In this document: positions 1 through 64,000 of the stretch, in pieces
Layout of the letters: each line of letters begins with the position of its first letter
Position numbering within the stretch: position 1 is the stretch's first letter
Assembly (NCBI GenBank): GCA_900197615.1
Contig: FZLR01000003.1
Coordinates: 1 to 64,000, forward strand
Origin: Rhodospirillaceae bacterium Spongia-Bin9
Lineage (GTDB): Bacteria; Pseudomonadota; Alphaproteobacteria; Bin65
DNA: 64,000 bases
Direction of reading: 5' to 3'
The notes under the pieces: model-generated
What the model saw: the letters and a program-made list of their open reading frames with translations, nothing else
Database searches by the model: none
What the model was told of the DNA's origin: nothing
Translations under genes and position numbers: made by a program

Positions 1-73
1 CGGCCGCCCGGATGCCGCGGACCGGCTGGCCGATCTCGTCGCCGGCGTCGCCGAGGGGAGGCCCGCCGCATGA
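1..73 (+). CDS. murG: MurG C-terminus (partial)
   Basis: Only the last 23 codons are present, read in the frame that starts at base 2 and ends at the TGA at 71-73. The peptide has the look of the final helix of MurG ([10 protein letters not shown]), the membrane-associated transferase that makes lipid II by adding GlcNAc to lipid I. The stop overlaps the murC ATG as ATGA, which is the usual murG-murC coupling in alphaproteobacterial dcw clusters. The identification rests mainly on position, since too little sequence is left for domain evidence. Confidence 0.6.
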
Positions 74-1491
74 TGGCGAAACCTCCCTTCGATCTGGGCA
101 CCATCCATTTCACCGGTATCGGCGGCATCGGGATGAGCGGGATTGCCGAGATCCTGCACAATCTGGGCTACCGGGTGCAGGGCAGCGACATCGCGGCCAA
201 CGCCAACGTCAGGCGGTTGAAGTGCCTGGGCATCGATATTGCGGTCGGCCACGACGAAGAAAATATCGGCGATGCGGCGGTCGTCGTCGTGTCGACGGCC
301 GTCAAGCCGGGCAACCCGGAAATCGCGGCTGCACGCGCGCGCCTGATTCCGGTGGTGCGTCGGGCCGAGATGCTGGGCGAACTGATGCGCCTGAAGTGGG
401 GCATCGCCGTCGGCGGCACCCACGGCAAGACGACGACGACATCCCTCATTGCCGCCCTGATGGACGGCGCCGGCCTGGACCCGACGGTCATCAACGGCGG
501 GATCATTAACGCCTACGGCACCAATGCCCGCCTGGGCGACGGCGACTGGATCATCGTGGAAGCCGACGAATCCGACGGCTCCTTTCTAAAACTGCCGGCC
601 ACCGTCGCCATCGTGACGAATATCGATCCGGAACATCTCGATCACTACGGCGATTTCGATGCGCTGCGCCTCGCCTTCGAAAGCTTCGTCGGCAACATTC
701 CTTTCTACGGCTGCGCCGTGCTGTGCCTGGACGATCCCGAGGTTCAGGCGATGATCCCGCGCCTGTCGGACCGTAGGCTCATCACCTACGGTCTGTCGCG
801 CCAGGCCGATATCCGGGGCGTCAATCTTCGTTACCGGGCGGACGAAACCGTCTTCGACGTCGAGATCGAGGAACGGGTCCGGGGGCGTCAGGCGCGGTTC
901 GACGATATCGCGCTGCCGATGCTGGGCGAGCACAATGTCCGCAATGCGCTGGCGGCCCTTGCCGTCGGCTGGGAACTCGGGCTGGACGAAACGGCCATCG
1001 GCAATGCCTTTGCCGGCTTCGAAGGGGTCAATCGCCGCTTCACCCGCACCGGCGTGGCAAACGGCATCACCGTCATCGACGATTACGGCCATCACCCGGT
1101 GGAAATCGCCCACGTCCTGAAAGCGGCCCGGGCAGCCTGCCGCGGCAAGGTGATCGCCGTCGCCCAACCGCACCGCTACTCGCGGCTGAACGACCTGTTC
1201 GAAGATTTCTGCACCTGCTTCAACGACGCCGACAAGGTCATCGTCGCCGACGTTTATCCCGCCGGCGAGGAGCCGATACCCGGCGCCGACCGGGACAGCC
1301 TGGTCGACGGCCTGCGCAATCGCGGCCACCGCAATGTGCGCAGCCTGGATTCCGAAAAAGACCTGCCGGGCGTGATTGCCGACATTGCCGGCGAGGGCGA
1401 CTTCGTGATCTGCCTCGGCGCCGGCAACATCACCGCCTGGGCGCATGACCTGCCCGGCCGGCTCGAAGCCCTGAACGGGGGCGCCGGATGA
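70..1491 (+). CDS. murC: UDP-N-acetylmuramate--L-alanine ligase
   Basis: Cytoplasmic ATP-dependent ligase that adds the first residue, L-Ala, of the peptidoglycan stem peptide to UDP-MurNAc. The 473-aa product has the usual Mur-ligase layout: an N-terminal Rossmann domain with a glycine-rich start ([12 protein letters not shown], about residues 15-26), a central ATPase domain with P-loop [11 protein letters not shown] near residues 116-126 and the ADESDGSF motif near 165, and a C-terminal domain with DDYGHHP near 338. Length is normal for the family. The start overlaps the murG stop; ATG codons at 70 and 73 are both possible. The stop overlaps the murB start as ATGA, so murG, murC and murB are probably translationally coupled. 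Confidence 0.96.
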
Positions 1492-2453
1492 ACGCGGTCC
1501 TGCTTCCCGGCAACGAATTGATCGTCCGTCTGCCGCCGGTTCGCGGCCATCTCGCGGCGAACGCGCCGCTGGAGCGCGAAACCTGGTTCCGCGTCGGCGG
1601 TGCGGCTGAAGTCCTGTTCCGACCGGCCGACCGGGACGACCTGATCGAGATGCTGCGCGGGATGCCGAAAGGCACGCCGGTCACGGTCATCGGCCTGGGC
1701 TCCAACCTGCTTGTGCGCGACGGCGGCGTGCGGGGCGTCGTCGTCCGGATGGGCCGCGAGATGGCCGTCGTCGATGCGGACGAGGACCGGGTCAGCGCCG
1801 GCGCGGGCGCGCCCGATCCGGCGGTCGCTGCCGCGGCGCGGGACGCCGGCCTCGCCGGCCTGGAATTCCTCTCCGGCATTCCGGGCACGATCGGCGGCGC
1901 GCTGCGCATGAATGCCGGCGCCTACGGCGGCGATATGGAAGGCATCCTGGAATGCTGCGAAGCCGTCGATCCGGAAGGCGAGGTCTATCGGCTCGGCCCC
2001 GGCGACATGGGCTTCGGCTACCGGCATTGCAGCATTCCGGAAGACTGGATATTCACCGGCGCAGTCCTGCGAGGCAGGCCCGGCGACCGGAAGGCGATCG
2101 CCGCGCGCATGGCCGAAATCCGGCAGAACCGCGAGGCCAGCCAGCCGATGCGCACCCGCACCGGCGGCAGCACCTTCCGCAATCCGAACGGCCACGCCGC
2201 ATGGCAGCTGGTCGACGAAGCCGGCTGCCGCGGCCTGGCGTGCGGCGGCGCCCGGGTTTCGGAAAAGCACACCAATTTCCTCATCAACACCGGCGACGCC
2301 ACGGCCGGCGATCTGGAAGGCCTGGGCGAGGAAGTTCGCGCCCGGGTCAAGGCCGGAAGCGGCATCGACCTGCACTGGGAAATCCGGCGGATCGGCGAGC
2401 CCCTGCCCGGCAGCGGGCCGGCCGGCGGCCCTATTCGGGAGCGCCGGCCATGA
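1488..2453 (+). CDS. murB: UDP-N-acetylenolpyruvoylglucosamine reductase
   Basis: Flavoenzyme that uses NADPH to reduce UDP-GlcNAc-enolpyruvate to UDP-MurNAc in the cytoplasm. The 321-aa protein shows the FAD-binding segments [12 protein letters not shown] (about residues 68-79) and [19 protein letters not shown] (about 130-148), and a later GSTFRNP segment carrying the serine that protonates the product. It has the compact layout of the shorter, type II-like MurB enzymes common in alphaproteobacteria. It sits between murC and ddl and overlaps both by 4 bp (ATGA on each side), consistent with one polycistronic message. Confidence 0.95.
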
Positions 2454-3370
2454 CGCGCGTCGCGGTGCTGATGGGCGGATTTTCCTCCGAGCGCGAGGTT
2501 TCGCTGTCGTCGGGCAAGGGCTGTGTCGAAGGCCTGCGCAATGCCGGGTTCGAGGTCACGGCCATAGACGTGACGCGCGACATGAACGCCTTGCTGAAAG
2601 CGCTCGATCCTGCGCCGGACGCGGTATTCAACGCCCTGCACGGCCCGTTCGGCGAAGACGGACGCATCCAGGGCCTGCTCGATATCCTCGGCATTCCCTA
2701 CACCCATTCCGGCGCCACTGCCTCCGCCATGGCAATGGACAAGTCCGTCAGCCGGGCGATGTTCGCGCTCAAGAAGATTCCGCTCGCCGAAGGCTGGGTC
2801 GTGCCGCGGCCGGAGCTCGACGCCTTTCCGGAGCCGGCCCGGCCCTATGTGATGAAGCCGCTGTGCGAGGGCAGTTCGGTCGGCGTCGAGCTCGTCTTCG
2901 AAAGCGACGACAAGTCGTGGCCCGACCTCAAGCGCGCTTACGCGAAATACCGCGATACGCTGATCGAGCGCTACATCCCGGGACGGGAAATTCAGGTGCT
3001 GGTGATGGGCGGCGAAGCCCTCGGCGCCATCGAAATCCGCACCGACCGCCGTTTCTACGACTATCGCGCGAAGTATTCGGAAGGCGAATCGGTTCATCTC
3101 ATGCCGGCGCCGATCCATCCCGACGCCTACGACCGGGCCCTCGAGCTGGCAGTCCGGTCGCATGCGGCGCTCGGCTGCCGGGGCGTGAGCCGCGTCGACC
3201 TCCGCTACGACGATACGGCGGGCGAGCCCGGCAGGCTCGTCGTCCTGGAGGTCAATACGCAACCCGGCATGACCCCGACCTCCCTGGCGCCCGAAATCGC
3301 CGGCCACGCCGGCTGGCCGTTCGAGCGCCTGTTGACCTGGCTGGTGGAGCACGCGGCATGCGACGCCTGA
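2450..3370 (+). CDS. ddl: D-alanine--D-alanine ligase
   Basis: ATP-grasp ligase that makes the D-Ala-D-Ala dipeptide for the peptidoglycan stem. The start was placed at the ATG at 2450, which overlaps the murB stop and begins [19 protein letters not shown], the classical Ddl N-terminus; the open frame extends upstream only as a murB shadow. The 306-aa product carries HGPFGEDG near residue 64, the EGSSVGV nucleotide loop near 143, and the C-terminal EVNTQPGMT metal and substrate motif near 268. It overlaps the proposed ftsQ start by 13 bp. Confidence 0.95.
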   Translation: MTRVAVLMGGFSSEREVSLSSGKGCVEGLRNAGFEVTAIDVTRDMNALLKALDPAPDAVFNALHGPFGEDGRIQGLLDILGIPYTHSGATASAMAMDKSVSRAMFALKKIPLAEGWVVPRPELDAFPEPARPYVMKPLCEGSSVGVELVFESDDKSWPDLKRAYAKYRDTLIERYIPGREIQVLVMGGEALGAIEIRTDRRFYDYRAKYSEGESVHLMPAPIHPDAYDRALELAVRSHAALGCRGVSRVDLRYDDTAGEPGRLVVLEVNTQPGMTPTSLAPEIAGHAGWPFERLLTWLVEHAACDA

Positions 3371-4416
3371 ACCTCGTTGCGAACAGCCGCCGCGCGCGCG
3401 AGCTCGAAGACTGCGCGGCGCTGAGCGCGGGTGCGATCATCTCCCGGGCCGCCGCGACGATGCCGGACGGCACGCCGCCGGAAGATACCCGCGTGCCGCC
3501 GACCCTCCGGCCCGACCCGGCCCCGGTCCTGCCGGCCGATCCGCCGGTTCGCCGGAACCGACGGGCCCGGCGGCGTCCGCTGCACCTGATCGGGGCGGAA
3601 ATCCGCGCGCGCTCCGCTACGGTCGCACGCTTCGTGCTGCTGATCGGGCTGTTCGGTTTTCCCGTCTGGCTCTGGCAGACCGGACGGACCGAATCGGCCA
3701 TCGCCCTGATAGACCGCAGTGCAGGGCGGGCGGGCGAAGCGCTCCGCACCGCGCTGGCCCTGCGCCTTGAGCATGTTTTTGTCGCCGGCCGCCACCTTAC
3801 GACGCGCAGGGCATTGTCGGCGGCCGTCGACATCGACCGCGGCACATCGCTGACGTCTATCGACATTCCCGCCTTGCGCAGCCGGCTTCGTGCCCTGCCG
3901 TGGGTGGAGGATGCAACCGTCGAACGGCGCTGGCCGAACGCCTTTTACATCCAGCTGCGAGAACGAAGGGCCATCGCCCGATTCGAAGACAGTGGCCGGA
4001 CAAAACTGATTTCCAGGGGCGGCGCCATCGTCGATATGGCCGCTCACGGCAATCATTGGGACAAGCTGCTGGTTGAGGGCGCCGGGGCTCCGGAACGGAC
4101 CGCCGCCCTGATCGCGCTGCTTCAGACTCGGCCGGTGCTGGCCAAACGGGTCGTTCGGGCCACCCGTCAAGGGCGACGTCGCTGGGATCTCAGATTCGAT
4201 AACGGCGTCTTCCTGAAATTGCCGGAACACCGGCCCGACGCCGCCTGGCACCGCTTCGCCGATCTGGATCGCGCGCACAACCTGCTCGCCAGAGGCGCGC
4301 TGGGCTTCGACATGCGGTCCCGCTTCGAATTCGTTATCCGCACGCCGGACGGCGAAGCCGAAAAGGGGTTCGGCGCGACGCGACGCACCGCCAACCGCAA
4401 CGGCGATCGGGGATAG
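3358..4416 (+). CDS. ftsQ: Cell division protein FtsQ
   Basis: Bitopic divisome protein linking early and late division proteins through a periplasmic POTRA domain. From the ATG at 3358 the product is 352 aa: a basic, proline-rich cytoplasmic tail of about 95 residues, one membrane span (FVLLIGLFGFPVWLW), a POTRA-like domain with the typical LPWVEDATVERRWPN segment, and a beta domain. The long tail resembles other alphaproteobacterial FtsQ. An in-frame ATG at 3460 would give 318 aa and cannot be excluded. It follows ddl with an overlap and precedes ftsA by 15 bp, the standard ddl-ftsQ-ftsA order. Confidence 0.88.
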   Translation: MRRLNLVANSRRARELEDCAALSAGAIISRAAATMPDGTPPEDTRVPPTLRPDPAPVLPADPPVRRNRRARRRPLHLIGAEIRARSATVARFVLLIGLFGFPVWLWQTGRTESAIALIDRSAGRAGEALRTALALRLEHVFVAGRHLTTRRALSAAVDIDRGTSLTSIDIPALRSRLRALPWVEDATVERRWPNAFYIQLRERRAIARFEDSGRTKLISRGGAIVDMAAHGNHWDKLLVEGAGAPERTAALIALLQTRPVLAKRVVRATRQGRRRWDLRFDNGVFLKLPEHRPDAAWHRFADLDRAHNLLARGALGFDMRSRFEFVIRTPDGEAEKGFGATRRTANRNGDRG

Positions 4417-4431
4417 GAGGCCGGTAGACCA

Positions 4432-5715
4432 ATGGCCAAACGAAACGGCGCCTCTGCCGCTGCCAGGAACCAGCTGGTCGCCGCGCTGGATATCGGAACC
4501 AGCAAGGTCACCTGCATCATCGCGCAGCTCCTGCCGGCCGGCCAACTGCGCGTGGTCGGCATCGGCAAACGCGACATGAAAGGGATGGCGCGCGGATCGG
4601 TGGTGAACATGGATGCGGCGCGCGATTCGATCGCCAACACCGTGCATATCGCCGAAAACATGACCGGCGAGACCGTGAAATCCGTGATCGTTTCCGTGAG
4701 CTGTGGACAGCCGCAATCGGAGATCATGTCGTTCAACGCGCCCATCTCGAACGGAGAAGTCGCGCCGGCCGATATCCGCCGCGTTCTGCAGCGCGGGCAA
4801 CGTATCGAAAACGAACTCGACCGCGCCCTCATCCATTCCATTCCTGTCGGCTTCCGGCTGGACGCGACTCGCGGCATCAGGAATCCGCGCGGCCTGTTCG
4901 GCGAAACGCTGGGTGCGGAAGTCCATACCATCACGGCCGAAGCCGGCCCGGTGCGCAGCCTGGCGGCCTGTGTCCGGGGCTGCCATCTGGAGATCGATCG
5001 CTTCGTCATGGCGCCCTACGCCGCCGGCCTGGCGACCCTCGTGGAAGATGAATTGACGCTGGGCGCAACGGCGATCGACATGGGCGCGGGCGTCACCGGC
5101 GCGGCCGTATTCGTGGACGGCGAGATCGTATTCGCCGATACCGTCCCGGTCGGCGGCAACCAGGTCACCAGGGATCTGGCTCACGGCCTGTCGACCCCGA
5201 TCGAGCAAGCCGAATTGCTCAAGGTCCGCTACGGCAGTGCGATCGTCGAGCCGGGCGACGACAGAGCGATCATCGAAATTCCCGCGATCGGGGCGGATGA
5301 AAATGCGCCGTCCCAACCTGCACCCAAGAGCCTGCTGACAGGTATCATCCGGCCGCGCATGGAAGAAACGCTGGAACTGGTGCGCAGCCGGCTTCAGGAC
5401 ACGCCGTACCTCCGACGCGCCGGCGGCCGCATCGTTCTGAGCGGCGGCGCCTGCCAATTGAGAGGCGTGCCCCAACTGGCCAGCACCATTTTCGACAGCA
5501 AAGTCAGGATAGGCCGCGCAATTCCGTTCGATGGCCTCGCCGAAACGGCTATGGGCCAGTCCTACACGGTGTGCACCGGATTGCTGCGCTTCGCCGCCGA
5601 AAACCGGGCAGACACCGACGGGATCGGCGGCGCACTCGGCGCGCTTGCCGCAGCCCAAACGCGTAGCCCCGGCCTGTTCGGCCGGTTCGGCGGCTGGCTG
5701 AAAGAACATCTGTGA
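4432..5715 (+). CDS. ftsA: Cell division protein FtsA
   Basis: Actin-like ATPase that tethers FtsZ to the inner membrane and recruits later divisome proteins. The 427-aa protein has the actin-fold phosphate-1 motif ALDIGTSKVTCII near residue 18, an SHS2-like insertion (about residues 90-180), the phosphate-2 motif IDMGAGVTG near 214, and a C-terminal segment, GLFGRFGGWLKEHL, suited to be the amphipathic membrane-targeting helix. The ATG is preceded by GGAGG at about 4417-4421. It lies 15 bp after ftsQ and 106 bp before ftsZ. Confidence 0.95.
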   Translation: MAKRNGASAAARNQLVAALDIGTSKVTCIIAQLLPAGQLRVVGIGKRDMKGMARGSVVNMDAARDSIANTVHIAENMTGETVKSVIVSVSCGQPQSEIMSFNAPISNGEVAPADIRRVLQRGQRIENELDRALIHSIPVGFRLDATRGIRNPRGLFGETLGAEVHTITAEAGPVRSLAACVRGCHLEIDRFVMAPYAAGLATLVEDELTLGATAIDMGAGVTGAAVFVDGEIVFADTVPVGGNQVTRDLAHGLSTPIEQAELLKVRYGSAIVEPGDDRAIIEIPAIGADENAPSQPAPKSLLTGIIRPRMEETLELVRSRLQDTPYLRRAGGRIVLSGGACQLRGVPQLASTIFDSKVRIGRAIPFDGLAETAMGQSYTVCTGLLRFAAENRADTDGIGGALGALAAAQTRSPGLFGRFGGWLKEHL

Positions 5716-5821
5716 TGAACCGAATCCTTCTTTTCACCCCTAACCGAAATCCGACGACCCGCCCTTCGCCGCGCGCCGCCACAGCAGCAGCCGGACGGAA
5801 AGGATCACCAAGGAGGCCACG

Positions 5822-7651
5822 ATGACCCTCACACTTTCCATGCCCAAATCTCCTCCCGAACTGCGACCGCGTATCGTGGTCTTCGGTGTCGGTGGCGCTG
5901 GCTGCAATGCGGTCAACAACATGCTGAATTCCGATATCGAAGGGGTTGTGTGCGTGGTGGCGAACACCGACGCCCAATCCCTCGCCCAGTCCGATTGCGA
6001 GCGCCAGATCCAGTTGGGCCTGAGCATCACGCAGGGCCTCGGCGCCGGCTCGCGGCCGGAAATCGGCCGGGCATCGGCCGAAGAGGAAATCGATCGGATC
6101 GCCGAGCAGCTAAACGGCAGCCACATGGTGTTCATCACCGCCGGCATGGGCGGCGGCACCGGCACCGGGGCAGCGCCGGTGATTGCGCGGGCAGCCCGGG
6201 ACAGCGGCATCCTGACGGTCGGCGTCGTGACCAAGCCGTTCCATTTCGAAGGCGCCCAGCGTATGCGCCTGGCCGAAGCCGGGCTCCAGGAACTGCAGGA
6301 TGTCGTGGACACGCTGATCGTCATCCCGAACCAGAACCTGTTCCGCGTCGCTAACGAGCAAACGACGTTTGCCGATGCTTTCCGCATGGCCGACGACGTC
6401 CTCCATTCCGGCGTGCGAGGCATTACCGACCTGATGGTCATGCCCGGCCTGATCAATCTGGACTTTGCCGATATCCGCTCGGTGATGTCGGAAATGGGCA
6501 AAGCCATGATGGGCGCGGGCGAGGCCCAGGGCGACAACCGGTCGATCGAGGCGGCCGAGTCGGCGATCTCCAATCCGCTGCTCGACGACGTTTCGATGAA
6601 AGGCGCGCGCGGCCTGCTGATCAACATCTCCGGCGGCCCCGACCTGACCCTTTACGAGGTCGACGAGGCGGCCAACCGGGTGCGCGACGAGGTCGATCCG
6701 GCGGCGAGCATCATTTTCGGCTCGACCTTCGATTCGAACCTGGAGGGCAAGATCAGGGTTTCGGTTTTCGCCACCGGGATCGATAGCCCGATGGCTGTGT
6801 CCCAACGTCCGACCGAACTCAAGATTCTGCGGCCGGCGACGCACGAAATCGAACACGCGTTGTCGCAGGATCGGGGCGCTGGCGAAGCAGCCCCGGCAAC
6901 CGCGGCCATATCGGCGATCGGCGGCGAGAATGCGACCGCCGCGCCGGATGCGCCTTCCGACGTTCGACATCCGGACGTTGCAGCCGTTGAGAAGGGCGGC
7001 GATGCCGAGCCGCAGTCCGAGATGTTCGCCAATTCAGCCGCCGCGGAAATTTCCGCTGCAGAGGACACCGGCGATACGGCAGAGGGCATCGTTGCAACGG
7101 AGGTTGGCGGCAGCGCCGCGCCCGAACCGGCTGAAGCCGCCGCTGGCGAAGCCGGGCCGTTTGAGACTGTCCCTGTCGAAAGACCGGCCGACCTCGCGCA
7201 GAAGGTGGAAGAGATGCTGACGCCCGGCCGGCCTGCGACTCCGGAGGAACCGCCGAAAGCGCTGCCGGAGCTGCGCTCGGTGTTGCGGCCGGAAGGGCGG
7301 CCGATCGCCGACCCTGTCTCGCCGGAACCGGAAGCCGGCACCGGCAAGCGCGAATCGATGTTCTCGTTCCTGCGCGGCCGGCGCAAGGACTCGGCCCGGC
7401 CGGCCGGGCGGGCCGCCAATCATGGCGGGGGGGACGAAGACAAGGACACTTCCCTTACGAAGCCGGGCTCGGGCGAACAAGCCGAAGCGACGGTCCGGCT
7501 GATCACCGACACCGACCGTTCTCGTCGCGAAGCCGCCGACCGGGCATCCCGAACCCAACCGCCGGCGTCGGGAAGAGACCGGAACGAGGATCGGTCCGCT
7601 GAAGACGACCTCCTTGAAATTCCGGCATTTTTGCGCCGTCAGGCGAACTGA
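5822..7651 (+). CDS. ftsZ: Cell division GTPase FtsZ (long linker)
   Basis: Tubulin-like GTPase that forms the Z ring. The GTPase core (about residues 1-320) has [11 protein letters not shown] near residue 26, the [10 protein letters not shown] signature near 110 and the synergy-loop region [11 protein letters not shown] near 215. After it comes a disordered linker of about 270 residues rich in Ala, Glu, Pro and Gly, then a C-terminal peptide IPAFLRRQ that docks FtsA and other partners. At 609 aa it is at the long end even for alphaproteobacteria, whose FtsZ linkers are often extended. A GGAGG ribosome-binding site lies at 5812-5816. A strong hairpin terminator follows at 7732. Confidence 0.97.
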
Positions 7652-7731
7652 GGCGGGCGCTGACGGGATTGTGTAACACGGCGTAACAAAGCGTGATTTG
7701 AGCGTTCATCCGCCATTTTGCTAGAAGCTGG

Positions 7732-7763
7732 GCCGGCGACTCATCGAGTCGCCGGCTCTTTGT
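7732..7763 (+). terminator. Rho-independent terminator after ftsZ
   Basis: Perfect 11-bp stem (GCCGGCGACTC at 7732-7742 and GAGTCGCCGGC at 7746-7756) with a 3-nt loop, followed by TCTTTGTTT. It lies 80 bp after the ftsZ stop and 107 bp before lpxC, so it should separate the dcw message from lpxC, which would then need its own promoter. Confidence 0.8.
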
Positions 7764-7862
7764 TTGGATTGCGCCGATGTCGGGGGGCGTAGCGGCTGTA
7801 AGGCCGGTGCGGATATCCGGCACCTCCATTCGGAGCCGAACGAGAATTCGGGGAAACACCGC

Positions 7863-8855
7863 ATGGATGCGATGGACACGCCGGATAAATTCCGGGCGAA
7901 AGGATTCGCACCGCGGCCCGCGCAACGCGGCAACGTCCGTCAGACGACGTTGAAGGACGGAATCTCCTGTACCGGACGAGGGCTGCATTCCGGCGCGAAA
8001 GTCGGCATGGCCCTGCTCCCCGCGGAAGCGGACTCTGGAATTGTTTTCCGGCGGACCGATCTCGCAGGCCGCGGCGCAGAAATCGCCGCGCGGTGGGACA
8101 ATGTCGTGGACACGAAGATGTGCACGACAATCGGCAATGCCGAAGGCGTTACGGTGGGCACGATCGAACATCTTCTGGCGGCGCTGGCCGGCCTCCGGAT
8201 CGACAATGCCACAGTGGAGGTAAACGGCCCGGAACTGCCCGTGATGGACGGCAGCGCGGAACCCTTCGCCTTCCTGATCGAGTGCGCCGGGATACAGGAG
8301 CTGGACGCACCGCGCCGGGTTATCGAAATCCTGAAGCCGGTGTCGGTGGGCAATGACGAGAAATCCGCTGTCCTGATGCCGGGCGCCGGAAGCACCTACA
8401 GTTTCGAGATCGAGTTCGCCTCCGGCGCGATCGGTCGGCAATTGCGCGCTTTCGACATGTCGAACGGCGCTTTTCGCCGCGAACTGGCGTCTGCGCGCAC
8501 CTTCGGCTTCCGGGAAGAAATCGATGCGATGCACGCCTCCGGACTGGCGCGCGGCGGTTCGCTGGCCAATGCGGTGGTGGTCGACGGCAACACGGTCCTG
8601 AACCCGGACGGTCTGCGGTTCCGGGACGAATTCGTTCGCCACAAGCTGCTCGATTCGCTCGGCGACATGCGGCTGGCCGGCTACCAGTTGCTCGGCCATT
8701 TTCATGGCTATCGGTCCGGCCACGCGCTGAACATCCGGCTGCTGCGCCGATTGTTTGCCGACGACAGCGCCTGGCGCCTGGTCGAGACTGCCGGCAAATT
8801 CACGGCGGGAGAGAGCGCAGAAGCCCGTATGCGCGCTGCCCGGGCCATCGCCTGA
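7863..8855 (+). CDS. lpxC: UDP-3-O-acyl-GlcNAc deacetylase
   Basis: Zinc amidase that performs the committed step of lipid A synthesis. The chosen ATG at 7863 gives 330 aa; ATG 7872 is an alternative, and the upstream frame lies within the terminator region. The QTTLKDGISCTGRGLHSG opening is typical. Zinc ligands are visible as His in TIEHLLAAL and as His and Asp in HKLLDSLGD, and LGHFHGYRSGHALN carries the general-acid histidine. It follows ftsZ, as in many alphaproteobacteria, and is followed by bamD. Confidence 0.95.
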   Translation: MDAMDTPDKFRAKGFAPRPAQRGNVRQTTLKDGISCTGRGLHSGAKVGMALLPAEADSGIVFRRTDLAGRGAEIAARWDNVVDTKMCTTIGNAEGVTVGTIEHLLAALAGLRIDNATVEVNGPELPVMDGSAEPFAFLIECAGIQELDAPRRVIEILKPVSVGNDEKSAVLMPGAGSTYSFEIEFASGAIGRQLRAFDMSNGAFRRELASARTFGFREEIDAMHASGLARGGSLANAVVVDGNTVLNPDGLRFRDEFVRHKLLDSLGDMRLAGYQLLGHFHGYRSGHALNIRLLRRLFADDSAWRLVETAGKFTAGESAEARMRAARAIA

Positions 8856-9047
8856 AGCCGCAACCGGCCGGCTCTCTGGCCGGTCCGGCGGTTTCGGCCG
8901 CGAAATTCTTCCAAACCATCGACTGGATTGCGCAGCGAAAGACCCGTGGCGCCGGCCGCAAGGCCTATGCTATGAATCCATCGCGTTGATTCGGCAGCGT
9001 TTATCGCGTTTCGAACCAAGCAGCGCCCCAGCGTGAGATCTGCCCGC

Positions 9048-9992
9048 ATGTTCGCCAGATTTTTTCGAGCCCTGATTCGACCCTTTGTGCGGACCGCTGC
9101 GGTTGTCCCGATATGCGCAGCGCTGGCAGTGGGAGGATGCAGTTCGCTCGACCTGTTCGGCCAGGAGGCTGACGAGACCTATATCGAAGGTTCGGTCGAG
9201 CAACTCTACAACAGGGCCATGGACCTGTTGGAGGACAAGGAATACGCGGAAGCGGCCAAATTTTTCAGCGAGGTCGATCGGCAGCATCCCTATTCCGTCT
9301 GGGCGCCGCGATCGCAATTGATGATAGCCTACGCGAATTACAGGGCGAAAGATTTCGAATCCTCCCGGCTGACGGTGGACCGGTTTCTCCGGCTGAATCC
9401 GGCGCACAGCGACGTTCCCTATGCGCACTATCTCAAGGCGCTGTGTTTCTTCGAGGAAGTGCGCGACACGAAACGCGACCCGGGCCCGACCGCAGCCGCG
9501 TACGAGGAGTTCACCCTGGTCGCCGAACGTTTTCCGACGTCGAAATATGCCAAAGATTCGCGGCGCAAAGCGGCCGTACTGCGGGAACATCTCGCCGGAC
9601 ACGAAATGGAAATCGGCCGATTTTATCAGGGTAAGAACCAGCATTTGGCGGCGATAAACCGGTACAAGAGCGTGGTGCAGGAGTATCGGGAGTCGCGCTA
9701 TGTTCCGGAAGCTCTGCACCGTATGACCGAGAGCTATGTCGCATTGGGATTGCACGGCGAGGCGCAACGCACCGCAGCGGTCCTGGGCCGGAATTTCCGC
9801 AACAGCAGCTGGCACGGCGATAGCCGGGCACTGTTGAAAGGCGAGCGCTCCGCGCCGGTTGGTACGACTTCCGCGCCTGCCGCGCCGAGCAGCAGCCCGG
9901 ACAAGAAGAAATCAGCGAAAGAACCGCCGAAAACGACGGCCACGGGCAACAATAAGTCCTGGTTCGGCCGCCTGTTCGACCGGATTTTCTGA
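9048..9992 (+). CDS. bamD: Outer membrane assembly lipoprotein BamD
   Basis: Lipoprotein of the BAM complex that inserts beta-barrel proteins into the outer membrane. The protein has a signal peptide ending in a lipobox (AVGGC, Cys about residue 31 from the ATG at 9048) followed by tetratricopeptide-like helical repeats, for example LYNRAMDLLEDKEYAEAAKF and the FEEVRDTKRDP segment typical of BamD. The tail is low-complexity, rich in Ser, Pro and Lys. From 9048 the length is 314 aa; a GTG at 9033 would add five residues. The lpxC-bamD-recN order is common in alphaproteobacteria. Confidence 0.93.
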   Translation: MFARFFRALIRPFVRTAAVVPICAALAVGGCSSLDLFGQEADETYIEGSVEQLYNRAMDLLEDKEYAEAAKFFSEVDRQHPYSVWAPRSQLMIAYANYRAKDFESSRLTVDRFLRLNPAHSDVPYAHYLKALCFFEEVRDTKRDPGPTAAAYEEFTLVAERFPTSKYAKDSRRKAAVLREHLAGHEMEIGRFYQGKNQHLAAINRYKSVVQEYRESRYVPEALHRMTESYVALGLHGEAQRTAAVLGRNFRNSSWHGDSRALLKGERSAPVGTTSAPAAPSSSPDKKKSAKEPPKTTATGNNKSWFGRLFDRIF

Positions 9993-10040
9993 TGCCGACG
10001 GGCGTTGGCGCAACAGCCCTGTAACCGCTGGCTTGCGGGA

Positions 10041-13834
<3,794 letters not shown>

Positions 13835-13865
13835 TCCGCCGGTGCGGAACCGAAATTCCCGCTAC

Positions 13866-13879
13866 GCCTATGCATAGGC
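13866..13879. promoter_or_regulatory. 14-bp perfect palindrome upstream of the MFS gene
   Basis: GCCTATGCATAGGC reads identically on both strands, lies 32 bp after ligA and about 87 bp before the MFS transporter start. It could be an operator, but no regulator gene is adjacent and one short palindrome can arise by chance. Confidence 0.2.
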
Positions 13880-13965
13880 CGTCTGCCAATCCGTCGCTTT
13901 GCTTCGGCGGAGCGGCGCGGCACACTCTGCGCCCTGCTTCAAGGCCCTGACCGGACCCCCTCTCC

Positions 13966-15240
13966 TTGCGCTTCAACCCGAATTCACTCGGCGGCGTGTC
14001 GCGTGCGCTGGCGCATCGCGAATACCGCTTCTACGTCAGCGGGCATGTCGTCCACGTCATGGGCTGGTGGGGCAACCGGATCGGCCTGGGCTGGCTGGCC
14101 TGGGAACTGACCCGCTCGCCCTCCTTCCTCGGCATCGTCGCCTTTGCCTCATTGATTCCGGTGATGATCATCGGTCCGTTCGCCGGCGCATTGGCCGACC
14201 GTTACGGCCACCGGCGCGTCGCGCTGCGCTCCGGAACCGGCCTGTTCCTGACGACCTTCGCCATCGGCGCGATCGCCCTGTCCGGACACATGACGGCGCC
14301 GCTGCTGGTCGCGCTGACACTGCTTCAGGGCCTGTTCTTCGGCATCGACTTCCCGGCGCGCCAGTCGCTGATCCCGCAACTGGTGGACCGGGCGTCGATA
14401 TCCGCCGCGGTCGCGCTCAACGCCAGTTCGTTCCACATGGGCGCATTCGTCGGGCCGGTAATCGCCGGCGTCCTGATCACCAGGATCGGCAGCGGCGCAT
14501 CGATCCTCATGTCCGCCTGCACCTCGGCCTGGATGCTGACGATGATCTGGCTGATCCGGCGCGATCCCGTCCGGCCGCGCGATCCCGATGGGCCGGGCAT
14601 CTTCGCCGATCTGCTGGAAGGGTTCCGCTATGTCGGCCGGACGCCGTCGCTGGTGTTCCTGCTCGGCATGTCGTTTGCCGGCGGCCTGCTGATCCGGCCG
14701 TTCCACGATCTGCTGCCCGGCTTCGCGGATACCGTCTTCGGCCGCGGCGCAGAAGGACTGGCGACGCTGAACGCCGCCGCCGGCCTGGGCGCCCTGATCG
14801 GTGCGCTGTTCCTATTGGTTCGCGGGCGGACCGAAGGACTCACGCGGATCATGCTGAGCGGCGCCTTCCTCGCCGGTTCCGCCCTGTTCCTGTTTACACT
14901 CACAGACCGGTTCTGGCTGGCAGCCGGACTGATCTTCGCGGTGTCCCTGTCGCTGCTGACGGTGCAGGTCGGGTCCAACAGCCTCCTGCAAACCATCGCC
15001 AGGCCCGACATGCGCGGCCGCACGATCAGCATGAGTTCGTCGGTATCGGTCGGCGGTCCGGCGCTCGGCGCCCTGATCATGGGTTTTCTGGCCGACCGGT
15101 TCGGCCTGCAAACGGTTCTGGGGATCGCGGCGGTGGCCGGTACGCTGATCTATCTCGCCATGGCGCCCGCCCTGCTCCGGCGCCGCAAGAACATGGAGCA
15201 GGACGAGCATCGCCAGATCGACGTGGCCCCGGCTAGCTGA
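13966..15240 (+). CDS. MFS exporter, EntS-like
   Basis: Twelve-span major facilitator protein of 424 aa, most like the EntS/MFS_3 exporters. The cytoplasmic loop 2 motif is present as GALADRYGHRRVALR near residue 68, and the matching half-repeat GFLADRFGLQTV near residue 370. The likely substrate is a small metabolite or siderophore exported by proton antiport, but nothing nearby identifies it. No in-frame ATG precedes residue 37, so a TTG at 13966 is the most plausible start. The 3' end overlaps the convergent quinone oxidoreductase by 8 bp, with no room for a separate terminator. Confidence 0.8.
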   Translation: MRFNPNSLGGVSRALAHREYRFYVSGHVVHVMGWWGNRIGLGWLAWELTRSPSFLGIVAFASLIPVMIIGPFAGALADRYGHRRVALRSGTGLFLTTFAIGAIALSGHMTAPLLVALTLLQGLFFGIDFPARQSLIPQLVDRASISAAVALNASSFHMGAFVGPVIAGVLITRIGSGASILMSACTSAWMLTMIWLIRRDPVRPRDPDGPGIFADLLEGFRYVGRTPSLVFLLGMSFAGGLLIRPFHDLLPGFADTVFGRGAEGLATLNAAAGLGALIGALFLLVRGRTEGLTRIMLSGAFLAGSALFLFTLTDRFWLAAGLIFAVSLSLLTVQVGSNSLLQTIARPDMRGRTISMSSSVSVGGPALGALIMGFLADRFGLQTVLGIAAVAGTLIYLAMAPALLRRRKNMEQDEHRQIDVAPAS

Positions 15241-16210
15241 CCTTCAGTACGACCCTTCCGACAGCTTCGCGCTTTTCGAGCATGGCGAATCCGTCGCGGA
15301 AGTCTTCCAGCGGCAGTTCGGCGTGGATCGGCATTCCGGTCTTGCCTTCCTGGGCCAGCGCCCAGATGGCGTCGAGATTCTCGCGGCCCCGCTCCGGGAA
15401 GCGACGGCCGTATTCGCCGGCCCTCACGCCGACCACGCTGAACCCCTTGATCAGCGGCATATTCGTTGCGACGTCGGCGATCCGGCCCGAGGTGAAGCCG
15501 ATTACGAGCAGGCGGCCGTCGAAAGCGATACAGCGCACCGATTCGTCGAACGCATCGCCGCCGACCGGGTCGAAGACGACATCGGCGCCGCGCCCGTCCG
15601 TCAGGTCCTTGACCGACTCCCGGAAGCCCTCGCCGATTTCGAGCACATGACCGGCGCCTGCCGCTTCGAGCGCAGCGGCCTTGGTCGAACTGCCCGTTGT
15701 GGCGATGATCCGCGCGCCCAGCGCCTTGCCCAGGCCGATCGCCGCCATGCCGGCGCCGCCGCTCGCGCCGTGGACCAGCAGGGTCTCGCCCGGCTGCAGG
15801 GCGGCGCGGCGGACCAGCGCGACATAGGCCGTCAGATAGGCGACCTGGTAGGCCGCCGCCTCGGTATCGGACATGCCGGGCGGCTTCGGGCGCAATTGCC
15901 CGGCCGGAACCCTAACGAAGCCGGCAAAGCTGCCGAAGCGCGCGGAGCCCGCCACGGCATCCCCGAACCCGAACTCGGTAACCCCGGGTCCGACGGCGGC
16001 GACCGTGCCGGCGACATCCATGCCCGGCGTGAAAGGCAGCGGCGGTTTGAGCTGATAGCCGCCCCGGCACATCAGCAGGTCCGGAAAGTTGATGCCGGCC
16101 GCCCGGACCTGCACCAGCACGTCGCCGGGTCCGGGTTCGGGCAGGGCGACGTCGCGGATCGCCGTGCCGGAGAAATCCTCGCTCAGCCGGCCGCAGACAA
16201 CGGCACGCAT
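15233..16210 (-). CDS. Zinc-independent NADPH:quinone oxidoreductase family protein
   Basis: Medium-chain dehydrogenase/reductase of 325 aa in the zinc-free quinone oxidoreductase branch. The N-terminal GroES-like domain (PGDVLVQVRAAGINFPDLLMCRGGY) is followed by a Rossmann domain with VHGASGGAGMAAIGLGKALGA near residue 145, and the VFDPVGGDAFDES segment. It lacks the catalytic zinc cysteine cluster of alcohol dehydrogenases. Likely role: two-electron reduction of quinones or alpha,beta-unsaturated carbonyls with NADPH in the cytoplasm; the true substrate cannot be told from sequence. Monocistronic by layout, convergent with the MFS gene. Confidence 0.85.
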   Translation of the reverse strand: MRAVVCGRLSEDFSGTAIRDVALPEPGPGDVLVQVRAAGINFPDLLMCRGGYQLKPPLPFTPGMDVAGTVAAVGPGVTEFGFGDAVAGSARFGSFAGFVRVPAGQLRPKPPGMSDTEAAAYQVAYLTAYVALVRRAALQPGETLLVHGASGGAGMAAIGLGKALGARIIATTGSSTKAAALEAAGAGHVLEIGEGFRESVKDLTDGRGADVVFDPVGGDAFDESVRCIAFDGRLLVIGFTSGRIADVATNMPLIKGFSVVGVRAGEYGRRFPERGRENLDAIWALAQEGKTGMPIHAELPLEDFRDGFAMLEKREAVGRVVLKVS

Positions 16211-16276
16211 TCCATTTACCCTTCCTGTCGCGAACTCGGACCTTGACGGCCCGCCCCCCTTCTAGAGGATGGAGGG

Positions 16277-17065
16277 ATGGCAGGACATCCCGCAGCGCCG
16301 CCGCCTCCGGCGCTTGTTGCAGAAGACATTCACAAGAGCTTCGGTGCGCTTGAGGTTCTGAAAGGCGTGTCCCTGTCCGCAGCGGTCGGCCAGGTTATCG
16401 CGATCATCGGCAGTTCGGGCTCGGGCAAGAGCACCTTCCTGCGCTGCATCAACTTCCTGGAAGTCCCGGACCGCGGCCGGATCGCGCTGGACGGCGAAGA
16501 GATTCAGGTCCGCACCGACCGCGCCGGCCGGCTCACCGGCGTCGACCGCAGGCAGATCGTTCGCCTCCGTTCGCAACTCGGCATGGTGTTCCAGAGCTTC
16601 AACCTCTGGGCTCATATGACGGTGTTGCAGAACATCGTGGAAGGGCCGGTCCAGGTGCTGAAACGCAGCAAGGCCGCCGCGCGCGAGGAGGCCATGGCGC
16701 TCCTCGAAAAGGTCGGCCTGGAAGACAAGCACGACACCTATCCGGCGCAGCTTTCCGGCGGCCAGCAGCAGCGCGTCGCCATCGCCCGGGCGCTGGCGAT
16801 GCAACCGAAGGTGCTGCTGTTCGACGAACCGACCTCGTCGCTCGATCCCGAACTGGTCGGCGAGGTGCTGCGTGTAATGCAGGATCTGGCCGGGGAAGGC
16901 CGGACCATGATCGTCGTGACCCACGAGATGGGCTTCGCGCGCGAGGTCTCCGACCGCACGATTTTCCTGCATCGGGGCAGGATCGAGGAGGAAGGCCCGC
17001 CGGCCGACCTGTTCGGCGCGCCCAAATCCGAACGGTTGCAGCAATTTCTGTCTAGCCAGATGTAA
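16277..17065 (+). CDS. Polar amino acid ABC transporter, ATP-binding subunit
   Basis: ATPase of the HisP/GlnQ/OccP class, 262 aa. Walker A is GSSGSGKST (about residues 50-58), the Q-loop lies in MVFQSFNLW, the signature is LSGGQQQR near 160 and Walker B is [13 protein letters not shown] near 183, with the H-loop in [11 protein letters not shown]. The inserted segment after Walker A, with the basic [16 protein letters not shown] stretch, is typical of histidine/octopine/opine-type members. It is the first gene of a complete importer continued by the binding protein at 17180 and permeases at 18056 and 18811. Confidence 0.92.
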
Positions 17066-17179
17066 CCGCCGCTGTAAGCTGGTTGCCGGCTGTCACCCTT
17101 CGGCCGGGATACGGAAGCCCTTTCGTGAGCCGAGCGGCCGATCGGCGAAACATCGATTCCGTCAGGGAGACTCATCGCA

Positions 17180-17932
17180 ATGATCCGCAAAATCGCACTG
17201 TTTGCCGCAACCGCCTTGGTCGGCGCGGCCATTCTCTCGGCGCCGGCTGCCGCCCGCGACCTCCGGATCGCCACCGAAGGCGCCTACCCGCCCTTTAACA
17301 GCAAGAACGCCAAGGGCGAACTGGTCGGCTTCGATGTCGATCTCGCCCACGCCATCTGCGCGCATATGAAGGCCAAATGCACCCTGGTCGCGCAGGATTG
17401 GGACGGCATCATCCCCGGCCTGCTGGCAAAAAAATACGACCTGGTCGTCGCCAGCATGTCGATTACCGAGGAGCGCAAGAAGAAGGTTGCTTTCTCCACG
17501 CCCTACTATTCGAACTATCTCCAGTTCGTCGCGAAAAAGGGCAGCGGATTCAAGCCGACGGCCGATGGCATCGAGGGCAAGACACTCGGCGCCCAGCGCG
17601 CGACGGTCAGTTCGCAATATCTCGAAGACAACTACCGGAAGGTCGCCAAGATCAAGGTCTACGACAAGCAGACCGCCGCCTGGCTCGACCTGAAGGCCGG
17701 CCGCGTCGACGCCATTCTGTCCGACCTTCTGCCGTCCTACGACTGGGTCAAGAAGAACACGGGTTTCGAGATGGCCGGCGGCCAGATCAGCAACGAGGAC
17801 AAGATCGGCATCGCAGCCCGCAAGGACGACGCCGCGCTGCTCGAAAAGGTGAACGCCGCCATCCTGGCCCTGCGCAAGAACGGCACCTACGCGAAAATCA
17901 ACGCGAAATACTTCCCGTTCGACATCTACTAG
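17180..17932 (+). CDS. Polar amino acid ABC transporter, periplasmic binding protein
   Basis: Family 3 solute-binding protein of 250 aa with a cleavable Sec signal (ALFAATALVGAAILSAPAAA, cleavage after AAA before RDLRIATEG). The mature opening with EGAYPPFNSKN, the VGFDVDLAHAI segment, QDWDGIIPGLLAKKYD and MSITEERKKKVAFSTPYY are hallmarks of lysine/arginine/ornithine/histidine-type binding proteins, which fits a basic amino acid or opine as ligand. A GGGAGA ribosome-binding site lies at 17165-17170. A 13-bp tandem repeat and a hairpin lie between this gene and the permeases, which would favour higher expression of the binding protein. Confidence 0.92.
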   Translation: MIRKIALFAATALVGAAILSAPAAARDLRIATEGAYPPFNSKNAKGELVGFDVDLAHAICAHMKAKCTLVAQDWDGIIPGLLAKKYDLVVASMSITEERKKKVAFSTPYYSNYLQFVAKKGSGFKPTADGIEGKTLGAQRATVSSQYLEDNYRKVAKIKVYDKQTAAWLDLKAGRVDAILSDLLPSYDWVKKNTGFEMAGGQISNEDKIGIAARKDDAALLEKVNAAILALRKNGTYAKINAKYFPFDIY

Positions 17933-17965
17933 ACGCCGGTACTAAGCGCCGGTACTAGACGCCGG
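17927..17965 (+). repeat. Three tandem copies of a 13-bp unit across the stop codon
   Basis: Units at 17927-17939, 17940-17952 and 17953-17965 read TACTAGACGCCGG, TACTAAGCGCCGG and TACTAGACGCCGG. The first copy contains the last sense codon and the TAG stop of the binding-protein gene, so the two extra copies look like duplication of the gene end. No function is evident. Confidence 0.7.
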
Positions 17966-17978
17966 ACGCCCGATGCGT

Positions 17979-18020
17979 GAAAGAAGCCCCCTTCTGCCGG
18001 CGGAAGGGGGTTCTTTCTTC
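17979..18020 (+). terminator. Hairpin attenuator between binding protein and permeases
   Basis: Left arm GAAAGAAGCCCCCTTC (17979-17994) pairs with GAAGGGGGTTCTTTC (18003-18017) with one bulged base and an 8-nt loop, followed by TTC. The tract after the stem is only moderately T-rich, so it probably acts as a partial terminator or mRNA-stabilising hairpin protecting the upstream binding-protein message. Confidence 0.6.
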
Positions 18021-18055
18021 GGCTGCCGGAAATCCGGCAGCATCGAAGCGCCGCG

Positions 18056-18805
18056 ATGATCCCCGAAATTCTCCAGTTCGGCGACACGGGTTTCGGCGAC
18101 GAACTCGTCGTCGGCGCGTTGATCACGGTAGAAATCGCGATTTATTCGCTGGCGATCGGGCTTGCTCTCGGCCTCGCCGCGGCCGGGGCGAAACTCTCGC
18201 GGTCGCCGATTCTGCGCGGAATCGCGGAAGTTTACAGCCTGCTCATCCGGGGCATCCCGGAACTTCTGATCATCCTGCTGGTCTATTACAGCGGCGGCGC
18301 GGCAATCGAGGCGCTGCTCAAGCTCTTCGGCCATGACGGCGGGTTCGATTTCAATAAACGGCTGGCCGGGTCGCTGGCCCTCGGCCTGATCTTCGGCGCT
18401 TTCGCGTCCGAAGTCTTCCGCGGCGCGTTCATGGCCGTGCCGAAAGGCCAGATCGAGGCGGCGCTCGCCGTCGGCATGACCCGCCGGCAAGTCTTCCTGC
18501 GCATCCGCTTTCCCCAGATGATGCGATTTGCCCTTCCCGGGCTGGGCAACCTGTGGATGGTGCTGCTCAAGGATACCTCGCTGGTCAGCGTTATCGCGCT
18601 GGACGAACTGATGCGCGAAACCAGCGTTGCGGCGGAGGCGACCCAGCGGCCGTTCGTTTTCTATCTGGCGGCTACCGTCATCTATCTGCTGCTCACCGTC
18701 GTCTCCGACATTTTCCGCGCCCGGCTGGAACGGCACGCCAATCGCGGCGTGGCCGGCGGGGAGAGATTGCGCCGGCCGAGGCGGCCCTTGCAGCGGGCGG
18801 CCTGA
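18056..18805 (+). CDS. Polar amino acid ABC transporter, permease (HisQ-like)
   Basis: Inner-membrane permease of 249 aa in the HisQ/HisM family, with about five membrane spans. It has the family start (LITVEIAIYSLAIGLALGLA), the SLLIRGIPELLIILLVYY segment, and the EAA loop EAALAVGMTRRQVFLRIRFP near residue 140, which contacts the ATPase. The ATG at 18056 lies 36 bp after the intergenic hairpin. Partner permease follows after 5 bp. Confidence 0.9.
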   Translation: MIPEILQFGDTGFGDELVVGALITVEIAIYSLAIGLALGLAAAGAKLSRSPILRGIAEVYSLLIRGIPELLIILLVYYSGGAAIEALLKLFGHDGGFDFNKRLAGSLALGLIFGAFASEVFRGAFMAVPKGQIEAALAVGMTRRQVFLRIRFPQMMRFALPGLGNLWMVLLKDTSLVSVIALDELMRETSVAAEATQRPFVFYLAATVIYLLLTVVSDIFRARLERHANRGVAGGERLRRPRRPLQRAA

Positions 18806-18810
18806 CCCCG

Positions 18811-19494
18811 ATGCTCGATCTGTGGATCAGGTATGGCGACCGGCTGATCGACGGGGCGGTCATCACCGTCAAGCTGGTCGCGCTGGCCTGCATCGTCGGC
18901 CTGATCCTGGCGGTTCCCCTGGCGCTGGCACGGCGATCGGACCGGCGCTGGATTGCCGTGCCGGCCTATCTGTACATTTACTTCTTCCGCGGCACACCGC
19001 TGATCGTCCAGCTGGCCCTGCTCTATTACGGGCTCGCCCAGTTCGAGGCCGTCCGGGAGAGCCCGTTCTGGCTTGTCCTCGGCGACGCCGAATATTGCGG
19101 CCTGCTCGGCCTGACCCTGAACACGACCGCCTATGTTGCCGAAATCCTGCGCGGGGGCATCGCCGGCGTACCCAGAGGCGAAATCGAAGCCGCCGAAGCC
19201 TGCGGCATGTCCAGGGTGAAGGTCTACCGCCGGATCGTCCTGCCGCGGGCGTTCCGCATCGCCTGGCCAGCCTACGGCAACGAAGTCATCCTGATCCTCA
19301 AGGGCAGCGCCCTGGTGAGCACGATCACCGTCTACGACCTGATGGGCGAGACCCGCTCCGTCTTCTCGCGCGGCTACGACGATACGGTCTATCTCTACGC
19401 CGCCGCGATGTACCTGATCCTGGCGCTGGTCATTACCGGAACCTTCCGCCTGGGCGAGCGCCGGATGAACCGCTATCTCCGCGCGGCGGGCTGA
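18811..19494 (+). CDS. Polar amino acid ABC transporter, permease (HisM-like)
   Basis: Second inner-membrane permease, 227 aa from the ATG at 18811; the longer open frame upstream is a shadow of the first permease. Family features are GAVITVKLVALACIVGLILA near the N-terminus, YFFRGTPLIVQLALLYYG near residue 53, and the EAA loop EAAEACGMSRVKVYRRIVLP near 125. It completes a four-component importer. Nothing co-directional follows. Confidence 0.9.
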   Translation: MLDLWIRYGDRLIDGAVITVKLVALACIVGLILAVPLALARRSDRRWIAVPAYLYIYFFRGTPLIVQLALLYYGLAQFEAVRESPFWLVLGDAEYCGLLGLTLNTTAYVAEILRGGIAGVPRGEIEAAEACGMSRVKVYRRIVLPRAFRIAWPAYGNEVILILKGSALVSTITVYDLMGETRSVFSRGYDDTVYLYAAAMYLILALVITGTFRLGERRMNRYLRAAG

Positions 19495-19560
19495 CCCGGA
19501 TTTCTCACCACAGTCATGACCTGCGCGTCGCTGTCGGGCCGGCAGGGCAGGAAAGCCGGG

Positions 19561-21879
19561 CTAAGCGTTTAGCGCAGCCCACACCTTGGCGGGCGTGACC
19601 GGCATGGAGATATCGGTGATGCCGGCGTCCGCCAACGCATCGACCACGGCATTCACGATGGCCGGCAGCGCGCCGACCGTGCCGCTTTCGCCCGCGCCCT
19701 TGATCCCCAGGGGATTGGTCGCGCACGGAATGTGCAGATGGTCGAGCGCAAAGTCCGGCAGGTCGTCGGCCCGGGGCATGCCGTAATCCATGAAGCTGCC
19801 GGTCAGCAGCTGGCCGCTGCCTTCATCGTAGAGGGCCTGCTCCAGCATCGCCTGGCCCCAGCCCTGGACGATGCCGCCATGGATCTGCCCGGCGTAGAGC
19901 AGCGGGTTCAGAACCACGCCGGAATCGTCGACCGAGGTATAGCGGTCGACGGCGACATGGCCGGTCTCCGGATCGAGCTCGACCTCGACGATATGGCAGC
20001 CGTTGGGAAAGTTCGGCGTCGTCGGCGAGAAGCTGCCGGTCGCTTCGATGCCCGGTCCGAAGGCCGCCGTGGGCCCGCCACGCACAAAAGCGGCATGGCA
20101 GATCCGGCCCCAGCCCGCCTTCTTGTCGGTGCCGGCGACCGAGAACTCGCCGTTGTCGAACGCGATGTCCTCCTGCGCCGCCTCGAACAGGACGGAAGCC
20201 AGCAGCTTGCCGCGCTCGATCACCTTGTCGGCGGCGTCGCGCAGGGCATTGCCGCCGACGGTCATGCTCCGGGCCGCGTAGGTGCCGCGGCCGAAGCCGA
20301 CCTTGTCGGTATCGCCCTGCTCGAAGCGAATCCGTTCCGGCGGGATTCCCAGCCAGTCCGAAACCAGTTGCGCGAAGACCGTCTCGTGCCCCTGGCCGTG
20401 ATTGTGGGTGCCCGCCAGAATGGTGACGCTTGCGCCCTCGTCGAAGCGGATTTCCATCCGGTCGTTGAACAGGCCGCAGGTCTCGATGAAATAGGCCAGC
20501 CCCCGGCCGCGCTTCTTCCCGGCCCGCGCGCTTTCCGCGGCGCGCTGCGGATAACCGTCCCAGTCTGCGGCCGCCAGGGCCTTGTCCATCAGGGCTGCGA
20601 AGTTACCGGTATCGTAGGTCGGCCCGAAAGGGCCGGTATAGGGCAGGCGGTCCGGCGTCAGCATGTTGCGCCGGCGCAATTCGACGGGGTCGATCCCGGT
20701 CTCGCGGGCCGCCAGATCGACCAGCCGCTCGATGACATGGATCGCCTCCGGCCGGCCCGCGCCGCGATACGGGCCGACCATCGCCGTATTGGTGAAATAG
20801 GCGATGACCGACAGGTAGGCGGCCGGGATATCGTACACACCGGAATACAGCATGGAGCCCAGCAGGGCTGCCGCCGGCGCGGCCGAAGACAGATAGGCGC
20901 CCATGCCGTAGCGGGCACGGACGCGCAATCCGGTGAATTTGCCGTCGGCATCCAGCGCCAGCTCGGCATCCGCCAGCACATCGCGGCCGTGGGTATCGTT
21001 CAGCAGGCCCTCGGCGCGGCTCGACGTCCAGCGCACCGGCCGCTTGAAGACGCGCGCGGCATGGCAGACCAGCACATCCTCGTGGAAGGCGTTGTTCTTC
21101 ATGCCGAATCCGCCGCCGACATCCGGGCTGACGACGCGGATCCCGGTTTCCGGAATGCCGAAGACATTGGCCGCCAGAACCGGCCGCACACCGTGCGGAT
21201 TCTGCGATGCCGTGTAGACGATCAGGCGGCCGTCCGCCGGATCGACCGTGGCGACGGTCGCGCGCGGCTCCATGCTGTTGGGCGAGACCCGGTTGTTGTA
21301 GATCTGCAGCGAAACCGTCGTCGCGGCGGTCTCGAAGGCCGCGTCGGCCTTGGCTGCGTCGCCGCGCTCGAAGGCGAAGCAGACATTGTCTTCGGCATCC
21401 TGCCAGACTCTCGTTGCATCGGGCGCCTCGGCCTGCGCAATGGTCGTTGCCGGGGCCGAATCCTCGTAGTCGACCAGGACGAGATCGGCTGCATCCTCCG
21501 CCGCAGCGCGGCTCCCGGCCACGACGAAGGCGACCGGCTCGCCGACATAGCGGACTTCGCCGCGCGCAAGGGCCGGGCGGGCCGGCCAGAATTTCGGCGG
21601 CGGTGCGCCCATGGCGACCGGCGAGGTATGGCAGGGCACGTCGCCGAGTCCCGCCGCGTCCAGATCGTCGATCGTCCAGACTGCCTCGACGCCCGGCGCC
21701 ACGCGCGCGGATTCGGTGTCGATCGACAGAATCTTCGCCCGGGCATGGGGCGAGCGCACCACTGCGCCGTGCAGGGCGCCGGGAAAATTCATGTCGTCGA
21801 TGTATCTGCCGCGGCCGGTGAGAAACCGGCGGTCTTCGCGCCGGGGCGCCGGCTGACCGATTCCGAATTGCATCGGCAA
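19561..21879 (-). CDS. Xanthine dehydrogenase-family molybdopterin-binding subunit
   Basis: Large subunit (772 aa) of a molybdenum hydroxylase, of the CoxL/XdhB type. The N-terminal aldehyde oxidase a/b hammerhead domain starts RFLTGRGRYIDD; the molybdopterin-binding part has VGGGFGMKNN near residue 250, PYRGAGRPEA near 373, GTHNHGQGHETVF near 480 and the C-terminal GIKGAGESGT with the catalytic Glu near 733. The AYRCSF-type active-site loop of form I CO dehydrogenase is absent, so CO oxidation is unlikely. The FAD (CoxM) and [2Fe-2S] (CoxS) subunit genes are not adjacent. The substrate is unknown; aldehydes or N-heterocycles are typical. A mobA gene lies 38 kb away. Confidence 0.88.
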   Translation of the reverse strand: MPMQFGIGQPAPRREDRRFLTGRGRYIDDMNFPGALHGAVVRSPHARAKILSIDTESARVAPGVEAVWTIDDLDAAGLGDVPCHTSPVAMGAPPPKFWPARPALARGEVRYVGEPVAFVVAGSRAAAEDAADLVLVDYEDSAPATTIAQAEAPDATRVWQDAEDNVCFAFERGDAAKADAAFETAATTVSLQIYNNRVSPNSMEPRATVATVDPADGRLIVYTASQNPHGVRPVLAANVFGIPETGIRVVSPDVGGGFGMKNNAFHEDVLVCHAARVFKRPVRWTSSRAEGLLNDTHGRDVLADAELALDADGKFTGLRVRARYGMGAYLSSAAPAAALLGSMLYSGVYDIPAAYLSVIAYFTNTAMVGPYRGAGRPEAIHVIERLVDLAARETGIDPVELRRRNMLTPDRLPYTGPFGPTYDTGNFAALMDKALAAADWDGYPQRAAESARAGKKRGRGLAYFIETCGLFNDRMEIRFDEGASVTILAGTHNHGQGHETVFAQLVSDWLGIPPERIRFEQGDTDKVGFGRGTYAARSMTVGGNALRDAADKVIERGKLLASVLFEAAQEDIAFDNGEFSVAGTDKKAGWGRICHAAFVRGGPTAAFGPGIEATGSFSPTTPNFPNGCHIVEVELDPETGHVAVDRYTSVDDSGVVLNPLLYAGQIHGGIVQGWGQAMLEQALYDEGSGQLLTGSFMDYGMPRADDLPDFALDHLHIPCATNPLGIKGAGESGTVGALPAIVNAVVDALADAGITDISMPVTPAKVWAALNA

Positions 21880-21915
21880 GGCTCCTGGAAATTGCTGGGC
21901 CGGGGATTCGGCCCG

Positions 21916-23526
21916 TCAGAAATCGAGCATGATTTTGCGGACGATGGCGTTGAGCACGACGCGGGACCGCCAGGCCCAGCGGGCCCGGCTCAACCGCTTG
22001 TATCGCTGACCCGCCTCGAGGGCGGCAAGGCGCGCGCGGTCATCGTCGATCAATACGGCAAAGACGATCTCGCGCTTCGACCGGGTCACCATGTAGCCGG
22101 CGAGGGAGCGGGCGTGATTGAGCGTGCCGGTCTTGCCGCGCACCTGCATCGCGGCCGCCCGGCCGGTCCGGTTCCCGGATTTCGGGCTCCGTCCCTCTGC
22201 CTGTCGTTTGGAGCCCTGCTCGGAGAGGGATTCCGGGCGTCCGCCCGTGCGCCGCTGCTTCTTCGCGGCTCGGGCCTTTCCGGTACCGACCCAATAGGGC
22301 TGCAGGATATCCCACAGCCGGCGGCCGGCATACTCGCGATCGCGCGCCCAACGGAGGATTGCCGCAATCTGAAGAGGCGAAATCCGCGTCTCACGGCTCA
22401 ACCCCGAATGGTTGGCGATGCTCAGGCCCGTCCAGTCCACCGAAGGCAACTGCCGCCGGTACCATTCAGCCATCGCGGCGCCGGATTGTGCGAGCGTCAG
22501 CGGCTTGCCGGAAAGCCGGCGAGTCGCCGTCTGGCCGACGATTTCGGTGGCGACGTTGTTGCTGTATTTCAGGAAATGGCGCACCGCGTCGATCGAGGGG
22601 TCGGAGCGATGATCGGAAACGGCCGTGGCATCGGGAGGCAGGCCGCCGCGCTGCGGATCGGGCAAGGCAATGCCATGTTTCGCGGCGACCTGCTGAAAGA
22701 CATGGGCAGCGATCGGCCCGGCCCGCTTCACCGGCACCCACATGGCGCCGCTGCGTTTGACCGTCGGCACGACCAGCCAGCGCGGCTTCGGGCCGTCGCC
22801 GTTCCGGACCACGCCGTGGCGCGCCCTCGTCCCGGCCGGCGCAACCCCGCTGGTCACGATGTCGACGGGCACGGCCATCCTGTCGGTCTTCGAATAGATC
22901 CGGACGCGCAGGCCCCGGTCGGACACGGTCCAGCGCAGGCGCAACCGGTTGAAATTTAGCGACAACGCGCCGACACCCGCGTTGTAGGCGACGTCCCCGT
23001 CATGGTTGGCGCTCAGCTTCCGGGCCTCGGGAAACAGACTGTCGTCGTACAGGAACCGTCCGCGCACCTTCCTCACGCCGCCGGCCTTCAGTGTCCGGAT
23101 CATCGGGACGAAATCTTCCGTGTACAGTTCCGGATCGCCGCCGCCGACCAGGATCAGATCGCCGTTCAGAACCCCGTCCTTCACGGCTCCTGTCCTGTAC
23201 AGGCGGGTCGCCGCGCGATGATCCGGCCCCAGGACGTCGAGCGCCATGATCGCCGTCAGCGCCTTGACGGCGGAAGCCGGAGTGAACCCTCCGTCCGCAT
23301 TGCGCGCCGTCAGTAGAGCCCCCGTGGCGGCGTCCACGGCGATATATCCGACGCTGCGTTCGTCGATCAGGAACCGCTTGAACATGGCTTCGAGGCCGAG
23401 GGGTTCCACGCCGTCCGGCGCCGTTCCGCCGTCCGTGGCCGCAGCGCCCCCGGCCGGAAACATCCCGGCCGCCAGCGCCAAGAAGCCGGCCACCGGAATC
23501 GCCGTCAATCCGCCCGACCGCCTCAC
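21916..23526 (-). CDS. dacB: D-alanyl-D-alanine carboxypeptidase/endopeptidase (PBP4, S13)
   Basis: Periplasmic low-molecular-mass penicillin-binding protein of the S13 family, trimming or cleaving peptidoglycan cross-links. Catalytic motifs are SxxK as SAVK (FTPASAVKAL), SxN as SNN in KYSNNVATE, and KTG in VRGKTGTLNHAR. The GTG at 23526 is preferred as start because it directly precedes a signal-like segment (RRSGGLTAIPVAGFLALAAG) and gives 536 aa; an ATG at 23634 would add 36 residues that look non-signal. An Arg/Lys-rich, low-complexity insertion lies between the SxN and KTG motifs. Divergent from the SDR gene at 23843. Confidence 0.88.
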   Translation of the reverse strand: MRRSGGLTAIPVAGFLALAAGMFPAGGAAATDGGTAPDGVEPLGLEAMFKRFLIDERSVGYIAVDAATGALLTARNADGGFTPASAVKALTAIMALDVLGPDHRAATRLYRTGAVKDGVLNGDLILVGGGDPELYTEDFVPMIRTLKAGGVRKVRGRFLYDDSLFPEARKLSANHDGDVAYNAGVGALSLNFNRLRLRWTVSDRGLRVRIYSKTDRMAVPVDIVTSGVAPAGTRARHGVVRNGDGPKPRWLVVPTVKRSGAMWVPVKRAGPIAAHVFQQVAAKHGIALPDPQRGGLPPDATAVSDHRSDPSIDAVRHFLKYSNNVATEIVGQTATRRLSGKPLTLAQSGAAMAEWYRRQLPSVDWTGLSIANHSGLSRETRISPLQIAAILRWARDREYAGRRLWDILQPYWVGTGKARAAKKQRRTGGRPESLSEQGSKRQAEGRSPKSGNRTGRAAAMQVRGKTGTLNHARSLAGYMVTRSKREIVFAVLIDDDRARLAALEAGQRYKRLSRARWAWRSRVVLNAIVRKIMLDF

Positions 23527-23842
23527 GACAGACTCATTCCCTGTTCCCACTGCTTGCGATGAGGATTCCGGAGCCGATCCTGCTCCGGAGAGATCGGATC
23601 GATCGGACGATTTCGTCACTATAACCCCCGGCATTCGGAATTGCACACCGGGCAACTTCGCCCCGTCGCTTCGGGCCGGCAGGTACGCCCCGAAGTACGC
23701 GATCGGGGCGAAACCGGGCAGAGACGCGCTGCCGCGCCGGCGAGAATTTCGGCGCCGGATGCAATCCGGCCCTGCGCCACAGCGGCTTGCCATTCTGCCC
23801 CGACGCTGAAACATTGCCGCCGCATCGCAAGGGAGGCACAGC

Positions 23843-24601
23843 GTGGCACTACTGGACGGCAAGACCGCCATCGTTACCGGAAGCGGACAGGGCATCGGCC
23901 GCGCCTATGCGCTGGCCTTTGCACGAGAAGGCGCTAATGCGGTCGTCGCGGACCTGGACGGCGCCAATGCCGAAGCGGTCGCCGGCGAAATCGCCGCGGC
24001 AGGAGGTTCGGCAATGTCCGTTCAAACCGATGTCGGCGACCCGGCTTCCGTCGAAGCCATGGCGGCAGCGGCGCGCGAAGCCTTCGGCGGAACGGACATT
24101 CTGCTCAACAACGCCGCGATCTTCACCCGGCTCGGCCGCTGCGGCTTCGAGGAAATCCCGCTCGAGGAGTGGGATCGGGTCATGCGGGTGAACGTCACCG
24201 GCGGCATGCTCTGCGCCGCCGCCGTGCTGCCGGACATGCGGGCGAAGAAGTGGGGCCGGATTATCAACATCTCGTCGAGCACCGTGCCGATGGGGCTGCC
24301 ACGCTTCATGCACTATGTGACCTCGAAGAGCGCCGTGATCGGCATGACCCGGGTAATGGCGCGCGAACTCGGGCCGGACGGCATCGCGGCGAACGCCATC
24401 ATGCCCGGCCTGATCGAAACCGAAGTGGAGAATGTCGGCCGGACCGACGCCATCCGCGAGAAAATGATCGAGGTGCAATGCCTGAAAGAACTGGGCACGC
24501 CGGGCGATCTCACCGGCCTTGCGGTCTTCCTCGCATCCGACGCCAGCGGCTACATCACCGGCCAGACCATCGCTGCCGACGGCGGCTCCATTCATCTTTA
24601 G
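23843..24601 (+). CDS. Short-chain dehydrogenase/reductase
   Basis: Classical SDR of 252 aa that oxidises or reduces a hydroxyl/carbonyl group with NAD(P). Cofactor motif TGSGQGIGRAYA near residue 12, NNAAI near 90, catalytic Ser in INISSSTV and the YxxxK pair in YVTSKSAV near 153. An Asp after the second beta strand (VVADLDG) favours NAD. GTG start with a good ribosome-binding site, GGGAGG, at 23831-23836. It is 12 bp upstream of the sulfatase and likely leads an operon running through 29165. Confidence 0.9.
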   Translation: MALLDGKTAIVTGSGQGIGRAYALAFAREGANAVVADLDGANAEAVAGEIAAAGGSAMSVQTDVGDPASVEAMAAAAREAFGGTDILLNNAAIFTRLGRCGFEEIPLEEWDRVMRVNVTGGMLCAAAVLPDMRAKKWGRIINISSSTVPMGLPRFMHYVTSKSAVIGMTRVMARELGPDGIAANAIMPGLIETEVENVGRTDAIREKMIEVQCLKELGTPGDLTGLAVFLASDASGYITGQTIAADGGSIHL

Positions 24602-24613
24602 GGAGCGCGTCGC

Positions 24614-26287
24614 GTGGCGAAGAGACCGAATTTCCTGTTCATCATCACCGACCAGCACCGGGCGGACCATCTGGGCTGTTACGGCAATCCGGTCGTCCGG
24701 ACGCCGAACGTCGATTCACTGGCCGGCCGCGGCCTGACCTTCGACGAGTTCTACGTTTCCTGCCCGATCTGCATGCCGAACCGGGCGACCGTCCTGACCG
24801 GCCGCACGCCGAGCGCAAACGGGGTCCGCCAGAACGGCATTCCCCTGTCGCTGGATGCGGTCACCTTCGTCGATCTGCTGAAGGCCGGCGGCTACAGAAC
24901 CGGGCTGATCGGCAAGGGGCACTTTCAGAACATCTCGAAACTGGACGCCTCGCTCGAAGCGCCGGAGCCGCCGAGCGTAAAATCGGCCATGGCGGTGCCG
25001 CAGCCGGGTATCGCCCCGGACCGGCCGCGCCGCACCCGCGGCGTCGACGCGTCCCCGATACCGCGCGACGACGCCCTATGGAACGCGACGCGCGAATGGC
25101 GCACCGGTCCGGGCTACGACCTGGAGTGGACGGGCCAGTGGCTGCGCAACCCGGACTACAGGGTGCCCACGCCCTATTACGGTTTCGACCATGTCGAAGT
25201 GGCCAACGGCCACGGCGACTGGGTCGGCGGCGACTATGCCGTCTGGCGCGCCCGGCAGGATCCGGACATTGCGAACAAGGTCGGCCCGGCGAACGGCCTC
25301 GACAGGGGCACTATCACCGCCCCGCAGGCCTGGCGCACGGCGGTGCCGGAAGAATTGTGGTCCAGCACCTGGGTTGCCGACCGGACCGTCGACTGGCTGG
25401 AGCGGCAGGCCGGATCGGACGAGCCTTTCTTCCTGTTCTGCAGTTTCCCGGACCCCCACAACCCCTTCTGCCCACCCGGCAGGTATTGGGACATGTACGA
25501 CCCGGCGGATATTCCGCTGCCCGAATCCCACGGCCATGTGAACCGGGATGAGCCCGGCTATCTGCAAACCCTGCGCGCCGACGCGGCCGAAGGCAGGAAG
25601 CGCGACAATTTCATGTGGGGCTTTCTCGCCGGCGAACGGCACACAAAGGAAATCCTGGCGCTCACCTACGGCCTGGTCTCCTGCTTGGACGACCAGGTCG
25701 GCCGGATCCTCGCCCGGCTGAAGGCGCTGGGCCTGGAAGAGGACACGGTGGTCGTCTTCACCTCCGACCACGGCGATTTCATGGGCGACCACGGCCTGAT
25801 GCTGAAGCAGGGCCTGCACTATCAGGGCGTCATCCGGGTGCCGTTCGTCTGGGCCGATCCGGCGGGACCGTCGGACCGCCGCAGCGATGTTCTGGGCGGT
25901 TCGATCGATATCGCCCAGACCATCCTGAACCGCGCCGGCATCGATCCCGCCGCCGGCATGCAGGGTGTCGATATCGTCGGCGCGGCCGGGGCCGGCGCCG
26001 ATCCGCCGCGGGCCGGCCTGACGATCGAAGAGGACTGCCCGGCCGTTCATATCGACATGGATTTCGGCCTGCGCACCTGGACGCTGATCCACGACGGCTG
26101 GCGGCTGACCCGGTTCATGGGCGAGGAAACCGGCGAGCTGTTCGACCGCAACACCGACCCGCAGGAGATGAACAACCTGTGGTCCGATCCGGCGGCCGGG
26201 ACGAAACTTCAGGAAATGAACGACCGTATGCTCAGCGAACGCATGCGGCTGACCGACACGACGGTGCTGACGCCCTTCATGGCGTGA
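24614..26287 (+). CDS. Type I sulfatase / phosphonate monoester hydrolase-like enzyme
   Basis: Alkaline-phosphatase-superfamily hydrolase, 557 aa. The formylglycine core CxPxR is C53-M-P-N-R57, followed by ATVLTGR; metal ligands are visible in IITDQH (D13) and TSDHGDFMGDHG near residue 375. There is no signal peptide, so it should act in the cytoplasm, unlike secreted polysaccharide sulfatases. The family hydrolyses sulfate esters, choline sulfate, or phosphonate/phosphate monoesters; the substrate is not decidable. Its place between two SDR genes and before TRAP permease genes suggests intracellular desulfation of an imported small molecule, then oxidation. GTG start 12 bp after the SDR stop. 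Confidence 0.88.
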   Translation: MAKRPNFLFIITDQHRADHLGCYGNPVVRTPNVDSLAGRGLTFDEFYVSCPICMPNRATVLTGRTPSANGVRQNGIPLSLDAVTFVDLLKAGGYRTGLIGKGHFQNISKLDASLEAPEPPSVKSAMAVPQPGIAPDRPRRTRGVDASPIPRDDALWNATREWRTGPGYDLEWTGQWLRNPDYRVPTPYYGFDHVEVANGHGDWVGGDYAVWRARQDPDIANKVGPANGLDRGTITAPQAWRTAVPEELWSSTWVADRTVDWLERQAGSDEPFFLFCSFPDPHNPFCPPGRYWDMYDPADIPLPESHGHVNRDEPGYLQTLRADAAEGRKRDNFMWGFLAGERHTKEILALTYGLVSCLDDQVGRILARLKALGLEEDTVVVFTSDHGDFMGDHGLMLKQGLHYQGVIRVPFVWADPAGPSDRRSDVLGGSIDIAQTILNRAGIDPAAGMQGVDIVGAAGAGADPPRAGLTIEEDCPAVHIDMDFGLRTWTLIHDGWRLTRFMGEETGELFDRNTDPQEMNNLWSDPAAGTKLQEMNDRMLSERMRLTDTTVLTPFMA

Positions 26288-26322
26288 TCCAGCACACGCA
26301 ACCGATACTGGGGAGGAAACCG

Positions 26323-27072
26323 ATGGGACGAGTTGACGGCAAGGTGGCGATCGTGACCGGCGCGGCGCAGGGAATCGGCGCGGTCTATGCCAAGGCACTG
26401 GCGGCCGAAGGGGCGAATGTCGTGATCGCCGATATTCTCGACGGCAGCGCACTGGCCGGCGAAATCGGCGAGTCCGCGCGCTTCATCGAAACCGACATTT
26501 CGGATATCGGCGCGATCCGGGCGATGACCGACTTCACGGTGCAGGAATTCGGCACCGTCGACATTCTGGTCAACAACGCAGCGATATTCGCCAGCCTGAC
26601 GCCCAAGCCGTTCCTTCAGATCGGCGCCGAGGAGTTCGACCGGATGCTGCAGGTCAATGTGCGGGGCCAGTTCCAGTGCATCCAGACGGTCGCGCCGATC
26701 ATGATGGAGAAGAAGGCCGGCAAGATCGTCAACATCGCCTCCGGCGTCGTCCATGTCGGCCCGCCGATGATGCCGCACTACACGGCGTCCAAGGGCGCGG
26801 TCTGGGTCATGACCAAGTCGCTCGCCCGGGAACTGGCCGAACACAATGTGCAGATCAACAGCCTGTGTCCGGGGTTTGTCCTCAGCGAGCCGATCCTCGC
26901 CAATCCGGACAAATGGGGCCGGTTCATCGAGATGGCGCCGCAGGCGCGGCTGATCAAACGGGACCAGCAGCCCGAGGACCTGATCGGCGCGCTCCTCTTC
27001 CTGTCGTCATCGGACAGCGACTTCATGACCGGCCAGTCGATTACGATCGACGGCGGCACCACCCTGCGTTGA
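26323..27072 (+). CDS. Short-chain dehydrogenase/reductase
   Basis: Second SDR of the cluster, 249 aa from the ATG at 26323, preceded by a GGGAGGAAAC ribosome-binding region at 26311-26320. Cofactor motif TGAAQGIGAVYA, NNAAI near residue 86, Ser in NIASGVVH and YxxxK in YTASKGAVWV near 152. It is similar in design to the SDR at 23843 but clearly diverged, so the pair may catalyse successive or alternative oxidations of the same skeleton. It lies 35 bp after the sulfatase and 189 bp before the TRAP small permease. Confidence 0.9.
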   Translation: MGRVDGKVAIVTGAAQGIGAVYAKALAAEGANVVIADILDGSALAGEIGESARFIETDISDIGAIRAMTDFTVQEFGTVDILVNNAAIFASLTPKPFLQIGAEEFDRMLQVNVRGQFQCIQTVAPIMMEKKAGKIVNIASGVVHVGPPMMPHYTASKGAVWVMTKSLARELAEHNVQINSLCPGFVLSEPILANPDKWGRFIEMAPQARLIKRDQQPEDLIGALLFLSSSDSDFMTGQSITIDGGTTLR

Positions 27073-27261
27073 GGCCGGGCTCGGCGGCCCCGACCGGCGG
27101 CGTAGCTTCGCGACTCGACGGCGCCGATCTAGCCGTGCTTTGTTGCGGTCCCTTGCGCAATCCTCCTCCGGCTTCCCGGGTCGGGGACGGGCAGACCGCC
27201 GGTTGAAGCCTCGCGCAGCCTGAACCGACACGAACCTGAAGGACGCTCGCTCGAGCCCCGT

Positions 27262-27804
27262 ATGAACGACGACGCCACCCCGCCACGCGACACCGTCGCG
27301 CTGCCGAAAGCGCTGACCATCCCGCTCCTGACTGTCGTCAGCCTGTCCGTCTTCGGCATGATGGCGCTGGTCTTCGCCAATGTGTTCAGCCGCTATCTGC
27401 TGAACCAGCCGATCGCGGGCGCCGAGGAAGTCATCAAGTTCCTGATGGGGCTGACCATCTTCGGCGGCCTGCCCATCGTGACCTGGAACAAGAACCACAT
27501 CACCGTATCGCTGTTCGAGGAGTTTTTCCGCGGTCGGTCCAAGCAGATCCAGGTGTTCTTCGTCACCCTGTGCTCGATGGCGGCGCTCGCCCTGATCTGC
27601 TACCTGATGTACCAGCAGGGTCTTCTGCTGGCCGAGGCCAAGCAGATCACCAACTATCTCGGCTGGCCGTTTGCGCCCATTGCCTACGTCATGTGCGGCT
27701 TCGCCGGGGCGACTCTCGTCATTCAGCTGTTGCTCGCCTGGTTCCTGGCGCACGGCATCGCCACCCGGCCGGCCGGCGTGTCGATGATGTCCCCGGTCGA
27801 CTGA
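27262..27804 (+). CDS. TRAP transporter small permease DctQ-like
   Basis: Small integral membrane subunit of a tripartite ATP-independent periplasmic transporter, 180 aa with four predicted spans. The NVFSRYLLNQPIAGAEEVIKFLMG segment near residue 38 is the DctQ signature region, and the WNKNHITVSLFEEFF loop is also typical. It pairs with the large permease 14 bp downstream. No DctP binding-protein gene is found next to it. Confidence 0.9.
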   Translation: MNDDATPPRDTVALPKALTIPLLTVVSLSVFGMMALVFANVFSRYLLNQPIAGAEEVIKFLMGLTIFGGLPIVTWNKNHITVSLFEEFFRGRSKQIQVFFVTLCSMAALALICYLMYQQGLLLAEAKQITNYLGWPFAPIAYVMCGFAGATLVIQLLLAWFLAHGIATRPAGVSMMSPVD

Positions 27805-27818
27805 GCCGGGCCGGCACG

Positions 27819-29165
27819 ATGGACGCAACCCTCGTCGGCTTCCTGGCGCTGTTCGCCATCTGCTTTTCCGGAGTCCCGCTCGGCTACACGCTGATCATCG
27901 TCGGCACGGTCGGTTTCGCCTACGTCCGCGGCGAGGCCGACGATGTCGGCTTTTTCGAGGCCATCGCCGAAGGCGCCGAACCGGCCATGACCATGGCCGG
28001 GCAGCAGATCATCGACATGGGCCTGAACGACGGGCTCGCGGTGCTGCCGCTGTTCGTCCTGATGGGCGTTTTCATCCACCGCGCCGGCCTTTCGGACGGC
28101 CTCTATGCCGCCGGCAACATGGTGTTCGGCCGGGCGCCGGGCGGCCTTGCAATGGCGACCGTGGGCGCCTGCGCCGGATTTGCCGCCGTGTCGGGATCGT
28201 CGCTCGCCACCGCTGCGACCATGGCCAAGGTCGCCATGCCGTCGATGAAGCGCTACGGCTATGCCGACAGCTTGGCGGCCGGCTCGATCGCCGCCGGCGG
28301 CACGCTCGGCATCCTGATACCGCCCAGCGTGCCGATGGTGATCTACGGCATTCTGACCGAAAGCGATATCGGCAAGCTGTTTATCGCCGGCGTTATTCCC
28401 GGCATCCTGCTGACCGTCCTGTATATCGTCGCCATCGTTGCCGTTATCCGGGTGAAACCGTCATTGGCGCCGCCTTCGGAAGTCGAGCGGCCGGACAACG
28501 TGACCGAACTGTTCATCAGCGTCGGCGGGGTCATCGTCCTGTTCGCGATCATTCTGGGCGGCATCTATCTCGGCGTATTTACGCCGTCGGAAGCCGCCGG
28601 CATCGGCGCTGCAGCCAGCCTGGTGTTCCTGCTCATCGCCCTGTTCAACCGCAGGGATTTCAGCTGGCGCGCAATCGTCGAGCCGCTCATCGAAGCCGGG
28701 ATTACGACGTCGATGATTTTCGTCGTGGCGTTCGGCGCGCTGATCTTCGCCAACTTCACCAACCTGGCCGGCATGGTCGACGGTATCGTCAGCTTGATCG
28801 AGTATTTCGAGCTGTCGCCGGTCGGCGTTGTGCTGGCGATGTGCGCGATCTATCTGCTGCTGGGCTGCGTGTTCGACAGCCTCGCGATGCTGCTCCTGAC
28901 GATCCCGATCTTCGTGGCGGTGATCGAGCCGATGGGCGTGGACCTGATCTGGTTCGGCATCGTCGCCATTATCATCGTCGAGATCGGGCTGATCACGCCG
29001 CCGATCGGCATGAACGTCTTCGTGGTGAAAACGGTGCTCGCCGATGTCCGGATCTGGGCGATATTCGCCGGCGTCTGGCCGTTCGTCGTGGCCAGCCTGA
29101 TCGGGCTGGCGCTCATCATCGCCATGCCGGAAATAGCCCTGCTGCTACCGGGCCTGATGGGTTGA
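27819..29165 (+). CDS. TRAP transporter large permease DctM-like
   Basis: Large permease of a TRAP transporter, 448 aa, about twelve hydrophobic spans. Typical segments are LPLFVLMGVFIHRAGLSDGLY, the ACAGFAAVSGSSLATAATMAKVA stretch near residue 125, GGTLGILIPPSVPMVIYGILTE near 165, and EIGLITPPIGMNVFVVK near 390. It imports an organic acid or similar solute driven by a Na+ gradient. The ATG at 27819 is 14 bp after dctQ. With the sulfatase and two SDRs upstream on the same strand it probably supplies their substrate. Confidence 0.92.
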   Translation: MDATLVGFLALFAICFSGVPLGYTLIIVGTVGFAYVRGEADDVGFFEAIAEGAEPAMTMAGQQIIDMGLNDGLAVLPLFVLMGVFIHRAGLSDGLYAAGNMVFGRAPGGLAMATVGACAGFAAVSGSSLATAATMAKVAMPSMKRYGYADSLAAGSIAAGGTLGILIPPSVPMVIYGILTESDIGKLFIAGVIPGILLTVLYIVAIVAVIRVKPSLAPPSEVERPDNVTELFISVGGVIVLFAIILGGIYLGVFTPSEAAGIGAAASLVFLLIALFNRRDFSWRAIVEPLIEAGITTSMIFVVAFGALIFANFTNLAGMVDGIVSLIEYFELSPVGVVLAMCAIYLLLGCVFDSLAMLLLTIPIFVAVIEPMGVDLIWFGIVAIIIVEIGLITPPIGMNVFVVKTVLADVRIWAIFAGVWPFVVASLIGLALIIAMPEIALLLPGLMG

Positions 29166-29228
29166 GGGCCGTTCCCCGGAATAGGCGCCGCCGGGAGACC
29201 GGGCCGGGCTGACGCCAGTCCGGGCCCG

Positions 29229-29261
29229 AAAAAAAGTCCCGGAAAACGATGTTTCCGGGAC
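29229..29261 (-). terminator. Rho-independent terminator, minus strand
   Basis: Arms GTCCCGGAAA (29236-29245) and TTTCCGGGAC (29252-29261) form a perfect 10-bp stem with a 6-nt loop. Seven As at 29229-29235 become a run of seven Us only on the minus strand, so it terminates transcripts coming from the LysR side, not the TRAP operon. Confidence 0.85.
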
Positions 29262-29382
29262 CCAGGAACAGGGAGGCTTCACGTCTGGGAGGACATCGGG
29301 CGTTCGGCGAATGCACCGGCCGGAACCGCAGCTCTCGTCTTAAGCTCCGGCATCGACGGGACAGCGTCGAGCCATAACGTCC
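29229..29382 (-). ncRNA. Candidate small RNA, or LysR 3'-UTR RNA, with its own terminator
   Basis: On the minus strand a stretch of about 150 nt starts near 29382, just after a TATATT -10-like box (29390-29385), and ends at a strong hairpin plus seven Us. Within it GGACGU (29382-29377) can pair with AUGUCC (29296-29291), and an apical stem forms between GCCGGA (29351-29346) and UCCGGC (29324-29319). No open frame with coding character is present. It may be an independent RNA or the processed 3' end of the LysR message, whose stop is at 29501. It lacks the conserved motifs of SRP RNA, RNase P RNA and tmRNA, and I could not match it to 6S RNA. Confidence 0.35.
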
Positions 29383-29460
29383 ACAATATACATTATGGCG
29401 TCGAAACCGGCGGCGCAGTAGGGGCGATGAAACAGCATCGCCATGCAAATTTCGCATGGC
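29371..29460. promoter_or_regulatory. Two inverted repeats between TRAP operon and LysR gene
   Basis: GCCATAA (29371-29377) and TTATGGC (29393-29399) form a 7-bp dyad with a 15-nt spacer that straddles the TATATT box of the candidate RNA. GCCATGC (29440-29446) and GCATGGC (29454-29460) form another with a 7-nt spacer. They share the GCCAT half-site. Either could be a protein-binding site, perhaps for the adjacent LysR regulator, but both lie downstream of that gene rather than at its promoter. Confidence 0.3.
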
Positions 29461-29500
29461 TGGCGTATGCTCTGTAAAACCGGTTGAATTGCACGCCCGA

Positions 29501-30397
29501 TCAGAAACGGGTTTCGCCGATCTTGTGGATCAGGAAGTCGCGGAACACAGCCACGCGCGCCGATTTGCGCAGGGTTTCCGGATAGACGAAATAGGCCGTC
29601 ATCGCCGGCCCGTCGGTCTCCGAGAGAACGCGCACCATGTTGGCGTTGCCATCCACCAGATAGTCGGGCAGCAAGGCTAGGCCGACACTGCTGCGCACGG
29701 CCCGGAAGATGCCGTACACACTGTTGACGCGCAGAACCGGGGTGCGCGGCCGGGAATCGTTTGCGCCCGCGGTCAGGATCCAGTCGGCGTTCACGAACAC
29801 CGGCGGCGGCGGATGGTCCGTAAAGGTAACCAACCGGTGGCCGTCGAGATCGCCCGGCGTTTTCGGCATACCGTGTTGGCGCACATAGTCCGTCGAACCG
29901 TAGACATGGTTGTGGATCGTCATCAGCGACCGGCGGATCAGATCCGGCTGGGTCGGTTCGATCAGACGGATTGCAACATCCGCTTCGCGCATGCCCAGGT
30001 CGAGTTGGTCGTCGGTGAAAATCAGGCTGACGTCGATATCCGGAAATTTCTTCAGGAACTCACCGATTCGCGGCGTCAGCCAACTGGAGCCCAGACCGGT
30101 CGGCGCGCTGACCACCAGCGGTCCTTCCGGTTTCTGCTTGCTCTCGGCGATCAGCGCCTCGGTTTCGTTCAGCCGGCCCGCCATATCCCGGACATTGCGA
30201 TAGAGCAATTCGCCCTGTTCCGTCAGGATCAAGCCGCGCGCGTGCCGGTTGAACAGGGCCGCATTCAGCGACTCCTCGAGCGCGCCGATCTGTCGGCTGA
30301 CTGCGGATTGGCTCAAGTGCAGGTTGTCGCCGGCATGGGTGAAGCTGCCCGCATCGGCGACCGCCAGAAAGACCCGAAGTTTGTCCCAATCCATCAT
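29501..30397 (-). CDS. LysR-family transcriptional regulator
   Basis: DNA-binding regulator of 298 aa. The N-terminal winged helix-turn-helix is evident (FLAVADAGSFTHAGDNLHLSQSAVSRQI, about residues 10-37), followed by the linker helix and a periplasmic-binding-protein-like effector domain with LGMREADVAIRL near 135. ATG codons at 30397 and 30394 are both possible. It is the last gene of the ELM1-trxB-LysR run, 38 bp after trxB. Downstream lie two dyads and a strong terminator. The inducer and target are unknown; a diffuse position next to the TRAP operon does not prove control of it. Confidence 0.9.
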   Translation of the reverse strand: MMDWDKLRVFLAVADAGSFTHAGDNLHLSQSAVSRQIGALEESLNAALFNRHARGLILTEQGELLYRNVRDMAGRLNETEALIAESKQKPEGPLVVSAPTGLGSSWLTPRIGEFLKKFPDIDVSLIFTDDQLDLGMREADVAIRLIEPTQPDLIRRSLMTIHNHVYGSTDYVRQHGMPKTPGDLDGHRLVTFTDHPPPPVFVNADWILTAGANDSRPRTPVLRVNSVYGIFRAVRSSVGLALLPDYLVDGNANMVRVLSETDGPAMTAYFVYPETLRKSARVAVFRDFLIHKIGETRF

Positions 30398-30435
30398 CGA
30401 TTTCCGCCCCCGGCCACCCGATGCCGCCTCCGCCC

Positions 30436-31413
30436 CTATTCCGCTGCCATCGACGTCGCTGTCTCCTGCTCGGCCAGGAACTTCTCGGCATCGAGCGCCG
30501 CCATGCAGCCCAGTCCGGCGGCGGTGACCGCCTGCCTGTACACCTTGTCGACCACATCGCCCGCGGCAAAGACGCCGGGAACGCTGGTTACCGTCGTGTT
30601 CGGCTCCACCAGGATATAGCCCTCGTCGTCCATCGCCAGCTTGCCCCGGAAAATCCCGGTAGCCGGGTCGTGCCCGATGGCGATGAAGATGCCGTCGACA
30701 GGCTTCTCCCCGATCTCGCCGGTGACGACATTGCGCAGCCGGGCCGCCGTCACCCCCGGCGGATCGCTCTCGCCGACCACCTCTTCGAGCACGGTGTTCC
30801 AGAGCGGCTCTATTTTCGCATTGGAAAACAGGCGGTCCTGCAGGATTTTCTCCGCCCGCAATTCGTCCCGCCGATGCACCAGCGTGACTTTCGTGGCGTG
30901 ATTGGTCAGGTAGATCGCTTCCTCGACAGCGGTATTGCCGCCGCCGACGACGACCACCTCCTTGCCGCGGTAGAAAAAGCCGTCGCAGGTCGCGCAGGCC
31001 GAAACGCCGAAGCCCATGAATTTCTCTTCGCTGGGCAATCCCAGCCAGCGCGCCTGAGCCCCGGTCGCGACAACGACGGTATCGGCGAAGTAGATGTCGC
31101 CGCCGTCGCCGATGCAGCGGAACGGCCGTTGCGAGAAATCGACATCGACGATCAGGTCGTGAGTAACGGTGGTCCCGACATGCTCGGCCTGGGCCTGCAT
31201 CTGCTCCATCAGCCACGGCCCCTGGATGACGTCGGCGAAGCCGGGGTAGTTCTCGACGTCCGTCGTAATCGTCAGCTGCCCGCCCGGCTGGAGGCCCATT
31301 GCCATGCGGGGCGAGAGGTTTGCGCGCGCTGCATAGATCGCGGCGGTGTATCCGGCTGGGCCGGAGCCGATAATCAGAACGCGGTCGTGGAATTTCTGTG
31401 GCATGAATCGCAA
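30436..31413 (-). CDS. trxB: Thioredoxin reductase
   Basis: FAD-dependent enzyme that passes electrons from NADPH to thioredoxin. The 325-aa protein has the FAD motif IIGSGPAGYTAAIYAARA near residue 14, GGQLTITTDVENYPGF near 44, the redox-active C140-A-T-C143, the NADPH motif VVGGGNTAVEEA near 155, and the C-terminal FAAGDVVDKVYRQAVTAAGLG. A complete low-molecular-weight TrxR of standard size. The start could be residue 1 (31413) or the Met at residue 4 (31404). Confidence 0.96.
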   Translation of the reverse strand: MRFMPQKFHDRVLIIGSGPAGYTAAIYAARANLSPRMAMGLQPGGQLTITTDVENYPGFADVIQGPWLMEQMQAQAEHVGTTVTHDLIVDVDFSQRPFRCIGDGGDIYFADTVVVATGAQARWLGLPSEEKFMGFGVSACATCDGFFYRGKEVVVVGGGNTAVEEAIYLTNHATKVTLVHRRDELRAEKILQDRLFSNAKIEPLWNTVLEEVVGESDPPGVTAARLRNVVTGEIGEKPVDGIFIAIGHDPATGIFRGKLAMDDEGYILVEPNTTVTSVPGVFAAGDVVDKVYRQAVTAAGLGCMAALDAEKFLAEQETATSMAAE

Positions 31414-31498
31414 TCCGGGGTGGGAACCTGCCGGCGGTGGGAGCGGCGCGGCGCCGGTACAGAAATACGGTCAGGCCGGCCCGGAGGCAATGCCAGGG

Positions 31499-32497
31499 TC
31501 AACCTGAGCGCATGGCGGCGGCAGCCCGATGACGCGCCTGCAACCGGGCGCGGATTGCGTCAGCCGCGGCGGCCGTATCGTCCGGCGGATCGTAGGTCCA
31601 GCAGTCCAGCGCCCCGTCGAACACGCGGGTATAGCCGTCCGCCTGCAGGCCGGCGTGAAACCGGTCGATCCGCCGCGATACACCTTCGAGCGGCAGGACA
31701 TAGACCGGCTTGCCGGTCGCCAGCGCCTCCGAGGTCATCGACACCGAATCCCAGGTAACGACGATGGTGTCGGCGACCGCAAGCCAGGCGAAATACGGAT
31801 TGTCGCCGGATCCGTCCCATATCTCCGCCCCGGTCCCTGCGAGCCTTTCGGCCAAGATACGGACGATGGCCGGGTTCGTTCGGCGGGACGGCGTGAGGCG
31901 CAGGTCGATCGGCCGGCGCCGGCACAGGCCCGCCAGGCTCTCGCCGAATCGGGCAGCGATCTCTTCGGTAAAGCGATGCCGCCTGTTCGAGCCGCCGATC
32001 AGGACGGTAACCGCGTGGCGGGCCGGGTCTGCGCGGTCGACGGCGTCGCGGCGGCCCTTCGCCAGCCGCTCTGCTGTCACGCGATGGACGGCGGCGCGGG
32101 TAACGTGGACATTCGCGCCATGCAGATTGTCGTGCCGCGGCACGACGACCAGATCGAACCGGTCGCTGGGCATGTACGGCCGCTGGATATGCACCGACAG
32201 GATGGCGCCGCCGCTCCGTTTCCGGACGGCCAAGTTGGGCACCGCCGCCCGCCGGCCGCAGCTGACCAGGACATCCGGCCAGGGCGGTTCCAGCGTGTCG
32301 CCCTCTCCGCCAAGCGCCGTCAGCGGGACAGGCCAGAGCGACGGAGGCAGCCAGCGCCAGGGGGCGCGGACCGCGATGCGCTTTACGACGATCGTGCCCG
32401 CGCCGGCGCCGATCAACGCTTCAGCCACACCGCGCGCCTGATTTTCCGTGCCGATATGCCCCTCGGTCACCGCCCAAACGGTGAGCGGCTGCGTCAT
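31499..32497 (-). CDS. ELM1/GtrOC1-family protein (mitochondrial fission ELM1-like)
   Basis: Protein of 332 aa in the ELM1 family (DUF1022), named for a plant mitochondrial fission factor and common in alphaproteobacteria. Family features include the opening VWAVTEGHIGTENQARGVAEAL, HIQRPYMPSDRFDLVVVPRHDN near residue 103, VLIGGSNRRHRF near 165, and VTWDSVSMTSEALATGKPVYVLPLEG near 248, a stretch recalling nucleotide-sugar-binding GT-B folds. The bacterial function is not established; a link to cell-envelope glycans has been suggested for some members. It is the first gene of the operon with trxB and lysR and is divergent from the Lrp gene. Confidence 0.85.
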   Translation of the reverse strand: MTQPLTVWAVTEGHIGTENQARGVAEALIGAGAGTIVVKRIAVRAPWRWLPPSLWPVPLTALGGEGDTLEPPWPDVLVSCGRRAAVPNLAVRKRSGGAILSVHIQRPYMPSDRFDLVVVPRHDNLHGANVHVTRAAVHRVTAERLAKGRRDAVDRADPARHAVTVLIGGSNRRHRFTEEIAARFGESLAGLCRRRPIDLRLTPSRRTNPAIVRILAERLAGTGAEIWDGSGDNPYFAWLAVADTIVVTWDSVSMTSEALATGKPVYVLPLEGVSRRIDRFHAGLQADGYTRVFDGALDCWTYDPPDDTAAAADAIRARLQARHRAAAAMRSG

Positions 32498-32664
32498 CGC
32501 CGGTACGCCTTAGCGTTTGTGAATGATTCGGAAATCATTGAAACTTTATTGCGTGTCTGGCATTGGACAGGCAATCCCGGCGGAAAAACCGATTGTCACA
32601 GGGAAATATTCTGAATCGCCTCGGAGCCCGAGGCGGCGGAACCCAGGAAGGATGACGACCGTCT

Positions 32665-33165
32665 ATGCCAGCACGCCCGACAACAGCAAGCGGCAAGCGG
32701 GTCCGCCTCGACGCCATCGACCTGAAGATTTTGCGGGATCTCCAGGAACATGGCCGCATGACCAATGTCGAGCTCGCCCAGCGCGCCGGCATTTCGGCGC
32801 CGCCCTGCCTGCGCCGGGTTCGCGCGCTGGAGGAAGCCGGCTACATCCGCGGCTACCACGCCCAGGTCGATCCGGAGGCGCTGGGCTTCGAGGTGCTGTT
32901 CTTCGTCCTCGTCGGCCTGGACAGCCAGGCCCAGGAGGTATTGAGCGCCTTCGAGGACGAAATGGGCAACTGGCGCGAGGTGCGCGAATGCCACATGGTG
33001 CGCGGCGCCGGCGATTTCCTGCTCAAGATCGTGGCGCGCAACACCGCGCACGAAAACGAGATCACCACCCGGCTGACGTCCGCCCGCCACGTCACGACGG
33101 TCCAGAGCATCCAGGTTATCCGCAGCGGCAAGAACCGGCCGGGCGTGCCGGTCGATATGGAATAG
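32665..33165 (+). CDS. Lrp/AsnC-family transcriptional regulator
   Basis: Feast/famine regulator of 166 aa. The N-terminal helix-turn-helix (LDAIDLKILRDLQEHGRMTNVELAQRAGISAPPCLRRVRALEE) is followed by the RAM effector-binding domain (ECHMVRGAGDFLLKIVARN). It has a longer N-terminal tail than typical Lrp, starting at the ATG at 32665. An Lrp gene beside trxB is a recurring alphaproteobacterial arrangement. The 167-bp gap to the divergent ELM1 gene probably holds both promoters. Confidence 0.92.
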   Translation: MPARPTTASGKRVRLDAIDLKILRDLQEHGRMTNVELAQRAGISAPPCLRRVRALEEAGYIRGYHAQVDPEALGFEVLFFVLVGLDSQAQEVLSAFEDEMGNWREVRECHMVRGAGDFLLKIVARNTAHENEITTRLTSARHVTTVQSIQVIRSGKNRPGVPVDME

Positions 33166-33208
33166 ACGGATCTTGCGCCCGGCGTGCGGGAGACCCCGCC
33201 GACAGGCT

Positions 33209-34663
33209 CTATTGAGCCTCGGCCTGCAGCACAAGCCCTCTTGGCACCGGCGACCCGCCGCTTCCGTCGGCATAGCCTTTACCGCCCCGGCGCAGGACAT
33301 GGTTGTAGAGCCGGGTATTGGCATGGCCGCTGGCGCACAGGCCCTTGCGGCTCTGGTAGCGCTGGATGGCGCGCCGGCTTTTCTTGCCCAGAACGCCGTC
33401 GGCCTTGAGGCGGCCGTAGCCCATGCGGGTCAACCGGCGTTGCAGGTCGGCGCGCTCCCATTTGGACAGGGCGTAATCGCGCCGGGGCCAGGATTTGCGG
33501 ATCGCAAAGCCGTGCTTGATCTTTTCCGCCAGCACCGAAACGGCGAAGGCGTATTCGATCAGGTTGTTGTAGCGCATGATGGCGCGGAAGTTCCTCGTCA
33601 GCAGGAACGCAGGTCCGCGACAGCCGGCAGGCATGTAGATGGAGGCATTTTCCCGGCTGCGCGGCAGGGACTTGCCGTTGATCCGGCGAACGCCGGCGCG
33701 CCGCCAGCTGTTGAGCGGCCGCAAATTGTAGAAGCCGGTCCGGCTCACCGGCAGGCGGCGCGGCAGGCGCACCTCGTAGATCGCCTTCCCGATCCGGGTG
33801 TCCCATCCGCCGCGCTTGATGTTGTAGTTGGCCATCGAGGCGAGAACGTCGGCCTTGCTCCGCCAGATATCGCGCCTTCCGTCGCCGTTGTGGTCGACGG
33901 CGTAATAGATGTAGGCCGACGGCATGAATTGCGTCTGGCCCATGGCGCCGGCGTTGCTGCCGTACATCCGGCTGAGCCGCGCAAACCCGCGGTCGGCGAT
34001 CATGAGGGCGCCGAGCAGTTCGCCCGAAAAGAAACGCCGGCGATGGCTGCGATAGCCAAGTTTGGCGAGGGTCGGCACGACCCGATGGCGCCCGGTGACG
34101 GCGCCGAACTTGGACTCGACGCCCCAAAGGGCCACCAGGTAGTGGGCCGGCACGCGGTATCGCCGCTCGATATCCCGCAGAAGGCTCCGATACCGGGACA
34201 TCATCCTTCGACCCTTGCGGACGAGGTTCGGCGTGATGCGGTGTTCCACATAATCGCGCACCGCGTTGCCGCCGCGCCGCCTGGCGATCAGGACGCCCTC
34301 GGCGCCCATTGCGTCGGCAATCTGCTCTTTCAGCTTGATTCCGTCGGTCTCGGCGATGTCGGAAGCAGCCGAGTCGCGGCCGCCCAGGCGGCCGAGCGCG
34401 GCATGAAGCGTGGAACTCCTGATTCCGCACCGGCGCCCGACTTCCTTGGCCCGGCGCAGATAGCCGTTGAAGCTGCCCGAGTAGCTGTAAAGTGCGCGGG
34501 TCTGCTTCAGGCAGGCGCGGTATTGGGCCGAGGCATCCTTGCCGGAACCCCAATTGCCGCCTCCGCATGCGGCGAGCATGGCGCCGGCGATGGACAGAAG
34601 CGCGAGGTTTCGGAACGGCCGCCACGATCCGGCCGGCCGGTTCCCGAGATGAAGGAACAGCAT
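33209..34663 (-). CDS. Lytic murein transglycosylase, MltB type, lipoprotein
   Basis: Peptidoglycan-cleaving enzyme of the GH103/MltB group, 484 aa, making 1,6-anhydroMurNAc ends. The signal peptide ends in a lipobox (AMLAAC, Cys at about residue 33), so it is predicted to be a membrane-anchored lipoprotein. Catalytic Glu is in LVALWGVESKFGAVTGRH near residue 185. The GAMGQTQFMPSAY stretch near 240 and HNGDGRRDIW near 258 are MltB hallmarks. A C-terminal peptidoglycan-binding domain starts near residue 400 (LQRRLTRMGYGRLKADGVLGKKSRRAI). A paralogue lies 78 bp upstream on the same strand. Confidence 0.92.
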   Translation of the reverse strand: MLFLHLGNRPAGSWRPFRNLALLSIAGAMLAACGGGNWGSGKDASAQYRACLKQTRALYSYSGSFNGYLRRAKEVGRRCGIRSSTLHAALGRLGGRDSAASDIAETDGIKLKEQIADAMGAEGVLIARRRGGNAVRDYVEHRITPNLVRKGRRMMSRYRSLLRDIERRYRVPAHYLVALWGVESKFGAVTGRHRVVPTLAKLGYRSHRRRFFSGELLGALMIADRGFARLSRMYGSNAGAMGQTQFMPSAYIYYAVDHNGDGRRDIWRSKADVLASMANYNIKRGGWDTRIGKAIYEVRLPRRLPVSRTGFYNLRPLNSWRRAGVRRINGKSLPRSRENASIYMPAGCRGPAFLLTRNFRAIMRYNNLIEYAFAVSVLAEKIKHGFAIRKSWPRRDYALSKWERADLQRRLTRMGYGRLKADGVLGKKSRRAIQRYQSRKGLCASGHANTRLYNHVLRRGGKGYADGSGGSPVPRGLVLQAEAQ

Positions 34664-34741
34664 TTCGAGTCACCCTGTTTCAGCGATCCGCCGGCTCTCC
34701 GCGCGGCAGATCGACCGTCTGCTCTCTCTTCACCCCGCCGC

Positions 34742-36046
34742 CTACCGGGAAACGGCCTTCCGGACCGCCTCCAGCAGATTGTGGTTGGCGTAACCGTCGG
34801 CCGGTTTGCCGGCCCTTTTCTGGAAGGCCCGTATCGCCTTCCTGGTATCCGGGCCGACCTTTCCGTCGACCGGCCCCGGATCGAAACCCAGCGTCATCAG
34901 TTTTCGTTGCAGTTCCGCCTTTTCGGCGCGCGACAGCGGACGGACGCCGGCGGGCCAGCGGGCAACCAGATTGCCCTGCCCTTCCAGCCGCTCCGCCAGC
35001 AGCCCCACCGTCAGCGCATAGGCGGCCGCATTGTTGTAGCGCAGGATGGCGCGGTAATTCTGCGTCACCAGGAAGACCGGCCCATCCCAACCGGACGGCA
35101 CGATGAGGCTGACCGGCCGGGGAATCTCCGGCAACGGCTTGCCGTCGGCGCGTCGGACGCCCAACGCCTGCCATTCGGCGACCGTCTTGCTCTCGCCGAT
35201 ATGGGCCTGGCTGAAGTCGAAGCCCGCCGGCAGCCTGGCCTCCCAGCCGAACGGCAGGCCCGGTTGCCAGCCGGATTTCCTGAGATAATTGGCGGTCGAG
35301 GCGAAAACGTCCGGCAGGCTGCCCCACAAGTCCCGGCGCCCGTCGCCGTCGAAATCGACGGCATGGTCCAGGTAGGTTGTCGGGATAAACTGGGTATGGC
35401 CCATGGCGCCGGCCCATGAGCCGACCAATCTGCCGAGCGGCGCGTGGCCCCGGTCGACGATCTGCAGCGCGCCGAACAACTGCCGGCGCCAGAACGGCCG
35501 GCGCTTCGGCGTACCGGCATAGGCCAGCGTCGCCAGGGCTTCGACCACCGGAAAAGTGCCGAAATTGGCGCCATAGTTCGATTCGAGCCGCCAGATCGCC
35601 AGAAGGTAGCGCGCAGGCACACCATAGGCCGCTTCGATCCTGCGCAGCAGGGCCGCGTGCTGCCGGCGTTTCTCGCGGCCGGCGTCCAGCGCCCGCTTCC
35701 CGGTCAGCGCGGCGACATAGGCGCCGACGGGCGTGACGAATTCCGGCTGACGCGACTCCAGCGCGAGAGTCCGGCGGTTCAGGCGCAGACCGCCGAGCGC
35801 CGCAGCCAGCGTGCTTTCGCCGATCTCCCTGGTCCGGGCTTCGGCCTTGAGCGCGGCGATCCACGCCGCGAAGGACGGGCGGGACTCTTGCGTCGATCGA
35901 GGATCCGAATTCGAAACTTCCTGCCCGGCAGCCGCAGCCCCGGCCAGAATTCGAGACTCGTCGGCAAGCGCCGAAACAGCGTTCGCCGCAGCGAATACTG
36001 TTGCAACCATCGTAACCGCGCCAACTCGTCTCAAATTCATTGACAT
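34742..36046 (-). CDS. Lytic murein transglycosylase, MltB type, secreted
   Basis: Second GH103/MltB-type enzyme, 434 aa. It has a Sec signal (AVTMVATVFAAANAVSALA) without a lipobox, so unlike its neighbour it is predicted to be soluble in the periplasm. Catalytic Glu is in LLAIWRLESNYGANFG near residue 160, with GAMGHTQFIPTTY and FDGDGRRDLWGSLPDVFASTANYL following, and a C-terminal peptidoglycan-binding domain (LQRKLMTLGFDPGPVDGKVGPDTRKAI). The tandem pair looks like a duplication that diverged in localisation. Start at 36046; ATG 36040 is possible. An AT-rich region with inverted repeats lies just upstream. Confidence 0.92.
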   Translation of the reverse strand: MSMNLRRVGAVTMVATVFAAANAVSALADESRILAGAAAAGQEVSNSDPRSTQESRPSFAAWIAALKAEARTREIGESTLAAALGGLRLNRRTLALESRQPEFVTPVGAYVAALTGKRALDAGREKRRQHAALLRRIEAAYGVPARYLLAIWRLESNYGANFGTFPVVEALATLAYAGTPKRRPFWRRQLFGALQIVDRGHAPLGRLVGSWAGAMGHTQFIPTTYLDHAVDFDGDGRRDLWGSLPDVFASTANYLRKSGWQPGLPFGWEARLPAGFDFSQAHIGESKTVAEWQALGVRRADGKPLPEIPRPVSLIVPSGWDGPVFLVTQNYRAILRYNNAAAYALTVGLLAERLEGQGNLVARWPAGVRPLSRAEKAELQRKLMTLGFDPGPVDGKVGPDTRKAIRAFQKRAGKPADGYANHNLLEAVRKAVSR

Positions 36047-36071
36047 CCGGTTTGCCCGGTGACACCGGAGG

Positions 36072-36113
36072 TTAGAACATCATTCTAATATTCTACACCA
36101 ATTCTTCAAGAAT
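36072..36113. promoter_or_regulatory. Two AT-rich dyads upstream of the transglycosylase pair
   Basis: TTAGAA-N5-TTCTAA at 36072-36088 and ATTCTT-N1-AAGAAT at 36101-36113 are perfect inverted repeats in an unusually AT-rich stretch (about 36070-36180), 26-67 bp upstream of the start at 36046. They are well placed for operator sites at the promoter of the two lytic transglycosylases. The cognate regulator is not evident. Confidence 0.4.
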
Positions 36114-36255
36114 CCAAAATCCGTTCGCGGCGATATTTCGGTAGCACTATTCGAACCTGGAATACCTCAGTAGTTGCGATCTGCGGATTGCTGTGCAGGT
36201 TCGGCCGGCGTCGTATCCGACGGCTACCGCGCGTTCGATCCGCCCGAAGCGGCCG

Positions 36256-38118
36256 TTACAGCCCGTAGTAGAGCGGCAGCACCAGGCTGACGGTCGCCCA
36301 TACGAAGATCAGCATCGGCAGCCCGGCGCGCACGAAATCCTGGAAGCGGTAGCCTGCCGGGCCCATCACCAGCAGGTTGGTCTGATAGCCCATGGGCGTC
36401 GCGAAGGCGCAGTTGGCGCCGAACACCACGGCGACCGCGAACGGCTCGATCGGCGCCCCGAGACCCTGGGCCAGCGAGACGGCGATCGGCGTGAACAGCA
36501 CGGCGACCGCCTTGGTCCCGACCAGGTTTGCCAGCACGGCGACAAGAAGGAAGAAGGCGGACAGCACGACCGGTATCGGCGCGCCCGCCAGGGCGGCGGC
36601 CAGCAGATCGGAAAGGATGGTGGCGCCGCCGGTCGCCTGCAGCGCCTTGCCCAGGGCCAGGGCGGCGGCGATCACCAGCACCAGATCGGCGCCGATGGCG
36701 CGCGCCGCCTGGCGCAGGGTCATGACCCTTGTTGCCAGCATGGCGGCGGCGCCGGCCAGCGCACCGATCTCGATCGGCAGGATGTCCAGCGCCGCAAGCC
36801 CGACCGCAGCGGCGAAGATTGCCAGCGCGCGCCAGGCCTCGGGCGCCGATGGCACCTCGCTCGCCGACCACTCGATCGGCAGGATGCCCGGCCTGCCGCG
36901 CAACGCCGCCTTGGCCTCGGCTGTGCCCTGAACCAGCAGGACATCGCCGGCGGCAAGCGGCAGGTCGGTGATCGGCCGGCGCAGCCGGGCGGCGCGGCGC
37001 TGCACGCCGACGACGACGCAGTTGTAGCGATAGCGGAAGCCGATCTGCTCGAGCGTCCGGCCGATCAATTCCGAGCCCGGCGTGACCATGACTTCGCCGA
37101 GCAGTTGCCGGCCGCGCAGCCAGGGCGGCTTGCCGTGGGTCTCGTCCTCCCTAGCCGCCCAGGCGTCGCCGAGGGACGGGTGCAGCAGGTCCATCTGGCC
37201 GCGCACGGCCTCGGTCAGCGCGGCCCGGGTCGCGCTCACGATCAGTATATCGCCGGGCTGCAGCGCCGCGTCCTCCTCGAACGGCGGCAGCAGGCTCGCT
37301 TCGCCGCGCTGGATGGTGTGGACGGTGACATCGGCAATTTGCGGAAAAAAGCCGCCGGCCGGCCTAAGTCCGTCCAGCGGCCGGTCCCGGACAATGTCGA
37401 TCTGGGCGAGGAACTGGCGGCCGGTCGCATGGCCCGCCTCGCCGCCGGCGCTGCGGTCCGGCAGCAGCCGGCGGACCACCAGCAGCGCGAAGAGCAGGCC
37501 CGGCAGCGCCACCGCCAGGCCCGGCACGGTAAAATCGAAGAAGCCGAAGCCCGGCTGGCCCAGGTCGGTCAGCATGCCGGAGACCAGCAGGTTGGTGCTG
37601 GAGCCGATCAGCGTCGTCATGCCGCCCAGGATCGAAGCGAAGCTCAGAATCATCAGGGAACGGCTGGGCGCCGTACCGCCGCGGCTGGCGAGCGCCTGGA
37701 GGATCGGGATGAAGATGACGACGACGGGCACGTTGTTGAGCACGCCGCTGATCAGCAGCACGGCCAGCAGCGACAGCGACACGGCGACCCCGGACCGCCC
37801 GCCCGCAGCGCCGAGCAGTGCGCGCGCGCCGCGATCGAGCGCCCCGGTCTGCGCCAGACCCTGACCGATGACGATGAGCCCGAGGAGCGCGATCAGGGCC
37901 GGATTCGCGAAACCGGCCAGCAGGTCCGCCGGTCCCAGCCTGTTGCGGCCGTCGCCTCCGGTTTCGGGAAATATGTGGAACGCCAGCAGCAGCAGGCAGA
38001 TGACCGCCAGCGAGGCCAGTTCCATCGACACCCTGGGGGCGGCGTAGAGGACCAGCGCCACGACAATCGCGCCGAAGGCCAGGACCGGCCCGATTTCGCC
38101 TTCGATAATGCCGAACAC
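36256..38118 (-). CDS. SLC13-family permease with TrkA-C domains
   Basis: Inner-membrane transporter of 620 aa in the divalent-anion:Na+ symporter class. Two hydrophobic halves flank a central cytoplasmic region holding two TrkA-C (RCK-C) modules, the second clear at LLGEVMVTPGSELIGRTLEQIGF near residue 327. Family-type stretches are SGVLNNVPVVVIFIPILQAL near 128, GGMTTLIGSSTNLLVSGML near 165, and NCAFATPMGYQTNLLVMGPAGY near 573. Such proteins are often labelled sulfate, citrate or other anion transporters; the substrate is not decidable here. Monocistronic by spacing, 209 bp from the transglycosylase gene. Confidence 0.88.
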   Translation of the reverse strand: MFGIIEGEIGPVLAFGAIVVALVLYAAPRVSMELASLAVICLLLLAFHIFPETGGDGRNRLGPADLLAGFANPALIALLGLIVIGQGLAQTGALDRGARALLGAAGGRSGVAVSLSLLAVLLISGVLNNVPVVVIFIPILQALASRGGTAPSRSLMILSFASILGGMTTLIGSSTNLLVSGMLTDLGQPGFGFFDFTVPGLAVALPGLLFALLVVRRLLPDRSAGGEAGHATGRQFLAQIDIVRDRPLDGLRPAGGFFPQIADVTVHTIQRGEASLLPPFEEDAALQPGDILIVSATRAALTEAVRGQMDLLHPSLGDAWAAREDETHGKPPWLRGRQLLGEVMVTPGSELIGRTLEQIGFRYRYNCVVVGVQRRAARLRRPITDLPLAAGDVLLVQGTAEAKAALRGRPGILPIEWSASEVPSAPEAWRALAIFAAAVGLAALDILPIEIGALAGAAAMLATRVMTLRQAARAIGADLVLVIAAALALGKALQATGGATILSDLLAAALAGAPIPVVLSAFFLLVAVLANLVGTKAVAVLFTPIAVSLAQGLGAPIEPFAVAVVFGANCAFATPMGYQTNLLVMGPAGYRFQDFVRAGLPMLIFVWATVSLVLPLYYGL

Positions 38119-38199
38119 AAGCTCCCCGCCCGTTCCTGCCCTGCCGAACGTCGCGAACGCCGGACTCAGGATAGCCCGGCGCGCCGTCCGGCGCAGCAG

Positions 38200-39000
38200 C
38201 TAGAACGTCATCAGATCCTCGCCGATAGCCAGCCGCCCGCCATAGTCGCGGCGGATAATCTCGCGCAATTCGCGCGGTTCGGAATCCGGCAGCATGTGGG
38301 TGGTGACGAGCAGGCCCGGCGCAGCGTCGCGCGCCACCAGCGACAGCCGTTCGGGCGACGTATGGGCCCGCAGCGTATGGCTCTTGTCGATATGGGGCGC
38401 TGTCCATTTCTCGTATTGGACGCATTCGTGAATCAGGATATCGGCCCGGTGGGCGTGGCGAATCAGGTTTTCGCAGGGGCTGGTGTCGCCCGACAAGACG
38501 ATGCGCCGGTCCCTGGTTTCGAAGCGGTAGCCGAAGGCCCGGTCGAGCGGATAGTGCGCGACATCGAACGCCGCGACCCTGACCCCGTCGGTATCCAGCG
38601 CCGGACCCTCGGTCAGTTCGTGGACCCGGATATCCGGCATCTTCCGGCGCACCGTGCGAATCCTCATCCGCAGTTCGAGGTCCGGGCGCAACAATTCGAG
38701 AAGCTGCCCGACCATGGTGCGGATGCCTTCCGGCCCGTAGATGTGCCAAGGCCGGTCGTCGCCGATAATCCAGCGGCAGACGATGAAATGGCCGAGGTCG
38801 ATATAGTGGTCGGAATGCAGATGGGTGATGAACAGATGGTCGATCTCGTTCGGCATGAGCCCCAGTTCGACCATCCGGTGAACGACGCCCGAGCCGCAAT
38901 CGACCGCGAAATTGTTGGCGCCGGCCCGCAGGACGTAACCCGGCCCGCGCCGCCGCGGGTTGGGGAACGGCAAACCGGTGCCCAGCAGGCTGACCTGCAT
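38200..39000 (-). CDS. MBL-fold hydrolase, ribonuclease Z-like
   Basis: Metallo-beta-lactamase-fold protein of 266 aa with the zinc motif THLHSDHYIDLGHF near residue 59, a later LSGDTSPCENL carrying the bridging Asp, and a final His in VTTHMLPD. The opening VSLLGTGLPFPNPRRRGPGYVL is like RNase Z and related phosphodiesterases, but the long exosite arm of tRNase Z is not obvious, so this is more likely a stand-alone RNase Z-like or arylsulfatase-type MBL enzyme than the tRNA 3' processor. It lies 36 bp downstream of mutT and may be cotranscribed with it. Confidence 0.85.
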   Translation of the reverse strand: MQVSLLGTGLPFPNPRRRGPGYVLRAGANNFAVDCGSGVVHRMVELGLMPNEIDHLFITHLHSDHYIDLGHFIVCRWIIGDDRPWHIYGPEGIRTMVGQLLELLRPDLELRMRIRTVRRKMPDIRVHELTEGPALDTDGVRVAAFDVAHYPLDRAFGYRFETRDRRIVLSGDTSPCENLIRHAHRADILIHECVQYEKWTAPHIDKSHTLRAHTSPERLSLVARDAAPGLLVTTHMLPDSEPRELREIIRRDYGGRLAIGEDLMTF

Positions 39001-39036
39001 CTTCGCCTCCGTCGCGGACGCGCTGCGGCGCCGGCG

Positions 39037-39519
39037 CTAGAGAAAATCCCGCAGCATGGCGACCAGCGGCGCATCGGCCGGCGGCATGGGATAGCCTCCG
39101 AGGCGCATCGGCCGGACCCATTTGATGGCCGCATGTTCCCGGGGTGCCGGCTCGCCAAGCCATTTCCGGCAAATGTAGAGCGGCATCAGCAGGTGAAATT
39201 CCGCATAGGCGTGGGACGCGAAGGTGAACGGCGCCAGGCAGCTTTCGGACGTATCGATGCCCAGCTCCTCGCGCACCTCGCGGATCAGGGCGGCGTCCGG
39301 CGTCTCGCCCGGCTCGACCTTGCCGCCCGGAAACTCCCAGAGTCCGGCCATCGCCTTGCCCGCCGGCCGCTGCGCGATCAGCACGCGGTTGTCGATATCG
39401 ACCAGGGCGATGGCCGCGACCAGCACGATGGGCAGGTCTTCCGGCAGCGCCGGACTATGCCCCGGATCGCAGCCCGCAGTCCCGTCGGAGTAAGCCGCCC
39501 TAGCTTCGATAGTCGGCAT
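39037..39519 (-). CDS. mutT: 8-oxo-dGTP diphosphatase MutT-like Nudix hydrolase
   Basis: Nudix hydrolase of about 160 aa predicted to cleanse the nucleotide pool of 8-oxo-dGTP. The Nudix box is complete: GGKVEPGETPDAALIREVREELG, with the catalytic REVREE. Upstream sits the MutT-like VLIAQRPAGKAMAGLWEFPG. The ATG at 39519 overlaps the end of argJ by 20 bp; the first roughly 25 residues are not typical and a later start may be used. The parvulin-argJ-mutT order is widespread in alphaproteobacteria. Confidence 0.88.
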   Translation of the reverse strand: MPTIEARAAYSDGTAGCDPGHSPALPEDLPIVLVAAIALVDIDNRVLIAQRPAGKAMAGLWEFPGGKVEPGETPDAALIREVREELGIDTSESCLAPFTFASHAYAEFHLLMPLYICRKWLGEPAPREHAAIKWVRPMRLGGYPMPPADAPLVAMLRDFL

Positions 39520-40726
39520 TGATGCTGATGTAGCCGTGGGTCAGGTCGCAGGTCCACACCGTCGCCCGGCCGCGCCCGATCCCGATATCGACGTCGAGAT
39601 CGATCTCCGTCCCCTTCATGTGTTCGGCGACCGGGGTTTCGTCGTAACCGGGCACGAGCTGGCCGTTTTCCGTGATGGTGACGCCGCCGATTGCGATGGA
39701 GAGCCGGTCGCGGTCCGCCTTCTCGCCGGCCTTGCCGACCGCCATAACGATGCGGCCCCAGTTGGCGTCCTCGCCGGCGATCGCGGTCTTGACCAGGGGC
39801 GAGTTGGCGATGGTCAGGCCGATCCGGCGCGCCGCCCGGGCCGAGGCCGCGCCGGTCACGGTCACGGTGACGAATTTACTCGCCCCTTCGCCGTCGCGAA
39901 CGATCTGCTGGGCGAGATCGATCATGACAGAGTCCAGCGCCTGCTCGAACGCCCGGAGGCTCCGCAGATCGGCCGGCGGCGCATTGCCGGCCGCGCCGGT
40001 TGCGCACAGCAGCACGGTATCCGACGTCGAGGTGTCGCCGTCGACCGTCACCGCGTTGAAGGAGCGGTCGTTGGACCGGGCCAGCAGCTTCTGGAGCAGC
40101 GGCGCCGGGATATTGGCGTCGGTGAAGACGAAGCCCAGCATGGTCGCCATGTCCGGCGCGATCATGCCGCTGCCCTTGGCGAAGCCGGCGATGCGGACCG
40201 TCGTAGCGCCGATACGCGCTTCGGCGCACGCGCCCTTGGGGAAGGTATCGGTCGTCAAGATCGCTTCGGCGGCGTCGCGCCAGGCGTCGTCGCGCAGATG
40301 GCGGGACAGTTCCGGCAGGCAGCCGCCGATACGGTCCGGCCCGACCGGTACGCCGATCACCCCGGTCGAGGCCAAGAACACTTCCCGGTCCCGGCAGCCG
40401 AACAGGGCGGCGGCGGCTTCGGCGGTCCGCTCTGCCGTCGTATCGCCCGCCTTGCCGGTAAACGCGTTGGCGTTGCCCGAATTGCACACGATCGCCCGCG
40501 CCCGGCCGCCGGGCAGCGCTTCCCGGCACCAGTCGACCGGAGCCGAGGGACACATCGAGCGGGTGAAGACGCCGGCGACCGCCGTGCCGGGCGCCAGAAC
40601 GGCCAGCATCAGGTCCTTCGCGCCGCTGCGCTTGAGGCCGCAGGCGCGGCCCGCCAACTGCACGCCGCCGATCGCCGGCAGGTCGGGAAACCGCTCGGGT
40701 GCGAGCGGCGATTTTTCTAGAGCCAT
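39500..40726 (-). CDS. argJ: Bifunctional ornithine acetyltransferase / N-acetylglutamate synthase
   Basis: Enzyme of the cyclic arginine pathway that moves the acetyl group from N-acetylornithine to glutamate. The 408-aa precursor has the self-cleavage site in PDMATMLGFVFTD, where T195 becomes the N-terminal nucleophile of the beta chain. Other family blocks are CNSGNANAFTG near residue 81 and LASTGVIGVPV near 118. The C-terminus NADYRS matches the family end. Located between the parvulin gene and mutT on the minus strand. Confidence 0.96.
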   Translation of the reverse strand: MALEKSPLAPERFPDLPAIGGVQLAGRACGLKRSGAKDLMLAVLAPGTAVAGVFTRSMCPSAPVDWCREALPGGRARAIVCNSGNANAFTGKAGDTTAERTAEAAAALFGCRDREVFLASTGVIGVPVGPDRIGGCLPELSRHLRDDAWRDAAEAILTTDTFPKGACAEARIGATTVRIAGFAKGSGMIAPDMATMLGFVFTDANIPAPLLQKLLARSNDRSFNAVTVDGDTSTSDTVLLCATGAAGNAPPADLRSLRAFEQALDSVMIDLAQQIVRDGEGASKFVTVTVTGAASARAARRIGLTIANSPLVKTAIAGEDANWGRIVMAVGKAGEKADRDRLSIAIGGVTITENGQLVPGYDETPVAEHMKGTEIDLDVDIGIGRGRATVWTCDLTHGYISINADYRS

Positions 40727-40818
40727 GATGCGTACTGCGGCCCGCCGCCGGCTTCGGTCGCCCCGGAGGGGCGCCGGGTCAGGCCGTGCGGAGACGCCTG
40801 TTCCCTGATCTTGTCGCC

Positions 40819-41718
40819 TTACTTCTTTTCTTTCCGGTCTTCTTTCTTACCGGACGCGCCATCGTCAAGCGGGTTTCCGTCCGGGCCGAACCGGACGATT
40901 TTCGCCGCTTTGCGCAGACGTTCGATCTCGGCGACCGCCAGCTTTTGTCCCAGTTCCGCCTTGAGTTCGTCGCGCTTCGCCTCGAAGGGCGGCGGCGGCG
41001 TGCTGCGGCGATCCTCCAGCAGGATGACGTGCCAGCCGAACTGGGTTTGTACCGGCGTCTTCGTATAGGCGCCTTTCTTGAGCGCGAACGCCGCGTCGGC
41101 GAACGGCTTGACCATCTGGCCCCTGGCGAACCAGCCGAGGTCGCCGCCGCCGGTCTTGGACGGGCCGATCGATTTCTCCTTCGCGAGCTCGGCGAACTTG
41201 CCGCCTTTCTCCAGCGCTTCGACGACCGCCATCGCCTCCTTCTTGGTCTTCACCAGAATATGCCGGGCTTTCGCCTCTTCTTCGCCTTTGTGGTTCGCGG
41301 CAAACGCTTCATAGGCCTTGGCGAGTTGATCTTCGCTCACGGCCTTGTCGATATGCTTTGCCAGATAGGCCTGCTGCAGCACCCGGTCGGCCAGGTTCCG
41401 CAGCCTGCGCTCAATGGCCGGGGTCTTGTTCAGCCCGGCGGCCCGCGCCCTGGCGGCCAGGAGCTTTGTCTGGATGACCTGCTGGAGCAACGGCTGGTAA
41501 ATGCGCTCGATGGGCATTTTGCGGATCTGCTCCGGCAGATCGGCGTGGAGCGCCTGCAAATCCGACAGCATCACCTTCTCGCCGTCGACGGTGGCGACCA
41601 CCGGGTCTGCGGCGGGCTCGGTCTGCTGCGCCTGCGCCGGCGCAGCAGCGGACAGGGCGAGTGGCAAAGCCAATGCCAGCGCCGCGGCGGCGGCGCGCAG
41701 GGAAAGGGCGGAAGTCAT
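40819..41718 (-). CDS. Periplasmic parvulin-type peptidyl-prolyl isomerase
   Basis: Folding helper of the parvulin/SurA-PpiC group. The start was set at the ATG at 41718, which gives a Sec signal (ALSLRAAAAALALALPLALSAAAPAQA) and 299 aa; the longer frame adds residues of no signal character. An N-terminal chaperone-like helical part is followed by the parvulin domain (ARHILVKTKKEAMAVVEAL, then GGGDLGWFARGQMVKPFADAAF and TQFGWHVILLEDRR, residues about 145-235). The tail is charged and rich in Lys, Glu and Asp. It heads the parvulin-argJ-mutT run, as in many alphaproteobacteria. Confidence 0.92.
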   Translation of the reverse strand: MTSALSLRAAAAALALALPLALSAAAPAQAQQTEPAADPVVATVDGEKVMLSDLQALHADLPEQIRKMPIERIYQPLLQQVIQTKLLAARARAAGLNKTPAIERRLRNLADRVLQQAYLAKHIDKAVSEDQLAKAYEAFAANHKGEEEAKARHILVKTKKEAMAVVEALEKGGKFAELAKEKSIGPSKTGGGDLGWFARGQMVKPFADAAFALKKGAYTKTPVQTQFGWHVILLEDRRSTPPPPFEAKRDELKAELGQKLAVAEIERLRKAAKIVRFGPDGNPLDDGASGKKEDRKEKK

Positions 41719-42040
41719 TGCGGGAGAAGCTCCGAATTCGCGGGTGACGCAGGTCGTATCATCGTTCACCGAAAGGCGATAGCCGAAACCCGCCGGACGC
41801 CCCGGATGCGGAAGTGTCATGAAATGTCATGGGCGGCCCCGTTCTGTCCGGCGGCGCGGCCGTTCTGCATGCGGGGCGCCCAGGCCGTGTGGGGGACCGG
41901 CACGGCGGCGCAGGGCGCGGCGTCGGCCCGGTCGTCGCCGTTCGCCGGATGCCGGCATAGGGCGCGGCCATGCCCGATGCCCCGGCGACCTCGCCGAACT
42001 CGTCCTCGTCCGGCACGAGACAGTTATCCGGGCGGTGGTC

Positions 42041-42219
42041 CCGGCCTTCGCGCGCCAGGCCCGAGCGCTCGGCATAACCGGCCCGGCGCGCCGCCTCGGC
42101 GGCCCAAAAAAGATCGGGCCGCAGGCGACGAAATGGCGGCAGAACGCCTCCTGCCGGGTCGACAGCAGTCCATAACGCCCCATTGTCCGGGGCTCGGGCA
42201 CGGGGAAGGAAACGGTCAT
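42041..42219 (-). pseudogene. Frameshifted remnant resembling a terminase small subunit
   Basis: From an ATG at 42219 the first 38 codons include LSTRQEAFCRHFVACG, close to the start of Terminase_2-type small subunits and related chromosomal proteins. After a run of six Ts (minus strand, 42111-42106) the similarity continues in the -1 frame with AAEAARRAGYAERSG, the next block of the same family. Beyond about 42041 no similarity is visible in either frame. The simplest reading is a decayed gene with a frameshift and a lost 3' part. The rest of the 541-base gap 41719-42259 holds nothing I can support. Confidence 0.4.
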
Positions 42220-42259
42220 GGCCCGAATCCATGCCTGACGATACCGCCCGGCAATCGGC

Positions 42260-45200
42260 CTACTCCGCCGCCTCGCGCATCTCGGCCGGCGCGCCGTAAC
42301 CGCCGCCGCCGGGGGTTTCGACGACGAACACGTCGCCGGGGCCGACCTGGCATTTGTCGGTGCCGGTCATGGCGACGGTGCTGCCGTCGGCGCGCTCGAC
42401 CCAGTTGCGGCCCTTGGCGCCCGGCTCGCCGCCCGCCGCCCCGAAGGGGGCGTAGATGCGGCGCGACGACAGGATGGCGACCGTCATGTCCTCCAGGAAG
42501 CGCAGCCGGCGCACCGAGCCGTCGCCGCCGCGCCAGCGGCCCGCGCCGCCCGAGCCGTGGCGCAGGCGGAAATCGTCCAGCATAACCGGAAAGCGCCATT
42601 CGAGAACTTCCGGATCGGTCAGGCGTGCGTTGGTCATGTGGGTCTGGACGGCGCTGGCGCCGTCATGGCCCGCGCCCGCGCCCATGCCGCCGGCGACGGT
42701 CTCGTAATACTGGTGCCGGTCGTTGCCGAAGGTGACGTTGTTCATGGTCGACTGGGCCGAGCCGAGCACGCCCATGGCGCCGTAGAGCGCGTTGGTGACG
42801 ATCTGCGAGGTCTCGACATTGCCGGCGACGACGGCGGCCGGATAGACCGGCTTCAGCATCGAGCCGTCGGGAATCACGATGTTGAGCGGCTTGAGCACGC
42901 CCTCGTTCATCGGGATGTCCTCGTCGACCAGGGTGCGGAAGACGTAGAGCACGGCGGCGCGGCACACGGCAGACGGCGCGTTGAAATTGTTCGGCAGCTG
43001 GGCCGACGTGCCGGTGAAATCGATATCCGCGGTGCGCTCCTCCCGGTGGACGCGGATCGCGACGCGAATCTCGCCGCCGGCGTCGATCGGGCTCGTGAAT
43101 TCGCCGTCGCTGAGCCGGTCGAGCACCCGGCGGACCTGCTCCTCGGCATTGTCCTGGACATGGCCCATATAGGCGTGGACGACGGCGAGCCCGAACTGGC
43201 CGATCATGCGGCCGATCTCCTGCACGCCTTTCTCGTTGGCGGCGATCTGGGCCTTGAGGTCGGCGATGTTCTGGTCCGGGTTGCGCGCCGGATAGAGCGC
43301 GCCGGTCAACAGCGCCCGGGTCTCGGTTTCCAGGAAACGGCCGTCCTCGACCAGCAGGGCGTTGTCGAACAGCACGCCCTCTTCCTCGACGATGCGCGAA
43401 TCCGGCGGCATGGAGCCCGGCGTGATGCCGCCGATATCGGCATGGTGGCCGCGCGAGCCGACAAAAAACAGAATAGTCTGTTTATTTTCTGCAAAGACCG
43501 GGGTGATGACGGTCACGTCCGGCAGATGGGTGCCGCCGGCATAGGGCGCGTTGAGGACATAGACCTCGCCCGGCCGCATCGTGCCGGCGCGGCGTCGGAC
43601 GATCTCGCGCACGCTCTCGCTCATGCTGCCGAGATGGACCGGCATGTGCGGCGCGTTGGCGATCAGGTCGCCGGTCGGGTCGAAGATGGCGCAGGAGAAG
43701 TCCAGCCGCTCCTTGATGTTGACCGAGTAGCTCGTGTTCTCCAGCACCGCGCCCATCTGCTCGGCGACCGACATGAACAGGTTGTTGAACACCTCCAGCA
43801 TGACGGGATCGGCCTGCGTGCCGACGGCGAGCCCGCGGTCGAGCGCCACGACCCGCTCGAGCACCAGGTGGTTGCGCTCGCTCACCGTGGCGGCCCAGCC
43901 CGGCTCGACGACGGTGGTCGCCGTCGCCTCCCGGACGATGGCCGGGCCGGCGATCCGGTCGCCGGGTTGCAGCCGGTCGCGGTCGAAAATGGCGGATTTG
44001 TGAGATTTTCCGCCCGAGAAGAAGTGCGCCCGGTCGATGGCCGCCGGCGCGTCATCGCTCCGGCGCGCGACGATCGCGTCCTCCACCTTGTCGGTCGCGC
44101 CGACCGCCTCGACGGAGACCGCCTCCACGACCATCGGCTTGTCCGGGACGGTGAAGCCGTAGCGCTGGCGGTGGGCATCCTCGAAGGCGGCGACCGTCTC
44201 CTCCAGCGTCCCGGCGGCGACGACGATCGCCGCGTCGGTCCCGTCGTAGCGGATGTGGGCGCGGCGGTGGATCGCGATATTTTCGGCAGGTACATTTTGT
44301 TCGGATATTTCCGATTTAGCCGAATTAGCCAGCCTGTCCAGGGTCGCGTCCAGCTCGCCGGTCAGGCTGGCGTCCAGGATCGCTTCCACGGCGGTCTCGC
44401 GCAGGGCGCGCATGTCGGCGAGGCCCATGCCATAGGCCGAGAGCACGCCGGCGAAGGGATGGATGAAGACCCGGGTCACGCCCAGCGTATCGGCGATCGG
44501 GCAGGCGTGCTGGCCGGCCGCGCCGCCGAAGCAGGCCAATGTGTATTCGGTAACATCGTAGCCGCGCTGGATCGAGATTTCCTTGATCGCGTTGGCCATG
44601 TTCTCGACCGCGATGGTGAGGAAGCCCTCGGCGACCTGCTCCGGGGTACGGCTGTCCCCTGTCGCGCGCTCGATCTCCCGGGCCAGCGCCGCGAAGCGCT
44701 GCACCACGGCCTCCCGGTCGAGCGGCAGGTCGCCGTCCGGCCCGAAAACGGCGGGGAAATGGTCCGGCTGGATCTTGCCGAGCATGACGTTGGCGTCGGT
44801 GACGGTTAGCGGCCCGCCGCGCCGGTAGCAGGCCGGGCCGGGGTTGGCGCCGGCGCTGTCCGGCCCGACGCGGTACTTCGCGCCATCGAAATGCAGGATC
44901 GAACCGCCGCCGGCCGCCACGGTGTGGATCTGCATCATCGGCGCGCGCATCCGCACCCCGGCGACCAGCGTCTCGAACGCGCGCTCGTATTCGCCGGCAT
45001 AGTGGGACACGTCGGTCGAGGTGCCGCCCATGTCGAAGCCGATCAGCTTGCCGAAGCCGGCCATCTCCGCCGTGCGCACCGCGCCGACGATGCCGCCGGC
45101 CGGTCCGGACAGGATCGAATCCTTGCCCTGGAAGCGGCGCGCGTCGGTCAGCCCCCCGTTCGACTGCATGAACATCAGCCGGGTATCGCCGATCTCGCCG

Positions 45201-45877
45201 GCGACCCGGTCGACATAGCGGCGCAGGATCGGCGACAGGTAGGCATCGACCACGGTGGTGTCGCCGCGGCCGACCAGCTTCATCAGCGGGCTGACCTCGT
45301 GGCTGACCGAGACCTGGGCGAAGCCGATGCCGCGGCACAGGGCGGCGACCTGCCGTTCGTGGTCGGTGTAGCGGTAGCCGTGCATGAACAGGATCGCGAC
45401 CGAGCGGTAGCCGGTCTCGAAGGCGGCGCGGATGTCCGCTTCGGCGGTGGCGAGATCGAGCGGCGTCTCGACCGTGCCGTCGGCCATCACCCGCTCGTCG
45501 ACCTCGACGACCCGGCTGTAGAGCAGCTCCGGCAGCACGACGTTGCGCGCGAACAGGCGCGGGCGGACCTGGTAGGCGATGCGCAGGGCGTCTGCGAAGC
45601 CCCTGGTGACGACCAGCAGCGTGCGCTCGCCCTTGCGTTCGAGCAGGGCGTTGGTGGCGACGGTCGTGCCCATCTTCACGGCGTCGATCCGCGCCGCCGG
45701 GATCGGCGCGCCGGGTGCGAGGGCGAGCACGTCGCGGATGCCCTGGATCGCGGCGTCGGGATAGCGCTCCGGGTTCTCCGACAGCAGCTTGTGGGTCGCC
45801 AGCCGCCCGTCCGGCGCCTTGGCCACGACATCGGTAAAGGTGCCGCCCCGATCGATCCAGAATTGCCAGCCGCTCAT
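42260..45877 (-). CDS. 5-oxoprolinase / hydantoinase A-B fusion
   Basis: Large cytoplasmic ATP-dependent amidohydrolase, 1205 aa, with both halves of the hydantoinase/oxoprolinase system in one chain: HyuA-like (Hydant_A_N with [19 protein letters not shown] at the N-terminus, then [14 protein letters not shown] near residue 287) and HyuB-like (about residues 690-1195, [20 protein letters not shown], and [15 protein letters not shown]). Full-length fusions of this type are usually 5-oxoprolinases that open 5-oxo-L-proline to glutamate using ATP, although N-methylhydantoinase activity cannot be ruled out. Monocistronic, divergent from the acyl-CoA ligase with a 178-bp gap. Confidence 0.92.
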
Positions 45878-46055
45878 GGTTCCGTTCGTTCGTCAGATTT
45901 CCTGCAATAGAAGGCAGCGCCCGCCAAATCTCAAGGCGGCCGAGTGACCTCCTTCGAGACGGCCCCGAGGAATTGTAACGAGAAATGGCGCACCTTTCCG
46001 CTGCGAAGTTTACACCCTAAAACCAGCGCAAACCGACAACCTCAGGTGCCCCGCC

Positions 46056-47672
46056 ATGCGCCGGATCGAAACGCCTTTCGTTCATCCCTTTGCCGGCTTC
46101 GACATCCCGGCGCTGGTTGCCGCCCGGGCGGCGAGCCATTCGGACAAGCCGTATCTGGTGTGGGAGCCGTTCGTCGGGCCGCGCGCGGCCTGGACCTTCG
46201 CCGAGTTCGCCCACGAGGTCGACCGGGTGGCGGCGGGCCTGGCGGCGCGGGACATAAAGGCCGGCGACAGCCTCCTGGTCCATCTCGACAACTGCCCGGA
46301 AATCCTCTTCGCCTGGTTCGCCTGCGCGAAGATCGGCGCGATCTGCGTGACCACCAACGCCCGCTCGGCAGCCGACGAGATGACTTATTTCGCCGACCGT
46401 TCCGGCGCGGTGGCCGCGATCACCCAGCCGAAATTCGCCGCCATGATCGGCGGCGCCTGCAAGGACCTGCGCTGGGTCGCGGTCACCGATACCGACAATG
46501 GCGAAGCGCCGACGCCGGGCAGCGCGCCGGGCAGCGGGCCGAGCGGCGACAGCTTCGCCCGGCTGGCGGGCGATCCGGCGGATGCGCCGCGCCGTCCGGC
46601 CGACCCGATGGCGCCGCTTTCCGTCCAGTTCACCTCGGGCACGACCTCCCGGCCCAAGGCGGTGCTCTGGCTGCACGGCAACGGCCTGTGGGGCGCGAAG
46701 ATGAACGCGCTGCACGAAGATCTGCGCGATACCGATTGCCACCTGACCTACCTGCCGATCTTCCACACCAACGCCCAGGCCTATTCCGTGCTCGCCTCGC
46801 TGTGGTCCGGCGCGACCTGCGTGGTCCAGCCCCGCTTCTCGGCCCGCCGCTTCTGGAACGTGGCGATCCGCAACGGCTGTACCTGGACCAGCATGGTGCC
46901 GTTCATGAACCGGGCGCTGATGGACCGCGACGTGCCGGAGCGCCACCCGTTCCGCCTGATGGGCAACGGCATCTGCAGCCCGCCGACCGACGAGATTTTC
47001 GGCGTCAAGACGATCGGCTGGTGGGGCATGTCGGAGACCATCACCCACGGCTTCGTCGGCGACGTCCATCTGCCGAACCGGCCGCTCTCCGTCGGCAAAC
47101 CCTCGGTCGAATACGATATCCGGATCCTGGACGAATCGGGCGACCCGGTCGGCCCGGACGAGACCGGCGACCTTTTCATCCGCGGCGTGCGCGGGCTCTC
47201 CATGTTCGCCGAATATCTCGGCGACGAGAAGGCGACCGCTGAGGCGTTCGACGACGAGGGCTTCTTCACGACCGGCGACAAGATCGCGGTCCACAGCGAC
47301 GGCTTCTGCAGCTTCTCCGACCGGGCCAAGGACATGCTCAAGGTCGGCGGCGAGAATGTCGCCGCGTCCGAAGTCGAGCGGGTGATCGCCGAACAGCCGC
47401 TGGCCCGCGAAGTGGCCGTCGTCGCAAAGAAGCATCCGATGCTGGACGAGGTGCCGGTCGCCTACATCCTGGTCGACGGCGGGGCGGCCAACGCGCCGCC
47501 GGACTACGGCGAGCGCATCGTCGCGGCCTGCCGGCAATCTCTGGCCGATTTCAAGGTGCCGACGGAAGTCCGCCTGGTCGACGATTTCCCGCGCTCGACC
47601 ATCGAGAAAATCGCGAAGAACGTGCTGCGCGCGGAGCTGGACGCCGAAGCAGACGAAGACGGCGATGGCTGA
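46056..47672 (+). CDS. ATP-dependent acyl-CoA ligase (ANL superfamily)
   Basis: Adenylate-forming enzyme of 538 aa that activates a carboxylate to its CoA thioester. The P-loop-like motif is FTSGTTSRPKAV near residue 192; GMSETITHG near 326, TGDKIAVHSDGFCSFSDRAKDMLKVGGENVA near 408 and the C-terminal lysine motif RSTIEKIAKNVLR are all present. Its overall look is closest to short- or medium-chain and carnitine-CoA-ligase-like members; the acid is unknown. Its last 8 bases overlap the start of the DddP-like gene (ATGGCTGA), so the two are translationally coupled and probably work in one pathway. Confidence 0.9.
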   Translation: MRRIETPFVHPFAGFDIPALVAARAASHSDKPYLVWEPFVGPRAAWTFAEFAHEVDRVAAGLAARDIKAGDSLLVHLDNCPEILFAWFACAKIGAICVTTNARSAADEMTYFADRSGAVAAITQPKFAAMIGGACKDLRWVAVTDTDNGEAPTPGSAPGSGPSGDSFARLAGDPADAPRRPADPMAPLSVQFTSGTTSRPKAVLWLHGNGLWGAKMNALHEDLRDTDCHLTYLPIFHTNAQAYSVLASLWSGATCVVQPRFSARRFWNVAIRNGCTWTSMVPFMNRALMDRDVPERHPFRLMGNGICSPPTDEIFGVKTIGWWGMSETITHGFVGDVHLPNRPLSVGKPSVEYDIRILDESGDPVGPDETGDLFIRGVRGLSMFAEYLGDEKATAEAFDDEGFFTTGDKIAVHSDGFCSFSDRAKDMLKVGGENVAASEVERVIAEQPLAREVAVVAKKHPMLDEVPVAYILVDGGAANAPPDYGERIVAACRQSLADFKVPTEVRLVDDFPRSTIEKIAKNVLRAELDAEADEDGDG

Positions 47673-48867
47673 CGGCCCGCCGCGCATCGGGTCCATCGAC
47701 GAGGCGGCGATCCGCGCCCATCGCGCCGAGCGGATACGCCAGGAGCTTCGCCGCCGGGACCGCGCGGCGGTGCTGACGGTCGATCCGGTCAACCTGCGCT
47801 ACGCGACCGGCACGCGGAACATGCAGGTCTGGACGATGCACAATATCGTCCGCTACGCGCTGGTCTTCGCGCACGGCCCGACGGTGCTGTTCGACCTGCC
47901 GACCGGCCGCCATCTGAGCGCCGGGCTGGAGAGCGTCAGCGACGTCCGGCCGTCGATCCCCTTCGATTACATGCTGGTCGCCGATAACGCCGAAGCGATG
48001 GCGCGGCGCTGGGCGGCGCAGATTCGCGGGACGCTGAAGGAACATGGCTGCGCGGCGGACATCCTGGCCGTCGACCGGGCGGACACCCTGATGGTCTGGG
48101 CACTCGCAGAGGAGGGCACCCGCGCCGTCGACGGCAAGGCGATCCTGGAACATGCGCGCGCCAACAAGTCGGCCGAGGAAATCGCCGCGTTCCGGCTGTC
48201 GCTCGAAACGTGCGAAGACAGCGTCCGCTCGCTGTACGGCTTCGCCGTCCCCGGAACCCGGGAGTCGGAAGCGTTCGGCCATCTGGTCGGCGAGAGTCTG
48301 GCCCGCGGCGGCGAATATCCGGAGACCCGCCTGCTCGCCGCCGGCCCGCGCACCAACCCGTGGTTCCAGGAAACGTCGGGCCGGGTCATGCAGGCGGGCG
48401 AACTGCTTTCCCTCGATACCGACCTGATCGGCCCGATGGGCTTCTACAACGACATCTCGCGCAGCTGGGTGGTCGGCGGTCGCCGGCCGACCCCGGCGCA
48501 AGCCACCCTGCTCGACCTTTCGCGGGCCCAGATCGAGCACAATATCGATCTGCTGCGCCCCGGCGTATCGTTCGTCGACTACGCCTCCAGGGCCTTCCGC
48601 CTGCCCGACGCCTATCTCGCGAACCGCTACGCCGACCTAGTCCACGGCTGCGGGCTGGGAGTCGAGTATCCGTTCGTGCTCTATCCGGAAGACGCGGACG
48701 ACGGGATGTATGACGGCCATTTCGAAGCGAACGCGATCGTCTGCGTCGAAAGCTATGTCGGCGCCCTCGACGGCCCCGACGGCGTGAAGCTGGAACAGCC
48801 GGTCCTGATTACGGAAAACGGCCCGGAAGTGCTGAGCGCGCTGCCGCTCGATGCCGCGGATTTCTGA
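47665..48867 (+). CDS. M24-fold metalloenzyme, DddP-like
   Basis: Protein of 400 aa with the creatinase/aminopeptidase-P (M24) fold, resembling the DMSP lyase DddP in long segments, e.g. GGEYPETRLLAAGPRTNPWFQE and DTDLIGPMGFYNDISRSW. Compared with DddP numbering as I recall it (offset 44), all six metal ligands are kept: D251, D253, D263, H327, E362, E377, as is the active-site Tyr (Y322). The proposed catalytic Asp (D377 in DddP) is V333 here, and the N-terminus is about 45 residues shorter. It is therefore a DddP homologue whose lyase activity is doubtful; a related lyase or peptidase role is possible. Coupled to the acyl-CoA ligase upstream. Confidence 0.8.
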   Translation: MADGPPRIGSIDEAAIRAHRAERIRQELRRRDRAAVLTVDPVNLRYATGTRNMQVWTMHNIVRYALVFAHGPTVLFDLPTGRHLSAGLESVSDVRPSIPFDYMLVADNAEAMARRWAAQIRGTLKEHGCAADILAVDRADTLMVWALAEEGTRAVDGKAILEHARANKSAEEIAAFRLSLETCEDSVRSLYGFAVPGTRESEAFGHLVGESLARGGEYPETRLLAAGPRTNPWFQETSGRVMQAGELLSLDTDLIGPMGFYNDISRSWVVGGRRPTPAQATLLDLSRAQIEHNIDLLRPGVSFVDYASRAFRLPDAYLANRYADLVHGCGLGVEYPFVLYPEDADDGMYDGHFEANAIVCVESYVGALDGPDGVKLEQPVLITENGPEVLSALPLDAADF

Positions 48868-48900
48868 GCCGGGCGAGGGGCGGTTGAAGCGGGGTAAAGC

Positions 48901-49857
48901 CTACCCCAGCCCCTTCTGGCCCATGGCGAGGAATTTTTCGCGGCGCTGCTTGCGCAGGACGGGGCCGTCGGTCTCGAGCAGGGCGTCCAGCGCCCCGGCG
49001 ATGGCGTCCGTCACGTTCGCGAAAATCAAGTCCCGGTTCCGGTGAGCGCCGCCGACCGGTTCCGGCACGATGCCGTCGATTACCTCCAGGTCGAACAGGT
49101 CCTGCGCCGTGAGCTTGAGCGCGTCGGCGGCATCCTGCGCGACGTCCGAATCGCGCCACAGGATGGAGGCGCAACCCTCCGGGGAAATCACCGAATAGAC
49201 GGCGTGTTCGAGCATCAGCACCCGGTTGGCCGCGGCCAGTGCGATGGCGCCGCCGGACCCGCCCTCCCCGATCACGAGGCCGATCAGCGGCGTCTCCAGG
49301 TCGAGGCAGGTTTCGATCGACCGGGCGATGGCTTCGGCCTGGCCGCGCGCTTCCGCCCCCATGCCGGGGTAGGCGCCGGACGTGTCGATCAGCGTGATGA
49401 CCGGCAGGCCGAACCGTTCGGCCAGGCGCATCAGGCGCATCGCCTTGCGATAGCCCTCCGGCCGGGCCATGCCGAAATTGTGGGTCAGGCGCGATTCGGT
49501 GTCGTGGCCCTTCTCGTTGCCGATCACGACCACGGAGCGACCGCCGAACCGGGCGAGGCCGCCGACGATGGCGCGGTCTTCGGCAAAAGCGCGGTCGCCG
49601 GCGAGCGGCAGGTAATCCTCGAAAAGGTTTTCGATATATTCCAGCGCGTGCGGGCGGTCCGGATGGCGGGCGACCAGCACCTTCTGCCACGGCGTCAGCT
49701 TCGAATAGGTGGTGCGCAGCATGCGCTCCACCTTCTCCTGCATCCGGCCGACTTCTTCGGCAATATTGAGGGCGCCGCCGTCGGTCAGATGGCGCAATTC
49801 TTCGATCTTGCCTTCGAGTTCGGCGATAGGCTTTTCGAATTCGAGAAACGACGGCAT
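48901..49857 (-). CDS. accA: Acetyl-CoA carboxylase carboxyltransferase subunit alpha
   Basis: Alpha subunit of the carboxyltransferase that forms malonyl-CoA for fatty acid synthesis. The ATG at 49857 gives [21 protein letters not shown], the standard N-terminus, and 318 aa; the longer open frame upstream is not typical. Core crotonase-like blocks are [16 protein letters not shown] near residue 138, [23 protein letters not shown] near 163 and [13 protein letters not shown] near 203, with [15 protein letters not shown] near 230. Minus strand, 58 bp downstream of the di-haem peroxidase gene. Confidence 0.96.
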
Positions 49858-49915
49858 GGGCGGGAGAATAGCGACTGCCGGCACATATTTCAATCGGCGG
49901 AGAGGGCGAACACCG

Positions 49916-51106
49916 CTAACGACATGGTGAGGTTCCGGGTTTCGCTGCACTCTCGCGGCGCGGTTCCGCTTCGGTCAACGACTCCAGAAACGCCACCAGA
50001 TCGGCCTGTTCGCGGGCGCTCAGGTCGAGCCGGCGCAGGATCCGTTCGCCGCCGGCGTGCAGCCGCTCCTCGTCGAGAGTCGAATAGTGCCGGACGACGT
50101 CGGCGAGGGTCTTCAGGCTGCCGGCATGCATGTAGGGCGCGGTGAGCGCCGCGTTGCGCAGGCCCGGTACGCGGAATTCGCCGAAATTGCTGTGGGCCAG
50201 GCGGACATGGCGGGTCTTGACGGCAGTGGTGCGGGCCGGATCGTCGTTGAAGCGGCCCAGCAGGGTGTAGGAGCTCTTGCGCAGTTTCCGGATGCCGCCG
50301 AAGCGGCCGGGATCGGCCCGGCCGGATCCGGCGAAATGCGGCACGCCGGCATCGGCGAACTCGCCGTTGGCGAAGGCCGGGCCGAAATGGCAGAAGGCGC
50401 AGTTGCCCCGGCCGACGAACAGGCGCAGGCCGCGCTTTGCGGCGTCGGGATAGCGGGCCCGGCCGGCGGCGTCGTTGCGGGCGAGCGCGTCGCGGAAATC
50501 GTCGAATGGCGTGCGTCCGGTGACGAGGGTTTCCAGGAACGCCGCCAGCGCCTTGCCGAGATCGACGAAAACACGTTCGACATCCGGGCCGGGCGCAACG
50601 CCGAAAGCCAGCCGGTAGCGGCAGGAGAGAGTGCGGTCGCCACGGACGAGCCGCGCCGCGCCGGCCGCGCCGATGCCCATTTCGCGCCGGTCGAGCAGTG
50701 GCCGGAGATTCTGCGCCCACAGGGTGTCCTGCGCCCCGTCCCAGCCGAACCAGCGGTTGAAGCGCAGGTTGAACAGGCTGAGCGCGTTGCGGTCAACCGC
50801 CCGCTGGCCGCGGCTGCGCGCCCGGCCATCGGTCCAGCCCGCGTCCGGCCGGTGGCAGGTTGCGCAGGACACCGAGCCGGAAGCCGACAGGCGCGTGTCG
50901 AAGAACAGCACCCGGCCGAAGGCGATCGCGGCGGGATTGCCGGAGACCCGGTTGCTCGGATCGGGCGTCGCCGTCTGCGGCCACGGCCCGTGGCGCAGGA
51001 TCTTGCGCGTTTCGGCAGCCGTAAAATCGACGGCCCCGGCCGGAAGCGCCGCAACGGCCCATTGCATACAGAATGCAACTAGAATTAATCTAACGATATC
51101 AGTCAT
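49916..51106 (-). CDS. Di-haem cytochrome c peroxidase (MauG/CcpA family)
   Basis: Periplasmic di-haem enzyme of 396 aa with a Sec signal ([21 protein letters not shown]). Two c-type haem sites are visible: C81-A-T-C-H85 and C236-A-F-C-H240. The [23 protein letters not shown] region and [29 protein letters not shown] near residue 320 are typical of the CCP_MauG family, which reduces hydrogen peroxide or oxidises a protein partner. It lies upstream of accA on the minus strand; a YtkA-like gene lies 219 bp away on its 5' side, beyond the REP-like element. Confidence 0.9.
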
Positions 51107-51150
51107 TTGTCAGCGATCGATTTGAATTTCGCTGCACCGTCGATTTCTTT

Positions 51151-51230
51151 CCGTCATTTCGACCGGAGCACCGTAGCTGAAAGATTTCTCCGCTCCGCCG
51201 CCCTGCGGGCGGCTCCGGTCGAAATGACGG
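51151..51230. repeat. REP-like 80-bp palindromic element
   Basis: Perfect 19-bp inverted arms, CCGTCATTTCGACCGGAGC at 51151-51169 and its complement at 51212-51230, enclose GTAGCTGAAAGATTTCTCC and an inner hairpin with CCGCCC and GGGCGG arms. The outer sequence matches a mobile repeat family (GTCATTTCGACCGGAGC with an adjacent AGATTTCTCC) that I recall from many bacterial genomes. A degenerate further arm, GGTCGAAACGACG, lies at about 51244-51256. Intergenic, between the YtkA-like and peroxidase genes. Confidence 0.75.
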
Positions 51231-51325
51231 GGAGGGCCGGTCAGGTCGAAACGACGATCGGCGACGAATGGCAGCCGATACCCGATCGGCCGGCGGCAAG
51301 ACACAGCCGATGCCCGGACGCCGTC

Positions 51326-51736
51326 TCACTCCAGCACCGTTTCGGCGACCAGCTTCTCCCGGCCGGCCGCGCCGGCGATATCGAAGACGAGCTGCCAGCG
51401 GCCGGGCATGTGGAACAGCAGGCCCCGGACTGCGCCTGTCGGGCCGGCGAGGGTAACGGCAGCCCGGTAGTTCATGCCGTGACGGTGGTCCGGCATCCAG
51501 CCACGCACTTTCACCCGCGCGACCGGCGGCCCGCAGAGCCGGAAGCGAAGGGAAAAATGGGCGCCGACCGGTATGGCGGCCGGGGCGGACTGCCACCGCA
51601 CGGTCCAGGTCTTTCCGACGATCTTGCCGCCGCCTGTCCATCCCTGCGGGCGCTCGCAGGCGTTCGCGGCGCCGGCCGCGAGGACAAACGCAAGAGCCGC
51701 CGCGAAAGCCGGCCCGCGCTGGCGCCGCCCGGCCAT
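51326..51736 (-). CDS. YtkA-like periplasmic protein
   Basis: Small secreted protein of 136 aa with a Sec signal (AFAAALAFVLAAGAANA) and a single immunoglobulin-like domain resembling YtkA/FixH-type proteins. A His- and Met-rich loop, GWMPDHRHGMNYR near residue 82, looks like a metal (copper) site. I recall such small proteins accompanying di-haem peroxidases and copper-handling genes. Its 3' neighbour on the minus strand, beyond the REP-like repeat, is a MauG-type peroxidase, and the Tat amidohydrolase ends 6 bp upstream, so the three genes may form one transcription unit. The function is not established. Confidence 0.6.
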   Translation of the reverse strand: MAGRRQRGPAFAAALAFVLAAGAANACERPQGWTGGGKIVGKTWTVRWQSAPAAIPVGAHFSLRFRLCGPPVARVKVRGWMPDHRHGMNYRAAVTLAGPTGAVRGLLFHMPGRWQLVFDIAGAAGREKLVAETVLE

Positions 51737-51742
51737 CGCGCG

Positions 51743-52582
51743 CTAGCGCAGTTGCGCCAGGTGCGGCCGGATCATCGCCTCGCCGTTGCGCCAGGCGATC
51801 TTCTCGGCCAGGCCGGGCGGCAGGTCGCGCAGCCATTCCCGGGTCCAGTTGGCGTGCTCGACGACGTGGTGCCAGCGTTCCGGGGTGAAGGTGTCGGTGC
51901 CCACCGTGACCCGGTCGGGGAAGGCGGCGAACAGGCTGCGCCAGCTGTCGTCGACCCGGCCGCCGTGGGCGTGTTCGCTGCGGAAGGCCAGGTCGGTCCA
52001 GAGGTTCGGATGTTTCTCCAGCATCGGGCCGACAGTGTCGGGATCGTCGAAGCCGGAATGGGCCCACAGGACCCTGGCGTCCGGCCATTGGGCGAAAATC
52101 CCGTCGACGGCGCCGGTGTCGGAATGGGCGTGCAGCAGAAGATTGTGCTCCCGCGCCAGTTCGATCATGCGCCGCGGCACGGCCTTTTCCGTCTGCCCGG
52201 CGAACAGGTGGAATTCGCCGACCGCGACCCAGCGGAACCGCTTGAGCCGGTCTTCCAGGAAATCGACCACCGACGGATCGTCGACCCAGCGGCTAATCTC
52301 GCCGCGCCGGCGATAGGGGCGCAGGCTGGGCAGGACCAGGTCGGGCGCGGCGGCATAAAGGGCGCGGGTGCCGGCATCGCCGGAACTCGACACCAGCGCC
52401 CGCTTCAGCCCGGCCCGTTCGAGAATCGCGACGGCCTCCTTAACGGAATGGCGCTCCGCCGCGTCGTGGCTGAAATGGATATGGGCGTCGAAGATCGGCA
52501 TCGGCACGCCGACGGCAGCGGCTGCGGAGGGCAGCAGCGTCGCCGCGGCCGAGGTTGCCAGAAAGCGGCGGCGCGAAAACAT
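51743..52582 (-). CDS. Tat-exported amidohydrolase-family protein
   Basis: Metal-dependent hydrolase of the amidohydrolase superfamily (TIM barrel), 279 aa. The N-terminus has a twin-arginine signal (SRRRFLATSAAATLLPSAAAA), implying export after folding. The first metal motif is DAHIHF near residue 32; LLLHAHSDTG near 148, LWAHSGFDD near 171 and a late GTDTF near 228 supply further ligands. The layout is that of Amidohydro_2 (PF04909) proteins. The substrate is unknown. It precedes the YtkA-like gene by 6 bp and lies 106 bp downstream of secA. Confidence 0.8.
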   Translation of the reverse strand: MFSRRRFLATSAAATLLPSAAAAVGVPMPIFDAHIHFSHDAAERHSVKEAVAILERAGLKRALVSSSGDAGTRALYAAAPDLVLPSLRPYRRRGEISRWVDDPSVVDFLEDRLKRFRWVAVGEFHLFAGQTEKAVPRRMIELAREHNLLLHAHSDTGAVDGIFAQWPDARVLWAHSGFDDPDTVGPMLEKHPNLWTDLAFRSEHAHGGRVDDSWRSLFAAFPDRVTVGTDTFTPERWHHVVEHANWTREWLRDLPPGLAEKIAWRNGEAMIRPHLAQLR

Positions 52583-52688
52583 GGCAGGGCTCCTTCCCGC
52601 TGGGATGCCCGAATCCTGTCACTCCAACCGGCCGTATGGCAAGCCCGCAGGCTGCCCTTTCCGCTTGCGGGGGCGACGCCGTCCTTCG

Positions 52689-55496
52689 TCAGACCCTGCC
52701 GTGGCAGTGCTTGTACTTTTTCCCCGATCCGCAGGGGCACAGCGCGTTGCGCGAGACCTTGCCCCAAGTCGCCGGATTGCCCGGATCGACCCTGGAGGCA
52801 GCCTTACGGGTGCGGACCGGCGCGATCACGCCGCCGTTGCCGTTGGTGTATTCCGGTTCGGGTTCCAGCGCGTCCAGCTCCATGCCGGCCATGCGGGCCA
52901 TGTCTTCGAGCGAGCCGAGAGGCGGCAGGCCGAAGGGCGCAAGGTCGTCGCCCATGCCGGGGCCGGATTGTTCCCACTCGGCGCTGCTGTCCTGGGGCAA
53001 CAGGCTTTCCGGATCGGCGTCCAGCTCGATCTCAAGATGGGAGAGCGCGCCGACCGTGGTTTCCTTGAGGCCGGAAAGCATGACCTGGAACATGTCGAAG
53101 GCTTCGCGCTTGTACTCGATCAGCGGATCCTTCTGTCCGTAGGCGCGCAGATTCACCGCCTGGCGCAGATGGTCGAGCTGGAGCAGGTGCTCCTTCCATT
53201 GCTGGTCGAGGATCTGCAGCAGGACGCTCTTTTCGGCGAGGCGCATCAGTTCCGGCGAATAGGACGCCGTCTTCTCCGCCATCCGCCGGTCCACGGCCTC
53301 GAGGATGCGTTCGTAGATTTCCTGGTCCGCGATGCCTTCCTCGGCCGCCCAGTCGCGGATCGGCAGGTCGAGGCCGAAGACGCCCAGGGTGCGATTGTAG
53401 AGGCTGTCGATATCCCACTGCTCGGCGTAGGCGCCCTCGGGGATCGAATCCTCGACGACGGCCTCGATCGCCTCCTCGCGATATCCCCGGATCGTCTCCG
53501 AAACGTCGTCGGTCTTCATGATGCCGATGCGCTGGGCGTAGATCACCTTGCGCTGATCGTTCATCACATCGTCGAACTTCAGCAGGTTCTTGCGGATTTC
53601 GTAGTTGCGCTCCTCGACCTTGCGCTGGGCGCGCTCGACGGCCTTGTTGATCCAGCCGTGGACGACCGCCTCGCCCTCCTTCAGGCCCAGGCGCTGGAGC
53701 CAGCCATCCATGCGGTCGGAGCCGAAGATGCGCATCAGGTCGTCCTGCAGGGACAGGAAGAAGCGCGAATTGCCGGGATCGCCCTGCCGGCCCGAGCGGC
53801 CGCGCAACTGGTTGTCGATCCGCCGGCTCTCGTGGCGCTCCGTGGCGATGACGAACAGCCCCCCGGCGGCCACCACCTTCTGCTTCTTCTCCTCGACGTC
53901 GGCGCGGATTTCAGCCTCTTTGGCGTCGCGCTCCGGGCCCTCCGGCAGATCGCCCAGTTCCTGCACGATGCGCATGTCGGCGTTGCCGCCCAGCCGGATA
54001 TCGGTGCCGCGGCCGGCCATGTTGGTGGCGATGGTGACAGCGCCCGGCTCGCCGCCCTGGGCGATGATGAAGGCTTCGCGCTCGTGGTGCCGGGCGTTCA
54101 GCACCTGGTGCGGAATGTTTTTTCTGCCGAGCTTTTCAGCCAGCAGTTCGGACTTCTCGATGCTCACCGTGCCGACCAGGGTGGGCTGGCCGCGCTTCGA
54201 GCAATCCTCGATCAGGTCGAGCACGGCGACGTCGCGCTCCTCGCCGGTCCGGTAGACCTCGTCGTCCTCGTCGACGCGCTCCACCGCCACGTTGGTCGGC
54301 ACGTCGACGACTTCCAGCTTGTAGATGTCGATGAATTCCGCCGCTTCGGTCATGGCCGTGCCGGTCATGCCGGCCAGCTTCGGATACATGCGGAAATAGT
54401 TCTGGAAGGTGATCGACGCGACGGTCTGGTTTTCCGTCTGGATCTCGACGCCTTCCTTGGCCTCGAGCGCCTGGTGCAGGCCGTCGGAATAGCGCCGGCC
54501 CTCCATCATCCGGCCGGTGAACTCGTCGATGATGATGACCTGGTTGTTCTTGACGATATAATCCGTATCGCGGCGGAACAGTTTGTGGGCGCGCAGCGCC
54601 TGGTTGGCGTGGTGGACGACGCTGACATTCTGCATTTCGTACAGGTCGTGGCCGCCGAGCAGCCCGGCTTCGGCCAGCAGGGCTTCCAGATGCTCGTTGC
54701 CGGCGTCGGTCAGCGCGACGGTCTTCTGCTTTTCGTCGATCTCGTAGTCGTCGGGAACCAGACCCGGGATGACCTTGTCGACCGCAATATACAGTACCGA
54801 GGTGTCGTCGGTCGGGCCGGAGATGATGAGCGGCGTGCGCGCCTCGTCGATCAGGATCGAATCGACCTCGTCGACGATCGCGAAATTGAACGGCCGCTGG
54901 ACCATCTCCTCCAGGTCGAACTTCATGTTGTCGCGGAGATAGTCGAAGCCGTACTCGTTGTTGGTGCCGTAGGTGACGTCGCAACCGTAGGCCCGGCGGC
55001 GTTCGTCGTCGTTCAGCTCGTTGGTGATGCAGCCGACGGTGAGGCCCAGGAACTTGTAGACCTGGCCCATCCATTCGGCGTCGCGCTGCGCGAGGTAGTC
55101 GTTGACCGTGACGACGTGGACGCCCTTGCCCTCCAGCGCGTTCAGATAGACCGGCAGGGTCGCGACCAGCGTCTTGCCCTCGCCGGTCTTCATCTCGGCG
55201 ATCATGCCGCGGTGCAGGATCGTACCGCCGATCAGCTGCACATCGAAATGCCGCTCGCCCAGGGTGCGCCAGGCCGCTTCCCGGACGGTGGCGAAAGCGT
55301 CGACCAGCAGGTCGTCCAGCGCCTCGCCCTTCCCGTAGCGCTGCCTGAGCCAGTCGGTGCGCGCGGCCAGTTCGGCGTCCGACAGCGCCTGCATCTCGGG
55401 CTCCAGGCCGTTGATCCGGTCGATCAGCGGCTGAACCCGGTTGATGTAGCGTTCGTTGGCCGAGCCGAGAAATTTCCGGGCGAGATTGCCGAACAT
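52689..55496 (-). CDS. secA: Preprotein translocase ATPase SecA
   Basis: Motor that pushes unfolded preproteins through SecYEG. The 935-aa protein has Walker [15 protein letters not shown] near residue 106, the helicase II motif [13 protein letters not shown] near 211, [10 protein letters not shown], the [15 protein letters not shown] motif near 502 and [24 protein letters not shown] helical wing and scaffold follow, and the C-terminus ends in the zinc- and SecB-binding motif [14 protein letters not shown]. Complete and of typical alphaproteobacterial length. Here it is separated by about 11 kb from the parvulin-argJ genes that commonly adjoin it in this class. Confidence 0.97.
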
Positions 55497-55654
55497 GAAA
55501 GGCGTTCCTGAAACAGGTAAGGTGTTGCGCCCGGCCGGTCGAAAAGCGGGCGGATGGGGCCTTCGAAGCGGGTGGGCTGCGGCGTGAAACCGGATCGATG
55601 ACAGATAGGGGGAGCACCCGAACCTGTCAACGAACCGGGCCGTCTATGCCGCGG

Positions 55655-56587
55655 TCACGCCTCGCCGCGCAGGATGGCGCCGGTCGTGTCCCGCGTTGCC
55701 GCCCGGTAGCCGTCCGCCGTCACGCTCAGACGGTCGCGCAGGACCGCATGGAACGCCGGCAGCCTGTGGAACGGCACGGCCGGATAAGCATGATGCTCGA
55801 CATGGTAGGGCATGTTCCAGGCGATGAAGCGCACCGGCCGGTTGGTGAAGGTCGTGCGCGTGTTCTCCAGCATGTTGGCGACGTGCGGGCAGCCGGTGTG
55901 CTCGGCCAGCAGATACAGGCGCAGAAAGGGTTGCCCGAGGAGCGCCGGGACCGCCCAGAGCCACAGCAGCGCCGCGCTGCCGGCGAGGACCGAAACCGTT
56001 GCCGCGGCCAGATAGACGGCAAGGAACGAGCGGGCCTCCCAGACCACGGCCGCCCGCGCCGACGGCGGCACGAACCCGTCGCGGTTGCGGCCGGCGGCGT
56101 TGACCAGCAGCGTACGGACCTGGCTGGTGAAGTAGACGCCGCCGGCGATGAGCCAGGCGAGGCCGGCCTTCGATTTCGGCAGCGGCCGGGCCAGTTCCGG
56201 ATCGCGCGCCGGATCGTGGGTGTAGCGGTGGTGGTCCATGTGGAAATGGTGGAACCAGACCGGCGGCAGCAGGTTGACCAGCCCGGCGCCCCAGCCCGCC
56301 GCCGCGTTCAGCCAGGCGCTGCGGAACGGCGTCTTGTGCACGGCCTCGTGCTGCAGGCAGAACAGGAAGACCAGCAGGATGCCGTGAAGCGGCAGCAGGA
56401 CCGGCCAGCCGGGCGCCTGCAGGGCGATCGCGCAGCCGGTGGCGCCGAGCGCGGCCAGATGGCCGGAGAGGTGGAGCAGGCCCTTTCGGTCCGAGCGCTG
56501 CAACAGGCTGCGCCGCTGGTCGCGGCCCAGCCGGCCGACGACTTCGCGATGGTCCGGCGTCCGATGCGGCGATCCGTCTGCGTCCAT
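55655..56587 (-). CDS. Membrane fatty acid desaturase-family protein
   Basis: Integral-membrane di-iron enzyme of 310 aa from the ATG at 56587; the longer frame upstream is not coding in character. Histidine boxes are HEAVH near residue 81, HMDHH within HFHMDHHRYTH near 118, and HVEHH in NMPYHVEHHAYP near 264. About four hydrophobic segments separate them. The family inserts double bonds or hydroxyl groups in acyl chains or related lipids; the exact substrate cannot be told. Located between secA and a divergent DUF2817 gene. Confidence 0.85.
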   Translation of the reverse strand: MDADGSPHRTPDHREVVGRLGRDQRRSLLQRSDRKGLLHLSGHLAALGATGCAIALQAPGWPVLLPLHGILLVFLFCLQHEAVHKTPFRSAWLNAAAGWGAGLVNLLPPVWFHHFHMDHHRYTHDPARDPELARPLPKSKAGLAWLIAGGVYFTSQVRTLLVNAAGRNRDGFVPPSARAAVVWEARSFLAVYLAAATVSVLAGSAALLWLWAVPALLGQPFLRLYLLAEHTGCPHVANMLENTRTTFTNRPVRFIAWNMPYHVEHHAYPAVPFHRLPAFHAVLRDRLSVTADGYRAATRDTTGAILRGEA

Positions 56588-56682
56588 CGATCCCTGTCCG
56601 GTCCGCGGGCGGGCATTGAGCGTCCGCCGGTTCTGGTCCCTAATGGGGCTGCATTTACCGTCCCGATCGTAACACAAACCGG

Positions 56683-57786
56683 ATGTCGATGAACCTGTCC
56701 GAATCGGTGCCTGACTCGTGGTTTTCGGCCGACTATGCCGAGGCGCGCGCGAAATTCCGCGCGGCAGCGGAACGGGCCGGCGCGGCGCTTTCCGCGTACC
56801 GCAATCCCGACACCCGGCAGGCCGACGGCGGCGACCTGACGACCGATGTCGCCCGGCTCGGCCCGGCGCCGGGCGCGGCGGCGAAAGTGCTGATCGCCTC
56901 GTCCGGCACCCACGGGGTCGAGGGTTTCTGCGGCTCCGGCTGCCAGGTCGGAATGCTGGAGACCGGCGCACACCGTCTCCTGCCGGCGGGCTGCGCCCTG
57001 GTCCTGGTCCACGCCATCAACCCCTACGGCTTCGCGTGGCTGCGCCGGGTGACGGAAGACAATATCGACCTCAACCGCAACAATCTCGATCACGGCGCCG
57101 GCCATCCGGCCAATCCGAAATACGCCGGGATCCACGACTTGCTGACGCCGCGCGACTGGCACGGGCCGGGGCGCGAGGCGGCCGACACCGCCATCGCCGC
57201 CTACATAAAAGAGCACGGACTGTTCGCCTTCCAGGAAGCGGTGAGCGGCGGCCAGTACGATTACCCGGACGGCCTGTTTTACGGCGGCCGGGCGCTGTCC
57301 TGGTCGGCCCGGACCTGGCGGGAGATTATCGAAGCGCATTGCCGGGGCGCCGGACGGGCGGCCCATCTGGATTTCCACACCGGCCTCGGCGACTATGGCG
57401 CCTGCGAGATCATCAGCGTCGAGGGCGCCGGCGCGGAGCGGGCGCGCCTCTGGTATGGCGACGAGGTGAAATCGCCGGAAAAGAACGACAGCCTGTCCGC
57501 CGTCGTGACCGGGTCGATGGAGAACGGGTTCGACGGTATCGCGCAGGAGACCGAGGTGACGACCGTGGCGCTGGAATACGGCACCAGGCCGCTTTACGAC
57601 GTTCTCGAAGCCCTGCGCGCCGACAACTGGGTGCATCTCCACGGCGATCCGGCTTCGGAGGAAGGCAAGGCGATCAAGCGCCAGATCCGCGACGCCTTCT
57701 ACGGCGACGAACCGGAATGGAAAGCCACGATCTGGGCGACGGCGGACCGGGTCGTGCGCCAGGCCGCGGCCGGTCTGGCGGGATAG
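56683..57786 (+). CDS. DUF2817 family, M14-like zinc carboxypeptidase
   Basis: Protein of 367 aa in the DUF2817 group, related to M14 zinc carboxypeptidases. The predicted zinc motif is in SGTHGVEGFCGSG (HxxE, near residue 76) with the third ligand His in AHLDFHTGLGDYG near 230. NPYGFAWLRRVTEDNIDLNRN near 110 carries the substrate-binding Arg/Asn, and LEYGT near 301 could hold the catalytic Glu. No signal peptide, so probably cytoplasmic. Biological role unknown. Divergent from the desaturase gene and convergent with the NYN gene. Confidence 0.82.
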   Translation: MSMNLSESVPDSWFSADYAEARAKFRAAAERAGAALSAYRNPDTRQADGGDLTTDVARLGPAPGAAAKVLIASSGTHGVEGFCGSGCQVGMLETGAHRLLPAGCALVLVHAINPYGFAWLRRVTEDNIDLNRNNLDHGAGHPANPKYAGIHDLLTPRDWHGPGREAADTAIAAYIKEHGLFAFQEAVSGGQYDYPDGLFYGGRALSWSARTWREIIEAHCRGAGRAAHLDFHTGLGDYGACEIISVEGAGAERARLWYGDEVKSPEKNDSLSAVVTGSMENGFDGIAQETEVTTVALEYGTRPLYDVLEALRADNWVHLHGDPASEEGKAIKRQIRDAFYGDEPEWKATIWATADRVVRQAAAGLAG

Positions 57787-57904
57787 GCGAACCATGACGG
57801 TACCGAGCAGACCGTACTTGCGTTGAGTAATCCGGTTAGCTGGCTCGCCGCCTCATCGCCCGGAAAACTGCCCTGCGTCTTGACCGTTCGGTGCAGCCAA
57901 CGGC

Positions 57905-57930
57905 ATAGGTACTGGCCGGCCTGTGCCTAT
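57905..57930. terminator. Imperfect palindrome between convergent genes
   Basis: A 26-bp near-palindrome (ATAGG at 57905 to CCTAT at 57930, with a GGCCGGCC core and a few mismatches) lies between the ends of the DUF2817 gene and the NYN gene. It could act as a bidirectional terminator, but no clear T-run follows on either strand. Confidence 0.3.
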
Positions 57931-57950
57931 CGACCGGCGCGCACGATTTC

Positions 57951-58574
57951 TCACCAATTCGCGGGTTTCCGGATATTCGTACCGGGAATCGGGTCCGGCA
58001 ATTGCGAATGTCGCAAGCCGTTGGTCCGGATGCGCCGCGCGAAGTCGGCATAGGCCAGGAGTTGGCGCGACGGTCCCCTGTTCCCCGGCGTGACCAAACC
58101 GATTCGTTTCCCGCGGTGCAGCTTCACGAGGCGCATGCCCTCCGCCAAATCGCTGTCGTTGCTTACCACGACCGCACAATCGTAAAGGTCCAGCCATCCG
58201 TCATTCAGGAGATGGGCCGCGAGGTTCACGTCCGAGCCCTTTTCTTCTGTCCTGACCACCTCGGCGGAGCGCCGATTCCCTGTCGGTCTGGCCAGCGGCA
58301 TGCGTACCGTGTGGCTCAGGAAGTGCCCGAAATACACCTCTACCTCCGGCCGGAGGCGTTGCACGGCACGGAGATAAGCATCCTGACGCTGCGGTTTCGA
58401 CGGGTCGCCGGCCGTTCCCGAGACCCTTGCGGTAAAGTACTTGACGGCGACGATATCGTGCTGCGGCTGTAACAACCTTTCGAATAGCGCGACCGGGTCC
58501 AGCCATCTCCACGGTGTACCCTTGAGGGCACCGTAATAGAGATTGAAACCGTCCACATAGACGAACGTGCGCAT
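57951..58574 (-). CDS. NYN-domain (PIN-like) ribonuclease
   Basis: Predicted metal-dependent RNase of 207 aa, NYN/LabA-like fold. Acidic residues expected at the active site are visible: D8 and N11 in YVDGFNLYYG, D115 in EEKGSDVNLAAHLL, and D140 and D142 in VVSNDSDLAEGMRLV. The C-terminal VTPGNRGPSRQLLAYADFARRI segment is typical. The start ATG at 58574 gives the standard MRTFVYVDGFN opening; a weak ribosome-binding site precedes it. A strongly structured RNA ending in a terminator lies directly upstream on the same strand. NYN proteins act in RNA turnover, defence or toxin-like roles; which applies here is unknown. Confidence 0.82.
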   Translation of the reverse strand: MRTFVYVDGFNLYYGALKGTPWRWLDPVALFERLLQPQHDIVAVKYFTARVSGTAGDPSKPQRQDAYLRAVQRLRPEVEVYFGHFLSHTVRMPLARPTGNRRSAEVVRTEEKGSDVNLAAHLLNDGWLDLYDCAVVVSNDSDLAEGMRLVKLHRGKRIGLVTPGNRGPSRQLLAYADFARRIRTNGLRHSQLPDPIPGTNIRKPANW

Positions 58575-58584
58575 TCCGACCGGC

Positions 58585-58673
58585 CCCAAAAAGCAGGGGC
58601 CTCCGAAGAGGCCCCGCGCCCTGCGGTCGAAACCGCAAGGGGTGTTGCCTGCAACCTACACCTGCTTTTCGGG
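58585..58673 (-). ncRNA. Candidate multi-hairpin RNA upstream of the NYN RNase
   Basis: Read on the minus strand, 58673-58661 (CCCGAAAAGCAGG) can pair with 58597-58585 (CCUGCUUUUUGGG) in a 13-bp stem. Inside lie three consecutive hairpins: 58662-58641 with GUUG/CAAC and GGU/ACC arms, 58640-58619 with CCUUGCGGU and ACCGCAGGG arms around UUCG, and the terminator hairpin 58615-58596. Two positions pair as G-U on the minus strand but would be A-C mismatches on the plus strand, which supports minus-strand transcription. The closing stem and the terminator hairpin compete for 58596-58597. The element ends 11 nt before the NYN start codon. Confidence 0.5.
58588..58615 (-). terminator. Rho-independent terminator just before the NYN gene
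   Basis: Perfect 8-bp stem GGGGCCTC / GAGGCCCC (58615-58596 on the minus strand) with a UUCG loop, followed by TGC and five Us. It sits 14 nt before the NYN start codon, so transcripts entering from upstream should largely end here, and NYN expression would depend on read-through or a downstream start. Confidence 0.75.
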
Positions 58674-58681
58674 AATTTCAA
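58653..58681 (-). promoter_or_regulatory. Possible sigma-70-type promoter for the NYN leader RNA
   Basis: On the minus strand TTGAAA (58681-58676), a 17-nt spacer and TAGGTT (58658-58653) resemble a housekeeping promoter. A transcript from it would start near 58646 and contain only the last two hairpins, not the closing stem, so promoter and long-stem models exclude each other in part. The remaining 312 bases up to 58993 show no coding sequence, tandem repeats or RNA gene that I can support. Confidence 0.3.
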
Positions 58682-58993
58682 TCGCGTTCGGCCTGAAACC
58701 GGCAGGGACGGGACTATCGAAGGCGGCCAGCCGGGTATCGCGAGCGGGGACAATTCGTGATAGTCGGATGCGAGGATCGGGCTCGGCGCCGGCACGATCG
58801 GCAGATTGTCTCGGATCGATAGGGATCCTGCGGCCGGAGATCGGTTGTCGCCAAGTATCCGGGGAGCGAGACCGGTGCCGACATACAGGATCGCAAATTC
58901 GCTTCGATCAGTCTGCACTATGAAGGCGGATCGATTTTGCGAGCGATTTAACCCGTCATTCGACAGCAATTGTTGGTTCGAAAAAGACACATC

Positions 58994-60061
58994 ATGACTG
59001 CATCGACCGCCGAAGTCGTTCTGCCGAGCCCGGATTTCGACGCCGCGCTCGCCTTCTTCCGGGAAACCCTCGGCTTCCGGCTCGACGCCATCCATCCGGC
59101 CGACGATCCGGCAGTCGCCAGCCTGTCCGGCTACGGGCTGCGCCTGCGGCTGGACCGCGACGCCGAAGGCCCGCCGCCGCAGCTGCGGATTGCGAGCGGC
59201 GAGCCGTCGACGCTGCTGAACGGTGCGCGCGAGGTCACAGCGCCCAACGGCGCAACCGTGACCGTGGTGGACGCCGACCCGCCAATCGACCTGCCGCCGC
59301 TGGACCAGAGGCTGACGATTCTGAAGGCCGACGGCGGCAACGGCGGCTGGGGCGTCGGCCGGGCCGGCATGCTCTATCGCGACCTGATCCCGCAGCGCGA
59401 AGGCGGGCGCTTCATCGCCTCGCATATCCGGATTCCGGACGGCGGACCGGTGCCGGACAATGTCCATTTCCACAAGATCCGCTTCCAGATGATCTACAAT
59501 TACAAGGGCTGGGTCCGGCTGGTCTACGAGGACCAGGGCGAGCCTTTCGTCATGGGGCCGGGGGATTGCGTGCTCCAGCCGCCGGAGATCCGCCACCGGG
59601 TGCTGGAATGCTCGGACGGGCTGGAAGTGGTCGAGATCGGCTGTCCGGCAAACCACATGACCCTGCTCGACCACGACCTGCCCCTGCCGACCGGCCGCCA
59701 CCTGCCGGAGCGGGATTTCGGCGGTCAGCGCTTCGTCCTGCACCGGGCGGAAGAGGCCGGCTGGACGGCCGCGGACATGGCCGGCTTCGAAGCGCGCGAC
59801 CTCGGCATAGCGGATGCGACCGATGGCCTGGCCGAGGTTTCCGTCCTCCGGCAGTCGCTGGAAGGCATCGACATCGCGGCCCGCCATGACGGCGAGTTCC
59901 TGTTCCATTTCGTGCTGGAAGGCCGCATGACGCTCGCCTTAGGCGGCGGGGAAGCGCAGGACCTGGCGGCAGGCGACTGCTTCACGCTGCCGAAGGACCT
60001 GCCCTTCCGGATAAGCGCGGCTTCGGGTCCGCTGGAGCTGCTCCGGGTCCGGCTGCCGTAG
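58994..60061 (+). CDS. VOC-cupin fusion protein
   Basis: Protein of 355 aa from the ATG at 58994 that combines a glyoxalase/VOC-like N-terminal part (VVLPSPDFDAALAFFRETLGF, residues about 8-100) with two cupin-like domains: one near residues 140-220 (VHFHKIRFQMIYNYKGWVRLVYEDQGEPFVMGPGDCVLQPPEIRHRV, with cupin-type histidines) and a C-terminal one near 275-350 (FHFVLEGRMTLALGGGEAQDLAAGDCFTLP). The VOC half lacks an obvious complete metal triad. The reaction is unknown; dioxygenase, isomerase or sugar-modifying roles are typical for cupins. The kynureninase gene lies about 830 bp downstream on the same strand, with mobA on the opposite strand between. Confidence 0.75.
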   Translation: MTASTAEVVLPSPDFDAALAFFRETLGFRLDAIHPADDPAVASLSGYGLRLRLDRDAEGPPPQLRIASGEPSTLLNGAREVTAPNGATVTVVDADPPIDLPPLDQRLTILKADGGNGGWGVGRAGMLYRDLIPQREGGRFIASHIRIPDGGPVPDNVHFHKIRFQMIYNYKGWVRLVYEDQGEPFVMGPGDCVLQPPEIRHRVLECSDGLEVVEIGCPANHMTLLDHDLPLPTGRHLPERDFGGQRFVLHRAEEAGWTAADMAGFEARDLGIADATDGLAEVSVLRQSLEGIDIAARHDGEFLFHFVLEGRMTLALGGGEAQDLAAGDCFTLPKDLPFRISAASGPLELLRVRLP

Positions 60062-60075
60062 GGCGCCAACCCGCC

Positions 60076-60705
60076 TCAGTCGCCAGCCAGCAATTTCTCC
60101 GCCGTCTCAAGATCCTCGGGCCGGTTGGCGTTGAAGAAAGGGTCGGGCGGGCCGGAGTCGAAATCGGCCACGGCCAGGCGGTAGCGCGACGTCCAGCGGT
60201 CCACCTTGCTAATCCCCTCGTCGCGCAAGGCGACTTCGAGGGCGCTGCGCAGGCCGACCGGCCACAGGCCGATCACCGGATGATGCCGCCCGCCCGACGC
60301 GGCACACGCCATGTCGGCTTCCTCGCCCCGGACTCCGGCGTGCAGGCGTGCGGCAAGGTCCGCCGGCAGGAAGGGCGCGTCCGTCGCAACGGTCAGGATC
60401 CAGCGGGCATCGGGCGCGGCGGCGACGGCCCAGGCCATGCCGGTCAACACGCCGGCAAGCGGCCCGAGCGCACCGGGCAGCAGATCGGCCGCAACCGGCA
60501 GGCCGAAACCGGCGAACCGGGCCGGATCGCCGTTGGCGTTCAGGACCAGACGATCGACCTGGGGCCCGACCCGCTCGACGACATGGGCGAGCAACGGCCG
60601 GCCGGCGAGCGGACGCAGGCACTTGTCGCCGCCGCCCATGCGGCGCGCCCGGCCGCCGGCCAGCAGAACGCCGACGGTATCGGGATCGGGGTTTCCGGCT
60701 GACAT
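60076..60705 (-). CDS. mobA: Molybdenum cofactor guanylyltransferase
   Basis: Cytoplasmic nucleotidyltransferase that converts molybdopterin cofactor to the guanine dinucleotide form used by DMSO-reductase-family enzymes. The 209-aa protein has the NTP-binding start VLLAGGRARRMGGGDK (about residues 13-28), VATDAPFLPADLA near 106 with the metal-binding Asp, and FFNANRPEDLETAE near 188. Convergent with the VOC-cupin gene, 14 bp apart. The only molybdoenzyme in this window, at 19561, is of the xanthine dehydrogenase family, which generally uses other forms of the cofactor. Confidence 0.88.
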   Translation of the reverse strand: MSAGNPDPDTVGVLLAGGRARRMGGGDKCLRPLAGRPLLAHVVERVGPQVDRLVLNANGDPARFAGFGLPVAADLLPGALGPLAGVLTGMAWAVAAAPDARWILTVATDAPFLPADLAARLHAGVRGEEADMACAASGGRHHPVIGLWPVGLRSALEVALRDEGISKVDRWTSRYRLAVADFDSGPPDPFFNANRPEDLETAEKLLAGD

Positions 60706-60890
60706 GGACTTCTGCGCTGCGGCCCTGCGATGGTGCGAAGCGCCATTTCTACGGTAAGTGCGACTGGGGTGGAAGGAGGGCGTCCTACGAGGCGGGCGCG
60801 CTCATCTTGCGCGGTTCCGGCGGGCGGACCGCCGCGCTATGCTGCCGGCCTGCCCGAACCCGGGCGAAAGACCGATCCGCGGACAGAGCG

Positions 60891-62132
60891 ATGACGACCC
60901 CGACCCGAGACGACCTGCTGGAGCGCGATTCGAACGATCCGCTGGCGCGGATGCGCGAGCGCTTCGACCTGCCCGACGGCATGATCTATCTCGACGGCAA
61001 CTCGCTCGGCGCCCTGCCTCACATCGCCAAGGACCGCATCCGCCAGCTGATCGAGGACCAGTGGGGCCTCGACCTGATCAAGAGCTGGAACGCCCACGAC
61101 TGGTACCACATGCCGCGGCGCTGCGGCGCCAAGCTCGCCCCCTTCATCGGCGCCCGGCCGTCCGAGGTCGTCTGCGCCGATTCGACCTCTGTCAACCTCT
61201 TCAAGCTGCTGGCGGCGGCACTGGCCGAGCGGCCGGAGCGCACGGTCATCGTTTCGGAAAAGGGCAACTTCCCGACCGACCTCTATATCGCGCAGGGCCT
61301 GACCGGCATGCTGGGCCGCGGCCACGAACTGCGCCTGATCGAAAGCGACGCCGAGCTGGCCGACGCGATCCGGGACGATGTCGCCGTCGTCATGCTGACC
61401 CATATCGATTACCGCAGCGGCCGGATGCACGATATGGCGGCAGTGACCCGGCAGGCCCACGCGGCCGGCGCCCTGGCGCTGTGGGACCTGGCGCACAGCG
61501 CCGGCGCCGTGCCGGTAGACCTCAACGGCGCCGACGCCGACCTCGCCGTTGGCTGCGGCTACAAATATCTCAACGGCGGCCCGGGCGCGCCGGCGTTCCT
61601 CTACATCGCCGAACGGCTGCAGGACAGCATCCGGCCGCCGCTCTCCGGCTGGATGGGCCACGCCGCGCCCTTCGAATTCGACTGGTCCTACGCCCCCGCC
61701 GAGGGCATCGCCCGCAACCTGTGCGGCACGCCGCCGGTGCTCAGCCTCGCCGCGCTCGAAGCCAGCCTCGATACGATGGCCGATCTCGATATGGCCGCGG
61801 TCCGCGCCAAATCGCTGGCGCTGGGCGACCTGTTCATCGAGCTGGTCGAGAGCCGATGCGCCGGGCACGGCTTCGCGCTGGTCTCGCCGCGCGACGACAC
61901 CCGGGGCAGCCAGGTCAGCTTCGCCCATCCGGATGGCTTCCCGATCATGCAGGCGCTGATCGCCGGCCATGTCATCGGCGACTTCCGCATGCCGGATATT
62001 CTGCGCTTCGGCTTCACCCCGCTCTACACCCGCTATGTCGATGTCTGGGATGCGGTGGACGTGCTGGCGCAAATCATGGACAGCGGCAGCTGGGACCGGC
62101 CGCGCTTCCACGCCCGCGGCGCCGTTACCTGA
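60891..62132 (+). CDS. kynU: Kynureninase
   Basis: PLP-dependent hydrolase that splits kynurenine into anthranilate and alanine in tryptophan breakdown. The ATG at 60891 starts a 413-aa protein with YLDGNSLGALP near residue 33, PRRCGAKLAPFIGA near 75, LWDLAHSAGAVPVDLNGADADLAVGCGYKYLNGGPG near 197 (PLP lysine K225) and the C-terminal FGFTPLYTRYVDVWDAV. Tryptophan dioxygenase and kynurenine formamidase genes are not in the window. The upstream open frame is a shadow of mobA. Confidence 0.92.
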   Translation: MTTPTRDDLLERDSNDPLARMRERFDLPDGMIYLDGNSLGALPHIAKDRIRQLIEDQWGLDLIKSWNAHDWYHMPRRCGAKLAPFIGARPSEVVCADSTSVNLFKLLAAALAERPERTVIVSEKGNFPTDLYIAQGLTGMLGRGHELRLIESDAELADAIRDDVAVVMLTHIDYRSGRMHDMAAVTRQAHAAGALALWDLAHSAGAVPVDLNGADADLAVGCGYKYLNGGPGAPAFLYIAERLQDSIRPPLSGWMGHAAPFEFDWSYAPAEGIARNLCGTPPVLSLAALEASLDTMADLDMAAVRAKSLALGDLFIELVESRCAGHGFALVSPRDDTRGSQVSFAHPDGFPIMQALIAGHVIGDFRMPDILRFGFTPLYTRYVDVWDAVDVLAQIMDSGSWDRPRFHARGAVT

Positions 62133-62141
62133 CGGGCCCGG

Positions 62142-62168
62142 ACCGCCCGAACCGCCCGAACCGCCCGG
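62142..62168 (+). repeat. Three tandem 9-bp units after kynU
   Basis: ACCGCCCGA at 62142-62150 and 62151-62159, then ACCGCCCGG at 62160-62168. Intergenic, directly behind the kynureninase stop. A simple GC-rich tandem repeat with no evident role. Confidence 0.6.
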
Positions 62169-62196
62169 ACCGCGAGTAATGCGCCGGGCAGGCGGC

Positions 62197-62225
62197 TTGA
62201 CACTGCTTCGCCGCGCCGTTTGTAT
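62197..62225 (+). promoter_or_regulatory. Probable sigma-70 promoter of the branched-chain transporter genes
   Basis: A consensus -35 TTGACA at 62197-62202 is followed after 17 bp by TTGTAT at 62220-62225. Transcription would begin near 62231, giving a leader of about 115 nt before the permease start. Confidence 0.5.
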
Positions 62226-62230
62226 GCGGC

Positions 62231-62344
62231 TCGGCTGAGAGTGCGGGACCGCCCGGCGGCAGGGACGCCGGGCGCAGTCTTCGTTCGACCGGGCTGTCTG
62301 CGCGAGAGACCGCCCGAATCGGCTGGGAGGGAAACGCCGGGCTT
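62231..62344 (+). promoter_or_regulatory. Structured 5' leader upstream of the permease
   Basis: The leader contains a 7-bp hairpin, CCCGGCG/CGCCGGG at about 62252-62272, and GCGCAG (about 62272-62277) that can pair with CTGCGC near 62297-62302, then GGAGGGAAAC at about 62327-62336 as ribosome-binding site. A CTGAGAG stretch recalls the start of a thiamine-pyrophosphate riboswitch, but the rest of that consensus is missing. No known riboswitch class fits, so regulation by this leader is only a possibility. Confidence 0.3.
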
Positions 62345-63262
62345 ATGGGCCAGTTGATTTTCGAGACGATTCTGAACGGGCTGCAGTTCGGAATTTTCCT
62401 GTTTCTGGTGGCCGGCGGCCTGACCCTCATTCTGGGGATCATGAGCTTCGTCAACCTGGCCCACGGCTCCATGTTCATGATGGGCGCCTATGTGGCGGCC
62501 TGGGTTTTCCAGCAGTCCGACAGTTTCCTGCTCGCCGCCATCGTCGGGCTGCCGGCGATCCTGCTGCTCGGCATTGCGCTCGAATATCTCGCCTTCCGGA
62601 CCCTCTATACGCGCGATCATCTGGACCAGGTGCTGGCCACCTTCGGCTGCATCCTGTTCTTCAACCAGATGGTGCTGGTCGTGTTCGGCGCGGAAAGCCA
62701 GGAATTCAAGCTGCCGGAGTCGATCAATTTCCCGTTCCCGATGCTCGGCTTCACCTATCCCTTCTACCGGCTGATCGTGATTCTGGCGGGGATCCTGGTC
62801 GCGGTCGGCTTGTTCTTTGCCATTACCCGGACCCGGGTCGGCATGCGCATCCGCGCCGGCGCGTCCAACCGGGCCATGGTCGGCGCGCTCGGCGTCAACG
62901 TGATTGCGCTTTATACGATCGTATTCGGCATCGGGGCGGCGCTGGCCGGCTTTGCCGGCATCATGATCGGCCCCATCGAATCGGTCGAAAGCGGCATGGG
63001 CGAGGAAAAGCTCCTCCTCGCCATCGTGGTGATCGTGATCGGCGGCATCGGCTCGGTCCGCGGCGCCTTCATCGCCTCGATCATCGTCGGCCTGGTCGAG
63101 ATCGGCGGCCGGGTTTTCCTGACCGATATCCTGCGCTTCTTCCTGAACGAGGATTTTGCGCAGACTGCGGGGCCGGCGCTCGCCTCGATGATGATCTACA
63201 TCCTCATGGCCGCCATCCTGTTCTCCAAGCCGGAAGGCCTGTTCCCGGCCAGCACCGGCTAG
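62345..63262 (+). CDS. Branched-chain amino acid-type ABC permease (LivH-like)
   Basis: Inner-membrane permease of 305 aa, LivH family, about eight spans. It has the family opening (TILNGLQFGIFLFLVAGGLTLILGIMSFVNLAHGSMFMMGAYVA) and the MRIRAGASNRAMVGALGVNV cytoplasmic loop near residue 175 that contacts the ATPase, then GGIGSVRGAFIASIIVGLVE near 235. Such systems import branched-chain amino acids, amides, urea or aromatic acids. No periplasmic binding-protein gene lies upstream; ATPases are expected beyond the end of the window. LivM follows 21 bp later. Confidence 0.92.
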   Translation: MGQLIFETILNGLQFGIFLFLVAGGLTLILGIMSFVNLAHGSMFMMGAYVAAWVFQQSDSFLLAAIVGLPAILLLGIALEYLAFRTLYTRDHLDQVLATFGCILFFNQMVLVVFGAESQEFKLPESINFPFPMLGFTYPFYRLIVILAGILVAVGLFFAITRTRVGMRIRAGASNRAMVGALGVNVIALYTIVFGIGAALAGFAGIMIGPIESVESGMGEEKLLLAIVVIVIGGIGSVRGAFIASIIVGLVEIGGRVFLTDILRFFLNEDFAQTAGPALASMMIYILMAAILFSKPEGLFPASTG

Positions 63263-63283
63263 GCGGGGCGGGGGCGCGCGACC

Positions 63284-64000
63284 ATGGCCGGACACGGCAA
63301 TTCCAATCTGAACCCGCGGATCAGGTTCTCTTTCGCCGATCCGCGCTTCGTCATCATGGTCCTCGGCCTGGCCGGGCTCGCCGTGCTGCCGATCGTCGCC
63401 GGCGCTGCCGACGACGTGTTCATGATCTCCTTCATGGCCAAGATGATGATCTTCGCCATCGCCGCGGCGAGCCTGGACCTGATCCTGGGCTACGGCGGCA
63501 TGATCAGCTTCGGCCACGCCGCCTATGTCGGCCTCGGCGCCTACGCGGTCGCCGTTTCGGCGCGCTATTTCAGCGACCTGTGCGTCGACGTGGAGGAGGG
63601 CCAGGCCTGCGCCTATGGCTTTCTCGCCAGCGGCTATTTCCAGTTCGCGGCCGCGATCGTCGGCTCGGCGGCGGTCGCCCTGGTGATCGGCGCGATTTCG
63701 CTGCGCACCACCGGCCTCTATTTCATCATGATCACGCTCGCCTTCACCCAGATGCTGTTCTTCCTGGGCATCAGCCTGGAGCCGTTCGGCGGCGACGACG
63801 GCATGACGGTCGACGAGCGCAGCGATTTCGCCTTTTTCACCGTCGGGGACGACCTGATCTACGAGGGCGACGGGGCGAGCCTGTATTATGTCTGCCTGGG
63901 CGCCCTGCTGCTGTCGCTGGTGCTGCTGCGCCGTTTCGTCAATTCGCGCTTCGGCATGGCGATCCGCGGCAGCTATTCCAACCCGGTGCGCATGGCGGCG
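63284..64000 (+). CDS. Branched-chain amino acid-type ABC permease (LivM-like), partial
   Basis: Starts at the ATG at 63284 and stays open to the window end (239 codons seen). The LivM signature SLDLILGYGGMISFGHAAYVGLGAYAVA is at about residues 64-91, and ISLRTTGLYFIMITLAFTQMLFFL lies near 145, followed by the loop GMAIRGSYSNPVRMAA near the end. An acidic insert, DVEEGQACAYG, lies in a periplasmic loop. It pairs with the LivH-like gene 21 bp upstream; the C-terminal part and the ATPase genes lie outside the window. Confidence 0.9.
   Translation, partial: MAGHGNSNLNPRIRFSFADPRFVIMVLGLAGLAVLPIVAGAADDVFMISFMAKMMIFAIAAASLDLILGYGGMISFGHAAYVGLGAYAVAVSARYFSDLCVDVEEGQACAYGFLASGYFQFAAAIVGSAAVALVIGAISLRTTGLYFIMITLAFTQMLFFLGISLEPFGGDDGMTVDERSDFAFFTVGDDLIYEGDGASLYYVCLGALLLSLVLLRRFVNSRFGMAIRGSYSNPVRMAA

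What the first reader, a model, noticed from the sequence alone, without database searches (positions are those of the whole stretch)
58585..58673. Multi-hairpin RNA closed by a 13-bp stem, directly upstream of a NYN-domain RNase
On the minus strand three consecutive hairpins, two with UUCG loops, are enclosed by a long-range stem whose 3' arm is the terminator U-tract. Two pairs are G-U on the minus strand but A-C on the plus strand, supporting the orientation. The element ends 11 nt before the start of a predicted RNase. A structured RNA plus a leaky terminator before an RNase gene recalls type III toxin-antitoxin layout (RNA, terminator, nuclease gene), although tandem RNA repeats are lacking here. 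It could also be an autoregulatory leader cleaved by the NYN protein. I know of no described RNA family tied to NYN genes.
Basis: partly seen in the sequence, partly recalled or inferred. Interest (0 to 1): 0.7.

Follow-up and report, generated by a model that had tools for sequence, protein, structure and literature searches.

The report
Small RNA partnered with NYN nuclease
Just in front of a gene for a predicted RNA-cutting enzyme lies a tiny RNA gene that travels with that enzyme family across some 19 bacterial phyla, probably as a toxin (the enzyme) and its RNA antidote, and no catalogue or paper we could search describes the pair.

Summary
The structured RNA is real, but its anatomy was misread. 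The "13-bp closing stem" is chance: its 5' arm is the spacer of a sigma70-type promoter (TTGAAA-17-TAGGTT). The likely transcript is ~59 nt (58646-58588, minus strand): two hairpins, the second an intrinsic terminator. A covariance model built from it finds the RNA upstream (median 13 nt) of 73 of 78 NYN homologues; four more have it by eye and the last has it downstream, convergent. All 19 pairs show changes on both sides across ~19 phyla. Rfam has no match. It is an independent gene, not a leader: in four actinobacterial loci it lies downstream of the NYN gene, pointing the other way. Enterobacterial plasmids carry 4-5 tandem copies of hairpin 1. RNA variants follow protein clades, and a divergent NYN clade has a different conserved RNA. 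RNA without NYN occurs repeatedly; among close homologues NYN without RNA was not found. The protein is PADLOC candidate defence gene HEC-09. Best explanation: a type III-like RNA-antitoxin/nuclease module on a PIN-like NYN fold. Toxicity, binding and processing are untested. Novelty: new variant of a known kind.

The parts
58676..58681 (-). -35 box TTGAAA of the RNA gene's promoter (inferred)
   Evidence: Kept as TTGATA in congeners; 59% of 71 homologous RNAs have a promoter scoring at least 9/12 at this distance against 5.5% of shuffles
58653..58658 (-). -10 box TAGGTT, 17-nt spacer; start site inferred at about 58646
   Evidence: the stricter generic promoter scan did not list it (8/12)
58588..58647 (-). 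Small RNA gene (covariance-model match; two hairpins plus U-tract)
   Evidence: R1 match, 84.2 bits, E 2.7e-25 (the window is one of the 14 seed rows); 19 covarying pairs across 86-95 distinct sequences
58619..58640 (-). Hairpin 1, CCUUGCGGU-UUCG-ACCGCAGGG; the unit repeated in tandem on enterobacterial plasmids
   Evidence: 9 pairs, all with changes on both sides, 92% of cells paired
58593..58617 (-). Hairpin 2, terminator stem GC-GGGGCCUC-UUCG-GAGGCCCC-[U]-GC with a conserved bulged base (58595)
   Evidence: 10 pairs, 98-99% of cells paired; terminator scan
58588..58592 (-). U-tract of the intrinsic terminator
57951..58574 (-). NYN-domain nuclease gene, 207 aa from ATG at 58574; PADLOC HEC-09
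   Evidence: Pfam NYN 1.7e-7; HEC-09 8.5e-43; model pLDDT 95; nearest solved folds VPA0982 and MARF1 NYN; invariant D8, N11, D115, D140 in 65 homologues

Best explanation
The element is a small independent RNA gene. Its ~59-nt two-hairpin product is the cognate partner of the NYN endoribonuclease encoded next to it, most likely as an RNA antitoxin: the RNA is made in excess from its own promoter and mostly ends at hairpin 2; read-through gives a little NYN mRNA; the RNA binds NYN and blocks it; when the RNA falls (transcription shut-off by a phage, loss of the plasmid) NYN is freed to cut RNA. Shown here: the promoter-RNA-terminator-NYN anatomy, covariation, coupling to NYN, coupling of RNA type with protein clade, tandem arrays, NYN fold and invariant active-site residues. 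Inferred: binding, inhibition, toxicity, trigger.
For: RNA upstream of 73 of 78 NYN homologues by model and four more by eye, convergent downstream in the last; all 19 pairs with double changes, 400 such cells against 105 in shuffles. In 385 Alphaproteobacteria genomes 15 of 16 strong RNA places (E < 1e-7) lie within ~300 nt of NYN. Four actinobacterial loci have the RNA downstream on the opposite strand, so it acts in trans. Tandem arrays of 4-5 hairpin units before NYN on E. coli/Klebsiella Col-type plasmids, number varying. RNA type B falls with one protein clade; 0 of 200 label shuffles as clustered. RNA survives where NYN is deleted (G001, G003) or absent, the asymmetry expected of antidote and toxin. 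Plasmid and prophage carriage, patchy (22 of 385 genomes). HEC-09.
Against: No expression, toxicity, binding or cleavage data. Most loci, the window included, have one RNA unit, not an array. The toxin fold and the RNA fold differ from ToxIN/CptIN. The 78 loci are the homologues closest to the window protein, so 'every NYN has the RNA' is shown only for that part of the family; some distant NYN proteins lack this RNA. In the window the neighbours are metabolic genes, not a defence island. HEC-09 correlated with phage susceptibility, not resistance, in one strain set (PMC12447246). The orphan-RNA argument rests on few cases, and two of the gene losses (G001/G003) look recent and related.
Confidence: 0.6

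Rival explanations
1. The RNA is a required cofactor or sensor of the NYN nuclease (an RNP effector, as ncRNAs are for DRT or retron systems), not an inhibitor.
For: The same coupling, covariation and clade congruence are expected of any RNP.
Against: A cofactor should be lost with its protein, yet orphan RNAs recur while close NYN homologues without RNA were not seen; tandem arrays are typical of antitoxin dosage.
Confidence: 0.2
2. Cis-acting leader: terminator/attenuator or autoregulatory site cleaved by NYN to control its own mRNA.
For: The RNA ends in a terminator a median of 13 nt before the NYN start.
Against: Convergent downstream position in four actinobacterial loci; own promoter; orphan copies without NYN.
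Confidence: 0.1
3. An unrelated housekeeping small RNA beside NYN by chance, or only a strong terminator.
For: In G001 and G003 the RNA stays while NYN is gone.
Against: Coupling across ~19 phyla in unrelated gene neighbourhoods and 15 of 16 strong places next to NYN in one class cannot be chance; covariation of hairpin 1 is not needed by a terminator.
Confidence: 0.03
4. RNA-guided nuclease: the RNA carries a guide for NYN.
For: Only that an RNA and a nuclease are paired.
Against: No unpaired variable stretch: hairpin 1 usually has a UUCG or GUGC-type loop and the rest is paired.
Confidence: 0.03

Closest known systems
Type III toxin-antitoxin systems (ToxIN, CptIN, TenpIN)
   Same: RNA gene, intrinsic terminator, then endoribonuclease gene; tandem RNA repeats (in enterobacterial relatives); plasmid carriage; distinct RNA types with distinct protein clades
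   Different: Toxin is a PIN-like NYN fold, not the MazF-like ToxN fold; usually one non-repeated two-hairpin RNA; no pseudoknot modelled; RNA can lie downstream and convergent; no Rfam match
AbiF/AbiFr (HEPN nuclease with ncRNA antitoxin; PMC12373285, PMC12737573)
   Same: Short structured ncRNA with own promoter and terminator beside a nuclease gene; motif present in one or two copies; mobile elements
   Different: HEPN versus NYN nuclease; no RNA relationship found
AvcID (sRNA antitoxin plus deaminase; PMC10511110)
   Same: A small RNA is paired with a protein effector that is not ToxN-like
   Different: Deaminase, not nuclease; unrelated RNA as far as known
PADLOC HEC-09 (candidate defence gene)
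   Same: The NYN protein is a full-length member (8.5e-43)
   Different: Recorded as a single protein model; no RNA partner in the records searched

Membership tests
Type III toxin-antitoxin | Antitoxin RNA gene directly upstream of the toxin gene with an intrinsic terminator between | tested here: met
   73 of 78 loci by model, median gap 13 nt; convergent downstream in four actinobacterial loci
Type III toxin-antitoxin | RNA is a tandem array of short repeats | tested here: inconclusive
   Not in the window; 4-5 units on enterobacterial plasmids; two whole copies in L054 and L149
Type III toxin-antitoxin | Toxin of ToxN/MazF-like fold | tested here: not met
   Model matches NYN folds 2qip and MARF1
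Type III toxin-antitoxin | RNA belongs to a catalogued type III antitoxin family | tested here: not met
   No Rfam match even at relaxed E-values
Type III toxin-antitoxin | Pseudoknotted antitoxin RNA | tested here: inconclusive
   Two nested hairpins explain the covariation; pseudoknots were not systematically searched
Type III toxin-antitoxin | Toxin is toxic, cuts RNA and processes the RNA; RNA neutralises it | not testable with these tools
   Needs expression and in vitro assays
NYN-domain nucleases | NYN fold with conserved acidic active-site residues | tested here: met
   Pfam NYN, fold, invariant D8, N11, D115, D140 and D142 over 90% conserved
PADLOC HEC-09 | Match to profile PDLC04163 over the full length | tested here: met
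   8.5e-43, residues 7-212; nine divergent homologues also match
PADLOC HEC-09 | Anti-phage activity | not testable with these tools
   No experimental report found
AbiF/AbiFr | HEPN (Abi_2) nuclease | tested here: not met
   Only NYN found by Pfam

The most novel reading that the evidence does not exclude
A previously undescribed, very widespread class of RNA-antitoxin/nuclease systems built on the NYN (PIN-like) fold, with at least two unrelated cognate RNA architectures, serving as plasmid-addiction and phage-defence modules across some 19 bacterial phyla.
Probability: 0.45. Interest if true: 0.9.

Novelty: new variant of a known kind. Interest (0 to 1): 0.8.

Why it matters
If right, it adds a third nuclease fold (NYN, beside ToxN-like and HEPN) to RNA-antitoxin systems, explains candidate defence gene HEC-09 as half of a two-component module whose RNA half annotation misses, and suggests why HEC-09 cloned without its RNA could fail or kill. 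A ~60-nt RNA conserved with covariation across ~19 phyla and absent from Rfam is itself unusual. The small E. coli plasmids make it directly testable in laboratory strains.

Tried and rejected
Closing stem: rejected. Rfam family: none on the window or on ten relatives; the scores are chance (the RNAI hit in L027 is the plasmid's own). Repeat element in the genome: rejected, one copy; the second hit (C295, 36 nt) is a partial terminator-like match. Leader or riboswitch: rejected as the general function. Guide RNA: no guide-like stretch. Solved relatives by sequence: none. Weak genome hits of the RNA model (E 1e-6 to 1e-3) were not counted: mostly lone terminator-like matches. Papers on NYN with an RNA antitoxin: none in the open library; subscription papers and preprints were not searchable. 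An actinobacterial genome sample could not be drawn.

Full report
WHAT WAS CLAIMED AND WHAT IS THERE. The fold exists and is far more stable than shuffles (z = -4.0). But the minus strand reads TTGAAA-17 nt-TAGGTT just before the two strong hairpins, and the congeners G002, G003 and G001 keep TTGATA-17-TAGATT or CAGATT while the stem's 5' arm, which is the spacer, changes freely. The two hairpins and U-tract are identical in all four genomes. Across 71 homologous RNAs a promoter scoring at least 9/12 sits at this position in 59% of cases against 5.5% in shuffles, and the region does not pair with the U-tract beyond chance in 74 homologues (mean 5.7 bp, shuffled 6.0; 13 in the window alone). 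The transcript therefore most likely starts near 58646 and ends at 58588: about 59 nt, two hairpins, the second a terminator.

THE RNA IS A CONSERVED FAMILY TIED TO NYN. A genome-wide protein search gave 80 loci with the closest NYN homologues. Reading the 150 nt upstream of 78 of them showed the same pattern nearly everywhere: C-rich start, hairpin (usually with a UUCG-type loop), GYGC linker, GC-rich hairpin with a bulged base, U-tract, start codon. A covariance model built from 14 of these (window included) found it upstream of 73 of 78 at a median of 13 nt. Of the other five, L076, L087, L098 and L111 show it by eye, and L088 has it downstream on the opposite strand (41 bits). All 19 pairs show changes on both sides; 400 double-change cells against 105 in shuffles, 95.6% of cells paired, and every slid control is far lower (a stricter 88-row set agrees, with 18 of 19 pairs). 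The alignments were fitted to the model, so they lean towards it, but the slid and shuffled controls are not close. Hosts include Pseudomonadota, Thermodesulfobacteriota, Nitrospinota, Nitrospirota, Acidobacteriota, Bacteroidota, Ignavibacteriota, Chloroflexota, Armatimonadota, Planctomycetota, Gemmatimonadota, Spirochaetota, Actinomycetota and others, about 19 phyla in all; many are metagenome bins. Rfam 15 has no match.

IT IS A GENE OF ITS OWN. In a Mycobacterium prophage (L030, 55 bits), a Paenarthrobacter plasmid (L022, 48 bits), Streptomyces (L088, 41 bits) and Frondihabitans (L175, 32 bits) the RNA lies just downstream of NYN on the opposite strand. A leader or attenuator cannot work from there. 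Orphan copies exist: G001 and G003 keep the RNA, while NYN is deleted down to its last 39-46 codons; L036:1162-1221 stands before an integrase-like frame and L041:2187-2246 before an unrelated small frame; G437 (L184) stands before an unrelated small gene; in G551 (L183, near a contig end) no adjacent NYN was seen. In a draw of 385 Alphaproteobacteria genomes, 15 of 16 strong places (E < 1e-7) lie within about 300 nt of NYN; the exception is G003.

REPEATS AND CLADES. Small enterobacterial plasmids carry the hairpin in tandem, 33-nt spacing, four units in L027, L141, L182 and L174 and five in L142, followed by a terminator and NYN. Two complete RNAs precede NYN in L054 and G207, and two or more lie near NYN in G093. 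On a tree of 96 NYN proteins RNA type B (GUGC-type loop, CUCAAA linker) forms one group with the array plasmids inside it, and labels are far more clustered than chance (0 of 200 shuffles; support for the deepest forks is weak, and I assigned the labels by eye). A divergent clade (Klebsiella, Pantoea, Halomonas, Marinobacter, Thiothrix, Xanthomonas) has a different conserved RNA, ACUCAACCC..GCAGCGAUUAAGUUC..GGGGUGAAGAAACCGGCC-terminator, also at the NYN start and also without an Rfam match. So having a cognate RNA is a trait of the NYN family beyond this one RNA.

THE PROTEIN. Pfam NYN, PADLOC HEC-09 (nine divergent homologues too), confident model (pLDDT 95) with VPA0982 and MARF1 NYN as nearest solved folds, D8, N11, D115 and D140 invariant in 65 homologues. 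At least 444 plasmid records carry a relative.

MECHANISM. The anatomy matches RNA-antitoxin modules: RNA in excess, terminator, nuclease by read-through. The asymmetry (RNA without NYN, but no close NYN without RNA) fits antidote and toxin better than cofactor and enzyme. Binding, neutralisation, toxicity and trigger are inferred. The rivals are an RNA cofactor (20%), a cis leader (10%), chance or guide (3% each).

KNOWN OR NEW. Type III systems share the layout and, in part, the repeats, but have ToxN-like toxins and pseudoknotted RNAs (PMC5086642); the toxin fold was tested and not met, so this is not filed as type III sensu stricto. AbiF/AbiFr is the closest in logic (PMC12373285, PMC12737573). 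No paper in the open library links NYN or HEC-09 to an RNA; subscription papers and preprints were not available, so prior description elsewhere remains possible.

Noticed in passing
L180:1090-1203, L195, L199, L205:500-606, L206:490-600, L207:490-603 (+); variants in L178, L181, L208: A second, unrelated conserved RNA (core GCAGCGAUUAAGUUC...GGGUGAAGAAACCGGCC-terminator) sits at the start of a divergent NYN clade on gammaproteobacterial plasmids; no Rfam match.
   Followed up: partly
L193, L194, L196, L197, upstream of NYN: A third NYN group has GACGCCCCCG(A/U)GCUUGCGCUGCGGAGGCGUC hairpins about 100 nt upstream, perhaps a further cognate RNA.
   Followed up: no
L027:577-689, L142:225-370, L141:954-1066: Tandem array of 33-nt hairpin units with 4 or 5 copies before NYN on small Col-type plasmids of E. 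coli and Klebsiella.
   Followed up: partly
L036:1162-1221, L041:2187-2246, L184:1501-1560 (-), L183:317-376 (-): Orphan copies of the RNA without an adjacent NYN gene; one precedes an integrase-like frame, another a small gene encoding MWEDPIVEEVRKVREEHAARFDYDLDAIYKDLK.
   Followed up: partly
L062 (NYN from 3001): The RNA is intact (64 bits) but the NYN frame stops after 93 residues (pseudogene or assembly error).
   Followed up: no
L181:1898-2413: A ProQ/FinO-family RNA-binding protein gene lies directly beside the NYN gene on a Thiothrix plasmid.
   Followed up: no
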